Positions 1 through 64,000 of a stretch of 64,000 bases of DNA are shown one piece after another (position 1 is the first letter of the stretch; the number at the start of each line of letters is the position of its first letter). This DNA is from Acidimicrobiia bacterium (GTDB lineage Bacteria; Actinomycetota; Acidimicrobiia; Spongiisociales; JAHEDJ01), in contig DATIPS010000028.1 of assembly GCA_035471805.1 (NCBI GenBank), positions 1 through 64,000 on the forward strand, read 5' to 3'. A model generated the notes under the pieces. It was not told where the DNA came from and did not search any database. It was given only the letters and a program-made list of their open reading frames with translations. The position numbers were made by a program, and so were the translations under genes.

Positions 1-326
1 AGCTCGTCGGGGGTGATCTCTTTGCGGCGGGCCTCCCCCTCGTCGATCCACGGGCGGAAATCCGACGGCCGGAACTGCGGGAAGTTGAGCAACAGGTTGC
101 CCATGTCCCCCTTGGGGTCGATGATCAGCGCCGGGATTCCAGAGAGAAGCGCCTCTTCGAGCGTCACGATGCCGAGGCCGGTCTTGCCGGAACCGGTCAT
201 ACCGACGATGACCCCGTGGGTCGTCAGGTGGTGGGATTCGTAGAGGACCTGGTTGCCGTCCCGTTCGCCCGTGCCGGGATCGAGCGTGCCGCCCAGAAAA
301 AGCTCACCTCTACCGACCTCGACCAC
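1..326 (-). CDS. HerA-like P-loop ATPase, N-terminal part (runs off the window)
   Basis: Only the first 108 codons are present; the gene continues past base 1. The GTG start at 326 follows an AAGGAG ribosome site (333-338). The protein reads as a short beta-rich lead-in, then Walker A GMTGSGKTGLG, then LIIDPKGDMGNLLLNFPQF, the strand after the P-loop. That layout is typical of HerA/DUF87-type DNA-pumping or helicase ATPases with conserved DPKGD. The Walker B and arginine-finger regions lie outside, so a specific role cannot be assigned. It could belong to a larger ATP-binding or FtsK/HerA family protein. Confidence 0.75.
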   Translation of the reverse strand, partial: MVEVGRGELFLGGTLDPGTGERDGNQVLYESHHLTTHGVIVGMTGSGKTGLGIVTLEEALLSGIPALIIDPKGDMGNLLLNFPQFRPSDFRPWIDEGEARRKEITPDE

Positions 327-372
327 GCCCAGCTCCTTGCTCGTTGTGTCGGGGATTGTATCCGGACGCGCA

Positions 373-395
373 GAGGCGGCCCATCGGGCCGCCTC
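373..395 (-). terminator. Hairpin downstream of the PKD-protein gene
   Basis: A perfect 10-bp inverted repeat (GAGGCGGCCC, loop ATC, GGGCCGCCTC) lies 24 bases past the stop of the minus-strand gene ending at 420 and upstream of the ATPase start at 326. No U-tract follows on either strand, so it may be an L-shaped (U-less) terminator of the kind common in high-GC actinobacteria. Confidence 0.55.
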
Positions 396-419
396 ATTCG
401 CGCTCACGTGCCGGAGGGT

Positions 420-938
420 TTAGGGGATCGTGACACTTCCGGTGGTCGTTGCTGAGCCGCCGGGGCCGCTAACTGAGAGGTCGATCTGGTAGGTGCCGCG
501 TGGCAACCCCTCGATCTGTGCTGTAGCTCCCGCAGCGCTTCTTGGGGAGGTCTGGTCCCCGGTTACGTACCAGATGTATGTGTCGATTTGGCCTGTCGAA
601 GCATTCCCATCTAAAGCGAGCGTACAGGTGATACCGATGAAGTCGTCGACGCAGGTGCTCAGGGATGTGAAGTCCGCCGTTGGGGCAGGGGTCCCGGTTC
701 CCGTGGGAGGTACTTCTGTTCCGCAGCCTTCGACGGAGTTGCTCCCATCGATGGCATAGTCCTCATGAGCCAGATGGGCCGGAAGTGCTTTCACGCTCAC
801 GTTGATGACATGCCCTATCCCATCGTCGTCGAAGTGACAGATTTCCACCTTCTTCTCCGGCGCCGGTTTCGCCGCCGCGATGAGCGGCACGGCCACCAGG
901 CCCAAGATGATCATTCCTACAACCGTGATGCGTCGCAT
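420..938 (-). CDS. Secreted protein with ALPAHLAH-type motif and PKD-like domain
   Basis: 172 aa. ATG at 938 follows GGAGGGAG. Residues 1-23 form a signal peptide (basic MRRI, hydrophobic core, Ala-rich cleavage site near AAA-KP). The mature N-terminus carries KKVEICHFDDDG followed by VSVKALPAHLAHEDY, a short Cys/His-containing motif that recurs in many bacterial exported proteins. A Pro/Thr linker (about 77-87) follows, then a region of about 80 residues resembling a PKD/immunoglobulin-like fold (ADFTSLSTC, LDGNAST, YIWYVTGD, GTYQIDLSVSGPGG). Four cysteines in the mature protein could form disulfides. Likely an extracellular or surface protein; function unknown. Confidence 0.7.
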   Translation of the reverse strand: MRRITVVGMIILGLVAVPLIAAAKPAPEKKVEICHFDDDGIGHVINVSVKALPAHLAHEDYAIDGSNSVEGCGTEVPPTGTGTPAPTADFTSLSTCVDDFIGITCTLALDGNASTGQIDTYIWYVTGDQTSPRSAAGATAQIEGLPRGTYQIDLSVSGPGGSATTTGSVTIP

Positions 939-1030
939 CGGGTGCTCCCTCCGCCGGGCTAGTCATGTTGTGTGTGCAACTACTAGCGAGTATTCGACGG
1001 ATCGAGAAAAACCTTTAGCGCGGGCCGCAA

Positions 1031-2161
1031 TCAGCCGATAAGGGCGGCCTTCAAGGCCTCCTCGAGCTGGTTGAGGTCGTCGAGGTTGTTGAAGAAATGG
1101 GGTCCGACCCGTATGCCGGCACCCGGCCGGCCGTCGACGATCACCCCTCGCGAGATGAGTTCCGCAACGACTTGCTGCTCGTTGGCGACCCCCAGTGTGA
1201 CGGTCCCGCCGCGCAGTTCCGGTCGGCGGGGACTGCGGACCGGTATGTCCAGGCCGTCTGCGATATCGATAACGCGCTGGGTCATATCCAGTGAGGTGGC
1301 GCGGATCGTCTCCATCCCGACCTCTCGCACAGTCCGGTAACCCGCCCGGGCCGCGTACCAGGCCGGCACGTTCGGGGTTCCTGAGAGGAACCGCCAGATC
1401 CCGTCGGCGTACTCGATTCCGCCCGGCCGGAAAGCGAACGGCTCGACGTCGGCCTGCCATCCCACCAGGCCGGGCCTCAGAACATCGTGGAGGTCCGGGC
1501 GCACATACAGCCATCCGGCGCCCGGCCCACCGCAGAGCCACTTGACCGACCCGCCGACGGCGAAGTCGACGTTGAGTTCGGTCAAAGAGAAAGGGAGAGT
1601 CCCGGCCGACTGGTAACAGTCCAGAACCACCATTGCACCCATTTCGTGGGCGTGTTCGGTTATGGCCGCGATGTCCTGGATGTAGGCGCTCTTGAACAAG
1701 ACGTGGCTGAGCGCGACCACCGCCGTCCGGTCGTCGATGGCGTCCAGGAAAGTCTCGGTCGGCACGGTGATACCGTCCCAGCTGCGGGCCAGCTTGATCT
1801 CTGCTCCCCGCACGTTCTCCCACAGGTACATGACCGACGGGAAGTTGAGCTCAGAGAAGGCGACCCGGTTGCGCGGCTCCTGCAGGCGGAAACAAGATGC
1901 CACGACGCCTTCGGCCACGGTCACGTTCTGCATCATGGCAATGGATCCCGTCGGTGCTCCGACGATCGGGGCGATCTCGTCGCCGACGGTGACCGAGGTC
2001 TCCCACCACCCCTCCCTCCATGCCTCGACACCACGCGTCGCCCACTCGGTCGCATACCGGGCGAGTTCGTCCGAGGCGGCTTCGGGCATCGCCCCGAGCG
2101 AATGGTTCACCAGGTAGGCGCGGTCGTGAAGTATCGGGAAGCGATCTCGGAGGATGTTCAT
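1031..2161 (-). CDS. Kynureninase-like PLP-dependent enzyme (aminotransferase class V fold)
   Basis: 376 aa. Kynureninase hallmarks are visible: NHSLGAMP near the start, FPSVMYLW (about 107-114), an aspartate in the DCYQSAG segment (about 181) that should contact the PLP ring nitrogen, and the PLP lysine in GGSVKWLCGGPGAG (K207). Kynureninase cleaves kynurenine or 3-hydroxykynurenine to anthranilates and alanine. It is slightly shorter than typical kynureninases (about 400-420 aa), and no tryptophan dioxygenase or formamidase gene lies in the window, so another substrate for this fold type I enzyme is possible. It follows the NUDIX operon after a hairpin, so it may have its own promoter. Confidence 0.7.
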   Translation of the reverse strand: MNILRDRFPILHDRAYLVNHSLGAMPEAASDELARYATEWATRGVEAWREGWWETSVTVGDEIAPIVGAPTGSIAMMQNVTVAEGVVASCFRLQEPRNRVAFSELNFPSVMYLWENVRGAEIKLARSWDGITVPTETFLDAIDDRTAVVALSHVLFKSAYIQDIAAITEHAHEMGAMVVLDCYQSAGTLPFSLTELNVDFAVGGSVKWLCGGPGAGWLYVRPDLHDVLRPGLVGWQADVEPFAFRPGGIEYADGIWRFLSGTPNVPAWYAARAGYRTVREVGMETIRATSLDMTQRVIDIADGLDIPVRSPRRPELRGGTVTLGVANEQQVVAELISRGVIVDGRPGAGIRVGPHFFNNLDDLNQLEEALKAALIG

Positions 2162-2191
2162 GGGATCAGTCTACGGGTCGAAGCCCCTGCA

Positions 2192-2213
2192 GGTTCGGGC
2201 CATCGCCCGAACC
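2192..2213 (-). terminator. Hairpin between the NUDIX/phosphatase gene and the kynureninase-like gene
   Basis: Inverted repeat GGTTCGGGC, loop CATC, GCCCGAACC (9-bp stem) lies 24 bases past the stop of the minus-strand gene ending at 2237. It has no clear U-tract. A U-less terminator or attenuating hairpin is plausible. Confidence 0.4.
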
Positions 2214-2236
2214 CGGACGGGGCGTGCGAAGCGCCG

Positions 2237-3106
2237 TCATGCAAACGGCGGTATGTACCTGGCCGAAGGAAAGGTGCCCTCGACTACATCGATAGCCCAG
2301 ATGGATCCCTTTGCGAATTCGACTTCGCTCTCGAGAACCGTTCCGGACGCCGATAGGCGCTCGAGCAGCGCCGGGATGATGTCGCCGTGGGAGCACAGCG
2401 CGGCCGGCGTGTTGCCGAGTTTCCTCATCAGTTTCTCCAGGCGTTTGGAGCCGCTCCCTTCGAGCAGTGCGCCGCTCCTCTCGACCTTGAGGCCGAGAAG
2501 AGCGGCGGCGGGTTCAAAGGTCTGGCGGCAGCGGACGTAGCTGCTGGAGAGCAATCTCTCGACCTGGGCGTCGGCGAGGAAGGTGCCGATCTCATTCGCC
2601 TGTTCCCACCCGCGATTGCTCAGCGGCCGCTTCACGTCCTCGCCTTTCCAATCCTTTCGCCGCCCGGCGGTGGCATGTCGGACCAGGTAGATCCGACCAG
2701 TCAGGTTCCACCAATTCTCTTGGAGTGAAGTGACGAGGTCGATGTCGTGCTGGTAGGTGAGGATTCGACCGGCGACGGCCGGCGTCGCCCAGACGACTTC
2801 ATCGACCTCGTCGTTGGGGGCGAAGCTTCCGCCTGTCGCTTCCATGGACCAGTAGTGGACGCGTTTCACCTTGCCGTTGTCGAGGCCGTACCGCATGGTT
2901 CCGACGGGTACTCCCGGCTTGCAGACCATTCCGGTCTCCTCGCGGACTTCGCGCAGAGCGGCCCCGAGATCCGACTCTCCCTTGTCGAGCTTGCCTTTGG
3001 GAAGTGTCCAATCGCGGTAGCGGTCACGATGAATGAGGAGTATCTCGATTTCGGCTCCGGTGGAGCGCCAGACGACGCCACCGGACGCCAGGACTTCTTC
3101 GACCAA
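2237..3106 (-). CDS. NUDIX hydrolase fused to histidine phosphatase (MutT1-like)
   Basis: About 289 aa from a TTG at 3106, chosen because GCGAGG sits 6 bases upstream; a second TTG at 3112 overlaps the stop of the preceding gene. N-terminal NUDIX domain with a complete box (GKLDKGESDLGAAL, REVREETGM) and a GGVVWR entry strand. C-terminal RHG-type phosphatase with YLVRHATAG, LSNRGWEQA and the second catalytic histidine in CSHGD. This architecture matches mycobacterial MutT1, which hydrolyses 8-oxo-(d)GTP and diadenosine polyphosphates, the phosphatase domain acting on the resulting phosphates. It is the last gene of a three-gene minus-strand operon. Confidence 0.85.
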   Translation of the reverse strand: MVEEVLASGGVVWRSTGAEIEILLIHRDRYRDWTLPKGKLDKGESDLGAALREVREETGMVCKPGVPVGTMRYGLDNGKVKRVHYWSMEATGGSFAPNDEVDEVVWATPAVAGRILTYQHDIDLVTSLQENWWNLTGRIYLVRHATAGRRKDWKGEDVKRPLSNRGWEQANEIGTFLADAQVERLLSSSYVRCRQTFEPAAALLGLKVERSGALLEGSGSKRLEKLMRKLGNTPAALCSHGDIIPALLERLSASGTVLESEVEFAKGSIWAIDVVEGTFPSARYIPPFA

Positions 3107-3108
3107 CG

Positions 3109-3384
3109 TCAACCTCGCTGACGGACGCTGTTTCGCCTGAACAGGCGAGGCGGCCGCGCAGGTTCGGGCAGGTCGCGCAGATCGATCGAGACGCTGCCGC
3201 ACACCGAGCATGAACTGCGCTGTATCCCGCCACCGATCGGTTGCGGCGTCTGGTACCGATGCTCGCCCCTTCTGCAGGCGCGTTCGTGGACCCGAAAGAC
3301 CGTGTCGAGGAACGTGCGCGCCCGGTGCCGGCCCACCAGGTTCCGGCGTGGGCGGGTCGGCGAGGTTGGGACTGTCTCAGTCAT
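3109..3384 (-). CDS. Small Cys/His-rich (zinc-ribbon-like) protein
   Basis: 91 aa; ATG at 3384 lies 6 bases after the stop of the LOG-family gene, and its TGA overlaps the start region of the NUDIX/phosphatase gene, so it is translationally embedded in the operon. Residues about 33-66 carry HERACRRGEH, then RSSCSVCGSVSIDLRDL: a Cys..His..Cys-x2-Cys arrangement that could bind one zinc ion. The first third is Arg/Pro/Thr rich. I do not recognise a characterised family. Possibly a nucleic-acid-binding accessory protein; the tight linkage is the main support that it is real. Confidence 0.6.
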   Translation of the reverse strand: MTETVPTSPTRPRRNLVGRHRARTFLDTVFRVHERACRRGEHRYQTPQPIGGGIQRSSCSVCGSVSIDLRDLPEPARPPRLFRRNSVRQRG

Positions 3385-3390
3385 GGTCGG

Positions 3391-3957
3391 CTACTTCTGA
3401 GAGTAGTGGCCGGGGGATTCAAATGGCGGCATCCGGGCATCGATCAACGCCACAGCCGCCTCTACCGAACTCACACAGGTCACCAGATCGCCGTTGGTCG
3501 AGACGCCTTTGGTGAGCAGTGGAACGAGGTCGGACCACGGAGATCCGACGGCGATCAATGGGATGGGAGCCTTCCCCGAAAACTGGGCTACGAAGTTGAC
3601 GTTCCAGGTCATCACCAGTTCGGTCAATGTCCCGAGGGATCCGGGTAGCGCGATCGCCGCGTCGGATATGTCGAGCATGGTGCCTATCCGCCGAACCAGG
3701 TCCGGCGCCGGCTGCTCGCTGGTCAGGTACCGGTTCGCTCCGGATCTTCCGGGGAAGACCGTCGGTGCTGTGACCCCGATCACTTCACCACCTGCCCCGG
3801 CTGCACCGGCAGAAACTGCTTCCATCAGCCCGCCGTAACCGCCGTTGATGACCGTGTGGCCGCGTTCGGCCAGAAGGCCTCCGAGCCTGACGGCGTTTTC
3901 ATAGTCGACATCGCCCGGTTCTGATTGGGACGAGCCGAACACGCTGATGCGGGACAT
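3391..3957 (-). CDS. LOG-family (TIGR00725-like) nucleotide-binding protein
   Basis: 188 aa Rossmann-like protein with N-terminal ISVFGSSQSEPGD, the conserved GGYGGLMEAVSAGA segment, and PGSLGTLTE where the family usually has PGGxGTxxE. LOG proteins release nucleobases from cytokinin-type or other nucleoside 5'-monophosphates. The second Gly of the PGG motif is Ser here, which may or may not change activity. First gene of an operon with the zinc-ribbon protein and the NUDIX/phosphatase; that context suggests nucleotide clean-up. It is divergent from tldD. Confidence 0.75.
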   Translation of the reverse strand: MSRISVFGSSQSEPGDVDYENAVRLGGLLAERGHTVINGGYGGLMEAVSAGAAGAGGEVIGVTAPTVFPGRSGANRYLTSEQPAPDLVRRIGTMLDISDAAIALPGSLGTLTELVMTWNVNFVAQFSGKAPIPLIAVGSPWSDLVPLLTKGVSTNGDLVTCVSSVEAAVALIDARMPPFESPGHYSQK

Positions 3958-4050
3958 GACCGCAGCAGGTTAGACCCTTCCGCGCGCACGCGAGTTGGAT
4001 CCCCCGAAGCGCGAGGTCGTAAGCTGCGCCAACGCGCAACGGGAGGCAAG

Positions 4051-5484
4051 TTGTTCGAGATTTCATCGGCGGCCGTCGAGGGGGCGTTGAGCGCGGGTGC
4101 TTCATATGCGGACGCCCGCACCGTGGTAACGCGTCATCAGCGTTTGGGGGCGGCAGACGGTCGCATCGAAGCGATCGTCGAGGATGAGAAAGCAGGCGTC
4201 GGCGTCCGCGCACTGATCGGGTCGTCGTGGGGCTTCTACGCGGTCAACGACTTCGGGAAGGCGCGGGAGGCCGGAGAGAATGCGAGTGCGATCGCCAAGG
4301 CCTCTGCTCGCGTGCCGGGCCGGCTGCTGCCGCTGGCGGAAATCCCGATAGTCGAAACCGCGTTCGCAACGCCGGTCCTCGAGGATCCGTTCGGCGTTGG
4401 CATCGGGGAGAAGGCCGACCTGCTGGTTCGGGTTACGTCGGAGATGCTCGACGCGCCCGGCATTTCACGCACGAGCGGGAAGCTCGAGTTCTGGGATACC
4501 GACAAGTGGTTCGTCTCCTCGCAGGGACACCGGATTCACCAGAACATCGTCGAGTCGGGCTGCGGTATGGATGCTTTGGCGATCGGTGAAGGCGAATCGC
4601 AGATACGGTCGTATCCCCAGTCATTCGGGCAGTACGAGACCGGCGGGTTCGAAGTGATCAGGAAGTGGGATCTTCCCGCTCACGTCGGCCGGGTGGCGGA
4701 GGAAGCCGCCTCTCTGCTCGGCGCCGACCAATGCCCATCCGGGGTGACGGACGTCGTCCTCGAGGGAAGTCAGCTGGCGCTGCAGATCCACGAGTCGGTC
4801 GGCCATGCAGTCGAGCTCGATCGCATCCTCGGCTGGGAAGCCGCCTTCGCCGGAACATCGTTTCTCGATCTCGATCAACTCGGCTCGCTCCGCTACGGCT
4901 CGGAGCTCATGAACGTCACTGCAGACGCAACCATTCCGGGGGCTCTGGGGACGTTCGGTTTCGATGATGAGGGAACCCCCGCACAAAGGGTGGCGATAGT
5001 CGAGGCGGGGACCTGGGTGGGAGTCCTCTCGGGGCGCGACACCGCCTCAATCGCCGGACTGCCTCCGGGCGGGATGGTGAGGGCCGATGGTTTCTCGCGC
5101 ATCCCCATGGTCCGCATGACCAACGTCGGCCTCGAACCCGGCCCGCACTCGCTCGAGGAAATCATCGCCGACACCCGGCATGGGATCCTGATGGACGTGA
5201 ACCGATCATGGTCGATCGACGATCGCCGGCTGAACTTCCAGTTCGGCTGTGAGGTCGGATGGGAGATCAAGAACGGCCGGCTCGGACGAATGCTGAAGAA
5301 CCCCACATACACAGGGATTACACCCAAATTCTGGGGTTCGATGGATCGTCTGGCCGGCGGTGACCAGCGGGTCCATTGGGGAACACCCAACTGCGGCAAG
5401 GGTCAGCCCTTGCAGGTCGGACACACCGGGCACAGTGCTGCTCCGGCGCGTTTCCGCGACGTACGGGTGGGGGTGCTGGGATGA
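4051..5484 (+). CDS. tldD: TldD-family metalloprotease subunit
   Basis: About 477 aa from a TTG at 4051 preceded by GGGAGG (4041-4046); the reading frame extends further upstream but without ribosome site or family similarity. The metal-binding helix is HESVGHAVELD (HExxxH), the signature of the catalytic TldD subunit. Other family landmarks are the Gly-rich DDEGTPAQRV region and the C-terminal MLKNPTYTGITPKFWGSMD segment. TldD/TldE heterodimers trim unfolded or modified peptides. Its TGA overlaps the ATG of the partner gene (ATGA), so the two are translationally coupled. Confidence 0.9.
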   Translation: MFEISSAAVEGALSAGASYADARTVVTRHQRLGAADGRIEAIVEDEKAGVGVRALIGSSWGFYAVNDFGKAREAGENASAIAKASARVPGRLLPLAEIPIVETAFATPVLEDPFGVGIGEKADLLVRVTSEMLDAPGISRTSGKLEFWDTDKWFVSSQGHRIHQNIVESGCGMDALAIGEGESQIRSYPQSFGQYETGGFEVIRKWDLPAHVGRVAEEAASLLGADQCPSGVTDVVLEGSQLALQIHESVGHAVELDRILGWEAAFAGTSFLDLDQLGSLRYGSELMNVTADATIPGALGTFGFDDEGTPAQRVAIVEAGTWVGVLSGRDTASIAGLPPGGMVRADGFSRIPMVRMTNVGLEPGPHSLEEIIADTRHGILMDVNRSWSIDDRRLNFQFGCEVGWEIKNGRLGRMLKNPTYTGITPKFWGSMDRLAGGDQRVHWGTPNCGKGQPLQVGHTGHSAAPARFRDVRVGVLG

Positions 5485-6812
5485 GCCGCTTCGTTGAACT
5501 CTGCGAAGACCTTGCCGGACGGGTTCCGGAAGGCCTCGAAGCGCAGGCTTCCTTCAGGGGAAGCCGCAAGGCTCTGACCCGATTCGCGAACTCGTTCATT
5601 CACCAGAACGTGCAGGAGGAAGGTGGCGTCCTGACTCTCGAGATCGTCGACGACGGCCGGCCGGCCAGGGCGGCCACGACGCTCACCGACTCTGATTCAC
5701 TGAATCGGCTGGTTGCTTCCGCCGTGACTGCCGCCGCATTGAGTCCCGTTGATGTGGACTGGACAGGTTTTCCGCCCCACAGCGACATCGGTGACGTCCA
5801 CCATCACGATCCGGCGACGGCTTCTGCGGATCCCGACGAACGGGCGGCAGTGGTCGCCGATTTCATTTCCGCAGGGCAGGGTTTGTCCGCTGCCGGCTAC
5901 TGCGACACGACCGAGGAGATCATGGCAATAGCCAATCATCGCGGCCTCCGTTATGAGGGAAGGGCGACGTCGGCGTTCCTCGACGGAATCCACAGGACTG
6001 GTGGCTCTGCCGGAAAGGCCCATCGCGGGTCCCGATCGCTCGCCGCCCTCGACGGTCGCGAAGCCGGTGAGGAGGCTGCCGCCATCGCCCGCGCTTCCGT
6101 GGGAGCGATCGACGTGGAACCCGGCACCTATGAGGTGATCCTGCGACCCGGTTGCGTCGCAACCATCGGAGCGTTCGTCGGCTTGTTCGCCTTCGGCGGC
6201 AAGGCAGCCTCAGAAGGACGTACCAGGGCCGTGCCCGGCACCGCTCAGTTCGATCGGAAGATCTCGATCCGCGACGACGTCACGGATCCGGCTGCTCTGG
6301 GCATTCCGATCGACGGGCAGGGAACGCCGAAACGGCCCGTCGAGCTGATCACGAACGGAGTGAGTCGAGGGTTCGTCCACGACCGCCGCACGGCCGCCCG
6401 AATGGGCGTCGCATCGACCGGCCACGACTGGGAGTACTCGGCCCAGTTCGGCCCGGCGCCTACCAACCTGTTCATCGAGGGCGGCGACGGCTCCGAAGCC
6501 GAGATGATCGCTTCTGTGGAGCGCGGGCTGCTGGTGACCGAGTTCAACTACTGCCGCATCCTCGATCCGACCACTTTGTATGTCACGGGACTGACCCGCA
6601 ACGGAACCTTCTTGATCGAAGGCGGGAAGGTGACCAAAGCGGTGTCGAACCTGCGGTTCACCGAGTCCTTCTTCGACGTTCTCCGTCAGGGCAACGTATT
6701 GGCCCTGGGCGATGACGCCCGTGCGGCGGATTCCGAGTACGGACCCGGGATGGTGCACGCCCCGACCATGCACCTGGCGTCGTGGAACTTCACGGGTGGC
6801 GCCGGGGGATAG
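5481..6812 (+). CDS. pmbA: TldE/PmbA-family protease partner subunit
   Basis: 443 aa. ATG at 5481 overlaps the tldD stop. It has the TldD/PmbA fold (RKALTRFANSFIHQNVQEE near the start, DGQGTPKRPVELITNGV, TGLTRNGTFLIEGGKV) but no HExxxH motif, as expected for the non-catalytic TldE/PmbA subunit that completes the protease chamber. The pair is self-contained: no obvious precursor-peptide or RiPP-modifying gene adjoins it, so a general peptide-degrading role is more likely than dedicated maturation. Confidence 0.88.
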   Translation: MSRFVELCEDLAGRVPEGLEAQASFRGSRKALTRFANSFIHQNVQEEGGVLTLEIVDDGRPARAATTLTDSDSLNRLVASAVTAAALSPVDVDWTGFPPHSDIGDVHHHDPATASADPDERAAVVADFISAGQGLSAAGYCDTTEEIMAIANHRGLRYEGRATSAFLDGIHRTGGSAGKAHRGSRSLAALDGREAGEEAAAIARASVGAIDVEPGTYEVILRPGCVATIGAFVGLFAFGGKAASEGRTRAVPGTAQFDRKISIRDDVTDPAALGIPIDGQGTPKRPVELITNGVSRGFVHDRRTAARMGVASTGHDWEYSAQFGPAPTNLFIEGGDGSEAEMIASVERGLLVTEFNYCRILDPTTLYVTGLTRNGTFLIEGGKVTKAVSNLRFTESFFDVLRQGNVLALGDDARAADSEYGPGMVHAPTMHLASWNFTGGAGG

Positions 6813-6839
6813 TCGCGCGCGACTCGTTACTCTGAGCCC

Positions 6840-7910
6840 ATGCCCCGATTCCGAGCCGACCTCGACCAGATAGACCTCTATACGCCGGGTCGGTCAATCG
6901 ATGAAGTTGCCGCAGAGTTGGGAATCCGCGACGTTGCCAAACTGGCTTCCAACGAGTGCCCGTTTCCGCCCTGGCCGGAAGTATTGGAAGCCATCGCGGC
7001 AGCCGGCGAAGGGGTCAACCGCTATCCAGACAACGACCAGCGAGTGCTCCGGTCCGCAACCGCCGCCCACCTCAACGTGCCGGAGGACCACCTGTGGTTC
7101 GGGGGAGGGAGCTCGGACCTCTTGCGAGCCACCGGCCTGGCGATGGGCGGCTCCGGCACTTCGACGGTGTACGCGACTCCGTCGTTCGTTCTCTATCGAG
7201 TCATCACGCACATAGCCGGCGCCGAGCCCATCGAGGTTCCGCTCACTGCCCGGTGGGTACACGACCCGCCGCGCCTGGTCGAAGCGATAAGGAGCGACAC
7301 GACCCTCCTCTACTTGTGCAATCCGAACAACCCGACCGGCACATACCTTTCGTCCAGCGATGTGAAATGGATCATCGACCGGGTGCCCGACCGGGTGCTG
7401 GTAGTTGTCGACGAGGCGTACATGCACTACGCCGACGCGCCGGATTTCTCCACAGCCGTCCCCCTGGCGCTGGAACGAGACAACGTGGTCGTAACACACA
7501 CCTTCTCGAAGGTCTACGGCCTCGCCGGGCTGCGCGTCGGCTACGCCGTCGGTTCGCCCGCCACCATTCGGGTGCTGCGCAAGACACAAGCGCCATTCCC
7601 GGTCAACGCGATCGCGCAGGCGGCTGCCACAGAGGCTCTTCGCCGGCAGGCTCGTCTTGCCGAGCGGGTCGCCCACAACAGCCGTGAGAGGTCGAGGGTT
7701 TCGGCGGCCCTGGATCACCTGGGGGTTGAGCGGGCAGACAGCCAGACGAACTTCCTGTTTCATCGGTTCGCCGACGATCCGTCGGCCCTGGCTCCCCACG
7801 GTGTGGTCGTCCGCCCGGGAGTCGGGGGATGGGTTCGCACGACCATCGGCACTGAGGTCGAGAACGACCGGTTCCTGGAGGCTCTGCAGGCCGTCGGCAG
7901 CGGTCTGTGA
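6840..7910 (+). CDS. hisC: Histidinol-phosphate aminotransferase
   Basis: 356 aa class I/II aminotransferase: ASNECPFPP near residue 36, NPNNPTG at 161-167, DEAY at 191-194, and the PLP lysine K224 in THTFSKVYGLAGLRVGY. These match HisC, which makes L-histidinol phosphate from imidazole acetol-phosphate in histidine synthesis; relatives acting on aromatic amino acids look similar. It stands alone, with no other his gene, between the TldDE pair and the exporter. ATG at 6840 follows the tldE stop by 27 bases. Confidence 0.85.
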   Translation: MPRFRADLDQIDLYTPGRSIDEVAAELGIRDVAKLASNECPFPPWPEVLEAIAAAGEGVNRYPDNDQRVLRSATAAHLNVPEDHLWFGGGSSDLLRATGLAMGGSGTSTVYATPSFVLYRVITHIAGAEPIEVPLTARWVHDPPRLVEAIRSDTTLLYLCNPNNPTGTYLSSSDVKWIIDRVPDRVLVVVDEAYMHYADAPDFSTAVPLALERDNVVVTHTFSKVYGLAGLRVGYAVGSPATIRVLRKTQAPFPVNAIAQAAATEALRRQARLAERVAHNSRERSRVSAALDHLGVERADSQTNFLFHRFADDPSALAPHGVVVRPGVGGWVRTTIGTEVENDRFLEALQAVGSGL

Positions 7911-7987
7911 GATTTTTCGTATACCGGGCAGACTCCTAGTCTCGTAGTAGCGACATCACCTTCCCCACCATGCCTCTGGAGTGACCC

Positions 7988-10546
7988 GTGGAAAGAATCA
8001 TCAGGCTTCTAGCTCGCGTCGTTCGGAAGTCGCCCTGGTCGATCGTTATCGCCTCTCTCGTAGTCACGGTCGCCCTCGGTTCCTTCATCTCCAAACAGGA
8101 GACGACTCAGGGAAACGAGGGCTTCGCTCCCGATGCTCCTGAGTGGACGGCCTCTCTGACGATCGGCGAGAAGTTCAGCTCGAACAGCGAGACGCCGATG
8201 CAGGTCCTGTTTGAAGCGAACTCCGGCGACGTACTGACTGTGGACGGATTGCAAGCGTATGCGGCTGCGACCGCAGCAGTCCGCGAGAGCGAGGCGGCAC
8301 CGTACCTCTCAGAACGGCCGGACGGCGCGATTCAGGGGTTCTTCGGACCGTTGCTGCAGGGTCTCGAGGCGCAAGGAGTCTCGGTTGCCGATCTGGCGGA
8401 TGACGGTTCGGTCAAAGGGGGATTCAGTGATTCTCTGGACCAGCTCCCTCCGGAGTTCGCAGGGTACTTCACCCAGTTGCTCTCCTCCCAGGGCACCGAC
8501 CTGAGCGTCCCGTCCTCGAGCGCAGGTTTGATGGTCGTTTGGATGAACGTTGCCGACCTCGACGAGGTGGGCATTCAGGAGATTCAGTTCGACCTGGCCG
8601 AGAAGCTGCGAGCGGCATCATCGGATGCGGTGTCGGTGCAGCCCTTCAGTTTCTTCTTGCTCTTCGAGGATCAGGACGTATTCCTCGACGAGATCGGCAG
8701 ACTGTTCGGAACCGCCTTCGCGATCATCCTCCTGATTCTCGGTTTCGTCTACTGGGTGCACCCGAAGGGGAGGATGACCAGAGCCCGTGCGTTCCGGCGG
8801 TCGGCGGCGGACGTGGCTTTGACCATGACCGCGATCATGATGTCGATATCCTGGATGCAGGGCGTGGGCGTGCTCCTGGGTCCCGGCTATCTCGGATGGA
8901 TCGGCGCGTTCTCGGAGATGCTGCAAATCCTGCCCATTCTCCTGATCGGCCTGGGTGTTGACTACGCCATTCATCTGAACTCCCGCTATCGCGAGGAGAT
9001 GGGTGCGGGTGTCCCCGTCGATCGAAGCGCCGGACTCGCCACCCGCACCGTCGGCGTGGCGCTGGTCCTGGCGACCGTGACGACCGGCGTCGGGTTCCTA
9101 ACCAATGTGACCAACCCCGTGCCGGCCCTCAGGGATTTCGGCATCCTCGCCGCCATCGGAATCGGCTCGGCCTTCTGGCTGATGCTCACCTTCTTTCCGG
9201 CAGTCCGAATGCTCCTCGATCGGCGTGCCGAGGCCGGCGGGCGCCTCCCGATCGAATCGTTCGGAAAGGGCGGGGACAGGATGCTCCCTCGCCTCATGGG
9301 GAAGGCCTCGGTGTTTGCCGAGAAAGCACCCATTCCCACTCTCATCGTGGCCTTCGTTCTCGGCGGGTTGGGAGTCTTCGGGACGACGCAGTTGTCCACG
9401 GAGTTCAGCTTCACCGATTTCATCCCGGAAGGATCGGCAATCCTCGAGACGGTCAACGCACTCGATGAGCAGTTTGCCGGTGGTTTCGGTGAGCGGACCC
9501 AGGTTCTCATAGAAGGAGACGTCGCAACTCCGGCAGTGCACAACGCGTCCGTTGCCGCATGGCAGGCCATGGCAGACACAGAGCATGTGATCGGTTCGGG
9601 CGGAACCGCCGCCGTGGAGTTCCCGGCCAGGATCATCTCATATCTCGCCACGCCGCCCGATTCCGGCGGTGGGCCGCTCTTCAACGCCGAGTTCTCGCAG
9701 TTCGCATTCGCCGCCGGCCTTCGGCAGGACTTGACCGTCTCCGCCGATACCGACGTCGTCGCGCTCTATGAAAGGGCTTCGGAACTGGCTCCGGATCAGA
9801 TGGCCGCAGTACTGGCACGTGCCGATGACGGATCCTACGGCTTCGTGGACATGTCGATCTCGACCAATGCCGGCGAGGGTGCAGTCCAGCAACTCGCCGC
9901 CGACCTCGCCCTCGACCTCGAGCCCGTGTCGGCCATCGAAGGGGTTACCGCGGTTGCTACAAACGAGAACATCATTTCGCAGGTGGTCGTGACTTCGCTG
10001 TCGGAGTCGCAGCTGAGGTCGCTGCTGATCACGCTGGTTGCGGCAGGAATCCTGCTGGTGCTCAACTTCCTCATCGAGGCACGGCGGCCGTTCCTCGGAG
10101 TCATCACGATTCTGCCGGTAGCGCTGGTCGTACTGTGGACGTTCGGAATGATGGCGTGGACCGGGATTCCGTTCGGCCCGGTGACGGCCACGATCTCGGC
10201 TCTCGCGATCGGTATTGGTGTCCCGTACACCATCCACATCACACACAGGTATCAGGAGGACCGCCAGCGCTTCGACGATCCTGAAGAGGCGATCCATTCG
10301 ACCACGCGTCATACGGGTGGCGCCCTGGCGGGTTCTGCCTTCACGACGGTCGCCGGTTTCGGAATCCTGGTGACGTCCTCGCTCGTACCGTTCCAGCAGT
10401 TCGGCGCAGTGACGGTCTATGCGATCAGCTTCGCGTTGATCGCGGCCGTGTTCGTGCTGCCCTCCATGCTGGTCCTGTGGGACCGCTGGCACCGGGAACG
10501 CGGAGAGCCGGTGGTCGAGCACCGGGACATCGCTCCAATCGACTGA
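7988..10546 (+). CDS. MMPL/RND-family transporter (12 transmembrane segments)
   Basis: 852 aa. GTG start at 7988, with GGAG upstream. Architecture is one helix (about 15-33), a periplasmic loop of about 200 residues, five helices starting near IGRLFGTAFAIILLILGF, then the same pattern repeated in the second half. VDYAIHLNSRYREEM and IGVPYTIHITHRYQED are the duplicated transmembrane-4 signatures of the SSD/MMPL superfamily. Members export hydrophobic compounds or lipids using the proton gradient. No accessory TetR regulator or lipid biosynthesis gene adjoins it, so the substrate is unknown. Confidence 0.85.
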   Translation: MERIIRLLARVVRKSPWSIVIASLVVTVALGSFISKQETTQGNEGFAPDAPEWTASLTIGEKFSSNSETPMQVLFEANSGDVLTVDGLQAYAAATAAVRESEAAPYLSERPDGAIQGFFGPLLQGLEAQGVSVADLADDGSVKGGFSDSLDQLPPEFAGYFTQLLSSQGTDLSVPSSSAGLMVVWMNVADLDEVGIQEIQFDLAEKLRAASSDAVSVQPFSFFLLFEDQDVFLDEIGRLFGTAFAIILLILGFVYWVHPKGRMTRARAFRRSAADVALTMTAIMMSISWMQGVGVLLGPGYLGWIGAFSEMLQILPILLIGLGVDYAIHLNSRYREEMGAGVPVDRSAGLATRTVGVALVLATVTTGVGFLTNVTNPVPALRDFGILAAIGIGSAFWLMLTFFPAVRMLLDRRAEAGGRLPIESFGKGGDRMLPRLMGKASVFAEKAPIPTLIVAFVLGGLGVFGTTQLSTEFSFTDFIPEGSAILETVNALDEQFAGGFGERTQVLIEGDVATPAVHNASVAAWQAMADTEHVIGSGGTAAVEFPARIISYLATPPDSGGGPLFNAEFSQFAFAAGLRQDLTVSADTDVVALYERASELAPDQMAAVLARADDGSYGFVDMSISTNAGEGAVQQLAADLALDLEPVSAIEGVTAVATNENIISQVVVTSLSESQLRSLLITLVAAGILLVLNFLIEARRPFLGVITILPVALVVLWTFGMMAWTGIPFGPVTATISALAIGIGVPYTIHITHRYQEDRQRFDDPEEAIHSTTRHTGGALAGSAFTTVAGFGILVTSSLVPFQQFGAVTVYAISFALIAAVFVLPSMLVLWDRWHRERGEPVVEHRDIAPID

Positions 10547-10633
10547 TCGTCATCTCCGGTTCGACCGGCGGCTCGTGCACGCGAAGGACGGTGAGTTGTT
10601 CCCCGGGGTTGCCGTTCGTGGCAGGATGAGGGA

Positions 10634-11071
10634 GTGCTCCTTCACGACGATTTCGAGGTCTGGTACGGGTTCAGGGAGGCTGCAGTTCCTCCCCCGGATC
10701 ACTTTGAGTTCGAGATCCATCTCGGTCCAGATGACTGCGGCGAGATCGCCTACCGACCGGACTATCCATCTGATGAGACACCACGCTGGGAGTGCCGCTT
10801 CCACTGGCCGGAAGAGCGACGCTCGAGACTCCACGCCCTGATGGTCGGGCACATGGTGTTCGATTCCCGGTCTGTCCCCCCTCCCGACGACGATTCGGCA
10901 GGGGGCGCACTGGAGTCGATGGAAGTCCGTTCCGATGGGCGTTCGTTCAACTACCCGTGGCGGACGCCGGGCCTCGTACCTTCCGTCGTGGTCGAAGAGG
11001 TGCGGTCGAGTGTCCCCGCCTATGTCTGGAGCAAGCTAGAAGAGAAGCAGCGGGCCTACGGCCAATCGTGA
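10634..11071 (+). CDS. Conserved-looking hypothetical protein
   Basis: 145 aa soluble acidic protein from GTG at 10634 (AGGA 8-11 bases upstream). It has no signal peptide, membrane segment or known motif. It is rich in Trp, Pro and charged residues (YGFREAAVPPPDHFEFEIHL, ECRFHWPEER). Coding character and the 49-bp repeats that begin 7 bases past its stop support a real gene. I do not recognise the family. Confidence 0.55.
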   Translation: MLLHDDFEVWYGFREAAVPPPDHFEFEIHLGPDDCGEIAYRPDYPSDETPRWECRFHWPEERRSRLHALMVGHMVFDSRSVPPPDDDSAGGALESMEVRSDGRSFNYPWRTPGLVPSVVVEEVRSSVPAYVWSKLEEKQRAYGQS

Positions 11072-11077
11072 TCCGGG

Positions 11078-11126
11078 TTTCTCAGCAATGCTGTTGCTCT
11101 CCACGGACCACAGTATTGCTGAGAAA
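11078..11126. repeat. 49-bp palindromic repeat, copy 1a
   Basis: Arms TTTCTCAGCAATGCTG and CAGTATTGCTGAGAAA (16 nt, one mismatch or G-U) flank a 17-nt spacer. It begins 7 bases after a stop codon and upstream of hutH. Same size and arms as the copies at 11138, 30813, 30873 and 36764. Confidence 0.85.
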
Positions 11127-11137
11127 AGTGACACAGG

Positions 11138-11186
11138 TTTCTCGGCAATGTAATCGTTCTCCACGGACCACAGTATTGCTGAGAAA
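11138..11186. repeat. 49-bp palindromic repeat, copy 1b
   Basis: Begins exactly 60 bases after copy 1a. Left arm TTTCTCGGCAAT, right arm CAGTATTGCTGAGAAA; the spacer half next to the right arm (CCACGGACCA) is identical to copy 1a. The left arm has diverged beyond base 12. Confidence 0.8.
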
Positions 11187-11215
11187 CGGGGGCGGGCGAC
11201 TGATAGCCTCGCAAC

Positions 11216-12718
11216 ATGAACGTGACCATCGACGGCGGACCTCTTGGCATTGACGAGGTAGTAGCCGTTGCGGAGGGTCGCGCCGAGGCGGTTCTTCATC
11301 ATGGTGTCCGTGGGCGGATGCTTCCGGCTCGTGACATCGTTGAACGAGCGGTTGCGGAAGACAGGACCCTTTACGGCGTCACGACCGGCTTCGGTGCCCT
11401 GGCCTCCAAACGGATCGATCGGGCTGAGGCCGAGGATCTCCAGGTCCGGTTGCTTCGTTCCCATGCCGCCGGTGTGGGCGACCCTCTCCCAGACGAGCTG
11501 GTGCGCTCGATGCTCCTCCTACGGGCCAGGACGCTTGCCCAGGGCCACTCAGGTGTCAGGCCGATCATCGTCGAGCGCTACATCGAGTTCCTCCGTGAAG
11601 GGCTCCTGCCCGTGGTCCCCTCTCAGGGTTCAGTCGGGGCGTCCGGTGATCTGGCCCCTTTCGCGCACCTGGCGCTTCCGATCATCGGAGAAGGCTTCCT
11701 GAAAGATGGCGACGTGGTCGAACCGGCCGCCCGGGTGCTGGCCAGACACGGGCTGGCGCCGATCCGTCTCCGGGCCAAGGAGGGTCTGAGTCTGCTGAAC
11801 GGAACCGAGGGAATGCTCTCGTTCGGGGTTCTCGGCCTCCATCGTGCCCGCCGTCTGGCTTCGGCGGCAGATCTCGGCGCGGCGCTCTCCGTGGAGGCCT
11901 TGATGGGCAGCTCTCGCCCCTTTCGCTCCGAGGTCCATGCGTTGCGGCCTCACCCTGGTCAGCAAGTTTCTGCAGCACGGATCGCGCACCTGCTCGACGG
12001 ATCCGGTATCGGGCAGAGCCACCAGGATGATTTCGTCCACGCGGTACAGGATGCCTACAGTCTGCGCTGCGCCCCTCAGGTTCACGGCGCAGTCTTGGAC
12101 ACGCTCGAGCATGCCGGTGGGGTCTTCGACAGGGAGTTGGGTTCGGTCGTCGACAACCCGATCGTCTTCCCCGAGACCGGCGAGTTGGTTTCTGCGGGCA
12201 ACTTCCACGGTCAGCCGCTCGCCTTTGCCCTCGATTTCCTGTCGATTGCAGTAACCGAACTGGGCAACATCTCAGAGCGACGAACCGACCGGATGCTCGA
12301 TCCCGAACGGTCGAGCGGACTTCCGGCCTTCCTTTCCCCGAGGCCCGGAATCAACTCGGGCTACATGCTCCTCCAGTACACCGCAGCGGCCCTGGTCGCC
12401 GAGTGCCGGGTGCTGAGCCATCCCGCCTCAGTTGAGTCGATCCCTACCTCCGGCAGCCAGGAAGATCACGTGTCGATGGGGTGGGGCGCCGGCCGCAAGT
12501 TGTGGCAGGTGCTCGACAACATCAGCCGGGTTCTGGCTGTGGAGATCCTGTGCGCGGTTCAGGGAATCGAATACCGCCGGCCGCTCGAACCCTCTCCCCG
12601 GATAGCTGCGGTCGTTCGTCGGGTTCGAGAGGTGGTCCCTCCCCTCGAGGATGATCGCGTGCTCTCGGACGAGATCGAAGCCGTCGCCGACATGATTCGG
12701 GCCGGCCACCTCACCTAG
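11216..12718 (+). CDS. hutH: Histidine ammonia-lyase
   Basis: 500 aa. The Ala-Ser-Gly triad that cyclises to the MIO cofactor is A142-S143-G144 in GSVGASGDLAPFAH, the same numbering as in well-studied bacterial HAL enzymes. YGVTTGFG (53-60) supplies the active-site Tyr loop, and SQEDHVSMG is also present. It converts L-histidine to urocanate and ammonia, the first step of histidine degradation. First of the hutH, aminotransferase, hutU, hutI run. A 56-bp palindrome starts directly after its TAG. Confidence 0.95.
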   Translation: MNVTIDGGPLGIDEVVAVAEGRAEAVLHHGVRGRMLPARDIVERAVAEDRTLYGVTTGFGALASKRIDRAEAEDLQVRLLRSHAAGVGDPLPDELVRSMLLLRARTLAQGHSGVRPIIVERYIEFLREGLLPVVPSQGSVGASGDLAPFAHLALPIIGEGFLKDGDVVEPAARVLARHGLAPIRLRAKEGLSLLNGTEGMLSFGVLGLHRARRLASAADLGAALSVEALMGSSRPFRSEVHALRPHPGQQVSAARIAHLLDGSGIGQSHQDDFVHAVQDAYSLRCAPQVHGAVLDTLEHAGGVFDRELGSVVDNPIVFPETGELVSAGNFHGQPLAFALDFLSIAVTELGNISERRTDRMLDPERSSGLPAFLSPRPGINSGYMLLQYTAAALVAECRVLSHPASVESIPTSGSQEDHVSMGWGAGRKLWQVLDNISRVLAVEILCAVQGIEYRRPLEPSPRIAAVVRRVREVVPPLEDDRVLSDEIEAVADMIRAGHLT

Positions 12719-12774
12719 CCCGTTTTCGCGCGACATTCAGCCCCTATGAGTGCCGAATGTCGCGCGAAAACGGG
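12719..12774. repeat. 56-bp perfect palindrome after hutH
   Basis: Starts at the base after the hutH stop. Perfect 20-nt arms (CCCGTTTTCGCGCGACATTC and its complement ending at 12774) enclose a 16-nt centre. The sequence is unrelated to the 49-bp palindromes. It could form a very stable hairpin acting as a terminator or 3'-end protector, or be a mobile palindromic repeat. Confidence 0.8.
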
Positions 12775-12815
12775 GGTTCGCTAAAGTGCCGGGGCCCATT
12801 CCGAAGGGAGGCACC

Positions 12816-13826
12816 ATGTCAACTGCAGCACACGAGTCCGCCCCCTTCGGCGCGGTATTCGTCGAGAGGCTCTCGATGAGCTGGTGGGACGGCGAGAGTT
12901 TCGCCGAACCCCATCTCGAACCCGTCGGCCCTCTTCCGATTCATCCGGCCGCCCATGTGCTCCACTACTCGAGTTCGGTCTTCGAAGGGCTCAAGGCGCA
13001 CCGCGGCATGGACGGCGATCTGAGGTTGTTCCGGCTCGACCGCCACATCGAGAGGATGCAGCAGAGCGCCAGACTGCTTTGCCTTCCGGCGCCGGACGCT
13101 GAGCTCCTCGAGACGATGATCATCAGCGTCGTCCTCGATGCGAGGGACGCCATCCCCGAGCCGCCCGGTTCGCTCTACCTCCGTCCCACCTTGATCGGCA
13201 CCGAGGCAAACATCGGCGCGGCCGCCGCCCCCAGCAAGCAGGCCTTGCTCTACGTGCTCGGATCCCCCGTCGGCGACTACTTCTCAGGTGGTATCCGCCC
13301 GCTCAAGGTAGTCGTGGAGGAGCATCGACCACGCTCCACGCCTACCTTCGGCATGGCCAAGACCGGAGCCAACTACGCGGCCGCCCTCGGCCTCATCATG
13401 GAGGCCAAGCACACACACTCTGCCGATCAGGTGCTGTTCGCGCCGGGGGGTGATGTCCAGGAGACCGGCGCCGCCAACTTCATCCTGCTGGACGACGACC
13501 GCGTGCTGACCAAACCGCTGGACCCGTCCTTTCTACCGGGGGTCACGCGGGATTCGGTGCTCGTCATCGCCCGCGATCTCGGGTACGAGGTGGTCGAGGC
13601 GGACTTCACGATCGACGAGATGCTGCGGTTCGTCGAACGGGGCGAAGCTGCCTTGTCCGGAACGGCGGCCGTGTTGGCCGGTGTCGGGAAGATCCTCCAC
13701 GATGGACGGGAGTATCGCGTGGGAAGCGGAGAGGTGGGCCCCAACACGCTGCGCCTGCGCGCCGCCCTGACCGCTCTTCAGACGGGCTCTGCTCCGGATA
13801 TCCACGGCTGGATCCGTTCGATCTGA
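12816..13826 (+). CDS. ilvE: Branched-chain amino acid aminotransferase
   Basis: 336 aa from ATG at 12816 with AAGGGAGG just upstream; the open frame extends back into the palindrome but that part is not coding-like. Class IV aminotransferase features: SSSVFEGLKAHRG, RLDRHIERM, YLRPTLIG, the PLP lysine in FGMAKTGANYAA, and VQETGAANFILL. It interconverts Leu/Ile/Val and their keto acids using glutamate/2-oxoglutarate. Its place between hutH and hutU is unusual; it may recycle glutamate, or it may be an unrelated insertion into the cluster. Confidence 0.85.
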   Translation: MSTAAHESAPFGAVFVERLSMSWWDGESFAEPHLEPVGPLPIHPAAHVLHYSSSVFEGLKAHRGMDGDLRLFRLDRHIERMQQSARLLCLPAPDAELLETMIISVVLDARDAIPEPPGSLYLRPTLIGTEANIGAAAAPSKQALLYVLGSPVGDYFSGGIRPLKVVVEEHRPRSTPTFGMAKTGANYAAALGLIMEAKHTHSADQVLFAPGGDVQETGAANFILLDDDRVLTKPLDPSFLPGVTRDSVLVIARDLGYEVVEADFTIDEMLRFVERGEAALSGTAAVLAGVGKILHDGREYRVGSGEVGPNTLRLRAALTALQTGSAPDIHGWIRSI

Positions 13827-13906
13827 TTTCGGTTTCTCGGACCGGCCGACGGCGTCTCGCAAACGGCGCGACGAACTAGCGTTGAGGCAGGCAAAGGAAG
13901 GCAGAC

Positions 13907-15565
13907 ATGAGCGGGCCACGACTCATTCGCGCCCCACGCGGAAACGAGATTTCCACGAAGGGATGGCTGCAGGAAGCCGCCCTGCGGTCGTTGATGAACA
14001 ACCTCGACCCCGAGGTCGCCGAGAACCCCGATGAGCTCGTCGTCTACGGCGGCCGGGGCAAGGCAGCCAGAAGCTGGGAGGCGTTCGATGCGATCGTTCG
14101 TTCGCTGCGCTCGCTCGAGAACGACGAGACGTTGCTCGTGCAGTCTGGGAAACCGGTCGGCGTGTTCCAAACCCACGAGATGGCCCCGCGCGTTTTGATT
14201 GCCAACAGCCTGCTCGTTCCCGACTGGGCCGACTGGGAGAACTTCTGGGAACTCGAAGCCGCCGGACTGATGATGTACGGCCAGATGACGGCCGGGTCGT
14301 GGATATACATCGGCACGCAGGGGATCCTGCAGGGAACCTATCAAACGTTCCTGGCCATCGCCGAGAAGCGTTTCGGCGGATCGCTGCGGGGCACTTCAAC
14401 CCTCACCGCGGGATTGGGCGGCATGGGCGGCGCGCAGCCGCTCGCGATCACCATGAACGATGGTGTAGCGCTCTGTGTGGAGGTCGACCCGACTCGAATC
14501 CGGCGTCGGATCGAGACGGGCTACCTGGACCTCGCCGCCGCCTCGCTGGATGAGGCGCTGGCACTGTGCGAATCGGCCAAGCGCGAGGGGAGAGGGTTGT
14601 CGGTCGGGGTCGAGGGAAACGCCGCCGAGGTGTTCCCCGAACTGCTGCGCCGGGACGTTTCCTTTGACATCGTCACGGATCAGACCTCAGCACACGATCC
14701 TCTCAACGGATACGTCCCGCGCGGCCACAGCGTGGAGGAAGCAGCCGGACTCCGGATCGAAGATCCCCGGCGTTACATAGCCGAGGCCAGGGAGTCGATG
14801 GCGGCCCACTGTGAAGCGATGGTGGGATTCCTGGAACGTGGTTCGGAGGTGTTCGACTACGGGAACAACCTGCGCGGCGAGGCCGTGTTGGGCGGTTTCG
14901 AAAAGGCCTTCGCCTATGAGGGCTTCGTTCCGGCCTATATCCGTGATCTCTTCTGCGAGGGTATGGGGCCGTTTCGTTGGATGGCTCTGTCGGGAGACCC
15001 TGCCGACATCGCGGCCACCGATCGGGCCTTGCTCGACCTCTTCCCGGACAACAGGGGCCTCCATCGCTGGATCGAGATGGCTGCAGAGCGGGTCCATTTT
15101 CAGGGCTTGCCCGCCAGAATCTGCTGGCTGGGCTACGGCGAGCGTGACAAAGCCGGCGTCGCTTTCAATGAACTCGTCCGGAAGGGTGTCGTAAGTGCTC
15201 CGATCGTCATCGGTCGGGATCATCTCGACTCCGGCTCGGTGGCTTCGCCGTACAGGGAAACCGAGGGCATGGCCGACGGGTCGGACGCGGTCGCCGATTG
15301 GCCGATTCTCAACGCCCTCCTCAACACCGCGTCCGGCGCAGCCTGGGTGGCGGTTCATCATGGAGGCGGGGTCGGAATGGGCAAGTCGATTCATGCCGGC
15401 GCCCAGGTGGTGGCCGACGGGACCGACGAGGGTGCTCTCCGGCTGTCCCGGGTACTGACCAACGACCCGGGCACCGGTGTGATGCGGCATGCAGATGCCG
15501 GCTACCGGATCGCCAGAGACGTGGCGAGAGACCGTGGAGTGACTATCCCGATGCTCGAGGCATAG
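13907..15565 (+). CDS. hutU: Urocanate hydratase
   Basis: 552 aa, full length. Urocanase landmarks: [32 protein letters not shown] (NAD-binding region), [17 protein letters not shown] and the C-terminal [15 protein letters not shown]. It converts urocanate to imidazolonepropionate with tightly bound NAD+, the second step of the Hut pathway. Its stop is only 3 bases from the TTG of hutI, indicating co-transcription and coupling. Confidence 0.95.
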
Positions 15566-15568
15566 GCG

Positions 15569-16915
15569 TTGGCGCGTCGAATCTGCAGTTTCTGTGCCAA
15601 ACCTGAAGATCAGGTTGCACACCTCCTCGCCGGGCATCGTGACGTCGCGATTTGTGACGAGTGCGCCCGCCTTGCCGTCGAAATAACCGGCGAGCACGCG
15701 TTTGAGCAAACTTCCGGTGACCTGTTGCTCACGGGCATCGGGCTGATGATCACGAACGACCCCCGTCAGAAGGGACCGATCGAAGGTGGAGCCATCGCGG
15801 TTCGCGGTGGGAACATCACGTGGATCGGTCCCGAACGCGAGCTTCCGTCGAGATACCGGTCGCTGATCACTCTGGATTGCGGAGGGCGGACGGTCCTTCC
15901 CGGATTCGTGGACTCACACACCCATCTCGTCTACGACGGGGATCGAGCCGAGGAGTTCGGCCGCCGGATGCGTGGCGAAGATTACGAGTCGATCATGGCG
16001 GCCGGTGGTGGAATCCAGGCCACAGTCGCGGCGACGCGGGCGGCAGGGCCCGACCGGCTGCTGGATCTGGCGCTGGAACGAGCCGACCGGATGCTGTCCC
16101 TCGGCACGACCACCGTAGAGATCAAATCGGGCTACGGACTCGACACCCTCACCGAACGGCACATGCTCGAGGTCGCCGGCGAGATAGGGCGCCGCCTCCC
16201 CATCGACGTGGTCTCCACGTTTCTCGGAGCCCATGCAGTCCCGGAGGAGTATCGACGTGACCGCGATGCCTACCTATGGCTCATCGAGGAAGAGATGCTG
16301 CCGGCGGTCGCTCCGGTGGCCGCCTATTGCGACGTCTTTTGCGATGCAGGAGTCTTCTCGGTCGACGAGGCCCGCCGTGTGCTCGCTGCAGGTCGTCGGC
16401 ACGGGCTTCGTCCGCGCTTGCACGCCAACCAGCTGGGCGACACAGGTGGCCTCGAGCTGGCGGTCGAGATAGGGGCCATATCGGCCGACCACCTGGAGCA
16501 TGTAACCGTCCGGCAGGCGTCGTTGCTGGCAGATGCCGGCGTGGTGGCGGTACTTCTTCCGGCGGCCTCCCTGTCCATGCGATCCAAACAGGCTCCCGCT
16601 CGTCTGCTTCGAGACGCGGGAGCGATCATCGCCCTGGCGACCGATTGCAATCCCGGAACGTCGAACGTCGAGTCGATGCAGTTCGTGGTGGCTTTGGGGG
16701 CGCTGGAGATGGGCTTGACGGTCGAAGAGTCGATCTGGGCGGCGACCCGCGGGGGAGCACTCGCCGTCGAGGAGCCGGACAAGGGCTGGTTGCGGGTGGG
16801 GGCCGTTGCCGATCTACATGTGTTGGACACGGACAACTACATCGACATCGCATACCACCCGGATCGATCCGCAACCTGGAAGGTGATCAAGGACGGCCGG
16901 GTGGTAGTCGGTTGA
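15569..16915 (+). CDS. hutI: Imidazolonepropionase with N-terminal ClpX-type zinc finger
   Basis: 448 aa from TTG at 15569 (CGAGG 8 bases upstream). Residues 5-40 match a ClpX C4 zinc-binding domain: RICSFC (C6, C9), then AICDEC (C29, C32), with EDQVAHLLAG between, like the ClpX CSFC...YICDEC module. From about residue 50 the protein is a normal amidohydrolase-fold HutI: DSHTHLVYDGDR (metal His), EIKSGYGL, RLHANQ, HLEHV and ATDCNPGTSN. It hydrolyses imidazolonepropionate to N-formimino-glutamate. The zinc module is in frame with no start codon and ribosome site cutting it off, so it is part of the protein. No hutF or hutG is nearby. Confidence 0.92.
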   Translation: MARRICSFCAKPEDQVAHLLAGHRDVAICDECARLAVEITGEHAFEQTSGDLLLTGIGLMITNDPRQKGPIEGGAIAVRGGNITWIGPERELPSRYRSLITLDCGGRTVLPGFVDSHTHLVYDGDRAEEFGRRMRGEDYESIMAAGGGIQATVAATRAAGPDRLLDLALERADRMLSLGTTTVEIKSGYGLDTLTERHMLEVAGEIGRRLPIDVVSTFLGAHAVPEEYRRDRDAYLWLIEEEMLPAVAPVAAYCDVFCDAGVFSVDEARRVLAAGRRHGLRPRLHANQLGDTGGLELAVEIGAISADHLEHVTVRQASLLADAGVVAVLLPAASLSMRSKQAPARLLRDAGAIIALATDCNPGTSNVESMQFVVALGALEMGLTVEESIWAATRGGALAVEEPDKGWLRVGAVADLHVLDTDNYIDIAYHPDRSATWKVIKDGRVVVG

Positions 16916-17018
16916 GAGCGGATCTCAATCCCTGCCAGACCGCCACGCTCGTCGCCGGGCGCGACTCGGGTGGGTCTGCTCTTTACGGTGCCGGGCGTTC
17001 GTTGTACTTTCTTGGTTC

Positions 17019-17804
17019 ATGAAGCCTTTCTTCCTGCACGAACACCCGATTGCGATGGCGCATCGGGGAAGCCGCGTGCTGTGGCCGGAGAACACCATGG
17101 TTGCTTTTCAGGGGGCGGTTGATCTGGGTTTTCGCTATCTGGAGACCGACCTGCACGCCTCGGCAGATGGTGTTCTCGTTTGTTTTCACGATGACACGCT
17201 CCAGCGGACGACCGATGCCACCGGGCAGGTCGAGCACCGTACGTTTGCCGAACTGGGGAGGATCGACGCCGGCTTCCGCCACGACCCGCTGGGCGGTTTC
17301 CCGTTTCGGGCCAGGGGAGTGGGCATACCGTCTCTGGAGGAGGTGGTGGTGTCCTTTCCTGATGTGCATCTGACCCTCGACCTGAAGCAGTCGGGCATAG
17401 AGAGCCTGCTCGCGGAGTTCATCGACCGGTTCAAGCTCCATGACCGCGTCATCGTCGGATCGTTCAAGGACGGTCGGATTGCGAGGTTCCGCCGGCTGGC
17501 GGGATCATCCGTGGCTTCATCTTCCGGCCCGTGGGAAACGCGCGCCATCTGGGCCGCTTCGCGGGTAGGGCGATCGTTGAACATCCGCGCGGACGCGATG
17601 CAGGTACCGGTGTCTTACGGACGGACGACGGTGGTCGATGCCAGGTTCGTGCGTGCAGCTCACGAAGTCGGCAAACAGGTGCACGTTTGGACCATCAACG
17701 AAGCGGAGGAGATGCACCGGCTGCTCGACATGGGGGTCGATGCGCTGATATCGGACCGGCCGGACGTCCTGAAGCAGGTGCTGAGGGATCGGTCCAACCT
17801 CTGA
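17019..17804 (+). CDS. Glycerophosphodiester phosphodiesterase
   Basis: 261 aa. GDPD motifs: MAHRGSRVLWPENT (catalytic His and Glu), YLETDLHASADGVLVCFHD (metal Glu/Asp and second His), DLKQSG, and the C-terminal VHVWTINEAEEM and GVDALISDRPD. No signal peptide, so cytoplasmic. It hydrolyses glycerophosphodiesters to glycerol-3-phosphate and alcohol. Monocistronic between hutI and a shared terminator. Confidence 0.88.
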   Translation: MKPFFLHEHPIAMAHRGSRVLWPENTMVAFQGAVDLGFRYLETDLHASADGVLVCFHDDTLQRTTDATGQVEHRTFAELGRIDAGFRHDPLGGFPFRARGVGIPSLEEVVVSFPDVHLTLDLKQSGIESLLAEFIDRFKLHDRVIVGSFKDGRIARFRRLAGSSVASSSGPWETRAIWAASRVGRSLNIRADAMQVPVSYGRTTVVDARFVRAAHEVGKQVHVWTINEAEEMHRLLDMGVDALISDRPDVLKQVLRDRSNL

Positions 17805-17823
17805 TCGGTTCTCTGCAATAACC

Positions 17824-17852
17824 GAGGCCCCGGCAGGGGGTGCCGGGGCCTC
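17824..17852. terminator. Strong hairpin between convergent GDPD and leuD genes
   Basis: Perfect 12-bp stem GAGGCCCCGGCA / TGCCGGGGCCTC with a GGGGG loop, 20 bases past the GDPD stop. The opposing leuD gene ends at 17993, so it could serve both strands. No U-tract follows. Confidence 0.7.
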
Positions 17853-17992
17853 AGGTGTGCACGGCCTCTTGTTCGGCCGGCGCCAGGGAAAACCCGACCG
17901 CAGGCGACGTGCACATCAGGCCTCCCGTCGGCATGTGCCCGGAAACCTAAACGTTTCTTCGACGGCATTTGGTGGAGCGGACGGTAACCCGG

Positions 17993-18594
17993 CTAGCCGA
18001 CGACCGGTTTGTGGCTCGGTCGGGCCGCCTCGAACGAGTCGACCAGTGAGGAGTGCTCCATCGTGATCCCGATGTCGTCGAGCCCCGCCAGCAGGCGATG
18101 CCGTACGAATGGGTCGAGGTCGAAATCGGCGGTCAGGCCGGGCGCCTCGACGACCATGTCGACCAGGTCGACGGTCACCTCGGCGGCCGGATCCTCTGCG
18201 GCCAGATCGAGTAGATACTGCACTTCCTTTTCGGAAAGGACGACCGGCAGCAGGCCGATCTTGGTGCAGTTGGTGAAGAAGATGTCCGCGAAAGAGGGGG
18301 CGATGATCGCCTCGAATCCCCAGTCTTGCAGGCCCCACGGAGCGTGTTCCCGCGAGGACCCGCACCCGAAGTTCGGCCCGGAAACGAGCACGGAGGCTCC
18401 GGCATACTCGGGCTTGTTGAGTACGAAGTCGGGGTTCAGCTCGCCATCCGGCTTGCGTCGCCAGTCCCAGCAGACGAACTCGCCGTAGCCCGTCCGCTGT
18501 GTGCGTTTGAGGAACTGCTTCGGCATTATCTGGTCGGTGTCGACATTCGCCCGCGGCAGCGGTGCCATGGTTCCGACCACCTTCTGGACGGCTT

Positions 18595-18598
<4 letters not shown>
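17993..18598 (-). CDS. leuD: 3-isopropylmalate dehydratase small subunit
   Basis: 201 aa. LeuD features: [33 protein letters not shown] and [16 protein letters not shown]. The small subunit pairs with LeuC to isomerise 2- to 3-isopropylmalate in leucine synthesis. ATG at 18598 overlaps the leuC stop (ATGA), giving coupled translation. The longer open frame upstream is a shadow of leuC. Confidence 0.95.
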
Positions 18599-20004
<1,406 letters not shown>

Positions 20005-20068
20005 AGGGCATCCTCCTGTGAAGGCGACAGCGTAGCGGAGGCTCCGTTCGTGTCATGGCCGGCGCTCC

Positions 20069-20749
20069 TCACTGCGGGGCGGGATCTTCTTCCCTCATGC
20101 CGCCGAAGATCGGGTCCAGCACGTCGGCCAGATCCCCCAGGCCCGCCGCCCGCGACTCGGCGACCACGAGAACTGCTCCCTCCCAGTCCGAACGCATCAG
20201 GCGGTGCTGCGCATCGAGCCAGTAGGCCGCTCTCTTCTCGCCTTCGTGATACTGATCGATCCGCCACCACTGCCCGTTGATGGCCTCATCCCAGCCGACG
20301 GACACGAGATGCGATTCATCGGCGGCGCGCCCCGTCCGGTCGTCCAGAACCCTGATCGCCTTGAGGTGGCCTGCTTCGAATGGGATTCGCACCAGAACCG
20401 GATACAGCGCGAAGCGGGGGATCGTCGTCTCGTCCTCACAGGTGTAGCTGACGGGCTCTGCGTCTCCGATGGCGAACGAGTAGGCGGTCCAGGTCGGTTC
20501 GGGCGGGGCCGTCAAAGACAAGCTCCCGTGCCAGGAACCGACGAACCCTGCCTCCGCCAGCGCCAGGGTTTCCTCGACGAGGAGGGAATCTGCCAGGTGG
20601 GTGATGATTCGCCGTCGGGCACCGATGTGGTTGCTCCCCTGCTGGATCCTCTCCCAGATCGTCCCCGCGTCGAAGGCGGGCGGTACCCGGCCCCGATCCC
20701 ATTTGTCCGAGGCACGGCGGAAGACCCTGGATACCCGTCCCTCGGTCAC
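20069..20749 (-). CDS. Hypothetical protein coupled to the macro-domain gene
   Basis: 226 aa from GTG at 20749, whose GTGA overlaps the macro-domain stop; the longer frame upstream is a shadow of that gene. Soluble, no signal peptide. Visible blocks are WERIQQGSNHIGARRRIITHLAD, WTAYSFAIGD, YPVLVRIPFEAGHLKAIRVL and QWWRIDQYHEGEKRAAYWLD. I do not recognise the family. Translational coupling suggests it works with the ADP-ribose-binding neighbour, but that is inference. Confidence 0.65.
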   Translation of the reverse strand: MTEGRVSRVFRRASDKWDRGRVPPAFDAGTIWERIQQGSNHIGARRRIITHLADSLLVEETLALAEAGFVGSWHGSLSLTAPPEPTWTAYSFAIGDAEPVSYTCEDETTIPRFALYPVLVRIPFEAGHLKAIRVLDDRTGRAADESHLVSVGWDEAINGQWWRIDQYHEGEKRAAYWLDAQHRLMRSDWEGAVLVVAESRAAGLGDLADVLDPIFGGMREEDPAPQ

Positions 20750-21273
20750 GACACGGCCTTCTCGAAAGCTGCAACGGTCGCGGTGTCGTATCCAACGAGC
20801 CGCACTTCGTCGATGGCCCCCGGGTGTCCGTCCAACCAGCGACGGCAAGCATCGGCGATCACCGCCGTCGCCTCTTCCAGCGGGTATCCAAAGATTCCCG
20901 CCGAAATAGCGGGCATTGCCACCGTCCGCGCGCCGATATCCGCAGTCGCGGCCAGTGCCGCCGACACGGCGGCCCGGAGGAGCTCCACGTTGTTCCCCCC
21001 GCGACGGTATCGGGGTCCGACCACATGGACGATCCACCCGGCCGGCATCGCACCCGCCCGGGTGATCGCGGCACTGCCGGAGGTGAGCGGGCCGTTGCGG
21101 CGGATCCAGTCGTTGGACTCTTCCTGCACGACCCGGCCACCGGCACGCACGAGCGCCGCCGCCACCCCGCCGCCGTGAGCGAGTTGCTCGTTGGCCGCGT
21201 TGACGACGACGTCCACGTCCTGTTCTGTGAGGTCCCCGTGCACCACGCGGACCGATCCGGCAGACTCACTCAT
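20746..21273 (-). CDS. Macro-domain protein (ADP-ribose binding or hydrolase)
   Basis: 175 aa single macro domain: VHGDLTEQDVDVVVNAANE, LAHGGGVAAALVRAGG, IVHVVGPRY, AMPAISAGIFGYPLEEA. The NAAN and GIFGYP segments line the ADP-ribose pocket. Family members remove ADP-ribose from proteins or nucleic acids, or hydrolyse O-acetyl-ADP-ribose. First gene of a coupled pair with the unknown 226-aa protein; divergent from the gene at 21319. Confidence 0.88.
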   Translation of the reverse strand: MSESAGSVRVVHGDLTEQDVDVVVNAANEQLAHGGGVAAALVRAGGRVVQEESNDWIRRNGPLTSGSAAITRAGAMPAGWIVHVVGPRYRRGGNNVELLRAAVSAALAATADIGARTVAMPAISAGIFGYPLEEATAVIADACRRWLDGHPGAIDEVRLVGYDTATVAAFEKAVS

Positions 21274-21318
21274 AGCGTCAGGCTACCGATTGTCCGGCCG
21301 CGTCGATACAGTCGGAGT

Positions 21319-21843
21319 ATGAAGACCCTCGTTTCGGTCGCGTTTCTAGTCATTGAGGTCGGCGGCGTCTTCGGCCCTGCCTCCGCCGATGCGGTGGCAG
21401 TCTCCAGCGGTGAGATCGAGGTGACCATCTCGGTTGTGGTCGATGGCGCGCCGGCGACCGTCGTCGCCCACCTGGTGGACCCCGGTGACGATCGCTCCAT
21501 CGTGACCCTGATGAATCGAGGTGAGGGAGAGTATGCGGGTACTGCGCTCACAGAGCGTGCCGACCTCGTTGTGATCTTCGAGGCCATCTGGGCGGACGGA
21601 TCCTCGAATCTGTCCAGGCGAGTGGCGCTGGTCGAGCTCGGAGTCGACCCTGCGGTGCTGCTCGATGAGGCGGCTGCAGGGCAGGAGGACCGAGTCGTCG
21701 CTCTCGACGCTGCTACCGAACGCTGGGGTTGGGCGGCTCTCGCCCTCGGTGCCTCGTCGCTGTCGCTGCTCGCGTGGTGGGCGCTGGCCGACTATCCGAA
21801 GCTGCGACGTTCTGAACCGGACGGGTCGCCCGATCAGACCTGA
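21319..21843 (+). CDS. Hypothetical exported protein with C-terminal membrane anchor
   Basis: 174 aa from ATG at 21319; the open frame upstream is antisense to the macro gene. Signal peptide about 1-24 ending in PASA-DA, a beta-rich extracellular part of about 120 residues, then one transmembrane helix (WAALALGASSLSLLAWWALA) and a short basic tail. Topology suggests a type I surface protein. No family recognised. Its end overlaps the convergent MFS gene by 10 bases. Confidence 0.6.
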   Translation: MKTLVSVAFLVIEVGGVFGPASADAVAVSSGEIEVTISVVVDGAPATVVAHLVDPGDDRSIVTLMNRGEGEYAGTALTERADLVVIFEAIWADGSSNLSRRVALVELGVDPAVLLDEAAAGQEDRVVALDAATERWGWAALALGASSLSLLAWWALADYPKLRRSEPDGSPDQT

Positions 21844-23183
21844 TCGGGAGAGCGAACCTCGGCTTCCTCTCTTGCCCGCTCTATCTGACGCGTGTTGAGG
21901 ACGGGCAGGGCCGCCAGGAAAAGCAACGCGTAGACGACTCCTCCAACATAGAAGGGCATGCGCAGTGCAAGGTCGCGGGACCACACGCCCTCCACCAGCG
22001 TGACTATCGCCCCTCCGGCCAGCATCCCCAGCGGCATCATCCCCCAGGCAAGGAAGCGGTAGACGCTATTGACCCTTCCGAGGAGTTCGTCGGGGATGAT
22101 CGTCTGGCGCAGTGAGACGGTAATCACATTCCACAGCACCGCCAGAAAGCTCCCCACGAAGAACATGACCCACACGACGATCCAGCTGGAGGTGACCCCG
22201 GTCAGTACGAGGGTGACCCCGGACCCGAGGAGCGTGAGAAAGAGGGAAGACCCCGGGCCGATGGCTTTGCTCACGCGGGGAGCAGTGAAGCTTCCTATTA
22301 CACCTCCAACAGCACCGGAGGTCATCAACAGTCCGAACTGGGATGCGTCGAGTTCGAGGATCTCCTGGACGAACAGCACATAGGTGGCGAGTGCCATCGA
22401 GAACATGGCGTTCATCACGCCGAGGATGATCCCCATCACTCGTAGCAGACGGTGTTTCCAGAGCCAGGCCAGTCCTTCCTTGATCTGACCGATGAACGAC
22501 GGCCGGTCCACAGCCTGCTCGACGACGAACGATCCGCGCAGGGTGAAGAGGAGCGCGGCCGAGACGGCGAAGGTGACGGCGTCAACGAAGAAGGGGAGAG
22601 AGAACGCGACGGCGATGATGAATCCGCCGAGCACGGGGCCGAGCAAGGAGTTCATGACCATCTCGCCGCCCCACATCCGTCCGTTGGCCTTCTCGAGCAG
22701 TGCCTTGTCGACGATCGACGGCATCAACGTCTGGGCGGCGTTGTCACGCAGCACCTCGGCGAATCCAAACAACAGCGCCGACGCATAGAGCACGCCGAGC
22801 AGCAATCCGGCGCGCTCCGGGGTCGCCGATGTCCCGGCTGCGATCGCGTCGGGGGCGGCCAGGTCGGAGCCGGCCAGCAACACAACGAACGCAACCGCCA
22901 GTGTCAGAGCGAATCGGAAGGTGTCCGTCCAGGCGACCAGCTTCCGTCTATCGACCCGATCTGCGATGACGCCGGCCGGGAGCGTGAAGACCAGCCAGGG
23001 AATGCGGGTGGCGACACCGATGAGGGCTATCTGCAGCGGATCACGGGTCACCGCCGATGCGAGCCACGGATAGGCGACGGTGGAGATGCCGTCGCCGAAA
23101 TTGGAGACGACGCTGGACGTCAGCAGGGTCCAGTAGTTCTTGCCGAGTTTCTGCTCGCTGCTGCTCAATGGACCCTCTCCCAC
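21834..23183 (-). CDS. MFS transporter (EntS/DHA3-like exporter)
   Basis: 449 aa, about 12 transmembrane helices. Motif-A-like PAGVIADRVDRRKLV between helices 2 and 3 and the N-terminal SNFGDGISTVAYPWL resemble DHA3-type exporters of drugs or siderophores. GTG at 23183 is the longest start; a TTG 15 bases downstream is possible. It lies 12 bases after the HAD-phosphatase gene on the same strand and is probably co-transcribed. Substrate unknown. Confidence 0.8.
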   Translation of the reverse strand: MGEGPLSSSEQKLGKNYWTLLTSSVVSNFGDGISTVAYPWLASAVTRDPLQIALIGVATRIPWLVFTLPAGVIADRVDRRKLVAWTDTFRFALTLAVAFVVLLAGSDLAAPDAIAAGTSATPERAGLLLGVLYASALLFGFAEVLRDNAAQTLMPSIVDKALLEKANGRMWGGEMVMNSLLGPVLGGFIIAVAFSLPFFVDAVTFAVSAALLFTLRGSFVVEQAVDRPSFIGQIKEGLAWLWKHRLLRVMGIILGVMNAMFSMALATYVLFVQEILELDASQFGLLMTSGAVGGVIGSFTAPRVSKAIGPGSSLFLTLLGSGVTLVLTGVTSSWIVVWVMFFVGSFLAVLWNVITVSLRQTIIPDELLGRVNSVYRFLAWGMMPLGMLAGGAIVTLVEGVWSRDLALRMPFYVGGVVYALLFLAALPVLNTRQIERAREEAEVRSPDQV

Positions 23184-23195
23184 GATGTCGAGAGG

Positions 23196-24017
23196 TTACA
23201 GACGACTGAGCCAGGAGGATTTTCTGCGTGTGCGCAGCGCCCACCAGATGGCGACCGAGCCGATCGCACCGGCTAATGCAGCTCCAGAGATCACCGGTAC
23301 CGGCTTCGGAAGGGTTGCCAGCCGAGTTCGCAGTGTCACCGGCCGGTCGAACTCCATCACGAGCCAGTCGCGGTCCGACGCGATCTCTTCCAGCTCCTTG
23401 TCCGGATTCACGACCACCGGGTGTCCGACCGTTTCCAGCATCGGCAGGTCCGTGATCGAGTCCGAATAGGCGTAGGAATCCTCCAGGTTCAGGCCCTCTC
23501 GCTCCGCCAGTTCGAGGATTGCCTCTGCTTTTCCCGGTCCGTAGGCGTAGAACTCGAGCTCACCCGTATAGCGCCCGTCCGGGCCGGACTTCGAGCGTGA
23601 GGCGATTACGTCGTCGACTCCCAGGTAGACGGCCAGGGGGCGTACCACCTCCTCCGGGCTCGAGGAGATGATCACGACTTTGCGTCCTGCCCGGTGGTGC
23701 TCATCGATGATGGCCAGCGCCTCGGCATACACGAGTGGGGCCACGATCTCGTCCACGGTCTCTCGCACCAGTTCGCCGACCTGGACGCGATCCCACCCCT
23801 TCGTCAGCGCCAGGAGCTGCTCCCGCACCTTCTCCATCTGGTCGTGATCGGCCCCCACCATCACATAGACGATCTGGGCGATCCCGGCTTTGAGCAGCGC
23901 GCGCCGGTTGAGCAGGCCTGCTTTGTAGAGGGGGCGCCCGAACGCGAGGGTCGACGACTTGGCGATGATCGTCTTGTCGAGGTCGAAGAACGCCGCGGCG
24001 TGCGGCGGTTCGGACAT
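23196..24017 (-). CDS. HAD-IB family phosphatase with C-terminal membrane segment
   Basis: 273 aa from ATG at 24017 (an upstream GTG lacks a ribosome site). HAD motifs: AFFDLDKTI (nucleophile Asp), IISSSPEEVV, GPGKAEAI (Lys) and YSDSITDLPML. Resembles SerB-type phosphatases but ends with a hydrophobic helix (about 243-262) and a basic tail, so it is likely membrane-attached. In actinobacteria a HAD-IB phosphatase commonly adjoins the ssd-tad locus, as here, where it is divergent from it. Substrate unknown. Confidence 0.8.
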   Translation of the reverse strand: MSEPPHAAAFFDLDKTIIAKSSTLAFGRPLYKAGLLNRRALLKAGIAQIVYVMVGADHDQMEKVREQLLALTKGWDRVQVGELVRETVDEIVAPLVYAEALAIIDEHHRAGRKVVIISSSPEEVVRPLAVYLGVDDVIASRSKSGPDGRYTGELEFYAYGPGKAEAILELAEREGLNLEDSYAYSDSITDLPMLETVGHPVVVNPDKELEEIASDRDWLVMEFDRPVTLRTRLATLPKPVPVISGAALAGAIGSVAIWWALRTRRKSSWLSRL

Positions 24018-24246
24018 CCCGCCTGATGGTGTGTGTTTGTCGATCACCGCTTGAGATTGTAAGCGATGAGCCATCAGCACGGGCCATGTGCAGCGCGCCC
24101 GGCCCGTGATCGGGATCGTCGATCGCCTGTCGGTCCGTCGACGCGATGGCCGGACCCTCCATTCAGCCATGAAAACCATGGCTTGACAAGGGGTTGTATG
24201 TGCCTGCGGTGCCTCATACGTTTTCGGTGTCGAGCAGCGAGGTTTC

Positions 24247-24789
24247 GTGACGGCATTGACCATATGGACTCGAGGTGACGGGCTTCTGTCTGTCCTGGCT
24301 CCGATCGGGCTGGCGGCCGCGGCCGGAACCTGTTTGCTGATCGATCTGGATCCGAATGGACCTTCGTTCGGTGGTACGGGGTCACTGGCTGAGCTGGTTC
24401 GCTCGGGCCCGCGCCGGGATGATCTCCGTCCACATGCAGGTGGCCCGGCGGTGCTGGCCAATGGGGGCGTGGACCCCGGCGAGGCAGAGGCGGTGGTGCG
24501 GGCGCTGATCGAGGGATGGCCGTACGTCGTGTTGCGCAGCCCCTCCGACGCCGGCCTGTTCGCTCCGGTCGTTCCTGTATACCCGTTGCTGCCCGGCGCC
24601 CTCAGTCCCTCGCCGGATCGCTTCTGCGTCTTCCAGAGAACCGGTTTCTATGCCGAACGCGGCCTTGAAGGGATAGAGATACCCCGCCCCGGCGGCGGCA
24701 CCGTGCGAAGCCTCCTGCACGGTTCTGTGCCGGCCCGGAACCGGTGGGTACGAGCCTGGCGGCCCGTATGGGAGCACTCATGGAGCTGA
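24247..24789 (+). CDS. Ssd/TadZ-like protein, short, no P-loop
   Basis: 180 aa from GTG at 24247 (GAGG 4 bases upstream). Position immediately before tadA and the GTCLLIDLDPNGPSFGG segment match the Ssd/CpaE/TadZ group, MinD-like ATPases that place the Tad machine at the cell pole or septum. It is much shorter than typical Ssd (about 300 aa or more), and I see no Walker A lysine, so ATP binding is doubtful. Its end overlaps tadA by 10 bases. Confidence 0.65.
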   Translation: MTALTIWTRGDGLLSVLAPIGLAAAAGTCLLIDLDPNGPSFGGTGSLAELVRSGPRRDDLRPHAGGPAVLANGGVDPGEAEAVVRALIEGWPYVVLRSPSDAGLFAPVVPVYPLLPGALSPSPDRFCVFQRTGFYAERGLEGIEIPRPGGGTVRSLLHGSVPARNRWVRAWRPVWEHSWS

Positions 24790-25841
24790 TCGAGCGACTG
24801 GTAGCCGGGGTCATCGATTCGAACGTCCCGCTCGACCGAGCAGGGCTCCAGAGCGCCATCCCGGATCTCTTGAGAGAAGAGGCGCCGCTCGCACCACCCG
24901 GCACGGCTGAGCTGGTGATCGATGCGCTGATCGGCATGGGGCCGATTGAACCGCTGTTGCGAGACGATCGCGTGTCGGACGTTCTGGTCAACTCTCCGGA
25001 TGATGTCTGGATAGAACGTGACGGTCGGCTCGAGAAGACCACCGTCCGATTCAAAGACGGCGACGACATAGCGGCCGCCGTCGAGCGGATCATCGGACCT
25101 CTTGGACTACGTCTCGATCTGGCCTCTCCGACCGTCGACGCACGGTTGCCCGACGGCAGCAGGCTGCACGCAACGATTTCCCCGATTGCAGTGGACGGGC
25201 CCGTCGTCGCGATCCGCCGATTCACGCAAGCGGTCGGAAGCCTGGATGATCTCGTCGCTTCCGGAGCCGTAGATCAAAGGGGGGTCGAGCTTCTCCACGA
25301 CGCCGTGATCCGGAGGCAGAGTGTCCTGGTGGCAGGCGGCACCGGGACGGGCAAGACCACCCTGCTGAACGTCCTGTCCCGGGCGATCCCGTCCGAGGAG
25401 AGGGTTGTGACCGTGGAAGACGCCGCCGAACTCGCACCGTCCGGTCACGTGGTGCGTCTCGAGTCGCGGCCGGCCAACGCCGAGGGCCGTGGAGAAGTCA
25501 CCCTTCGCCATCTCGTCCGGGTCGCTTTGCGGCTTCGACCCGACCGGATCATCGTGGGTGAGGTGCGGGGCCCTGAAGCGCTCGACCTCGTCGGTGCACT
25601 CAACACCGGACATCGAGGCTCGATGGCGACCGTGCACGCCAACAGTCCGGAAGAGGCACTCCTGCGTCTGGAGACGCTGGCGCTGATGGGTGGCGGCGGA
25701 TTCGACGCCCGGACCATCCGGACTCAACTGTGGGCCGCCGTCGACGTCATCGTTCAGATGGGAAGAGATCGATCCAAGCGTCGAATCATCTCGATCGTCC
25801 ATATCGATGGGGAGAGGCTCGAGGAGGTCTACCGGTCATGA
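24780..25841 (+). CDS. tadA: Tad/Flp pilus assembly ATPase
   Basis: 353 aa from ATG at 24780 with GGAG upstream. Type II/IV secretion ATPase: N-terminal domain with [35 protein letters not shown], Walker [15 protein letters not shown], Walker [13 protein letters not shown] and the His-box [15 protein letters not shown]. It powers assembly of Flp-type pili. Short for TadA (often 400 or more) through a reduced N-terminus. Followed by tadB with an ATGA overlap. Confidence 0.93.
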
Positions 25842-26497
25842 CCGGAGCGATCATGACCGGAATCGCCGTCGCGGTGGGCGTGCCGTGGGTGATCGTCGGA
25901 GTCGCCGTGGCCTCCATGGTGGAACCGTGGTTCGGGATTCTCTGCTTGCTGGCGCTGTTCGTTCTGAGACGAGATTCGGCTGCTCGATGGTCGGTCGATA
26001 TCCGGTTCTGCCGGGGTATGGCCGACGAGTTGCGAAGCGGTTCGTCTCTGAGGAGAGCTCTCGAAACCTCGGCGCGAGACATCGACGAGCACAGGCTGGC
26101 GCGCGCCTGCCGGATCGGCCGCCCGTTTGATGAACTCGCCACTGCGGTCGAAGCGTGCCTGCCGCTCGTGGGCCGCGCCGCGGCCAACGCCGTTCGCATT
26201 GCAGGGGAGAGCGGCGGGCGGGTGGCTGACACATTCGAGGCGATCGCGCTTCTGGCATCAGACGAACACGAGATGTCCAACGAGCGGCGCGTCGCGACCG
26301 CCCAGGTGCGGATGTCGGCGGCCGTCATCGCCGTGCTGCCGCTGATTCTCCTGGTGATTCTCGCCGCGACCGGCCGTATGGATGCGCTCACCTCCGGAGG
26401 GTCGGTGACCCTCTGGTTCCTGGCTGCCGGGTTCGTCCTGATCGCAGCCGGTCTCCTGTCGATCTGGCGAATGGTCCATCTGGCGGAGAGGGTTTGA
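25838..26497 (+). CDS. tadB: Tad pilus inner-membrane platform protein
   Basis: 219 aa from ATG at 25838 overlapping the tadA stop. Two N-terminal helices (about 8-45), a cytoplasmic T2SF/GspF domain (FCRGMADELRSGSSLRRALE, IAGESGGRVADTFEAIA) and two C-terminal helices. Platform protein that couples TadA to pilin movement in the membrane. Confidence 0.85.
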   Translation: MTGAIMTGIAVAVGVPWVIVGVAVASMVEPWFGILCLLALFVLRRDSAARWSVDIRFCRGMADELRSGSSLRRALETSARDIDEHRLARACRIGRPFDELATAVEACLPLVGRAAANAVRIAGESGGRVADTFEAIALLASDEHEMSNERRVATAQVRMSAAVIAVLPLILLVILAATGRMDALTSGGSVTLWFLAAGFVLIAAGLLSIWRMVHLAERV

Positions 26498-27117
26498 TGG
26501 TGACGGTGACGGTGGCGGCGGCTGCCTGTGCCTTCTCCCTGCTGCGTAGAAGCGCCGGGGAGCGGCTTGCGTTCGCTGCCGCGTCGCTCGTCGTGGTGCT
26601 CGGCCTGGATCTTGCCGTTGGTCTTGCGTGCGCGGCTGTGTGGGTTGCATTCGCTTTGCGTAGACCGTCTGATGGACACCCCGCGGTCGACATGCAGGCC
26701 ATCGCAGGCGCCCTGGTGGTAGGTGCTGCAGCCGGACTCAGCCTGCAGGGATCGCTGGAGACGGCGCGGGCAGCCGTCGGAGCAGGAGAGCGAGCAGAGT
26801 TGGAAAGGCTTCTGCGAGATGCTCGCTACCTCGGACTGGCAGCTGCGCTGGGCAGATCGAAGGGTGATGCCGCGCCGCTCTTTGACCGATTGGCTCGAGC
26901 GCAGGTGAGCGGTGCCCCTCTGGCGGCAACGGTGGCCGCTTTCGCCGCCGAGGAGCGAGAAACGCGGCGGGCGGCTCGGATCGAGTCGGCCAGAAAGCTA
27001 CCGGTCAGAATGACGATCCCGCTGGCGCTGCTCGTGCTCCCCGGCTTCCTTCTGCTCACAGCCGGTCCCGCCGCGGTCGGGTCGATTCAAAGGATGCTCG
27101 GTCCCTTGTTGCCCTGA
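26497..27117 (+). CDS. tadC: Second Tad platform protein
   Basis: 206 aa from ATG at 26497 sharing a base with the tadB stop, GGAGAGG upstream. Helices near the N-terminus, a T2SF-like cytoplasmic block (GLSLQGSLETARAAVGAGE, LFDRLARAQVSGAPLAAT) and a C-terminal helix (IPLALLVLPGFLLLTAGPAA). Works with TadB. About 70 bases separate it from the pilin gene, with a small GCCGG-rich hairpin. Confidence 0.8.
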   Translation: MVTVTVAAAACAFSLLRRSAGERLAFAAASLVVVLGLDLAVGLACAAVWVAFALRRPSDGHPAVDMQAIAGALVVGAAAGLSLQGSLETARAAVGAGERAELERLLRDARYLGLAAALGRSKGDAAPLFDRLARAQVSGAPLAATVAAFAAEERETRRAARIESARKLPVRMTIPLALLVLPGFLLLTAGPAAVGSIQRMLGPLLP

Positions 27118-27188
27118 GGATTTCCCCCCGGAGCCGGCCGGAGTCCGGCGCCCGGCAATTTGCCGGATTGCGTGAAAGGAACTCACCC

Positions 27189-27359
27189 ATGTGGATGAGA
27201 GTCACGATGGAAGACGGACAGAGCACCGTGGAGTATGTGCTGGTGTTTCTTGCTGCGGCGACGCTTGCCATGGCGCTGGTCGGTTGGATCGGAGGATCCA
27301 GTTTGATCCCGTCCTTTTTCTCTTCTGTGATCAACAAGGTCATCGGATTCGTTCGGTGA
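27189..27359 (+). CDS. Flp-type major pilin
   Basis: 56 aa from ATG at 27189 (AAGGA 8-12 bases upstream). Type IV prepilin signature: short leader ending MEDG, then QSTVEYVLVFLAAATLA with Glu at +5 and Tyr at +6, followed by one hydrophobic helix. This is the expected size and structure for a Flp pilin processed by a TadV-type prepilin peptidase; no such peptidase gene is in the window. Its stop overlaps the tadE start. Confidence 0.88.
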   Translation: MWMRVTMEDGQSTVEYVLVFLAAATLAMALVGWIGGSSLIPSFFSSVINKVIGFVR

Positions 27360-27736
27360 TGCGCAGAACGATGGCAGTCGAGCGGGGCTCGGCGACGGTT
27401 GAGTTCGCCCTCGTCATCCCGGTCGTTCTGCTGGTGCTGGTCGCTCTGGTGGAGGTGGCGGTGGTGGCACGGGTTCAGCTCGAGTTGCTGGGTGCAGCCA
27501 GGCACGGTGCACGGATAGCCGCCACCAATCCCGACCCTGCTGTGGCCGTCGACGCAGTGCGCGGAGCCTTGAACGATGGGCTGGCCCGAGACGTGATGGT
27601 GACGGTCGAGCGCCCTGCCGTGGTCGGCCGGGAAGCCGTTGTCCGTCTGTCGCTCACCCATCATCTGGCTGCAGTCATCTTCGGCGGGGTGCCTGTCGAC
27701 CTGTCGGCTCGATCGGTGATGCGCGTCGAGTTGTGA
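27359..27736 (+). CDS. tadE: TadE-like pseudopilin
   Basis: 125 aa from ATG at 27359. N-terminal ERG-SATVEFALVIPVVLL keeps the prepilin cleavage site and Glu+5, followed by a hydrophobic helix and a soluble domain of about 85 residues. TadE pseudopilins are minor components of the Flp pilus machine. Overlaps its neighbours at both ends. Confidence 0.85.
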   Translation: MRRTMAVERGSATVEFALVIPVVLLVLVALVEVAVVARVQLELLGAARHGARIAATNPDPAVAVDAVRGALNDGLARDVMVTVERPAVVGREAVVRLSLTHHLAAVIFGGVPVDLSARSVMRVEL

Positions 27737-28149
27737 AGGGTGACGATGGTTCGGTGACCGTCGTGCTGGCGGCGGTGATCGGACTGATGGCCGTGCTGGC
27801 CGCCTGCATCGGTGGGCTGGCACAGATTCAACTCGCCCGTGAAACGGTTCAAGTGGCGGCAGATTCGGCGGCGCTCGCTGCTGCACCGGTGACCTTCAGG
27901 CCGTTCGGAGCGAGCGGATCGGCGATCGAGGAGGCCGCCAGGTTTGCGACCGCCAACGGGGGGACTCTGATCGAATGCACAGGGTGCGAAACCGACGCCT
28001 CGTGGAGGTCCCGCGTCGTCCGCGTAGAGGTGGCGGTCGAGGTGAATGTGCTGGGGCTGGGATCAATCACCGTTGCCGCCGTCTCTGCCGCCGAGTTCGA
28101 TCCGGTAGGGCTGTTGGGTTCCTCCGCTGCCGGGGATCCGACGCGATGA
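27733..28149 (+). CDS. TadE-like/Rv3654c-type helicase-independent pilus accessory protein
   Basis: 138 aa from GTG at 27733 overlapping the tadE stop. N-terminal GDDGSVTVVLAAVIGLMAVL is a pilin-like leader and helix lacking Glu+5 (Val instead), followed by QLARETVQVAADSAALAAA, the conserved block of the Rv3654c family that closes actinobacterial Tad operons. Two cysteines (CTGC) may form a disulfide in the exported domain. Last gene of the Tad operon. Confidence 0.75.
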   Translation: MKGDDGSVTVVLAAVIGLMAVLAACIGGLAQIQLARETVQVAADSAALAAAPVTFRPFGASGSAIEEAARFATANGGTLIECTGCETDASWRSRVVRVEVAVEVNVLGLGSITVAAVSAAEFDPVGLLGSSAAGDPTR

Positions 28150-28163
28150 AGTAGCTTGATGGG

Positions 28164-30809
28164 ATGGCCGAATGGCATGCCTTGAGTATCGAAAACGTGG
28201 TGGCCGGATTGAAGACGGACATCCGTGCCGGATTGGCTTTCGACGAAGCCGCCCGACGCCTCGAAGAGGTTGGTCCCAACGAACTCGGGGAGAGCAAGGG
28301 GCCCGGCCGATGGCGGATACTGGTTTCGCAGTTCAGCGACATGCTCATCTTCGTGCTGCTGGTTGCGGCCGTGGTCAGCGGTGCATTGCTTCAGGAGTGG
28401 ATCGATGCCGGGGTGATCCTTGCGATCGTGGCACTCAACGCAGTTATCGGATACACGCAAGAGGTTCGCGCCGAGGATGCCCTGGCAAGGCTCAGGGAGA
28501 TGGCGGCTCCCACAGCACTCGTCGTGCGCGGCGGGTCAGAGATCGACATTCCGGCAACCGAGGTCGTCCCCGGTGACCTGCTGGTGATGGAGGCGGGCGA
28601 CAAGGTGGCGGCAGACGCTCGCGTGGTTCGGGCCGTTCATCTTCAGAGCGAAGAGGGGACTCTCACTGGTGAGAGCCTGCCGGTTTCGAAGACCCTCGAG
28701 CCCGTCGCTGCCGATGCAGGAACGGGCGACCGGCGCTCGATGGTGTTCGCAGGAACGGTGATCGCGGCGGGACGCGGTCACGCGATATGCACGGCAACAG
28801 GCCCCTCAACCGAAATGGGAAAGATCGCCGAACTGCTCGACCCGGAGGATCATCCGTCGCCGCTCTCCATCGAGCTGGCTCGCGTTGGTCGCCGGATCGC
28901 CTGGATCACGCTGGGCATCGCCGTTGTCATCTTCCTGCTCGGCATGGCTCGCGACCAATCGATGGAGACGGTGCAGACCGTCTTCCTGATTGCAGTGGCG
29001 CTGGCGGTCGCCGCCATTCCCGAAGGTCTACCGGCCGTTGTCACGGTGACTCTGGCCAGGGGGGTGCAGACGATGGCGAAGAACAACGCCATCGTTCGCC
29101 GGCTTCCCGCCGTGGAGGCTCTCGGGGCCGCCTCGGTGATTTGCACCGACAAGACGGGTACTTTGACCCGGAACGAAATGCGGGTGCAGGCGCTCGAGTT
29201 CGCCGACCTTCACACAGTGCCGGCGGAGGCGGAGGGGGCCGACGGGAGGGTCTGGCGGTATGCACAGATCGCCGCCCTCTGCAGCGACGCACGGAAGGTG
29301 TCCGACGGATACCTCGGCGATCCGACCGAGGTTGCCCTCCTCCGTTCGATCGACCCGACGATTCTCCGTGTGGACGATGTGCGAGCTGCCAACCCCCGAC
29401 TGGACGAGGTTGCTTTCGACTCCTCACGGAAGATGATGACCACTCTCCACCCGGCCGGCGAGCGATTCCTGATCGCGGTCAAGGGAGCACCGGAGGTCGT
29501 ATTGAGCCGATGTACTTCGTTCGAGCAGCGCGACGGTCCGGTTGAACTGGATGCCGAACGGCTTCACGCGGCGATGGGCACTGCGACCGGGTTCGCGGCG
29601 AAGGGACTCCGCACGCTCGGGTTCGCATACCGCCTGATGGAACAGGCTCCGTCCGACCTGGCGGCCGCCGACCACGACCTGGTATTCGTCGCCTTGGCCG
29701 GGATGAGCGATGAGCTGCGACCCGAAACCCGCGGTGCGATCGATGATGCCCGATCAGCCGGCGTGCGGGTGGTCATGGTCACCGGCGATCACGTGGTGAC
29801 CGCCAAAGCCATCGCAGACGATCTCGGTTTGCTGGAGGGGCGGGCGGCTCTGGCGGGTACGGAGTTGCGGTCGATGGAGCAGGAGCAACTCGATGCCATC
29901 GTTGCAGACATCGGAGTCTTCGCCCGGGTTGACCCGGCAGACAAGGTCAAGATCGTCAGGTCCTGGAAGTCCACGGGGGCCATCGTTGCCATGACCGGCG
30001 ACGGCGTCAACGATGCGCCGGCCTTGCAGGCGGCGGACATCGGAGTGGCGATGGGTACCGGCACCGATGTGGCCAAGGAGGCCGCCGACATGGTGCTGGC
30101 CGATGACAACTTCGCCACCATCATCCGGGCGGTATCGGAGGGCAGGGCGATCTTCTCGAACCTGAAGAAGGTCGTCTATTTCCTGCTCAGCGCCAACGTC
30201 TCGGAAGTACTGGTGATGTTCCTGGGGTTCTTGTTCTTCGGAGCCCTGGGCGAACCCCTGCTCGCGACCCAGTTGCTGTGGATCAACCTGGTCACCGACG
30301 GGTTGCCTGCGCTCGCATTGGGTATCGACCCGCCGGTGCCGGGTTTGATGGAGCAGTCGCCGGATGAGCGGCGCAACATCCTCAGTGTCCCCCATCAGAT
30401 GCGGTTGCTGTGGCAGGGCGGGTTTCTGGCTGCCGGCGCACTCGGGGCACTCGTCTGGGCCCACTACGTGCGGGAGGCGGAGTGGGAGTATGTGCGGACG
30501 CTTGTGTTCACGACGCTGGTGACGGCACAACTGGCGCACATCTACAACATCCGTGCGCAGGGAACGACCGTCTGGAAGATAGGCTTCGGCGGGAACCGGG
30601 TGCTCACGTGGGGGGTGGCCGGTTCTCTCGTGCTGCACCTGCTGGTCGTTTATCTGCCAATCGGCAACCGGCTATTCGAGACCGTGCCGATCGAGTTGAC
30701 CGACTGGCCGGTGATCCTCGCATTGACTGTTCTGCCGTTCCTCGGAATCGACGCCATCAAGCGGGCGCTTCTGCGTCGCCGCCCCCTATCGGAGACGGTG
30801 CGGGACTGA
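28164..30809 (+). CDS. P-type cation ATPase (Ca2+-type, P2A)
   Basis: 881 aa. Landmarks: N-terminal cation-ATPase domain (AGLAFDEAARRLEEVGPNEL), TGES actuator loop at 168-171, PEGLP at 286-290 in helix 4, phosphorylation Asp329 in CTDKTGTLT, TGDGVNDAPALQAADIG, and the C-terminal NLVTDGLPALALGIDPP. These match SERCA/PMCA-like bacterial Ca2+ (or Mn2+) exporters. Two 49-bp palindromes start 4 bases after its stop. Confidence 0.92.
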   Translation: MAEWHALSIENVVAGLKTDIRAGLAFDEAARRLEEVGPNELGESKGPGRWRILVSQFSDMLIFVLLVAAVVSGALLQEWIDAGVILAIVALNAVIGYTQEVRAEDALARLREMAAPTALVVRGGSEIDIPATEVVPGDLLVMEAGDKVAADARVVRAVHLQSEEGTLTGESLPVSKTLEPVAADAGTGDRRSMVFAGTVIAAGRGHAICTATGPSTEMGKIAELLDPEDHPSPLSIELARVGRRIAWITLGIAVVIFLLGMARDQSMETVQTVFLIAVALAVAAIPEGLPAVVTVTLARGVQTMAKNNAIVRRLPAVEALGAASVICTDKTGTLTRNEMRVQALEFADLHTVPAEAEGADGRVWRYAQIAALCSDARKVSDGYLGDPTEVALLRSIDPTILRVDDVRAANPRLDEVAFDSSRKMMTTLHPAGERFLIAVKGAPEVVLSRCTSFEQRDGPVELDAERLHAAMGTATGFAAKGLRTLGFAYRLMEQAPSDLAAADHDLVFVALAGMSDELRPETRGAIDDARSAGVRVVMVTGDHVVTAKAIADDLGLLEGRAALAGTELRSMEQEQLDAIVADIGVFARVDPADKVKIVRSWKSTGAIVAMTGDGVNDAPALQAADIGVAMGTGTDVAKEAADMVLADDNFATIIRAVSEGRAIFSNLKKVVYFLLSANVSEVLVMFLGFLFFGALGEPLLATQLLWINLVTDGLPALALGIDPPVPGLMEQSPDERRNILSVPHQMRLLWQGGFLAAGALGALVWAHYVREAEWEYVRTLVFTTLVTAQLAHIYNIRAQGTTVWKIGFGGNRVLTWGVAGSLVLHLLVVYLPIGNRLFETVPIELTDWPVILALTVLPFLGIDAIKRALLRRRPLSETVRD

Positions 30810-30812
30810 CGT

Positions 30813-30861
30813 TTTCTCAGCAATACTGGTGCGCGTGAGGAACCACAGTATTGCTGAGAAA
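30813..30861. repeat. 49-bp palindromic repeat, copy 2a (perfect arms)
   Basis: Perfect 16-nt arms TTTCTCAGCAATACTG / CAGTATTGCTGAGAAA with a 17-nt spacer, 4 bases after the P-type ATPase stop. Best match to the family consensus. Confidence 0.88.
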
Positions 30862-30872
30862 CCTCATCGCAC

Positions 30873-30921
30873 TTTCTCGGCAATGCTCTTGTTGGCCCAG
30901 ATCAACAGTATTGCCGGGAAA
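30873..30921. repeat. 49-bp palindromic repeat, copy 2b
   Basis: Starts 60 bases after copy 2a, the same period as copies 1a and 1b. Left arm TTTCTCGGCAATGCTC, right arm CAGTATTGCCGGGAAA; both arms carry the AG-to-GG change so the outer stem is kept. Confidence 0.82.
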
Positions 30922-30935
30922 ACCGGGCCTGGCGG

Positions 30936-30963
30936 TTTGGCGCCGCTGGCCCACCTTTATACT
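30936..30963 (+). promoter_or_regulatory. Possible sigma-70 promoter for the pyrophosphatase gene
   Basis: TATACT (30958-30963) with TTTGGC (30936-30941) 16 bases upstream, 36 bases before the hppA start. The -10 is close to consensus; the -35 is weak. Confidence 0.4.
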
Positions 30964-30998
30964 CCCGCCCAGCTTGGTTGTACGGGAGTGAAATTCTT

Positions 30999-33095
30999 AT
31001 GAACACGTTCTTTCTTTGGTCCGCGGTGGTCATGGGGCTCGCAGCGTTGGGGCTAGCCGCCTTTTTCGCCCGACGCGTGCTGGCGATGAGTCAGGGAAAC
31101 GAGCAGATGATCGAGATCTCCTCGAACATCAGAGCCGGGGCGATGGCCTTCCTGAAGCGTGAGTACACCTGGGTGGCGGTCTTCGTGACTGTCATGTTCC
31201 TCTTGATTGGATTCCTTCTGGACGACGGCTGGCTGCGGGCGCTGGCTTACCTCTCCGGCGCATTGCTATCGGGCGGAGCCGGTTTCGTGGGAATGAGAAT
31301 CGCCACGGCGGCCAACGCCAGAACCACGGAAGCGGCCCGCACCGGCGGCATAGTCAAGGCGCTTCCCCTCGCCTTCCGCGGCGGTGCGGTGATGGGATTC
31401 ACAGTTGCCGGCTTCGGACTTCTGGGTGTGGCCCTCGGCTACCTGATCTTCGTTGAGCTGAGCGGATTCGAGGTCGGACGCGGCGCAGAGATCGTCGCAG
31501 CGATCGGACTCGGAGGGTCGTCTATCGCCCTGTTCGCCCGTGTGGGAGGCGGGATCTACACGAAGGCGGCCGATGTAGGAGCGGATCTGGTCGGCAAGGT
31601 CGAGGCCGGCATTCCGGAAGACGATCCTCGCAACCCTGCCACCATTGCAGACAACGTGGGCGACAACGTCGGCGACGTGGCCGGGATGGGTGCGGATCTT
31701 TTCGAATCGTATATCGGCTCGCTGGTCGCGCCGATCGCCTTCGCGGCTCTCGCCTTCACGGGGGCCGCCTACCAGGCGGAAGCAGTCATCTTCCCGCTCG
31801 CCGTTGGGGCGGTCGGGATGCTCGCCTCGATCATCGGGTCATTCCTCGTCAAGCCCAAGTCCGACTCCGACCTCGCACCCGCCCTCCACCGGGGCACCAA
31901 CACGGCGATGATCCTGGCGGCGGCCGGCGTGCTCGGTCTCTCATATTTGATGTTCGGATCGATCGAGGGTGTGAACCCGCTCGGGTTGTTCCTTTCTGTA
32001 GCGATCGGACTGCTGGTTGGATTCACGATCGGCAAGATCTCCGAGATCTACACATCCGACCACTACAAGACGGTCAAGGAAATCGCACGGCAGTCACAAA
32101 CCGGTCCCGCCACGGTGATTCTGTCGGGCATCGCAGAGGGCAAGCGGTCGGCCGCCTACTCGGTCATCGTGGCGGCTACGGGTATCGGCGGCGCCTACTG
32201 GGCCGGCGAAATGGCCCTCGGCGACCTCGGTGGAATATACGGCGTCGCCATTGCCGCGATCGGCGTGCTGGCGACGCTGGGTATCACGATCGCCGTGGAC
32301 GCGTACGGTCCCATTGCGGACAACGCAGGCGGTATCGCCGAGATGACCCACCTCCCACCCGAGGTCCGTCAGGCAACCGACGCGCTCGACTCCCTGGGCA
32401 ATACGACCGCAGCCGTGGCGAAAGGCTTTGCCATCGGGTCAGCCGCAGTTACCGCCCTGGCGCTCTTTTCCACGTTCACGCAGGCGGTCGGCAATGCGGC
32501 TGAAGCGTCGGGGGTGATCAACCCGCTGGCCAACGGGATCAACATCATGAACGTCGAGACGACGATCGGTTTGTTCCTCGGGGCGATGTTCCCATTCTTG
32601 TTCTCCGGCATGACGATCAACGCCGTCGGTCGGGCGGCCAACGAGATGATCGAAGAGGTGCGCAGACAGTTCCGGGAGATCCCCGGTCTCCGGGAGGGGA
32701 AAGAAGGTGTGAAGGCCGAGTACGCCAAATGCGTCGACATCGCCACGGCAGGCGCCTTGCGTGAGATGGTGCTGCCCGGTTCGCTGGCAATCATCCTCCC
32801 GCTGGTGATCGGCTTCGTCAACGTCGAGGCACTCGGAGGCTTCCTGGCCGGAGCGCTGGTCACAGGGTTCCTTCTCGCCATCTACATGGCGAACGCCGGT
32901 GGTGCCTGGGACAACGCGAAGAAGTTCATCGAGGCGGGTGCCTTCGGGGGCAAGGGCTCTGAAGCTCACAAAGCCGCGGTCATCGGCGACACGGTCGGCG
33001 ATCCTTTCAAGGACACCTCCGGTCCCGCGATGAACATCGTCATCAAGGTCATGACGATTGTGAGCTTGGTCTTCGCATCGGCATTCATCGGGTAG
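30999..33095 (+). CDS. hppA: Membrane-bound proton/sodium-translocating pyrophosphatase
   Basis: 698 aa from ATG at 30999 (GGGAG 10 bases upstream). About 16 transmembrane helices. Substrate-binding motifs DVGADLVGKVEAGIPEDDPR and DNVGDNVGDVAGMGADLFESY, plus the C-terminal GDTVGDPFKDTSGPAMN. It couples PPi hydrolysis to ion export. The segment GNTTAAVAKGFAIGSAA has Ala where K+-independent enzymes carry Lys (GNTTKA), so I infer a K+-stimulated type; whether H+ or Na+ is pumped cannot be read here. Confidence 0.93.
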   Translation: MNTFFLWSAVVMGLAALGLAAFFARRVLAMSQGNEQMIEISSNIRAGAMAFLKREYTWVAVFVTVMFLLIGFLLDDGWLRALAYLSGALLSGGAGFVGMRIATAANARTTEAARTGGIVKALPLAFRGGAVMGFTVAGFGLLGVALGYLIFVELSGFEVGRGAEIVAAIGLGGSSIALFARVGGGIYTKAADVGADLVGKVEAGIPEDDPRNPATIADNVGDNVGDVAGMGADLFESYIGSLVAPIAFAALAFTGAAYQAEAVIFPLAVGAVGMLASIIGSFLVKPKSDSDLAPALHRGTNTAMILAAAGVLGLSYLMFGSIEGVNPLGLFLSVAIGLLVGFTIGKISEIYTSDHYKTVKEIARQSQTGPATVILSGIAEGKRSAAYSVIVAATGIGGAYWAGEMALGDLGGIYGVAIAAIGVLATLGITIAVDAYGPIADNAGGIAEMTHLPPEVRQATDALDSLGNTTAAVAKGFAIGSAAVTALALFSTFTQAVGNAAEASGVINPLANGINIMNVETTIGLFLGAMFPFLFSGMTINAVGRAANEMIEEVRRQFREIPGLREGKEGVKAEYAKCVDIATAGALREMVLPGSLAIILPLVIGFVNVEALGGFLAGALVTGFLLAIYMANAGGAWDNAKKFIEAGAFGGKGSEAHKAAVIGDTVGDPFKDTSGPAMNIVIKVMTIVSLVFASAFIG

Positions 33096-33150
33096 GCATC
33101 ACCCGGACCCGGTTTGGCCACACCGTTGAATCCGGGCATCCTTGCTGCCA

Positions 33151-34386
33151 ATGGAGATCACTTTCCTGCGTCATGGACAATCCGAGGCCAACGAGGCGGG
33201 CATCTGGCAGGGCAGCCGTCACGGCGGTCGCCTGACCAGGCTCGGTGAATCGCAGGCTTCGGCCGTCGCAGCTCGCCTACTCAAGAACCCTCCCGATCTC
33301 ATCATCACCAGCGGGCTAGATCGCACGAACCAGACGGCCGCGCCGCTCGGTCTGCCGGTCGAAGTCGATGCGGCGTGGAAGGAGATGGATCTGGGTCTGT
33401 GGGACGGCATGACGTTCTCCGAGATATCGGAGATCTACTCGGATGAGCTGATCGCCGTCTTCACCGGCCAGGAAGTCCCGATGGGTCGAACCGGCGAAAC
33501 GATTCTCCAGATTCGTGATCGTGTTTCGGCCGCCCTCGATGCGCTTCAGTCGAGACTGGATGATGGTGACAGGGCGGTCGTCGTCACGCATGGAGGGATT
33601 GTCGAGACCCTGGCCAGGTTGCATTGGAAGATCGAAGCGCCGACTTCGGCTTTCGCCGGCCCCGCCAACACCTCCCTGACCAGTTTCCGTCACGTTCACG
33701 GCCACCTTCGTCTGGCCACCTACAACGACACGGGGCACCTCGGCCCGCTCAACGAATGGGCACTCGAGAAACTCGACAAGGGTGATCCTCTGCTCACCTT
33801 CGTCCGTCACGGCGAGACCGATGCCAACCTTCAACAGTTGGTTCAGGGCCAGACGGATTGGGGATTGAACGATCGCGGTCGGGAGCAGGCCGGCAAACTG
33901 GCGAAGTGGTACGGGCCTCAGCGATCAGTGTTTGCCTCCCCGCTGGGGCGTGCTGCCGAGACCGCTGCTGCGATCGCGGCCGACGGCGTAACCGAGGTGA
34001 GTGAGTTTGCCGAGATTTCGTTCGGGTCGTGGGAAGGCAAGACTTTTGACGAACTGCAGACTGCCGACGGCGATTCCGAGCTGGCCGACAGGATCTTCCG
34101 AAGGGGTGAGGACCTGCCGCGCGGAGGCGACGGAGAGACATGGGCCCAACTGTCCGAGCGGATGACGGCAGGTGTTGAGAAGGTGGTGGCTGCCAATGGA
34201 GAGCGTCGCATCACCGTCGTTTCTCATGGTGGAGCCATAAGGGCATACGCCCTGGGCAATATGGGGGTCGGATGGCCTGATGTTCTGGATACCATCGTCC
34301 CTGCCAACACTGCGGTGACGCACGTCGTTCTCACCCGAGAAGGCCCGGTCCTCGCCGATTATGCGGTGGCTGCGCATCTCGAATAG
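33151..34386 (+). CDS. Tandem histidine-phosphatase (two phosphoglycerate-mutase-like domains)
   Basis: 411 aa from ATG at 33151; a TTG 9 bases upstream is possible and neither start has a strong ribosome site. Domain 1 (about 1-190): FLRHGQSEANEAG, second His in VVTHGGIVETL. Domain 2 (about 205-405): FVRHGETDANLQQLVQGQTDW, second His in VVSHGGAIRAY. Both halves keep the RHG and late HG catalytic motifs, so both may be active. Substrates are unknown; single-domain relatives include phosphoglycerate mutases and alpha-ribazole or sugar phosphatases. Confidence 0.82.
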   Translation: MEITFLRHGQSEANEAGIWQGSRHGGRLTRLGESQASAVAARLLKNPPDLIITSGLDRTNQTAAPLGLPVEVDAAWKEMDLGLWDGMTFSEISEIYSDELIAVFTGQEVPMGRTGETILQIRDRVSAALDALQSRLDDGDRAVVVTHGGIVETLARLHWKIEAPTSAFAGPANTSLTSFRHVHGHLRLATYNDTGHLGPLNEWALEKLDKGDPLLTFVRHGETDANLQQLVQGQTDWGLNDRGREQAGKLAKWYGPQRSVFASPLGRAAETAAAIAADGVTEVSEFAEISFGSWEGKTFDELQTADGDSELADRIFRRGEDLPRGGDGETWAQLSERMTAGVEKVVAANGERRITVVSHGGAIRAYALGNMGVGWPDVLDTIVPANTAVTHVVLTREGPVLADYAVAAHLE

Positions 34387-34410
34387 GCACTTGCGCGGTA
34401 CTGTCTGCCG

Positions 34411-35358
34411 ATGATTCCACTCACCGAGATAGAGTCCGCGCGCCGAACTATTGCTCCCTACGTCGTCGAGACTCCTGTAGCGACCAGTCGCACCCTGACC
34501 AGGGAGCTCGGTATGGACGTGTCCCTCAAGCTGGAGCTCTTCCAGAAGACGGGGAGTTTCAAGCCGCGTGGCGCGGTGAACCAACTCCTCGCCTATGAGA
34601 ACCGGGCCGCCGGCGTCGTGGGTATCAGCGGCGGCAACTTCGCGCAGGGCCTTGCTTATGCGGCGGGACGGCTGGGTGTGCCCGCCCTGATTGTGATGCC
34701 GGAGACGACGCCGGCCAACTATCTCGAGGCGACCAGGGGTTACGGTGCGCAGGTCGAACTGGCTCCGTCGATAGCCGACGCCTTCATCAGATACGAAGAG
34801 CTGGTTGGTGAGGGCTGGGGTCCTATGCACCCGTTCGACGATCCCAGCATGATGGCTGGGAACGGGACTCTGGGAATCGAACTCCTCGATCAGGTTCCCG
34901 AAGCCACCGATGTGATCGTGTCGATCGGCGGCGGTGGGTTCATGGCCGGAGTCACGTCGGCGATCAAGGGGCTCAGACCCGACGTGCGGGTGTGGGGCGT
35001 GGAGACCGAGGGAGCGAACGTGATGGCTCGTTCGCTGCAGGCCGGATCTCCGCAGACGATGACGCCGACCTCGATCGCCAAGACCCTCGGCTCGCCGTAC
35101 GCGGGCGAGGTCCCGTTCGAGATAGCCCGTGACCGGCTCGAAGACGTGATCGTGGTGTCGGACGCCGAAGCGGTGCAAGCCATGGCTTTTCTCTTTGAGC
35201 GGGCGAAGCTGGTGACCGAACCGGCCGCGGCATGCACACTGGCGGCCGCCAGGCGGTTGCGCGACCGCCTGCGAGCCGATGGCACACTGGTCCTCGTGCT
35301 CTGCGGCGGCAACTTGTCAGTCGCGGATCTGTGTACCTACACCGATCGCTTCGGTTGA
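34411..35358 (+). CDS. Threonine/serine dehydratase-like PLP enzyme
   Basis: 315 aa fold type II enzyme. PLP lysine in GSFKPRGAVNQL, SGGNFAQGLAYAA for the substrate loop, phosphate-binding SIGGGGFMAGV, and C-terminal VLCGGNLSV. Length matches a catabolic dehydratase or serine racemase without the ACT regulatory domain of biosynthetic IlvA. Likely deaminates threonine or serine to a 2-keto acid. ATG at 34411, 24 bases after the phosphatase gene, so perhaps co-transcribed. Confidence 0.82.
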   Translation: MIPLTEIESARRTIAPYVVETPVATSRTLTRELGMDVSLKLELFQKTGSFKPRGAVNQLLAYENRAAGVVGISGGNFAQGLAYAAGRLGVPALIVMPETTPANYLEATRGYGAQVELAPSIADAFIRYEELVGEGWGPMHPFDDPSMMAGNGTLGIELLDQVPEATDVIVSIGGGGFMAGVTSAIKGLRPDVRVWGVETEGANVMARSLQAGSPQTMTPTSIAKTLGSPYAGEVPFEIARDRLEDVIVVSDAEAVQAMAFLFERAKLVTEPAAACTLAAARRLRDRLRADGTLVLVLCGGNLSVADLCTYTDRFG

Positions 35359-35448
35359 GAACCGGCACGAAATGCCTGCGGGGTCCTTGTAATCGCCGTC
35401 TGGAACGAGTTTGCTAGTAAGCGTGACGCCAGAGGAGGCCCTGACCCC

Positions 35449-36756
35449 GTGACCCGCTCGTACGTCCTGGACACCTGCGTTGTTTTGGCCGATCCCAACT
35501 CGATCCTTCGATTCGACGAGCATGAGGTGATCTTGCCGCTCGTGGTGATCGAGGAACTCGATCGCATGAAGATCCGGCACGACGAGGTTGGCGCAAATGC
35601 CCGGTCCGCGTTGCGTCTGCTCGAACGGCTAGGCGCTTCTCGTGAGGGTGGTTTGCGCGACCCTGTTCCGCTCCCCGGCGGCGGCCTGCTGAGGATTGAG
35701 CTGAACGGGATCGTTTCGCCCCGGCTGCCCGAGGTGTTCGATGCGAGAACCACGGACCATCGTATTCTCGCCACCTGCCTGAACATGGCTGACGACGGCG
35801 GAGATCCGGTGCTCGTTACGAAGGACGCGGCCCTGCGGATCAAGGGTGCTCAGATGGGGGTCCCGGTTCAGGACTATCGAGCCGACACGGTCCCCGTTGA
35901 GGAGCTCTACACGGGCATCATCGAGGTGACGGTTGAGAGGAGCACCATCGACCAGTTGTTTGCCGACCACAAGGTGTCGTTGCCCGACGTGGAGGCGATG
36001 ATCAACCAATATGCCGTGCTCAAATGCGGGTCGCAATCGGCGCTGGCCAGAGTGGTTGAGACCGTTCCCAATACGGTCGTCAACCGTGTGCACGGCCACC
36101 CTCGTGCTTTCGGGGTCGAACCCAAGAACATGCAGCAGATCTTTGCGCTGGACCTTCTCCTCGACCCAGGTGTACCTGCCGTTTCCATCATGGGAATGGC
36201 CGGGGCGGGCAAGACTTTCCTTGCTCTCGCAGCCGCGCTTGAGCAGGTCGTCGAGTCGAATCGATATCGGCGGGTCGCCGTATACCGGCCGCTGGTTGCC
36301 GTCGGCCGCCAGGAGGTCGGCTATCTCCCCGGTGATCTCGAGGAGAAGCTCGAACCGTGGATGGCTGCCATCTACGACAATCTCCACGCCCTGTTCAGCG
36401 ATTTGTCTTCGGACGACGCACGGGACGCCGTGGACGAACTCCTGGAACGCAACGAGGTGGAGATGGCGGCGGTGACCTTCCTTCGTGGGCGCTCGATAAC
36501 CGATGAGATCGTGATCATCGACGAGGCGCAGAACCTCGAGATGTCCACCCTGAAGGTGATCCTCACCCGGATGGGAAGAGGTTCGAAGGTGATCTTCTGC
36601 GGTGACCTGACTCAGGTCGACAACCCGTACGTCTCGCCGTACGGTGGCATGGCGGCCTTGATCGAGAAGTTCAAAGGTTCCCCGTTGTTCGGCCACGTGA
36701 CTTTGGAGCGGTCGATCCGGAGTCCACTCGCCGAGATGGCCGCCACGATCCTCTAA
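35449..36756 (+). CDS. PIN-PhoH protein (PhoH2-type RNase/ATPase)
   Basis: 435 aa from GTG at 35449 with AGAGGAGG 10 bases upstream. Residues 1-145 form a PIN nuclease domain with acidic residues D8 (YVLDTCV), E35-E36 (VIEELDRM), D103 (TTDHRIL) and D126 (TKDAALR). From about 220 it is a PhoH ATPase: Walker A GMAGAGKT at 249-256 and Walker B IVIIDEAQNLE. PhoH2 proteins unwind and cut RNA. In mycobacteria an antitoxin-like gene precedes phoH2; here only a 9-codon frame overlaps its start. A 49-bp palindrome begins 8 bases after the stop. Confidence 0.88.
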   Translation: MTRSYVLDTCVVLADPNSILRFDEHEVILPLVVIEELDRMKIRHDEVGANARSALRLLERLGASREGGLRDPVPLPGGGLLRIELNGIVSPRLPEVFDARTTDHRILATCLNMADDGGDPVLVTKDAALRIKGAQMGVPVQDYRADTVPVEELYTGIIEVTVERSTIDQLFADHKVSLPDVEAMINQYAVLKCGSQSALARVVETVPNTVVNRVHGHPRAFGVEPKNMQQIFALDLLLDPGVPAVSIMGMAGAGKTFLALAAALEQVVESNRYRRVAVYRPLVAVGRQEVGYLPGDLEEKLEPWMAAIYDNLHALFSDLSSDDARDAVDELLERNEVEMAAVTFLRGRSITDEIVIIDEAQNLEMSTLKVILTRMGRGSKVIFCGDLTQVDNPYVSPYGGMAALIEKFKGSPLFGHVTLERSIRSPLAEMAATIL

Positions 36757-36763
36757 CCGACGG

Positions 36764-36812
36764 TTTCTCGGCAATGTAGATGCGCGTGGGGAGCCACAGT
36801 ATTGCTGAGAAA
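36764..36812. repeat. 49-bp palindromic repeat, copy 3 (single)
   Basis: Left arm TTTCTCGGCAATGTAG, right arm CAGTATTGCTGAGAAA, 17-nt spacer whose core (TGCGCGTG) matches that of copy 2a. Lies 8 bases past the phoH stop. No second unit follows. Confidence 0.82.
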
Positions 36813-36838
36813 ATCCTGGAAGTGCTATCAATGGTGCC

Positions 36839-37303
36839 ATGCGGTACTGGCTTATGAAATCCGAACCCGATGCGTATTCGATCGATGATCTCGAGAGGGA
36901 CGGGACCGAGCACTGGGACGGCATTCGCAACTATCAGGCCCGCAATCTCATGCGGGACGAGATGCAGATCGGCGATCGGGTGCTCTTCTACCACTCGAAC
37001 GCCAAGCCTCCCGGCGTCGTCGGTATTGCCGAAATCGCCAGCGGGCCGTACGTAGATCACACCCAGTTCGACCCGGAGCAGAAGTATTTCGATCCGAAGT
37101 CCGACCCCGAGAATCCGCGCTGGATCATGGTTGATGTGTCGTTCGTCGAGAAGCTGCCGCGCCTGGTTTCGCTCCACGAGTTGAAGGAGCATCCCCAGCT
37201 GGCCGGCATGGTCCTGCTCAATCGGTCGAGGTTGTCGGTGCAGCCCGTCACCAGCGACCAGTTCGACTTCATCGTCGATCTGGCGAGAAGCGACGCGGGT
37301 TAG
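36839..37303 (+). CDS. EVE-domain protein
   Basis: 154 aa, essentially a complete EVE domain: MRYWLMKSEPDAYSIDDLER, DGIRNYQARNLMRDEMQIGD, VLFYHSN, GVVGIAEIAS and PRWIMVDV. EVE domains are PUA-like and bind modified bases in DNA or RNA. Stand-alone copies like this are common and their role is unclear. Convergent with topA. Confidence 0.88.
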   Translation: MRYWLMKSEPDAYSIDDLERDGTEHWDGIRNYQARNLMRDEMQIGDRVLFYHSNAKPPGVVGIAEIASGPYVDHTQFDPEQKYFDPKSDPENPRWIMVDVSFVEKLPRLVSLHELKEHPQLAGMVLLNRSRLSVQPVTSDQFDFIVDLARSDAG

Positions 37304-37385
37304 GAAGCGGCTCGTAACCAGGAACCCGGCACCCTGAGCCGAAGAGTCGGGTGAATCTCGGGAAACACGCAGCCCGACCCCCGGC

Positions 37386-39953
37386 CTACTTCTTCTCCTG
37401 CTTGGCTCTCCGGTCGGCGATCAACTCGTAGGCCCGCTCCTCGGTGAGAGTCTCGGGGTCGTCGCCTTTTCGGAGTGAGGCGTTCGTCTCACCGTCGGTC
37501 ACATAGGGCCCATAGCGGCCGGACTTCAGCACCACGGGCTTGCCTGATGAGGGGTCGTTGCCGAACTCTTTCAGCGGTGCGGCGGTTCGCTGGCCCCTGC
37601 GCTTCTTCGGCTCTGCGAGCAGCTTCAACGCATCATCGAGTGTCACGGTGAAGAGCTCCTCTTCGGTCTCGATGCTCCGTGATTCCTTGCCCTTGCGGAT
37701 GTACGGCCCGTATCGACCGTTGAGGGCCTCGACCGGCTCATCGTCGGTAGGGTCGGTGCCCAGCAGGCGCGGCAGGGTGAGGAGCTGCAGTGCCTGCTCG
37801 AGCGAGACATCGTCGAGAGACATCGATTTGAACAGCGAAGCCGTTCTGGGCTTCTCCTTCGATCCCTCTTCCGGCTCACCGAGTTGGACGTAGGGGCCGA
37901 ATCTGCCTGCCTTGGCCACGACCGGCAGTCCGGTCCCGGGATCGGTGCCCAGCACCCGGTCTCCGCTCGGCATCGCCAGCAGCTCGAGGGCCTTCTCCCT
38001 GGTCAACTCGTCCGGAGCCAGGTCCTCGGGGATGCTCGCTCGATCCTCTCCTCGTTCGAGATACGGCCCGTACCGTCCGACCCTGGCGATGATCTCGGTG
38101 CCGGACTCGTCGACGCCCACCGGTATCGAGTTCACAGCTCTGGCATCGATCTCGGCCAGCTGCGAAGAGACCATGTCGTGCAGACCGGGCTGCCCGTTGC
38201 CGAAGTAGAAGCTCGACAGCCAGGGGGTGGACTGTTCGTCCCCGTTCGAGATCTTGTCGAGGTCGTCCTCCATGCGCGCAGTGAACGCGTAATCGACGAG
38301 GTTCGGGAAATGCGATTCGAGGAGCGTCACCGTCGCGAACGCCGTGAAGGTCGGCACGAGTGCGGTGGCACGTTTCCATACGTATCCGCGGTCCAGGATC
38401 GTTGAGATGATCGAGGCGTAGGTCGACGGGCGTCCCACTCCGAGTTCTTCCAACTTCCGAACGAGGGAGGCCTCCGTGAAGCGGGCCGGCGGCTTCGTCT
38501 CGTGCCCGCCGGCTTCCGCCGCCTCGACCTGCACCGTGTCACCCTCGGCCAGCGCCGGCAGGCGTCGCTCCTGATCGTCGAGCTCGGCATCCGGGTCGTC
38601 GGATCCCTCGACATAGGCTCGCAGGAAACCCGGGAAGGTGATCGTCCGGCCGCTGGTGCTGAACTCAGTCGAGCGATCACCTGCAGGAGCCGTCAGCCGG
38701 ACTTGGAGCGTCTCGCCGGTCGCGTCCGCCATCTGAGAAGCAACCGTGCGTTTCCAGATCAGTTCGTAAAGGCGGGCCTGATCGTTCTCCAGTTCCTTCG
38801 AGACATCCGTGGGCGTTCGGAATCGATCACCTGCCGGCCGGATCGCTTCGTGGGCTTCCTGGGCGTTGCGAACCTTCTTCGAGTAGGTTCGTGGCTTCTC
38901 GGAGAGGTACCTGGGCCCGTAGAGATCCTGGATCTGGGCCCTGGCCGCCACGATCGCAGTCTCGGAGAGAGTGATCGAATCGGTGCGCATATAGGTGATG
39001 TAGCCGCCCTCGTAGAGGCGTTGTGCAACCGACATGGTCCGCTGGGCAGAGAAGCGGAGCTTGCGTCCGGCTTCCTGCTGGAGGGTCGACGTTCGAAACG
39101 GCGGATAGGGGGAGCGCTTGTAGGGCTTGCGCTCGACCGAACTGACGGTGGCAACCGATCCTGTGAGGGCGGTGGCCAGTTCGTTGGCGGTGGTCTCGTC
39201 GAGGATCAGCACGTCGTCTCGCCGGGCCCGGCCGGTTTCGTCGAAGTCTTTGCCGGTGGCAACCCGCTTCTCGTCGACTGCCACCAACGGGGCATCGAAT
39301 GTCCCGTTCTCCGCTCCGCCGGCGAACGTGGCATCGAGACCCCAGTATGAAGCTGAGCGGAAGGCCATCCGTTCGCGCTCCCGCTCGACGATTATCCGGG
39401 TGGCGACGCTCTGGACGCGGCCCGCCGATAGGCCCTGGCGCACCTTCTTCCAGAGGACCGGCGAGACTTCGTATCCGTACAGGCGATCCAGGATGCGGCG
39501 TGCTTCCTGGGCATCGACGAGTTGCTTGTCGACCTCACGCGGGGAGGTGAGCGCAGCACGGATTGCATCGGGGGTTATCTCATGGAAGACCATTCGATGC
39601 ACCGGAATCTTCGGCTTCAGCACTTCGAGCAGATGCCAGGCGATGGACTCGCCCTCGCGGTCCTCGTCCGTCGCCAGGTACAGCTCGGAGGCCTGTTTGA
39701 CCAGCTTGCGAAGCTGTGTGACCGTTTCCTTCTTCTCCTTCGTCACGACGTAGACCGGCTCGAACCCGGCCTCGACGTTCACGCCCAGCCGTGCCCAGGG
39801 CTTGCCCTTGAGCTTGTCGGGGACCTCCTTGGCGTTGCGAGGAAGGTCGCGAATGTGACCGACCGAAGACGCGACGGCGAAGTCGCCGCCGAGGTATCCG
39901 GCGATAGTGCGCGCCTTTGCGGGCGACTCAACGATGATCAGAGGTTTGGTCAC
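37386..39953 (-). CDS. topA: DNA topoisomerase I
   Basis: 855 aa type IA topoisomerase. TOPRIM domain with IIVESPAKA (E9) and TDEDREGE (about 95-102), catalytic Tyr321 in GGYITYMRTDS, and GLSAGRVQSVA (about 174-184). Instead of C4 zinc fingers, the C-terminus (about 560-855) has four repeats centred on GRYGPYLERGE, GRFGPYVQLGE, GRYGPYIRKGK and GRYGPYVTDGE and ends in a basic tail, the actinobacterial design. Relaxes negative supercoils. Monocistronic between convergent EVE and divergent MFS genes. Confidence 0.95.
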   Translation of the reverse strand: MTKPLIIVESPAKARTIAGYLGGDFAVASSVGHIRDLPRNAKEVPDKLKGKPWARLGVNVEAGFEPVYVVTKEKKETVTQLRKLVKQASELYLATDEDREGESIAWHLLEVLKPKIPVHRMVFHEITPDAIRAALTSPREVDKQLVDAQEARRILDRLYGYEVSPVLWKKVRQGLSAGRVQSVATRIIVERERERMAFRSASYWGLDATFAGGAENGTFDAPLVAVDEKRVATGKDFDETGRARRDDVLILDETTANELATALTGSVATVSSVERKPYKRSPYPPFRTSTLQQEAGRKLRFSAQRTMSVAQRLYEGGYITYMRTDSITLSETAIVAARAQIQDLYGPRYLSEKPRTYSKKVRNAQEAHEAIRPAGDRFRTPTDVSKELENDQARLYELIWKRTVASQMADATGETLQVRLTAPAGDRSTEFSTSGRTITFPGFLRAYVEGSDDPDAELDDQERRLPALAEGDTVQVEAAEAGGHETKPPARFTEASLVRKLEELGVGRPSTYASIISTILDRGYVWKRATALVPTFTAFATVTLLESHFPNLVDYAFTARMEDDLDKISNGDEQSTPWLSSFYFGNGQPGLHDMVSSQLAEIDARAVNSIPVGVDESGTEIIARVGRYGPYLERGEDRASIPEDLAPDELTREKALELLAMPSGDRVLGTDPGTGLPVVAKAGRFGPYVQLGEPEEGSKEKPRTASLFKSMSLDDVSLEQALQLLTLPRLLGTDPTDDEPVEALNGRYGPYIRKGKESRSIETEEELFTVTLDDALKLLAEPKKRRGQRTAAPLKEFGNDPSSGKPVVLKSGRYGPYVTDGETNASLRKGDDPETLTEERAYELIADRRAKQEKK

Positions 39954-40006
39954 GGGGGCCAGATACTACGTCGAATCAGGGACATGGCGTGAATCTCGGA
40001 GAACCG

Positions 40007-40116
40007 TTCTGGGTTCCGGGCTCTGGGTTCCGTGGCGCGCCTGAGGAAGTTGCTGCTGCCGCCGACCCGGTGGTTCCGGGCATATTGCAGAACTCAGAAC
40101 CCAGAACCCAGGGCCC
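40007..40116. repeat. Inverted pair of 7-bp-periodic repeats
   Basis: Left arm at 40007-40031 runs as 7-base units (CTGGGTT, CCGGGCT, CTGGGTT). Right arm at 40090-40116 runs as AACTCAG, AACCCAG, AACCCAG and is the near complement of the left. About 58 bases separate them. It fills most of the space between topA and the MFS start and could fold into a long imperfect hairpin. Confidence 0.65.
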
Positions 40117-40225
40117 CCGTGAGTCGGTAGCGGGACCCAGCGAAGGGGTCGGGCGGGGCCGACCTATTTGGCCGCCTTCCATCCCTGATATCGTTTCCTT
40201 TCGGAAAGGGGAAGAGATCGAGTCG

Positions 40226-41575
40226 ATCCGGCTCATTCGTAGAGGTCCGTTCGCCAGGTTGTGGTGGTCGGGGACCGTTTCGTCGTTGGGCGACTGGATA
40301 GCGCTGTTTGCCACCATCGCGTTGGCGAACGAGATCGGTGGCGTCACCGGGATCATCGTTCCGCTCGTCGGCCGGCTGCTACCCGGTATCTTCGGGGCGG
40401 TCGGTGGCGTCGTCGCCGACCGGCTGGATCGCAAATGGACGATGGTCATCGCCGATTTCGGCCGCGGCGCCATTGTGCTGCTGCTCATGCTCGTCGACAA
40501 CCTGCTGGAGCTGTTTCTGATTTCGTTCGCGCTCGAGGTGCTCACGCTGATCCGTCAGCCGGCACGCGAAGCGAGCATTCCGAATATCGTCACCGAGGAG
40601 CAACTCGTGACGGCCAACAGTCTGAGCCTCGTCAGTGCCTACGGGACCTTCCCGCTCGGCTCCATCGGCTGGTCGATTGTCTCGAAGATCGGCGAGTGGA
40701 TTCCGGAAGCTTCGGCCATTGCCAGCAGGAACCTCGCCTTTCTCGCCGATGCCCTCACGTTCGTGATAAGCGGCCTGATCGTTGCGACCATGGCGCTCAA
40801 GACGCCCGACATCCCGGATGAGCGCCGGCGAGACCACCGATTCGATCTCAAGACCCCCTGGGAGGACCTCAAAGAAGGAATAGCCTTCGTCGCCCGGGAA
40901 AAGCACGTTCGGGTCATCATCCTCGGGATGGCGACTGCTCTGTTCGGCGGGGGTTCGCTCTTCGTGCTCGGGCAGCCGTTCAGTGTCGACGCCCTCAATG
41001 CGGGAGACTCGGGCTTCGGCGTCCTGTTGACGGCCCTGGGGACGGGCGTAGGTCTGGGCATGCTGGTGGTGGCAAGCCTGAACATCTCGGGGTTCAAGTA
41101 CGAGATCTTCTTCGCCGTGAGCCTGATCGTGACCGGTCTGGCAACCATGATGACGTCGGTCGTCAACACCGTGCTCGGTGCAGTGGGCTGGGTGTTCCTT
41201 GTCGGGCTCGGCGCCGGAGGAGCCTACGTAATGGGCTTCAGTGCACTTCACGAGCAGGTCGCCGACGAGATCCGAGGCCGCACCTTTGCGGCCCTGTTCA
41301 CGGTGGTGCGGACCGCTCTCCTCGCATCTGTGGCGCTGGCGGGAGCAGTCGCCGCAGCAATCGACGGCCACTTGCCCTCGCCGCTCGACGACGGAGTCCG
41401 CGCAGTGTTGATGCTCGGAGGGATCATCGTCTTGCTGTCCGGAGTTCTATCCGTCTGGACCGTTCGTGATCTGATCAGAGGTCAGCGGCTCACGCCCGAG
41501 GCAAAACGCAGGATCGAGGACGCCTCCGAAGCCTTCTCCTGGGGCCGGCGCCGGTCGAACAGGAATAGGCCATGA
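40226..41575 (+). CDS. MFS transporter; start codon uncertain (possibly ATC)
   Basis: About 449 aa, 11-12 transmembrane helices, with motif-A-like GGVVADRLDRKWTMVIADFGRG and EVLTLIRQPAREASIPNIV typical of MFS exporters related to MefA/EntS. Similarity begins at RLIRRGPFARLWWSG, which in relatives directly follows the initiator Met; here that codon is ATC at 40226. The nearest standard starts in frame are TTG at 40085 and GTG at 39989, inside or before the repeat pair. GGAAAGGGGAAGAG lies just upstream of 40226. The end overlaps tmk by an ATGA. Confidence 0.78.
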   Translation: MRLIRRGPFARLWWSGTVSSLGDWIALFATIALANEIGGVTGIIVPLVGRLLPGIFGAVGGVVADRLDRKWTMVIADFGRGAIVLLLMLVDNLLELFLISFALEVLTLIRQPAREASIPNIVTEEQLVTANSLSLVSAYGTFPLGSIGWSIVSKIGEWIPEASAIASRNLAFLADALTFVISGLIVATMALKTPDIPDERRRDHRFDLKTPWEDLKEGIAFVAREKHVRVIILGMATALFGGGSLFVLGQPFSVDALNAGDSGFGVLLTALGTGVGLGMLVVASLNISGFKYEIFFAVSLIVTGLATMMTSVVNTVLGAVGWVFLVGLGAGGAYVMGFSALHEQVADEIRGRTFAALFTVVRTALLASVALAGAVAAAIDGHLPSPLDDGVRAVLMLGGIIVLLSGVLSVWTVRDLIRGQRLTPEAKRRIEDASEAFSWGRRRSNRNRP

Positions 41576-42174
41576 GCGCTCGCTACATCGCGCTCGAGGG
41601 AGTCGAGGGAACGGGAAAGAGCACGGTGGCGCTGCGACTCGCGGACCATCTTCGCTCAACCGGCCGCGACGCCATCGTCGTCCGTGAGCCGGGCGGGACT
41701 CCTGCCGGGGAGGGGATCCGCGAACTACTCCTGCACGGCGATCATCTGGAACCCTGGACCGAAGCTTTGCTGTTCGCCGCTCAGCGAGCTCAGCTCGTCG
41801 CCGACGTCGTTCGTCCGGCGCTCGCCGCCGGGACCTGGGTGATCAGCGACAGGACGGTCTATTCGTCGCTGGCCTATCAGGGTGGCGGCCGCGGGTTGGG
41901 GGTTGAGACAGTTCGGACGGTGAACGCCGCCGGTTTGCTGGGAACCTGGCCCGAGCTGGTCGTGCTTCTCGAGCTGGACCCGGCGATAGGACTGTCCCGG
42001 CAATCGACGGCCGATCGGATCGGAGCGGAGGGTGTCCACTTCCAGCAGCGGGTTGCCGAGACTTTCGCCGAGCTGGCACAGAAGGAGCCGGACGTGTTCC
42101 GTAGCGTGGCGGCCGACCGTCCCCTCCCAGAGGTCGTTGCGGCAGTCATCGACATCGTCGAGCAGCGATGGTGA
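41572..42174 (+). CDS. tmk: Thymidylate kinase
   Basis: 200 aa. P-loop ALEGVEGTGKSTVALRLA, REPGGTPAGEGIRELLL (dTMP site), DRTVYSSLAYQGGGRG and the HFQQRVAETF lid region. Phosphorylates dTMP to dTDP. ATG overlaps the MFS stop, and its own stop overlaps holB, giving a coupled tmk-holB unit that is widely conserved. Confidence 0.94.
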   Translation: MSARYIALEGVEGTGKSTVALRLADHLRSTGRDAIVVREPGGTPAGEGIRELLLHGDHLEPWTEALLFAAQRAQLVADVVRPALAAGTWVISDRTVYSSLAYQGGGRGLGVETVRTVNAAGLLGTWPELVVLLELDPAIGLSRQSTADRIGAEGVHFQQRVAETFAELAQKEPDVFRSVAADRPLPEVVAAVIDIVEQRW

Positions 42175-43247
42175 GGCCTCTCTTCGAAGATGTCATCGGC
42201 CACGAGAGGGTCGTTGATCTGCTCGCCAGGGATGTAGTCCGTCCGGGACAGGCCTACCTCTTCGTCGGCCCGGCCGGCGTTGGCAAGTCCACCGTTGCCA
42301 GACGATTCGCCGCCGCGCTTCTCTGCCCCACCCGGGGCGAGCACGATGCGCCTTGCTCGACCTGTCGACGTGTCGGCTCCGGCACTCATCCGGACCTCGT
42401 CGCCATAGAACCGGCAGGAACCGCGCTGCTCACCGTGGACCAGGCGCGGACGACCGTCGCGCAGTCGAGGATGACACCGGTCGAGGGAGACCGGAAGGTC
42501 TTCCTCATCGCCGAGGCCGGGGCGATGAGCGAGGGAGCGGCGAACGCCCTGCTCAAGACTCTCGAGGAACCCTCAGCCTCGACGGTGTTCCTGCTTGCGA
42601 CCGAAGCCGAGGAGGACTTGCCCAGCACTATTGCCAGCCGCTGCAGGACCGTGCAGCTCGGCCGGGTCAACCACAGTGAGCTGGTAGCCGGGCTGGTGAG
42701 CAGGGGCGTCGAGCCCGAGCAGGCCGAGCAGGTCGCCAAGGTCGCCGGGGGACGCCCGGGCCTGGCCCTCACACTCGCCATGCAGCCCGAGGCCGCCGCA
42801 TACCGGCGGACCTGGATGGGCATACCTCAACGCGTATCGCCGAATCCCGGGAGAGCCTTTCTCCTGGCCGAAGAGGTTCTGGAGGCCCTCGATCCGATGC
42901 TCGGCGCCCTCGAACAGCGCCACGTCGATGAGGTCGCGGAGGCGGAAGGTCAAGGAGGAGCCGGGAAGGCGCTCAAGGACAGGCAGGCCCGGGAACGGAA
43001 ACGGGCCGAACAGGCCCTGGTGATTTCGGGCCTGGAGATGCTTGCGTCCTGGTACACCGATTCGGCGGCAGCGCAGTTCGGAGGCGAGGTGCGCAATCGT
43101 GACATACCGGTGCATGATCTTGCGATGATCACACCCGCCCGGGCGGTTGCTGCCGCCGAGCGTGTTCTGGGCGCGGTCGTTGCTCTACGGTCGAACCAGC
43201 GGCGGAAGCTGGTGCTGGCGGAGCTCTTTGCCGACCTCGGCACCTGA
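42168..43247 (+). CDS. holB: DNA polymerase III delta-prime subunit
   Basis: 359 aa AAA+ clamp-loader protein. IGHERVVDLLARDV, Walker A FVGPAGVGKSTVARRFA, a zinc-module region with three visible cysteines (LLCPTRGEHDAPCSTC; the usual fourth is not obvious), AGAMSEGAANALLKTLEEPS, and the SRC sensor in ASRCRTVQL. Part of the clamp-loading gamma complex. Starts within tmk and overlaps plsC. Confidence 0.92.
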   Translation: MVRPLFEDVIGHERVVDLLARDVVRPGQAYLFVGPAGVGKSTVARRFAAALLCPTRGEHDAPCSTCRRVGSGTHPDLVAIEPAGTALLTVDQARTTVAQSRMTPVEGDRKVFLIAEAGAMSEGAANALLKTLEEPSASTVFLLATEAEEDLPSTIASRCRTVQLGRVNHSELVAGLVSRGVEPEQAEQVAKVAGGRPGLALTLAMQPEAAAYRRTWMGIPQRVSPNPGRAFLLAEEVLEALDPMLGALEQRHVDEVAEAEGQGGAGKALKDRQARERKRAEQALVISGLEMLASWYTDSAAAQFGGEVRNRDIPVHDLAMITPARAVAAAERVLGAVVALRSNQRRKLVLAELFADLGT

Positions 43248-43887
43248 CCCCGCGGCTCCGCCGTTCAGGTGGTGGCTCCTGGCCTGGAAGCTGGCGCTGC
43301 CTCCCGCCCGGCTTCTGGCGCGTGCCGGGTGGCGGCTGCGGGTGAGATATGAGGCTGCCTTGCCGGCCGGCCCAATCGTTCTGGCAGCCAATCATCTCTC
43401 CCATCTCGATCCGCCCATCGTCGGCATCGCCGTGGGCAAACCACTCCGGTTTCTGGCGGTCGACGGCCTGTGGGGCGTCCATCTCTGGCTCGACGCAGTG
43501 CTGCGGGCGTTCGGTTCAATCCCGCTCTCTCGCATCCGGGTGCCGCTCGCAGCCATCCGGACGGCCGTCGATCACTTGCGTTCCGGCGGATCTGTCGGGA
43601 TCTTCCCCGAGGGAGGAATCGTGGACGCCTGGGGAGCTTCGGATTCCGCGCCGTCTGCCGCCTGGCTGAGCCTGCGAGCTGATGTGCCGCTGGTGCCGGT
43701 GGCGGTGACCGGTACGGACGAAGCCTTCGGCCTGGGCGCCGGCCGGCTCCGCCGCAGTCATGTAACAGTGACGATCGGGCCTGCATTGAATCCGGGCGAC
43801 TACCGCGATCTGGACAACCCGGCATCGACCATGATGGCGGCTTGGGCTGCCTGGATGAACGATCACATGGATCAGGGCCCGCACTGA
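43228..43887 (+). CDS. plsC: 1-acyl-sn-glycerol-3-phosphate acyltransferase family protein
   Basis: 219 aa from TTG at 43228 (GGAG 4 bases upstream), overlapping holB by 20 bases; the frame is open further into holB. Acyltransferase motifs: ANHLSHLDPP (HxxxxD), IPLSRIRVP, GIFPEGGI, and VPVAVTGTDEAF. A hydrophobic N-terminus (WWLLAWKLALPPARLLA) probably attaches it to the membrane. Likely acylates lysophosphatidic acid. Confidence 0.85.
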   Translation: MPTSAPDPAAPPFRWWLLAWKLALPPARLLARAGWRLRVRYEAALPAGPIVLAANHLSHLDPPIVGIAVGKPLRFLAVDGLWGVHLWLDAVLRAFGSIPLSRIRVPLAAIRTAVDHLRSGGSVGIFPEGGIVDAWGASDSAPSAAWLSLRADVPLVPVAVTGTDEAFGLGAGRLRRSHVTVTIGPALNPGDYRDLDNPASTMMAAWAAWMNDHMDQGPH

Positions 43888-43940
43888 GTGGGAGACGGCA
43901 GGGGTCGGACTCCTACTTCGCCCCAGGCTCCCCGATGCCC

Positions 43941-43946
43941 TATCAT
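43941..43946 (+). promoter_or_regulatory. Possible -10 element for tRNA-Thr
   Basis: TATCAT ends 11 bases before the first base of the mature tRNA; the -35 region (TTCGCC at 43917-43922) is poor. Distance is right for a short 5' leader. Confidence 0.35.
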
Positions 43947-43957
43947 TCCGGGCCGCC

Positions 43958-44029
43958 GCCGGAGTAGCTCAGGGGTAGAGCAGCTCACTCGTAATGAGCA
44001 GGTCCGGGGTTCGAATCCCCGCTCCGGCT
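43958..44029 (+). tRNA. tRNA-Thr(CGT)
   Basis: 72-nt cloverleaf. Acceptor stem GCCGGAG pairs with CTCCGGC, D-arm GCTC-AGGGGTA-GAGC, anticodon stem GCTCA/TGAGC with loop CTCGTAA (anticodon CGT at 43990-43992, reads ACG), T-arm CGGGG-TTCGAAT-CCCCG. Discriminator is T, and the 3' CCA is not fully encoded (TCC then G). Lies between plsC and sigR. Confidence 0.96.
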
Positions 44030-44109
44030 CCGTTCCAGTCGGAATGCATACGCAGCCGGTCCGTCGCCTTCCACCGGTTGGTATCGTCACCACGGCGACA
44101 GGAGATTCC

Positions 44110-44691
44110 GTGGCTGATCAAGCCAACTTCGAGGCCGATGCGATGCAGTATGCCCCCCAGCTGTATACCGCGGCGATGCGCATGACCCGCAATCCGGCGG
44201 ATGCCGAGGACCTCGTTCAAGAGACCTTCCTGAAGGCATACCGCGCCTACGAGACGTTCACCGCGGGAACGAACCTCAAAGCGTGGCTCTATCGCATACT
44301 GACGAACACGTACATCAACCGCTATCGAAAGCTGGCGAGACGCCCGCAAGAGGTCGACCTCGGAGAGGTGGAGGCCCTCTACTTGTATCGCCGTGTCGCC
44401 TCGGACGGAACGAGAGAAGCTGCGCGCAGCGCAGAAGACGAGGTGTTGTCCGGGTTCGTGGATTCCGATGTCAAACAGGCGATCGAGGCGCTTCCCGAGA
44501 ATTTCCGCCTGCCGGTGTTGCTGGCAGATGTCGAAGGTTTTTCCTACAAGGAGATCTCAGAGATCATGGACGTCCCGATCGGAACCGTGATGTCCCGGTT
44601 GCACCGTGGAAGAAAGGCGCTCCAGAAAGCGTTGTGGGAGTTCGCGAGTGGACGCGGCCTGACGGGCCAACCGGAGGACACCGATGAGTAG
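44110..44691 (+). CDS. sigR: SigR/SigH-type ECF sigma factor
   Basis: 193 aa from GTG at 44110 (AGGAG 5 bases upstream). Region 2: [24 protein letters not shown]. Region 4: [44 protein letters not shown]. Closest to the actinobacterial SigR/SigH group that answers thiol-oxidative stress, as its anti-sigma neighbour confirms. I found no good match to the SigR consensus (GGGAAT, then GTT) in the 80 bases upstream, so autoregulation is not evident. Confidence 0.9.
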
Positions 44692-44920
44692 GCGAAGCTG
44701 TGAGCAGGCGGTAGAGAGGATCTACTTCTACCTCGACGGTGAGATCACCTGGTATCGCCGGTTCCGCATCAACCGGCACCTTCGTTCGTGCCGGATGTGC
44801 GAAGGAGCCTACGATTTCGAGCATCGCTTCAGATCGGTCGTCCGCGACAAGTGTTCAGAGGACGTGCCGGAAGAACTGCTCGAGCGCCTGCGCAGCGTCT
44901 TGCGCGAGGGCCGTCAGTAG
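44684..44920 (+). CDS. rsrA: Zinc-binding anti-sigma factor, RsrA-like
   Basis: 78 aa, overlapping sigR by 8 bases. It has C6, then H32-x3-C36-x2-C39 (HLRSCRMC), the redox zinc site of RsrA/RshA, with the family entry [17 protein letters not shown]. Oxidation would release SigR. This anti-sigma type occurs with mycothiol-producing actinobacteria. Confidence 0.9.
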
Positions 44921-44976
44921 TCGCTCGTGCTGCGCCCGGACCCGCCATGCGCGACCTGCGGCTAATCTCTTCGACC

Positions 44977-45252
44977 ATGTCGAACACCGCTCGCCGAATC
45001 GCGCTACTTCTGTTCCTGATCTTCGCACTGCTGGCAGTTGCGCCCGCCGCGCTCGCCGTTGTCGATGCGGTCGCACAGAGTGACGTGCCGGCGATACAGG
45101 CGCCGGAACCGGCGGAGACCGAAGCCACTCCCTCGTGGACCTATCGCTATCTCATCCCGACGCTGCTGGTGGTTGCGGTGCTGGCGGTCGTTCTCACCGT
45201 CGTGCAGTACTTCGTCGGAGTAGTCGGCAAACGGTATCGCGTAGTGCGATGA
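44977..45252 (+). CDS. Small two-helix membrane protein
   Basis: 91 aa from ATG at 44977 (an ATG 30 bases upstream is also in frame; neither has a clear ribosome site). A first hydrophobic segment (IALLLFLIFALLAVAPAALA) is a signal anchor or signal peptide; an acidic Pro/Glu linker of about 30 residues follows, then a helix (LIPTLLVVAVLAVVLTVVQYF) and a basic tail. No family recognised. Its stop overlaps the DUF2342 gene start. Confidence 0.6.
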   Translation: MSNTARRIALLLFLIFALLAVAPAALAVVDAVAQSDVPAIQAPEPAETEATPSWTYRYLIPTLLVVAVLAVVLTVVQYFVGVVGKRYRVVR

Positions 45253-46301
45253 CCGGCGGCATTCCCTGGTCCCTGGCCGTGAGAGTGGCCGATCGGGTCG
45301 CAGGCAGCCACCCACTCGAATCTACCTATCACATCGAATCGTTTCGACGCCAGGCACCCGCCCTGCTCGAACGTGCCGGAGAACTCGTTGGTGAGGAAAC
45401 CGGCCTGATCCCGGGGGGTAGCGCCGGGGTCGAGGTGGTAGGTCGGACCGACTGGGTTCGTCGCAACGTCGAGTTCTTCTCACGGCTGATGGAACCGGCC
45501 GAGGCGAAGATCGCCGGGAGACTGAATCAGGCCGGAGTCGTCGGTGCCAAAGCGGCCGGTTTCGCCAGGCGGATAGTGGCGGCGGAGACCGGTGCACTCC
45601 TGGGTGTCATGTCGCGGCGGGTGCTGGGCCAGTACGAACTAGTGCTTCCCACCGACGAGTCGGATGGTGACATAGTGTTTCTCGTCGGACCCAACGTGCT
45701 GGCCATGGAGCGGGCCAATCAGTTCAATCCGGACGAGTTCCGGTTCTGGCTCGCCTTGCACGAGAGCACCCATCGCGCCCAGTTCACCGCCGTGCCGTGG
45801 ATGCAGGACTACTTCCTGTCTCTGGTTCGGGGGTTGATCGAGAGCGCCGAGCCCGAGCGCGGCCGATTCAAGAGGATCATCGAGGAGATCAGGGCGGCAG
45901 GTGAGGGCGAAACAGACTTCATCGGGGAGGCAGGTCTGCTGGGTCTCTTTGCCAGCGATTCACAGCGTGAACTGATCGACAAAGTACAGGCGCTCATGTC
46001 TGTTCTGGAAGGCCACGGTCACGTGATCATGGACCGCATAGGGGCCCGGCACCTGGTGACGCAGAAGCGCATGTCCTCGATCCTCAAGCGACGCCGGATG
46101 GATGCACGCGCCGCGGCTTTCTTCCGGATCACCGGACTCGAGATGAAGCTTCGCCAGTACGAGCTGGGAGAGAAGTTCGTGCTCGCCGTCGAGCGCGAGG
46201 CCGGGTGGGAGGCGGTCGACCTGGTATGGCAAGGCGAGCACTCGCTGCCCACACTCGATGAGATCCACGATCCTTCGGCATGGCTGGCTCGCGTCGCCTA
46301 G
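45249..46301 (+). CDS. Zinc-dependent metalloprotease, DUF2342 family
   Basis: 350 aa from ATG at 45249. Metal-binding helix HESTHRAQF (HExxH) near residue 178 and EGHGHVIMD further down, both typical of the actinobacterial DUF2342 hydrolase family (also annotated as F420-biosynthesis-associated). No signal peptide. Biological role unknown. The conserved position directly before tilS, overlapping it by 22 bases, is the same as in mycobacteria. Confidence 0.87.
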   Translation: MTGGIPWSLAVRVADRVAGSHPLESTYHIESFRRQAPALLERAGELVGEETGLIPGGSAGVEVVGRTDWVRRNVEFFSRLMEPAEAKIAGRLNQAGVVGAKAAGFARRIVAAETGALLGVMSRRVLGQYELVLPTDESDGDIVFLVGPNVLAMERANQFNPDEFRFWLALHESTHRAQFTAVPWMQDYFLSLVRGLIESAEPERGRFKRIIEEIRAAGEGETDFIGEAGLLGLFASDSQRELIDKVQALMSVLEGHGHVIMDRIGARHLVTQKRMSSILKRRRMDARAAAFFRITGLEMKLRQYELGEKFVLAVEREAGWEAVDLVWQGEHSLPTLDEIHDPSAWLARVA

Positions 46302-47584
46302 GCGAACTGTCTGCCCGGGTACGGGCGTTGGGGAAGATTCCCTCCGGGCCCGCTGCGATCGCGCTGAGCGGGGGAGCCGATAGCGCCGTCGTGGCGTGGT
46401 TGATGGTGGAAGCCGGTGTCCGATGCAGGGCAATCCATATCGACCACCGGCTGGACGGATCGCCTGCGATGAGGGAGGCTGCCGCGGCCATTGCTGCGAG
46501 GCTGGTGGTCGACCTGGATGTCCGCGAGGTCGATATCCCGGCAGGGGCATCTCCGGAGAATCAGGCGAGGATTGTGCGCTACTCAGCGCTCGAGTCGGCC
46601 TTGCGAGCAGGCGAACTGCTCGTGACCGGACATACGAGAGATGACCAGGCCGAAACCGTCCTGCTGAACATCCTGCGCGGTGCCGGATTGGACGGACTCG
46701 TCGGCATCCCCTTCCGTCGAGGCAACCTGGTGCGGCCGCTTCTTGGTGTAACGAGATCGGAAACGAGGGAGCTGGCGACCCTGCTGGGCCTCCCGTGGCG
46801 CGATGATCCCGCCAACGATGATCCCGATCCGAGGAGAAACCAGATCCGGCGGGAGACGATCCCGGATCTCGAGAGGCGGTTCAATCCGCAGCTTCGGACC
46901 GCTCTCGCCTCCCTGGCGGAAACGGTGGCGGCGGAGCTCCCGGAACGGCAACAACGGGTCCGCATCCGGAAGGTCGACAACGGCGTGGCGCTGGCCGCAC
47001 CCGAGCTCCATGCGGTTGGGCCGGCGGCCGCGAAGCAGGCTCTGCGCGAGGCGATGAGACTGGTGCGCGGTCCCCACGCCGGCACCAGGAGCGAGATCGA
47101 CAGGCTGGTAGCCGTTGCCTACGGCACCGCGGCGTCGGCCGAAGTCTCCGGGGGGATCAGAGCCTATCGAAGCGGCCCCTGGTTGATCATCGCCCGCCCT
47201 TCCGACCCGGAACCACCCGCAGCGCGCGGGTGGACCGTGCCGGGAGAAGCTCGATTCGGCTCATGGGCATTCGCGGCGTGGACGGATGAGCGGCCGCCCG
47301 CCGCCTATCCGCTCTCCTCGTGGACGGCCGTGTCAGATGCAGATTCCCTCCCGCCTCACCTGACCATCCGGTGTGCCGAACCGGGGGATGTCGTCGACGG
47401 CGTGCCTGTTGCCGAGCGGCTCAGACGAGTGGGGGTGCCGGCCGACCAGCGGTCGACCTGGCCCGTCGTGCTCTCCGGCGAGACGGTCGTGTGGATCCCG
47501 GGAGCGGGAATCTCCCGGTCCGTTTGGGTGGGATCGTCCACGCGGCGCTACCTTTGGGTAAACGCAGCAATGGAGATCCCGTGA
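46280..47584 (+). CDS. tilS: tRNA(Ile)-lysidine synthase
   Basis: 434 aa. PP-loop AIALSGGADSAVVAW near residue 29, IHIDHRL, TGHTRDDQAETVLLNILRGAGLDGL and PLLGVTRSETRELA. Converts C34 of the tRNA-Ile CAU anticodon to lysidine so that it reads AUA. A C-terminal domain (about 355-434; IRCAEPGDVVDG, VPADQRSTWPVV) matches the TilS tRNA-binding region. GTGA overlap with hpt. Confidence 0.92.
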   Translation: MAGSRRLGELSARVRALGKIPSGPAAIALSGGADSAVVAWLMVEAGVRCRAIHIDHRLDGSPAMREAAAAIAARLVVDLDVREVDIPAGASPENQARIVRYSALESALRAGELLVTGHTRDDQAETVLLNILRGAGLDGLVGIPFRRGNLVRPLLGVTRSETRELATLLGLPWRDDPANDDPDPRRNQIRRETIPDLERRFNPQLRTALASLAETVAAELPERQQRVRIRKVDNGVALAAPELHAVGPAAAKQALREAMRLVRGPHAGTRSEIDRLVAVAYGTAASAEVSGGIRAYRSGPWLIIARPSDPEPPAARGWTVPGEARFGSWAFAAWTDERPPAAYPLSSWTAVSDADSLPPHLTIRCAEPGDVVDGVPVAERLRRVGVPADQRSTWPVVLSGETVVWIPGAGISRSVWVGSSTRRYLWVNAAMEIP

Positions 47585-48105
47585 AAGTCGGAAGAACACT
47601 CGTATCCGCCGAAGAAATCGACGGAGCGCTCGCCAGAATCGGCGCCCAGATCAACGCCGACTACGAGGGCAAGGATCTACTCATGATCGGCGTGTTGAAG
47701 GGCGCCTTCATAGTCATGGCCGACCTCGCCCGTCATTTGACGGTTCCGGTTGAGTTTGACTTCATGGCCGTGTCTTCGTACGGCGCGGCGACTCAGACGT
47801 CGGGCGTGGTGAGGATTCTCAAGGATCTCGACCAGGAGATCGCCGGCCGGGATGTGCTGATCGTCGAGGACATAATCGATTCGGGCCTCACCCTCAGCTA
47901 CCTCCTCAAGAGCCTGCGGGTCCGCCGTCCGGCCAGTCTCGAAGTAGCGGCATTGTTGGTGAAGGAGGGGATCCAGCGGGTCCCGCTCGACGTGAAATAC
48001 ACGGGCTTCAACATAGGCCCGGAGTTCGTTGTCGGCTTCGGCCTCGATTACGCCGGGAAGCTCCGCAATCTGCCTCAGATTGCCGTGATGGAAGAAGATG
48101 ACTGA
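47581..48105 (+). CDS. hpt: Hypoxanthine phosphoribosyltransferase
   Basis: 174 aa from GTG at 47581; the longer frame upstream is a tilS shadow. PRPP-binding loop VLIVEDIIDSGLTLSYLL, MIGVLKGAFIVMADLAR, and VGFGLDYAGKLRNLP. Salvages hypoxanthine and guanine to IMP and GMP. Linked to tilS and ftsH as in many Gram-positives. Confidence 0.94.
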   Translation: MKVGRTLVSAEEIDGALARIGAQINADYEGKDLLMIGVLKGAFIVMADLARHLTVPVEFDFMAVSSYGAATQTSGVVRILKDLDQEIAGRDVLIVEDIIDSGLTLSYLLKSLRVRRPASLEVAALLVKEGIQRVPLDVKYTGFNIGPEFVVGFGLDYAGKLRNLPQIAVMEEDD

Positions 48106-48174
48106 GCTCGATGCTGTGTAGTTCCGAGAGCGGCATACCATGTGGAAGCCCGTGATAGTGATTAGCGAGCTTTC

Positions 48175-50088
48175 ATGAACAGAACCCTTCGTACCATCCT
48201 CGTATACGGCGTCGTCGTCGTGCTCATGGTCGTCGTTGCTCAAACCTGGTTTGAGACCGGTGACCAGGCCGTCGATGTCACTGCCAGTGAGTTCGTTCAG
48301 CTGGTTGAAGACGGCGAGATCGAGTCGGTCACGATCTTCACCAGGTCCGATCTCGTTACCGGCGACCGTGTGGATGGGCCCGACACATCGCCCGACTTCA
48401 CCTTCTCCTACCCGCCGGAATGGGAAGGGACGCTCACGGAGATCCTCGTTGAGAACCAGGTTGCGATGACGGCCGAATCAGACACCTCCATATGGGAGGT
48501 CGTCATCAGCCTTCTGCCCTGGCTCTTCCTCATCGGATTCATGATCTTCATATTCACCCAGATGCAGGGCGGCGGCAATCGCGTCATGCAGTTCGGGAAG
48601 GCCAAGGCAAAGCAGGTCACCCGTGACACACCCAAGGTGACCTTCGACGACGTTGCAGGGGTCGATGAAGCCATTGAAGAACTGGAGGAGATCAAAGAGT
48701 TCCTCCAGAACCCGTCGAAGTTTCGCGCAATGGGCGCCAAGATCCCGAAGGGCGTCTTGCTCTACGGGCCGCCGGGAACGGGGAAGACGCTGCTCGCCAG
48801 GGCGGTGGCCGGTGAGGCCGGTGTCCCGTTCTTCTCGATTTCGGGCTCCGATTTCGTAGAGATGTTCGTCGGCGTCGGCGCCAGCCGGGTACGCGACCTC
48901 TTCGAGCAGGCGAAGGCGCAGGGGCCGGCCATCATCTTCATCGATGAGATCGATGCAGTGGGTCGGCACCGCGGTGCCGGCCTGGGCGGCGGGCACGATG
49001 AGCGCGAGCAGACCCTCAACCAGTTGCTGGTCGAGCTGGACGGTTTCGACGTGAACACGGGCGTTATCGTCATCGCCGGTACCAACCGGCCGGACATCCT
49101 CGACCCGGCTTTGTTGCGTCCGGGCCGTTTCGATCGTCAGATCGTCGTCGATCGACCCGACCTGAAAGGTCGCGAAGCGATTCTGGCCGTGCATTCGCGC
49201 GGCAAGCCCTTCGAGGACGAGATCGACAACACGGTCCTGGCTCGCCAAACCCCGGGGTTCACCGGAGCGGACCTCGCCAACCTGATCAACGAAGCCGCTT
49301 TGCTGGCCGCCCGACGCGACAAGAAGCGCATCGGGATGGACGAGTTGGAGGAAGCCATCGACCGTGTCATCGCCGGTCCCGAGCGACGCAGCCGGGTCAT
49401 CTCGGAACCGGAACGTAAGTTGACCGCCTATCACGAGGGCGGGCACGCGCTGGTGGGGTTTGCTCTGCCGAACACCAATCCGATTCACAAGGTGACGATC
49501 ATTCCGCGCGGTCGGTCCGGCGGATTCACCCTCTCCCTCCCCACCGAGGATCGGTTCTACAAGCGGCGGAGCGAAATGGTCGACGAGCTGGCCCTCTTGC
49601 TGGGTGGACGCACAGCCGAGGAACTGATATTCGGCGACCCATCAACCGGCGCCAGCGACGACATCGACAAGGCCACCGATCTCGCCCGCAAGATGGTCAT
49701 GGAATACGGGATGAGCGACCGGCTCGGACCGATGAAGTATGGGCACGCGGCGGGAGAGGTTTTCCTCGGACGCGACTATTCGCGGCAGCCCGACTACTCC
49801 GACGAAGTCGCTTCGTACATCGATTCCGAAGTCCGAAAGCTAATCAGCCAGGCCCACGACGAGGCGCAGCAGATACTGACCGCTCACGAGGACTCTCTGC
49901 ATCGCATTGCCGCCGAGTTGATCGATAAAGAGACGATCGACGCCGAGGAGGTTGCCGCGCTCTTCCACGATGTGCCCAAGTGGGAGCACACTACGGACGG
50001 GGCCATGCGAATCCAGATGCCCGCAACGTCATCGTCGGAGGAGTTTGCGGCCGCTGCGCACATCACCGAGCACGGCCCGGTTACCTGA
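48175..50088 (+). CDS. ftsH: ATP-dependent membrane metalloprotease FtsH
   Basis: 637 aa. Two transmembrane helices (about 6-24 and 105-122) flank an external domain. AAA+ module with Walker A GPPGTGKT, Walker [12 protein letters not shown] and [16 protein letters not shown]. Protease zinc site HEGGHALVG and the third ligand region in [17 protein letters not shown]. Degrades membrane and regulatory proteins. The last 60 residues form an acidic tail. folE starts 11 bases later. Confidence 0.96.
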
Positions 50089-50098
50089 GGAGCAGCAT

Positions 50099-50683
50099 AT
50101 GGCAGAGGCCGGATCCGAAGTCCAGCAGGAAGCTATTGCCAAGGCGGTCAGGGCGATTCTCGAAGCAGTGGGTGAGGACGTCAACCGGGAAGGCCTCGTG
50201 GACACCCCGGAACGAGTCGCCCGGATGTATGCCGAGGTGTTCGGCGGGTTGCGGGTCGACCCCGGCAGCGTGATCAGCACCGTCTTCAGCGACGAGAGCC
50301 ACGATGAGATGGTTTTGGTCAAGGACATTGCCTTCTATTCGATGTGCGAACACCACCTGGTGCCCTTTCACGGAAAGGCTCATGTCGCCTACTTGCCGAA
50401 AGGTCGTCTGACCGGGCTCTCCAAGCTGGCGCGTCTGGTCGAAGCTTTCGCCCGCCGGCCGCAGCTTCAGGAGCGCCTGACCACGCAGATAGCCGACACG
50501 CTCATGGAAGGGTTGAAGCCGCATGGAGCCCTTGTGGTCGTAGAGGCCGAGCACCTTTGCATGAGCATGCGTGGCGTTAACAAACCCGCATCGATAACCG
50601 TCACGTCGGCAGTCCGCGGCGCTTTCTGCGACCTGGATGCGACCCGGGCTGAAGCCTTTTCGCTGATCTACGGCGGTCGATGA
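50099..50683 (+). CDS. folE: GTP cyclohydrolase I
   Basis: 194 aa from ATG at 50099 (GAGGAG upstream). Zinc and active-site residues in [18 protein letters not shown] and [10 protein letters not shown], with [13 protein letters not shown]. First step from GTP to dihydroneopterin triphosphate in folate synthesis. ATGA overlap with folP. Confidence 0.95.
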
Positions 50684-51543
50684 CTCTCGTGGACTGGCAG
50701 TTGCGAACCAGGGCTCTGAGCAATGACGATCACACGCTCGTGATGGGAGTCGTCAACGTCACCCCGGACTCCTTCTCGGACGGAGGCCGGTTCTTCGACC
50801 AGGCGGAGGCGGTCGCCCATGGGCGTCGGCTGGCCGCGGCAGGGGCCGACCTCGTCGACGTCGGGGGAGAGTCGACGAGGCCCGGGGCGCCTCCCGTATC
50901 TGCGGAAGAGGAAGCTCGGAGGGTGGTGCCGGTAGTGCGGGCGCTTGCAGCAGACGGCATCGTGGTCTCTGTCGACACCACGAAAGCTTGCGTCGCCGAG
51001 GAATCCTTGTCGGCAGGTGGAGAGATAATCAATGATGTCTCTGCCCTGTCGGATCCGGCGATGGCCGCGTTGATCGCCGACCGGGGCGCCGGGGTGGTGC
51101 TCATGCACATGCAGGGCACGCCGGCCACGATGCAGGCCGAGCCTCACTACGACGATGTGACCGCGGAAGTTCTGGCCGCCCTGCTGGAGAGCGCCGCCCT
51201 GGCCGAATCGTCGGGTATCGGCCGGGAGCGCATCTGCCTCGACCCGGGCATTGGTTTCGGGAAGTCGATCGAGCACAACCTGAGGTTGCTCCACGACCTC
51301 GAGGCCTTCACGTCGACCTCGTATCCGGTGATTCTGGGAACATCGCGCAAGTCGTTTCTAGGTGCGCTGGCCGGATTGCCGGACCCTCTGGACAGGGACG
51401 CGGCAACGGCCGGTACGACTGCCCTGGCCGTGGCCGCCGGAGTATTCTGCGTCCGGGTTCATGATGTTCCCGGGAACCTCCAATCTGCCCGGGTTGCCGA
51501 CGCTATCGTGCGATCGAGGAACTTCGATGAGGTCGGTGGATGA
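50680..51543 (+). CDS. folP: Dihydropteroate synthase
   Basis: 287 aa. [42 protein letters not shown] and the C-terminal VRVHDV. Joins p-aminobenzoate to the pterin pyrophosphate; target of sulfonamides. Overlaps the next gene by ATGA. Confidence 0.95.
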
Positions 51544-52031
51544 CGGGTCTCAAACCGAGAGAGTTTGTGTGGGTTATCGCCGGTCGGCTGGCGGTGTGTG
51601 AACGCATCGGCGGCTACGGCTTTCAGCATCGTCGCGTTCGCCGCGAAGAGGAGATCGCCTGGCTCCGAAGAGAGGCAAAGATCACATCGATCGTCTCGCT
51701 CTTGCCTGGAAACCAGAATGTCTCCGCCTACGAGGACGCCGGCTTCAAAGTACTCCATTGCCCGTTCGGTCCGGAGGATGAGAACGGCAGCCTCATGCCG
51801 TTCTTCTCCACCCTCGATGAGGCGCTGAAGGACAAGAAGTCGGTTGTGTTGGTCCACCGGGACACAATCGACGAAGGGATCGGCGGACTCCTTGCCGGGT
51901 ATCTCGTGCATGCCGGCTACCTGGACGACCCGATCATCGCCTCCGCAGTGATTCAGGAGATCCTGGGCAAGCCGCTCGGACCGAAAGCCAGGGCGATGAT
52001 CCGGGTACCGGAACGCTTCACCCGGGATTGA
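51540..52031 (+). CDS. Dual-specificity-phosphatase-like protein lacking the catalytic Cys
   Basis: 163 aa, coupled to folP (ATGA) and 1 base before folB. The fold resembles DSP/PTP-like proteins: REEEIAWLRREAKITSIVSLL, HCPFGPEDENG, then VVLVHRDTIDEGIGGLLAGYL where active enzymes have HCxxGxxR. The Cys and the terminal Arg of that loop are absent (HRDTIDEG). It is therefore probably a pseudophosphatase, perhaps a binding or regulatory protein for the folate enzymes. No signal peptide. Confidence 0.65.
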   Translation: MTGLKPREFVWVIAGRLAVCERIGGYGFQHRRVRREEEIAWLRREAKITSIVSLLPGNQNVSAYEDAGFKVLHCPFGPEDENGSLMPFFSTLDEALKDKKSVVLVHRDTIDEGIGGLLAGYLVHAGYLDDPIIASAVIQEILGKPLGPKARAMIRVPERFTRD

Positions 52032-52032
52032 T

Positions 52033-52392
52033 GTGACCGATTGGATTCGACTGCACGGCATTGAGGTATTCGCTCATCACGGTGTGCTGAGCGAGGAGCA
52101 GCTGCGCGGGCAGGTATTCGTGATAGATGTCGATGTGGCAATCGATCTGTCGGAGGCTGCCGATTCGGATGATCTTTCGACCACCGTCCACTACGGCGAC
52201 CTCGCAGTGGCCATACGCGACAGGGTCGCCAACGAACGCTGGGATCTCATCGAGCGGGTGGCCGGGCGGGTAGCGGATCTGGTTCTCGAGAACGAGCGAG
52301 TGATGGGGGTCGATGTCACGGTGCACAAGCCTTCTGCCCCTATCGATGTCCCCTTCGCGGACGTCTCAACGACGATCAGCCGGTCCCGATGA
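52033..52392 (+). CDS. folB: Dihydroneopterin aldolase
   Basis: 119 aa from GTG at 52033. LHGIEVFAHHGVLSEEQLRGQ, TVHYGDLAVAI, LIERVAGRVADLVL and the catalytic Lys in VTVHKPSAPI. Cleaves dihydroneopterin to hydroxymethyl-dihydropterin and glycolaldehyde. ATGA overlap with folK. Confidence 0.94.
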   Translation: MTDWIRLHGIEVFAHHGVLSEEQLRGQVFVIDVDVAIDLSEAADSDDLSTTVHYGDLAVAIRDRVANERWDLIERVAGRVADLVLENERVMGVDVTVHKPSAPIDVPFADVSTTISRSR

Positions 52393-53351
52393 CCAGAGCG
52401 GCCGTCGCGCTGGGATCGAACCTGGGCGATCGGCGCGCCAACCTCGAGTTCGCCGTCAGGGGCCTGGCGTCCTGCGGGGAAGTGGTGGGCGTCTCAGGCC
52501 TGTACGAGACGGCTCCCGTGGGTGGACCCGAGCAGGGCCCTTATCTGAACGCAGTTGCCATCGTGGACACGATGCTGCCCGCGGAGCAGCTGCTGGCCGG
52601 GCTGCACGACATCGAACGCCGGCGAGGCAGGACCCGCACGATCCATTGGGGCCCGAGAACCCTCGATCTCGACCTGCTCCTGTACGGCCGGGAGAGCCAT
52701 GCAACCGACGATTGTGTGGTTCCGCACCCGCGGATGCATGAGCGGCGCTTTGTCGTCGAGCCCCTGCTGAACGTCTGGCCGGAAGCAGCATTGCCCGACG
52801 GGACCAGGGTTTCGACCTTGAAAGCAAGTGTTGCCGACCAGGATCTCACCGACCTCGGCGGCTGGTGGCCGCCCCGGCCGGCGGCGCAGGGCTTTGTCGA
52901 AAGGGGTGGTTGGTGGGTGGCCGCCCAGTTCTTGCTGATAGGGCTGGTCGTTGTTGCTCTGGGCACGGGCGGCCCGGTTCTCCCGGGTGGATCTGCCCTG
53001 CGCGTCGGTGGTGCCGTTGTCGCCCTCGCCGGCCTCGCTCTCGGGATGCTCGGGCTCCGGCATCTCGGCGATCGGCTCACACCGTTCCCGGAGCCGCTCG
53101 CCGGTGGTGAGATCATCCGTGCCGGCGTCTACGCGAAGGCTCGGCATCCGATATACGGCGGAACCGTTCTGGGGCTCGCCGGTATGGCGCTCTTCGGGGC
53201 TTCCCTCTACGGCTTGCTGGCGGCGATGTTCGCCGGCGTCTTCTTCTGGATGAAAGCCGGACGGGAAGAGATGAGACTGCTGGATCGTTTCCCGCATTAC
53301 GCCGAGTATCGGGAGAGAACCCGGGCGCGGCTGGTCCCGTGGGTTCTGTGA
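52389..53351 (+). CDS. folK: HPPK (FolK) fused to an isoprenylcysteine-methyltransferase-like membrane domain
   Basis: 320 aa. Residues 1-155 are a complete 6-hydroxymethyl-dihydropterin pyrophosphokinase: ALGSNLGDRRANLE, VSGLYETAPVGG, HWGPRTLDLDLLLYG, PHPRMHERRFVVEPL. Residues about 170-320 are a second domain with three to four hydrophobic segments, AGVYAKARHPIYGG (246-258) and EEMRLLDRFPHYAEYRERTR (293-312), the SAM-binding signatures of ICMT/PEMT-type membrane methyltransferases. One uninterrupted frame with no internal start near the junction. FolK normally ends near residue 160-170, so this is a fusion that would place the kinase at the membrane. Confidence 0.85.
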   Translation: MTRAAVALGSNLGDRRANLEFAVRGLASCGEVVGVSGLYETAPVGGPEQGPYLNAVAIVDTMLPAEQLLAGLHDIERRRGRTRTIHWGPRTLDLDLLLYGRESHATDDCVVPHPRMHERRFVVEPLLNVWPEAALPDGTRVSTLKASVADQDLTDLGGWWPPRPAAQGFVERGGWWVAAQFLLIGLVVVALGTGGPVLPGGSALRVGGAVVALAGLALGMLGLRHLGDRLTPFPEPLAGGEIIRAGVYAKARHPIYGGTVLGLAGMALFGASLYGLLAAMFAGVFFWMKAGREEMRLLDRFPHYAEYRERTRARLVPWVL

Positions 53352-53449
53352 GCGATGGGCCTTAGGCCCGCGCAGTCCCCCGGCTCCCGGAGATCACAGC
53401 CGATGGCCTATTCGTAATCTCCTCGCCCCCGGCACCCCTGACTACCGTT

Positions 53450-54277
53450 ATGCCGATGGACAGACCACTCCGCATCGTCATTGTCGGGCCGGGGCGTGCC
53501 GGAATGTCGGTTGGGCTCGCAGCACGGCGGGCCGGACACGAGATCGTCGGCGTGTTGGGCCGGTCGAACGTCGCGGCCCGGGCGGCCACCCTGGGTGCTC
53601 CGGCACTCGACTGGGACGCTCCTCTTCCCGACTGCGATCTCGTCGTCGTGGCCGTACGTGACGACGCGATCCGGCCGGTCGCCGAGCGGCTCGTCCCGGT
53701 TGCAGCCAGTTCCTCAGCCGCCGTGCATCTCTCAGGACTCACCTCCGTCGATGCCCTCAGCGCCCTCGGGTCTGCCGGGCTCGACATCGGGGGTTTTCAC
53801 CCGCTGCAGACGATGCCGAACCCTCAAGACGGCGCCGCAGCCCTGGCGGGTGCCGCCGTCGGGATCACTGCCGATTCGCCGCTCGAGGCGAGACTGGAGG
53901 ATCTGGCTATCAGCATCGGGGCGCGTCCTTTCAAGCTCGAAGACGGCCGGCGCCCTCTATATCACGCCGCCGCCGCCTGCGCGGCCAACTACGTGCTGAC
54001 TGCGCTTGCGCTGGCTGAAGAACTGTTCGAAGCCGCCGGAGTGCCGTTTGGGCTCGCACGGCCCCTGGTCTCCGAGGTCGTCGCCAACGCATTCGATGTG
54101 GGGCCGCGGGATGCTCTGACGGGCCCTATTGCCAGAGGTGACCTGGGTACCGTGTCGGCGCAGATCGGGGCCGTGGCAGAGGTCGATCCCGACCTGGCAG
54201 CCGATTTCAAGGCGTTCGGACGCGCAACTGCCAGGCTGGCCGGCGCAGACGCGGCGATGCACGAGATGCTTCGATGA
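53450..54277 (+). CDS. Rossmann-fold oxidoreductase-like protein, DUF2520 family
   Basis: 275 aa (ATG 53450, or 53456). N-terminal NAD(P)-type fold IVIVGPGRAGMSVGLAARRAGH, then GGFHPLQTMPNPQDGAAAL and a helical C-terminal domain (YHAAAACAANYVLTALALAEEL). Related to ketopantoate reductase and 6-phosphogluconate dehydrogenase. DUF2520 genes often precede panC, as here with an ATGA overlap, so it may supply pantoate, but this is unproven. Confidence 0.82.
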   Translation: MPMDRPLRIVIVGPGRAGMSVGLAARRAGHEIVGVLGRSNVAARAATLGAPALDWDAPLPDCDLVVVAVRDDAIRPVAERLVPVAASSSAAVHLSGLTSVDALSALGSAGLDIGGFHPLQTMPNPQDGAAALAGAAVGITADSPLEARLEDLAISIGARPFKLEDGRRPLYHAAAACAANYVLTALALAEELFEAAGVPFGLARPLVSEVVANAFDVGPRDALTGPIARGDLGTVSAQIGAVAEVDPDLAADFKAFGRATARLAGADAAMHEMLR

Positions 54278-55194
54278 GGATCGTGGAACGTTTCTCCGAT
54301 GTGCGGGCTTCGGCCGGCGGCACGCTGGGGCTCGTTCCGACGATGGGGTTTCTGCACGAGGGACATCTGGCCCTGGTCGATGCGGCACGTCGCGATTGTG
54401 ACACGGTGGTGATGAGTCTCTTCGTGAACCCGCTCCAGTTCGACGAGGGGAGCGACCTATCCCGCTATCCGCGCGACCTGGATCGGGACGCCGCACTGGC
54501 GGAGGGCCGCGGCGTCGACGTTCTGTTTGCGCCCGACCTCGACGAGATGTATCCGGAGGAACCTTTGACGAGAGTGACCGTGTCCGGGACCACCGAAGAG
54601 ATGGAAGGCGCTCACCGCCCCGGTCATTTCGACGGTGTTGCGACTGTTGTCGCCAAGTTGTTCGCCGGTATCAGAGCCGACCGCGCCTACTTCGGCCGCA
54701 AGGATGCTCAGCAGTTGGCCACCGTTGCCAGGATGGCAGCGGACCTTTCGATCCCGATCCGGGTGATCCCTGTTTCGATCGTGAGGGAGCAGGACGGATT
54801 GGCGTTGTCGAGTCGCAACGTCTTTCTTTCGTCAAGAGAGCGAAGTAGGGCTCTGGGAATCTCATCGGGACTGATGGCGGCGGCGGATGCGGCAGAAGAC
54901 GGAGAACGGGACGGAGCGCGGCTCGAATCCATCGTGCGGGCTCGTCTCGACGGGGTTCTCATCGACTACGTTTCTCTGGCCGGGGCTTCGTCTGCCAGGA
55001 GGGTCGACCGCCTGGAGGATGATGCCTTCCTGGCGGTGGCGGCGCGGGTCGGTGAGACCAGACTCATCGACAACGTGTTCCTGAGCGTCACCGGCGCCGG
55101 TGTCGCCGCCGACAGGGGGACCCGGCTCGACCACGGGAGCATCTTGTACGCGCCGAACGAACCAAGAAGCCGGAACTTGGAGCTTGGAACTTAG
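54274..55194 (+). CDS. panC: Pantothenate synthetase
   Basis: 306 aa. VPTMGFLHEGHLALV (HxGH), SLFVNPLQFDEGSD, YFGRKDAQQLATV and SSRNVFLSSRER. Condenses pantoate and beta-alanine with ATP. The final dozen or so residues are encoded by a 7-bp-periodic repeat that also supplies the stop codon. panD is not present nearby. Confidence 0.94.
   Translation: MRIVERFSDVRASAGGTLGLVPTMGFLHEGHLALVDAARRDCDTVVMSLFVNPLQFDEGSDLSRYPRDLDRDAALAEGRGVDVLFAPDLDEMYPEEPLTRVTVSGTTEEMEGAHRPGHFDGVATVVAKLFAGIRADRAYFGRKDAQQLATVARMAADLSIPIRVIPVSIVREQDGLALSSRNVFLSSRERSRALGISSGLMAAADAAEDGERDGARLESIVRARLDGVLIDYVSLAGASSARRVDRLEDDAFLAVAARVGETRLIDNVFLSVTGAGVAADRGTRLDHGSILYAPNEPRSRNLELGT
55172..55194. repeat. 7-bp-periodic repeat at the panC end
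   Basis: GGAACTT, GGAGCTT, GGAACTT, AG: three 7-base units overlapping the last panC codons and its TAG. Same 7-base periodicity as the pair at 40007-40116 but a different unit. Confidence 0.6.
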
Positions 55195-55204
55195 AGTGTC
55201 CCCC

Positions 55205-56776
55205 ATGACCGACGAGAAACCGTCAGACGAACCGCAGGATATTCCGGAAGACGCCGGGCTCGCCGCGCACCCGATCACCGCGCGCCGCCTCGAGAAGCTC
55301 TCCGAGATACGGTCTGGAGGCGGGGAACCGTACGCCTACAGGTTTGACCGCACGGCAACGGCCGCCGAGCTGCATGCCGAGTACGGCGACCTGGAACCGG
55401 GGGCCGAGACCGGCAGGATCGTTGCAGTCGCAGGCCGAGTCCTGAACGTGCGCAGCTTCGGGAAGCTCATGTTCCCGGTGCTCCTCGATCAGACGGGGAG
55501 GATTCAACTCTTCGTCGCCAGCAACACACTCGGAGCAGATGAGTTCGAGCGCTTCGGCGGCGTCGACTCCGGGGATTGGGTGGGCGCCGAGGGCGAGATA
55601 ATCACCACGAAGAAGGGTGAGCTCAGTGTGCGGGTCCGGTCGTGGGTGTTGCTCTCGAAATCACTCCGGCCGCTGCCGGAGAAGTGGCACGGGCTCAAAG
55701 ACGTCGAGCGACGCTACCGCCGGCGATACCTGGATCTCATCGTGAGCGATGAGGCCCGCCGCATCGCGCTGACCCGGTCGCAGATCATCGCGGAGCTTCG
55801 CAGACAGTTCACAGAGCGCGGCTACATCGAGGTAGAGACGCCGGTACTGCAGTCACAAGCCGGCGGAGCCCTGGCACGGCCCTTCGAGACCCATCACAAC
55901 GCGCTCGACATCGACATGTACTTGCGCATCGCGACCGAACTCCACCTCAAGCGGCTGGTAGTCGGTGGCCTAGAGCGCGTGTTCGAACTGGGCCGGATTT
56001 TCCGCAACGAGGGTGTCGACACGACGCACAATCCCGAGTTCACGACACTCGAGGCCTATGAGGCATTCGCCGATTATCGGGACATCATGGAGTTGGTGGA
56101 AGAGGTGGTGGCGGCAGTCGCCGAGGCTGCAACCGGATCGATGCAGATCGAATACGACGGTCGACCAATCGATCTCACGCCTCCCTACCGGCGGGCCACG
56201 CTGCTCGATCTGCTGTCCGAGGCACTCGGGGAATCGGTTGGGTTCGACCTGTCGCTGACGGAACTGCGTGAGCTGGCACTTTCCAAGGGGATCACGCCGG
56301 ATGCCGCCTGGGGCAAGGGCAAGGTGATCACCGAGTTGTACGAACACCTGGTTGAACCGGATCTATGGGAGCCGGTCTTCGTGATCGATCATCCGAAGGA
56401 AACGTCGCCCCTTGCAAGAGTCCATCGCCGGGACCCGAACCTGACCGAGAGGTTTGAGTTGTTCGCCGGAGGAATGGAGCTGTGCAATGCTTTCTCGGAG
56501 CTCATTGATCCGCTCGATCAGCGAGAGCGCTTCGAGCAGCAGGCAAAGGCGAAGGCCGCCGGCGATGAGGAGGCCCATCCAATCGACGAGGACTTCATCC
56601 GCGCTCTCGAGTACGGCATGCCTCCGACCGGCGGTCTGGGCATCGGTGTCGATCGTCTGGTCATGCTGCTGACCGGGCAGTCGACGATCCGTGAAGTCCT
56701 GTTGTTCCCGCACCTGAAGCCGGAGAGCGGCAGCCGGCGTCCGCCGCCGGATCAGAGCTCGACGACGACCGGATGA
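55205..56776 (+). CDS. lysS: Lysyl-tRNA synthetase, class II
   Basis: 523 aa from ATG at 55205; the frame extends back into panC. N-terminal OB-fold anticodon domain ([18 protein letters not shown]), motif 1 in [17 protein letters not shown], motif 2 [14 protein letters not shown], motif 3 [16 protein letters not shown]. Charges tRNA-Lys. The short C-terminal tail after FPHLKPE is Ser/Arg/Thr rich. Its end overlaps the convergent gene by 25 bases. Confidence 0.95.
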
Positions 56777-57351
56777 TCGACGGTTGCCCGGCCCCTCAGC
56801 GACTCGATTTCTCCGAGTAGTGATCCGGCCCGGCGGTTCTCCCCGTTCTGCACCGCTACCAGCGTGAAGGCGGCGCTCAGCGTCAGGGATTCCAGGTGTT
56901 CCGACTCCACTCGGAGAATGGCGGTCAGGCGATCGAGAAGTGCCGTGACCCCCTCGACTTTGAACTCCCTGAGCACGGCTACATAAGTGAGGCGATCGAG
57001 ATGGCCGATCTTGTCGACGCCTCTCAGTGTTGCGCTCATCACGGCTTCCAAATGCCCGTCCAGCCAGCGGTGGTCGTCATCGGTAGGGGAGTCCGGTAGT
57101 CCCTTCACCTCGATGAGGAGTATCCCGAACCGGTCCTTGCGTCGGGCAAGCCAGTTCAACGCTTCCTGGATTGCGTCGAGTAGTCCGTTCCGATTGAGTG
57201 TTCCGGATGCAGGGTCGATCGGAGACAGCACGTCCAGTGCAAGCCTCAGACGACGGATCTCATCGTCACGGGCGATGAGCGCCTTTTCGATGGTTCCGGG
57301 TTCTTCGTTTGCAGGATCGATGTCCATCAGCAAGTCGAGGATAGTGACCAC
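56752..57351 (-). CDS. Degenerate GGDEF-like protein
   Basis: 199 aa from GTG at 57351. Coiled-coil start (about 20-42), then DPASGTLNRNGLLDAIQEAL and RFGILLIEVKGL, which match the opening of GGDEF domains. The expected GG(D/E)EF loop reads IGHLDRLTYVAVL, with none of the catalytic residues. It is unlikely to make cyclic-di-GMP and may bind a nucleotide or a partner. Convergent with lysS and divergent from the 73-aa gene. Confidence 0.65.
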   Translation of the reverse strand: MVTILDLLMDIDPANEEPGTIEKALIARDDEIRRLRLALDVLSPIDPASGTLNRNGLLDAIQEALNWLARRKDRFGILLIEVKGLPDSPTDDDHRWLDGHLEAVMSATLRGVDKIGHLDRLTYVAVLREFKVEGVTALLDRLTAILRVESEHLESLTLSAAFTLVAVQNGENRRAGSLLGEIESLRGRATVDHPVVVEL

Positions 57352-57457
57352 CGGCCGGAATCATGCCTTATCGATAGCGCAGGATTGCCGACTGGGTAGT
57401 CGTGCGGGTTCCGAAACGCAGTTTGATGAAGCAGGTCCGTCCCACGGGGAGACATCA

Positions 57458-57679
57458 ATGAGGATTGGTGAAGAGCCCTCGTCGCGATTGATGGAGCAGG
57501 AGACCCTCCAGGTTGAGGGCCGTCCCTCTGCTGAATCGGCGCCGGGCGCTGAGTCGGCTTCGCTTCGGGTCGACGCTGCGCCCGTCGGTGAGCTACGGAG
57601 GCGCGCCGCCGCCTATCAGACGATCCTTGAGGCTCTCTCGAGGTCGACTCAGCCTTCGCTGGTCGACTTCCTGAAATAG
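57458..57679 (+). CDS. Small protein of unknown function (73 aa)
   Basis: ATG at 57458 has a strong ribosome site, GGGGAG (57446-57451), 6 bases upstream. The first half is polar, Glu/Ser/Ala rich; the second half (GELRRRAAAYQTILEALSRS) should form an amphipathic helix. No Cys, no membrane segment. It lies next to the FlgN-like and FliA genes. I considered FlgM, but its C-terminal pattern does not fit. Confidence 0.55.
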   Translation: MRIGEEPSSRLMEQETLQVEGRPSAESAPGAESASLRVDAAPVGELRRRAAAYQTILEALSRSTQPSLVDFLK

Positions 57680-57743
57680 CCCGCTCTCTCCGAGCGCCCG
57701 GCTCGCAGCACTGCACCGGGGGCCGCTCAGGTGAACTCCGGTT

Positions 57744-58184
57744 CTAACAGGCCGCAGCTCGCTCGCAGGCAAGATGAGCTGCTTCCAATCGTTCCCGTGC
57801 AACCCCCGCGATCGAATGCCTCAGGAGTTCCACCGACTTGGTGATCTCGAGCAGTCCGTCGAGTTCGGCTCCGAGGACGACGGCCTGCTCGTTGTCCGAC
57901 CGCCGGATGATGGCGCGGAGCGAGAAGTCGTGTGGGGGTTCATCCCACAGGTCTGCGAGCCCGGCGACGACGACGGCACGGAGCAGCTCGGTGGTGCCGA
58001 GCTGCCTCTCCAGGCCGGCGATCTGCCGGGCCGCCGGAGCAAGTTCCGGGTCGCGTTCGGACGCAATCAGAGCCGCGATCTCCCAGAGTTTGGCCCTGAG
58101 TGCCGCAAGAAGCCTGCGTTCACGATCGAGTACCTCCAGCAGGGAGTCGACGCCGGGCTGCCGGATGAGAGTCACTTCGTTCAC
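57744..58184 (-). CDS. FlgN-like flagellar chaperone candidate
   Basis: About 146 aa from GTG at 58184 (GAGGAG 7 bases upstream). Almost entirely helical: VDSLLEVLDRERRLLAALRA, PAARQIAGLERQL, ELLRHSIAGVARERLEAAHL. Size, heptad-rich helices and the early ExxLL..L pattern resemble FlgN, the export chaperone for FlgK/FlgL. It is divergent from a FliA-type sigma factor, which supports this. Sequence support alone is weak. Confidence 0.5.
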   Translation of the reverse strand: MNEVTLIRQPGVDSLLEVLDRERRLLAALRAKLWEIAALIASERDPELAPAARQIAGLERQLGTTELLRAVVVAGLADLWDEPPHDFSLRAIIRRSDNEQAVVLGAELDGLLEITKSVELLRHSIAGVARERLEAAHLACERAAAC

Positions 58185-58313
58185 ACACGGTCTCCTCTTC
58201 ACGGTTCTCGTCTGGTGGTTCCCGTCGGCCGGCTGCCGGATTTCTCAAGCCGTCGGCTCGAAGTCAGCGGGAGGGGCATCATGAAAGGTCAACCGTGACC
58301 GTACGAATAGGGC

Positions 58314-58342
58314 TCAAGAGAACCCTCCCGGGGTGCCGATGA
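58314..58342 (+). promoter_or_regulatory. Possible sigma-28-type promoter before fliA
   Basis: GCCGATGA at 58335-58342 differs by one base from the flagellar -10 (GCCGATAA). TCAAG at 58314 is a partial -35 (TAAAG), but spacing is about 2 bases longer than usual. If real, transcription would start near 58350, which supports the downstream start codon at 58406. Confidence 0.3.
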
Positions 58343-58405
58343 CTAGTGAAGCGCTACCGAGCGATCGCAGTTGTCCAAGGGGACATCTCGGACAGGGATT
58401 GGACA

Positions 58406-59236
58406 GTGGCCGCCTTGGATCGAAATCAGTTGGCAGTCGAGCACCTCGATCTCGTCGGCCCTATCGTGGCCGAGGTCTCGGTTCGCTACCCACGTCACGT
58501 CGACCGGACGGAACTGTGGAATGCGGGTGCTCTCGGCCTCGTCGAAGCCTCGAGGCGCTTCAACACGGAGAGCGGAGTCCCGTTCGCCAGGTATGCCGCC
58601 ATCCGGATAAGGGGAGCGATCATCGACTCGACGAGATCTCGTGATTGGGCCACCCGCTCCGTGCGTCGGAATCTTCGCGAGATCCAGCAGGCGATATCGG
58701 ATGTCGAAGAGAGAACCGGGCGCCGTCCCGGCGATGACGACCTCGCCAAAGTACTGGGCATCTCCGTCGGGGAGCTATCGAACAGGCAGGCACAGGCGAG
58801 TTACAGCACTCTCCTGCACCTCGATCAAGAAGACTCGGAAGAGGCGCCGCTTCGCGACCTGATTGCCGAGGAGCGGTCGGCGGTTCTCCCTGAGGATGCA
58901 CTGGAGAGTCGCGAACTGCTGGGCACCCTCAGGGCTGCTATCAGTTTCCTGGCGCCGGTTCAAGCGGAAGTGGTCGGCCGCTACTACTTGTGCGGCGACT
59001 CCTTGCAGGACATTGCCGACGATCTGAAGGTGACTGAAGCCCGGGTCTCACAGATCAGGGCCGAGGCCCTGGCATCAATGCGGTCGTATTTTGCAACCCT
59101 CTACGAGGGCCTGCCCGAAGTCGCAGATTCGGAACCGGGGAAACGTGCACGATCGGCCTATCTGTCGGTGCTGTCGGAGAACACCACCTGGCGTTCCCGG
59201 TTGGAGATGGATGAGCTTTCAACCGCAGCCCGCTAA
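58406..59236 (+). CDS. FliA/WhiG-type sigma factor
   Basis: About 276 aa from GTG at 58406 (AGGGA 7 bases upstream); an upstream GTG at 58346 has no ribosome site. Region 2: ELWNAGALGLVEASRRFN, FARYAAIRIRGAIID, RSRDWATRSVRRN, the FliA signature. Region 3: RRPGDDDLAKVLGISVGEL. Region 4: YLCGDSLQDIADDLKVTEARVSQIRAEAL. Flagellar sigma factors drive late flagellin and chemotaxis genes, while WhiG controls development in Streptomyces; the FlgN-like neighbour favours motility. Confidence 0.82.
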   Translation: MAALDRNQLAVEHLDLVGPIVAEVSVRYPRHVDRTELWNAGALGLVEASRRFNTESGVPFARYAAIRIRGAIIDSTRSRDWATRSVRRNLREIQQAISDVEERTGRRPGDDDLAKVLGISVGELSNRQAQASYSTLLHLDQEDSEEAPLRDLIAEERSAVLPEDALESRELLGTLRAAISFLAPVQAEVVGRYYLCGDSLQDIADDLKVTEARVSQIRAEALASMRSYFATLYEGLPEVADSEPGKRARSAYLSVLSENTTWRSRLEMDELSTAAR

Positions 59237-59283
59237 GGCCAAGCGTATGTCGCAGCGGCTCGATGCTGTTTTGCGCCCGGTGC

Positions 59284-60687
59284 TCAAGGCTCCTGTGTCT
59301 TGAACCCGCGACGCTCGAGAGTCCCCCAGTTCTGATCCCCGCGCAGAGCCGAGAAGAGTCCCCGAATCCGCCACCAGGTGGCAAGTTGTCGATAACCCAG
59401 GTTCTCGATGAACGCCATCAGCATCAAACGTCCGAGATCGCGCGGACGCGAGTATCGCCGGAACGACAGTTCCTCGAGCGCAACCGCGGCGACCGACAGG
59501 GCCACTCCGGCCGCCACTGCCAGGGCGAGGAATGCCAGGATGTATGACGGTGGAGCGATCCCGGCGATCAGCGCCCAGAAGAAGACCACGAACCCGACTG
59601 CCTCGATGAAAGGTCCGATGACCTCGAATAGGCCGTAATAGGTGAAGCCGATCAGCGCAGGCGGACCGTAGAGGGGGTTGCCGAACATCTGCCGGTGCCG
59701 CCACAGGGTCTGGACCAGGCCTCGTTGCCAGCGGTTGCGCTGTCTGCCGAGGCTCCGCAGATCCTCCGGCGCTTCGGTCCAGGCAACCGGGTCGGGAATG
59801 AAGGCAATCCGGTAGGCGATGTCGTTCTCCCGGCAATGGCGGTGGAGCCTCACCACCAGTTCCATGTCCTCCCCGACGGTTCCGGTGGCGAATCCGCCTG
59901 CATCGACAACGATGCCTCGTTTGAAGACACCGAAGGCGCCCGAGATTATCAACGTCGCCTGAAGGACGTCCCACCCTACGCGTGCGGCGAGAAACGCCCT
60001 GAGATACTCGACGACCTGGAATTGAGCGACGATGCTCTTCGGCAACAGGACCTGCCTGACGATGCCTCCGTCGATCACGCAGCCGTTGGCGATGCGCACT
60101 ATGCCGCCGGCAGCCACGGTGTTGCGATTCTCCAGGAAAGGCCGCACGAGGCGCGGGAGGGCTTCAGGTTCCAACAACGTGTCGGCGTCCATTGCGCAGA
60201 ACAGGGGCGTCCTCGAGTGATTGAGGCCTGCGTTCAAGCTGTCGGCCTTGCCCCCGTTGTCCTTGCTGACGACCCAGAGGTTCGGATGGCGCGCGGCCCG
60301 GTGAACGCTCCTGACGGGCGCAGTGAGCAAATCGGCACTCGGTGCCCGGTCGGCAGGTATGAGCTGGAATGCCTCGACGAGGCTGCCGAGAGTGCCGTCC
60401 GTTGACCCATCGTCCACGACGATGATCTCGTAATCGGAGTATTGGAGGGTGAGCAGCGAACGAACCGACTCGACGATGCCGGCCTCCTCGTTGAAAGCAG
60501 GCACGATGAGAGTTATCGGCATGCCTCCGGCTGCGTTCACCAGGTCCCCTATGTGCAGCGACTTCAACCTCCCGACGTACTTCTTGAGATCGATGAAGGC
60601 CAGCACGCTCGTCGTCGCGTAGACGACGTTCATGGCGAGGAAATAGACCAGAATCACCGCGCTCACTATGTAGACCACGGTGATCAT
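59284..60687 (-). CDS. Membrane glycosyltransferase family 2 (PgaC/cellulose-synthase-like)
   Basis: 467 aa from ATG at 60687, overlapping the HEAT gene stop. N-terminal helix (2-23), cytoplasmic GT-A domain with ITLIVPAFNEEAGIVES, IIVVDDGSTDGTLG, AMDADTLLEPEAL, GTVGEDMELVVRL and the QxxRW-type RQRNRWQRGLVQTLWRH, then about four C-terminal helices. This layout fits processive synthases of exopolysaccharide. No export or deacetylase gene adjoins, so the product is unknown. Confidence 0.88.
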   Translation of the reverse strand: MITVVYIVSAVILVYFLAMNVVYATTSVLAFIDLKKYVGRLKSLHIGDLVNAAGGMPITLIVPAFNEEAGIVESVRSLLTLQYSDYEIIVVDDGSTDGTLGSLVEAFQLIPADRAPSADLLTAPVRSVHRAARHPNLWVVSKDNGGKADSLNAGLNHSRTPLFCAMDADTLLEPEALPRLVRPFLENRNTVAAGGIVRIANGCVIDGGIVRQVLLPKSIVAQFQVVEYLRAFLAARVGWDVLQATLIISGAFGVFKRGIVVDAGGFATGTVGEDMELVVRLHRHCRENDIAYRIAFIPDPVAWTEAPEDLRSLGRQRNRWQRGLVQTLWRHRQMFGNPLYGPPALIGFTYYGLFEVIGPFIEAVGFVVFFWALIAGIAPPSYILAFLALAVAAGVALSVAAVALEELSFRRYSRPRDLGRLMLMAFIENLGYRQLATWWRIRGLFSALRGDQNWGTLERRGFKTQEP

Positions 60688-61751
60688 GCGACCCCCCCGG
60701 CGATAGTCTCCCGTGCCAGTGTCGATTGCGGTAGGTCGCTCCGTGCTATCTCGTGTAGCCGCGCCCGGCCACCCGCTTCGAGGAGCGAACGGGCGGCATT
60801 GATAGCGACCCATGGGTCGGCGTCGAACATCCCCTGTTCGAGCTTCTCGATGTCGGAGGCGTCCCCGATGGTGCCGAGGGCGCTCAACGCCAGCGCCTTG
60901 AGCGTGCCGTCGCGTCCCGACGCGTAGCTGCGGACAACCGGGGCGTGCTCCGGTCCTCCCACCGTCCTGAGCAGCCTGAGCAGGGCCGCAGCCAGTTCCC
61001 GGTTCGGGCTGCCGGCCAGTATCTCGACCGCTATGTCACCGGCGACCGGATCCGTCAGGAGGCCGAGTGCCTCTGCGGCAACCGCCCTGTCGATCGCCTT
61101 GCCACCGGCCTGGAGAAAGGACCGGAGAGCGGGTGCCGCCTCGACTCCGAGCGAGGCGAGCATGCTGGCGAGGAAGCGACTGTTCCATTCCGAGTAGCGA
61201 TGCAGGTTCCGGAGCACCCTGCCGATGTACTCCGGGCGATGGGATCCGGCGAGAGATCGGGCGGCGACCATCGAGACGAGCTGAGAAGGATCATCGAGCG
61301 CCCGGGCGATGCGGGCCCCGTGCTTCTCGATCCCGAGTGTGGCGAGGGTCTGCACGGCCAGTGCTCTCCGTGAGGCAGACCGGGCCTGCAGGTCCCCGAG
61401 AATGCCCGGCAGGATCGGCGCGGCGATTTCGGTGATCGTGAGGTTGTCCTGGCCGGCCAGCAATCTGGCGTATCGCACCAGGAAGAGGAGAAAGTGGCGG
61501 GAGGATCGGGGAGTGACCGTGTCGAGCAGGTCGGAGATCGGGAGCGTTCCGGCCATGACCTCCAGGAGCAAAGGCTCCCAGGTCGCCTCGTACCTCGAGT
61601 AGCGACGTGCACGGGCGATGTTCCGTATCCGCATCGCGAAGGCGGAAACGGCGAGGCATGCGACAACTCCGACGATGACGAGCGTCGACCACAACACGAC
61701 TCCGATGAGCGCCTCCGAGGCCCAACTGGACGAAGTGCCGCCAGACCACAT
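60684..61751 (-). CDS. Membrane-anchored HEAT-repeat protein
   Basis: 355 aa from ATG at 61751. One N-terminal transmembrane helix (about 8-38), then helical repeats: ARSASRRALAVQTLATLG, LVSMVAARSLAGSHRPEYI, DRAVAAEALGLLTDPVAGD, LKALALSALGTIGD, PWVAINAARSLLEAGG. HEAT solenoids are protein scaffolds. Placed between a CheY-like regulator and a polysaccharide synthase with overlapping or nearly touching ends, it may transmit control to the synthase; that is inference. Confidence 0.78.
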   Translation of the reverse strand: MWSGGTSSSWASEALIGVVLWSTLVIVGVVACLAVSAFAMRIRNIARARRYSRYEATWEPLLLEVMAGTLPISDLLDTVTPRSSRHFLLFLVRYARLLAGQDNLTITEIAAPILPGILGDLQARSASRRALAVQTLATLGIEKHGARIARALDDPSQLVSMVAARSLAGSHRPEYIGRVLRNLHRYSEWNSRFLASMLASLGVEAAPALRSFLQAGGKAIDRAVAAEALGLLTDPVAGDIAVEILAGSPNRELAAALLRLLRTVGGPEHAPVVRSYASGRDGTLKALALSALGTIGDASDIEKLEQGMFDADPWVAINAARSLLEAGGRARLHEIARSDLPQSTLARETIAGGVA

Positions 61752-61759
61752 ACCGGCGG

Positions 61760-62164
61760 CTACCGGGCCAGCAGTCTTTGCACTCTGAGGGCGAGTTCCG
61801 TGGGCGAGAAGGGTTTCAGGATGTAGTCGTCTGCGCCACCCGAAAGCGCACGAACAACATCCTGCTCTGTTCCCATTCCCGTCAACATCACCACCGGAAT
61901 GGACGCCAGCCTGGGGTCCTCTTTCATACGGCCGAGCAGTTCGAAGCCGTCCATGCGGGGCATCTTGACGTCGAGGATTGCCAGTGAATAGGGCCGGGAA
62001 TCCGGCTCCTGTGCAGAGTCGAGGGCTTGCTGACCGTTCTCGCAATGGAATACTTCGTAGCCCTCGCGCTCCAGGCGGTGGACGATGAGCCGGGCGGTGA
62101 GCGCATCATCCTCGGCGAGGAGGATTCTCGGGCGCTGGTCGGCCGGGTTGGCCTCGGAGGGCAC
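61760..62164 (-). CDS. Single-domain CheY-like response regulator
   Basis: 134 aa from GTG at 62164 (AAGGAG 8 bases upstream). Receiver domain: ILLAEDDALTARLIV (acidic pocket), phospho-Asp in LAILDVKMPRMDGFE, VVMLTGM (Thr), and YILKPFSPTEL (Lys). No output domain, so it must act on a partner. First gene of the regulator-HEAT-glycosyltransferase operon; no histidine kinase is in the window. Confidence 0.9.
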   Translation of the reverse strand: MPSEANPADQRPRILLAEDDALTARLIVHRLEREGYEVFHCENGQQALDSAQEPDSRPYSLAILDVKMPRMDGFELLGRMKEDPRLASIPVVMLTGMGTEQDVVRALSGGADDYILKPFSPTELALRVQRLLAR

Positions 62165-62350
62165 TCACTCACTCCTTCCTCGTGTGCATGATCCGAAAGA
62201 AGACTGTCTCGTCGGATATTCGGAGATCGCCACGTCACATCGTAGAGGGTGAGACCGGATGACCGACCGACCATACCGCGGCCCCGGGATCCCTACCCGA
62301 GTCTCGAGGCTTCGGACGCGGCCGCTTGCGCACCGATTCCGGGCTGTTCG

Positions 62351-63355
62351 TCACCCGCTCATCGCTCGCGCGACCTCGACCCGATCGATCAGGTAGGTCC
62401 CGAGGGACTTCAGGACGGCGCGGGCGGGCGAGTCGGGCAGTTCGGAGACTGAGTTCTCCGCAACGGCGATTCGACGTGCGGCTTCGTTGAGGGCTTCTTC
62501 GACGTATCCGCCGGCACGGACCAGGCCGATGACCTCAGTCACCGTGTCGGCCGGGTACGGGCGCGGCGCAGTGAGCAGCTCGCCGATGCGGGTGCCCTCC
62601 GGGCCGCGCAGAGCTTCGAGCACGGGAAGAGTGAACTTGCCTTCCGAGATGTCGGATCCGGCCGGCTTACCGAGGAACGCATCGGTGGCGACGAGATCGA
62701 GGGCGTCGTCGGTGATCTGGAATACGATTCCCAGTTCCCAGGCCCAGCGGCTGACTCGTTCGACATCTTCCTCGGACGCATCGGCAGCCATGGCTCCCAG
62801 CCTGGCAGCCGTCTGGATCAGGCTGGCCGTCTTGCCTTCGATCACCTTGAAGTACTCGTCGGTGCCGTGGTGAATGTCCCAGTCGAGTTGCAGCTCCCGA
62901 GTCTGACCTTCAACGAGCTCGGCGTAGGTCCTGGCCAGAATCTCGACGGATCGCTGACCGAGCGTCTTCGCCGCCACTTCCGACGCGCGCGCCATCAGGA
63001 AGTCGCCGGCCAGAATGGCCACCGTATTGCCCCAGTTCGTGTTGGCCGAGTCCGTTCCGCGCCTGGTCGTCGCCTCGTCGATCACATCGTCGTGATAGAG
63101 GCTTCCGACATGGATCAACTCGACGGCGACGGCCGCGTCGATGGACCTTCGGTCGTCGGCCGGCCCGAACTCGGCAGCGAGCTGGGCCAGGAGAGGCCTG
63201 AAGCGTTTCCCGCCTGCGACCAGAAGGTGCTGAGCCGCCTTTGTGAGAAACTCGTCCTCGGACTGCGATACATCCAGCAGACGCGCTTCGACATCGTCGA
63301 GCCGTTGCCAGATCTGCGGCAGTGGGACCAGATCTTCGAGGGTTGGAGCGTCCAA
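62351..63355 (-). CDS. Polyprenyl diphosphate synthase
   Basis: 334 aa from TTG at 63355 (AAGG 7 bases upstream); longer starts are open but lack support. All-trans prenyltransferase: GGKRFRPLL, first Asp-rich motif HDDVIDEATTRRG, ILAGDFLMARA, GKTASLIQTAARLGA, second motif ITDDALDLV. Makes long-chain isoprenoid diphosphate, probably the menaquinone side chain. Separated from clpC by about 200 bases, divergent. Confidence 0.9.
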   Translation of the reverse strand: MDAPTLEDLVPLPQIWQRLDDVEARLLDVSQSEDEFLTKAAQHLLVAGGKRFRPLLAQLAAEFGPADDRRSIDAAVAVELIHVGSLYHDDVIDEATTRRGTDSANTNWGNTVAILAGDFLMARASEVAAKTLGQRSVEILARTYAELVEGQTRELQLDWDIHHGTDEYFKVIEGKTASLIQTAARLGAMAADASEEDVERVSRWAWELGIVFQITDDALDLVATDAFLGKPAGSDISEGKFTLPVLEALRGPEGTRIGELLTAPRPYPADTVTEVIGLVRAGGYVEEALNEAARRIAVAENSVSELPDSPARAVLKSLGTYLIDRVEVARAMSG

Positions 63356-63492
63356 AATGCGACCTTGTGAGGAGATGCGGCCGCATGGTAGTGCGCTGCA
63401 GAAGAACAAGGTTTCCAGGCCCGAATCCGCAAGTCGTGGCGGTTCCCGCCGACCGGTGTATTGCACCCATCTGGATTGCCGGGGGGTAGCGT

Positions 63493-63498
63493 TATACT
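63493..63498 (+). promoter_or_regulatory. Possible -10 element for clpC
   Basis: TATACT lies 54 bases before the clpC start. No good -35 at 16-18 bases (TCTGGA). TTATACT is the same 7-mer seen before hppA. No clear CtsR operator repeat was found. Confidence 0.35.
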
Positions 63499-63552
63499 CA
63501 CCCTCGCGGCCGACAGACGGCCGTTGAGGATTTGGCAGGAGGCCATTAGACC

Positions 63553-64000
63553 TTGTTCGAACGCTTCACAGACCGGGCTCGAAGAGTCGTTGTACTTGCT
63601 CAGGAGGAGGCGCGCCTTCTCAATCACAACTACATCGGCACCGAGCACATCCTCCTCGGGCTCATTCATGAGGGTGAGGGCGTCGCTGCGCGCGGCTTGG
63701 AGAGTCTCGGCATCAACCTCGACTCGGTCCGGCAGCAGGTCGTCGAGATAATAGGTCAGGGCCAGCAGGCACCGAGTGGACACATACCGTTCACCCCTCG
63801 TGCCAAGAAGGTTCTGGAGTTGAGCCTGCGCGAAGCTCTTCAGCTGGGCCACAACTACATCGGGACGGAGCACATCCTCCTCGGTCTGATCCGCGAAGGC
63901 GAAGGCGTTGCCGCCCAGGTGCTCCAGAAGCTCGGCGCCGACCTTCCCAAGGTCCGCCAGACCGTCATTCAGCTGTTGTCCGGGGTCCAGGGCGACGATC
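63553..64000 (+). CDS. clpC: ClpC ATPase, N-terminal part (runs off the window)
   Basis: TTG start at 63553, AGGAGG 10 bases upstream. 149 codons cover the Clp N-domain with its two repeats, [20 protein letters not shown] and [20 protein letters not shown]. Hsp100 unfoldase that feeds ClpP and, in actinobacteria, is usually essential. The AAA+ domains lie beyond the window. Confidence 0.92.

Follow-up and report, generated by a model that had tools for sequence, protein, structure and literature searches.

The window analyzed here, a 64,000-nucleotide stretch of contig DATIPS010000028.1 from an Acidimicrobiia bacterium (GCA_035471805.1), carries an operon-like run of genes in the order hpt, ftsH, folE, folP, orf163, folB, folK::ICMT, DUF2520, panC, and lysS. 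The folK::ICMT gene (52389..53351, stop codon included) encodes a protein of 320 amino acids in which a FolK (HPPK) domain is joined to a membrane methyltransferase-like domain; it is present in one copy in the window's own genome and, like every window feature described below, lies on the forward strand. Its ATG start overlaps the stop codon of folB (52033..52392; Pfam FolB, E=1.7e-34) in the tetranucleotide ATGA. Farther upstream are folP (50680..51543), in an order conserved in relatives, and orf163 (51540..52031), a conserved gene of the folate operon, while the gene directly downstream encodes a DUF2520/Rossmann protein (53450..54277) that is itself fused to FolK in genome G007.

The N-terminal half of the fusion protein (52389..52856, residues 1 to 156) is the complete HPPK domain that an earlier note on this DNA had proposed. 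Residues 6 to 130 match the Pfam HPPK profile at E=1.9e-37 (128.6 bits, cut-off 25.7), and the NCBIfam model TIGR01498 (folK) scores 135.7 bits against a cut-off of 54.1. The FolK residues N54, R90, D93, D95, H113, R119, and F121, which correspond to N55, R92, D95, D97, H115, R121, and F123 of Escherichia coli HPPK, are all present and are invariant or nearly so among 29 aligned fusions. In a structure search, the AlphaFold2 model of the whole protein (pLDDT 86.8) aligns with E. coli HPPK structures at a TM score of 0.89 by target length. The protein thus shares the whole HPPK domain, all of the catalytic residues, and the fold with stand-alone FolK/HPPK (EC 2.7.6.3; E. coli HPPK), but differs from it in adding a C-terminal linker and a membrane domain. 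Because the top 50 matches of the full-length structure search were all HPPK, we modeled and searched the C-terminal domain by itself.

That domain (52905..53348, residues 173 to 320) is of the ICMT/PEMT type and corresponds to the whole of a stand-alone protein (~155 amino acids) found in sister families. Residues 208 to 298 match the Pfam PEMT profile (E=7.3e-7, 30 to 31.6 bits against a cut-off of 25); the Pfam ICMT profile gives 19.2 to 21.3 bits and does not reach its cut-off of 24, and the NCBIfam model for protein-S-isoprenylcysteine O-methyltransferase (NF040696) gives 39.5 bits, below its equivalog cut-off of 160. The AlphaFold model of the domain alone (pLDDT 89.9, pTM 0.84) contains four long hydrophobic helices, and its best match in the PDB by Foldseek is Ma-ICMT (4a2n; TM 0.76, probability 1.00), which phmmer also recovers with the fused domain at E=1.4e-4; the match to eukaryotic ICMT (5v7p) has a TM score of 0.65. 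AlphaFold2 secondary structure places predicted transmembrane (TM) helices at 52908..52964 (TM helix 1, residues 174 to 192, also indicated by hydropathy in relatives), 52989..53075 (TM helix 2, residues 201 to 229), and 53148..53195 (TM helix 3, residues 254 to 269). They are followed by a predicted helix 4 (53205..53288, residues 273 to 300), which carries K289, E293, and E294 at its cytosolic end.

The earlier note had called this domain ICMT/PEMT-like and had singled out the motif GVYAKARHPIYGG and a distal Glu/Tyr/Arg block; profile match, predicted fold, and conservation all uphold the assignment, and both elements are present as described. The motif occupies residues 246 to 258 of the fusion protein and includes the predicted S-adenosylmethionine (SAM)-site signature R252-H253-P254-x-Y256 (53142..53156), in which R, H, P, and Y are invariant, while the C-terminal block Y304...Y307...R314..P317 (53298..53348), predicted to be cytosolic, is invariant or nearly so. 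Across 38 fused and 30 stand-alone domains, the GVYAKARHPIYGG motif together with K289, E293, E294, Y304, Y307, and R314 is invariant or nearly so, and R252, H253, P254, Y256, K289, E293, E294, Y304, and Y307 never vary except where a sequence is truncated. For RhlM, a member of the ICMT family in bacteria that methylates an amphiphile, the motif His and a Glu are reported to contact SAM, and models of Ma-ICMT likewise place the His in contact with it (PMC11069360); we infer that the His of RHPxY and a Glu of the EE pair are their equivalents in the fusion. The fusion shares the fold, the RHPxY motif, the EE pair, and the YxxY...R block with Ma-ICMT (4a2n), Tribolium ICMT (5v7p, 5vg9), and RhlM (PMC11069360). 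It differs from them, however, in having four predicted helices rather than more, an N-terminal FolK, and scores under both the Pfam ICMT and the NCBIfam isoprenylcysteine methyltransferase cut-offs.

The same fold is found in the delta-14 sterol reductase 4quv (TM 0.57) and the steroid 5-alpha-reductases (7c83, 0.61) in the Foldseek search, and the Steroid_dh profile matches 2 of 33 relatives, so that the second half might possess the fold but not the chemistry of a methyltransferase and act as a reductase-like or other enzyme of the steroid 5-alpha-reductase/ERG24 superfamily. We consider this very unlikely: each of the 33 aligned relatives, fused and stand-alone, is recognized by the PEMT and ICMT profiles, with far better scores; Ma-ICMT is the top match in both structure and sequence; and the RHPxY and EE residues correspond to the SAM site. 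A weaker second PEMT-like match elsewhere in the window's genome (G000:C15:34461-34694; 23.8 bits, below the cut-off) indicates that the fused domain is not the sole member of its superfamily there.

The two domains are connected by a linker (52857..52904, residues 157 to 172) whose length and sequence vary among fusions. In three comparisons, dN/dS was 0.10 to 0.28 for the FolK half and 0.19 to 0.24 for the ICMT half, with the linker above either domain; both halves are under purifying selection. No ATG occurs within the 27 codons before TM helix 1 in any of the 29 aligned fusions. The nearby alternative starts in the window gene are TTG135, TTG144, and GTG177, the last of which lies inside TM helix 1 and is a GTG codon in only 13 of the 29. 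With no ATG before that helix and so few fusions sharing GTG177, there is no conserved internal start, and we reject separate translation of the second half as a conserved feature of these aligned genes. Lys and Arg are absent from the loops predicted to be periplasmic and present in the linker, loop 2, and the tail, a distribution from which FolK and the SAM site would both be expected to face the cytosol.

The fusion is genuine and conserved. It occurs in frame in 35 of the 138 genomes of the window's order, a group of largely uncultured actinobacteria, in families f1, f2, f6, and f8, and nearly always sits in the folate operon after folB. Of the 35, 33 are full-length matches; the other two are G052, whose junction is interrupted by an NN gap, and G053, in which a contig end cuts the gene. 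The apparent frame break in G052 (L122) might have been taken for an unfused intermediate, a candidate we discarded because the break is the assembly gap itself and the sister genome G053 is fused. That the window comes from a 70-contig draft genome lends some color to an artifact in which a lost stop codon or frameshift merged two neighboring genes, the base error near position 52860 that the earlier note had named among the findings that would refute its claim. The same in-frame fusion, however, recurs in 34 further genomes from the order, at identities as low as 39 to 42%, and L002, a sequence taken from a separate record, has 89% identity along its full length. This recurrence excludes a base error, and we hold the probability of an artifact to be negligible.

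The earlier note had also called for the two-domain architecture to be sought in Acidimicrobiia and in other actinobacteria, and among the matches listed for the class and in a sample of the phylum we found it only within one order. Among the matches listed from the 257 other genomes of the class (395 were searched), none is a fusion; those outside the order cover the FolK part only, with a few extending slightly beyond it. Only five genomes reach 1e-40 in a 396-genome sample of the phylum, all of them from the window's order, and no fusion was found outside it in that sample, although very divergent ones would escape such searches. An independent collection yielded six full-length relatives in actinobacterial or unassigned bacterial MAGs, five of them labeled actinobacterial.

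Families f3, f5, and f7 encode the ICMT-like domain as stand-alone genes whose products are 35 to 49% identical to the window domain, begin where the fused domain begins (FTARGGWWVAAQ), and have the same conserved residues. They are nonetheless separate genes, located on other contigs than folK and with no linkage to folate genes. Judged from their sequences, the neighbors in one genus are clpB, mscL, and dnaJ/merR-type genes, and another genus has peptide transporters there; no functional hint is consistent across these two genera. At four loci of f7 genus g30 (L141, L144, L145, and L146), the gene adjoins an apparent mscL and diverges from clpB, and dnaJ and a MerR-type regulator lie close by. 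The earlier note had regarded separate genes combined with an internal start as evidence against a true fusion; separate, unlinked genes do exist, but the conserved internal start does not. A close stand-alone copy is found in 0 of 35 fusion genomes and in 50 of 103 others, a contrast for which we set the Fisher p-value aside, since the genomes share ancestry. Two changes are needed to account for the fused domains on the ICMT tree, where a single fused clade is not rejected (p-AU 0.37). Resolution is poor in the FolK tree, which likewise does not reject one (p-AU 0.36). Since both trees are short and weakly resolved, they allow one origin and do not demonstrate it; the most economical account would be one ancestral fusion that was lost again in parts of f8.

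When FolK was surveyed across the order (116 genes, four of them cut by contig ends), its C-terminus proved to be a fusion hotspot. Besides the 35 FolK proteins with the ICMT-like domain and 42 without a tail, 19 end in one hydrophobic C-terminal helix (f7), 11 carry a 4HBT_3-type acyl-CoA-thioesterase-like domain (f7), two an APH-type kinase domain (f5), two a uracil phosphoribosyltransferase (UPRT; f7), and one a DUF2520 domain. The enzyme tails were Pfam confirmed for one representative each, with the remaining members assigned by tblastn and frame, and the single-helix class is defined by hydropathy alone. All of the fused domains are in frame 0 with folK, and most occupy the slot between folK and DUF2520. 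The loci concerned are L128, L129, L137, L210, L241, L247, L249 to L252, and L254 for 4HBT_3; L119 and L120 for APH; L218 and L225 for UPRT; and L111 for DUF2520. For a single conserved enzyme, four further unrelated enzyme domains are an unusually wide range of partners. FolK-DUF2520 looks like a plain read-through fusion, given that DUF2520 is the regular downstream neighbor. The single-helix proteins (L124 to L127, L135, L136, L203, L205, L207, L208, L211, L212, L215, L220, L222, L237 to L239, and L253), whose last helix resembles a tail anchor, suggest that FolK may have become membrane attached on more than one occasion.

The membrane domain might mainly anchor FolK, and perhaps the surrounding folate enzymes, at the inner membrane, with methyl transfer secondary; the 19 sampled f7 proteins ending in a lone hydrophobic helix without an enzyme domain would then be a second, different attachment, and the predicted topology does keep FolK in the cytosol. 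The SAM-site residues, however, are equally conserved in fused and stand-alone domains, which is more than an anchor would need, and other relatives have soluble tails (thioesterase-like, APH, UPRT, or DUF2520) or none, so that membrane placement is not a general need. On balance, we think a mainly anchoring role unlikely.

A still less probable scenario couples the two activities metabolically, such that pterin, folate, or a related product is methylated, or folate status controls the methyltransferase through the shared chain. SAM and folate are both part of one-carbon metabolism, and families f1, f2, f6, and f8 have all kept the fusion inside a conserved folate operon. Against such coupling stand the unfused orthologues away from folate genes, the several other FolK tails and the tailless FolK common in the order, and the substrates of ICMT-type sites, which are membrane-borne amphiphiles (PMC11069360), whereas pterins are polar. 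The variety of FolK tails is our main ground for doubting a specific link to pterin methylation. The earlier note had offered a choice between tethering of pterin synthesis to the membrane and an added SAM-dependent step. Tethering is likely from the predicted topology; a SAM-dependent step in pterin synthesis finds no support, given the absence of linkage between unfused orthologues and folate genes and the five other kinds of FolK tail.

The explanation that we judge probable is an ancestral fusion that added a whole, probably active membrane methyltransferase to FolK, yielding two activities on one polypeptide that are most likely independent. In an ancestor of part of the order, a complete ICMT/PEMT-type gene would have been joined in frame behind folK, in the slot before DUF2520, and its product would be a single chain in which a short and variable linker connects cytosolic FolK to a membrane domain of four helices, both of whose termini lie inside. 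The FolK half would make 6-hydroxymethyl-dihydropterin diphosphate at the cytosolic surface of the membrane, while the cytosolic end of the membrane domain would bind SAM and methylate a likely amphiphilic substrate arriving through the membrane. The two activities would most likely be independent; in practice, joining them would ensure coexpression with the folate operon and would bring FolK to the membrane. The persistence of the fusion across such great divergence could nevertheless mean that coupling is useful, contrary to plain independence. A more speculative and rather improbable proposal is that FolK in this order is a hub whose C-terminus repeatedly gains membrane parts, be it a methyltransferase or a lone helix, because folate synthesis is organized at the inner membrane, and that the fused clade ties SAM-dependent lipid methylation to folate output.

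Fusions of FolK with FolB or FolP, its pathway neighbors, are well known, and where a broad comparative study of folate genes speaks of fusion, the fusions are within the pathway. Both HPPK-DHPS (FolK-FolP; 7mpy, 3mco, 4pzv, 2bmb) and FolB-FolK (2cg8) appear among the structural matches of the full-length model. The window protein resembles them in placing FolK inside a multidomain folate enzyme, but their partners are soluble and catalyze adjacent pathway steps, whereas its own partner comes from a different superfamily and is a membrane protein; nor is it of either type, as folP and folB are separate genes upstream. We found no description of a FolK-membrane methyltransferase fusion in the literature searched, and this is a new domain architecture built from known parts. 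As a partner for FolK, an integral membrane methyltransferase differs in kind from FolB or FolP. The sister genomes, in which the two domains occur apart or FolK bears a lone membrane helix or a soluble partner, provide natural controls and thus a good test of whether a fusion reflects functional coupling or simply a C-terminus that lies exposed beside an insertion site. Were the substrate folate linked, a function would be at hand for one of the many uncharacterized bacterial enzymes of the ICMT family.

Two further observations concern folate synthesis in the order more generally. Six genomes of genus g45 in family f8 (G105 to G110), at 94 to 96% completeness, lack an HPPK match, and their pterin-binding matches are weak (E ~1e-28 versus 1e-77 to 1e-93 for the folP of their neighbors), which suggests that this genus has lost de novo folate synthesis. 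Throughout the order, the interval from folP to folB (or folK) holds orf163, whose product of 163 amino acids has no Pfam match. The protein is tyrosine/dual-specificity phosphatase-like in sequence, but in 54 sequences its loop reads LxH(R/K)(D/E)xxDD and lacks the cysteine; it may carry out the poorly known dephosphorylation of dihydroneopterin triphosphate or act as a pseudo-phosphatase regulator.
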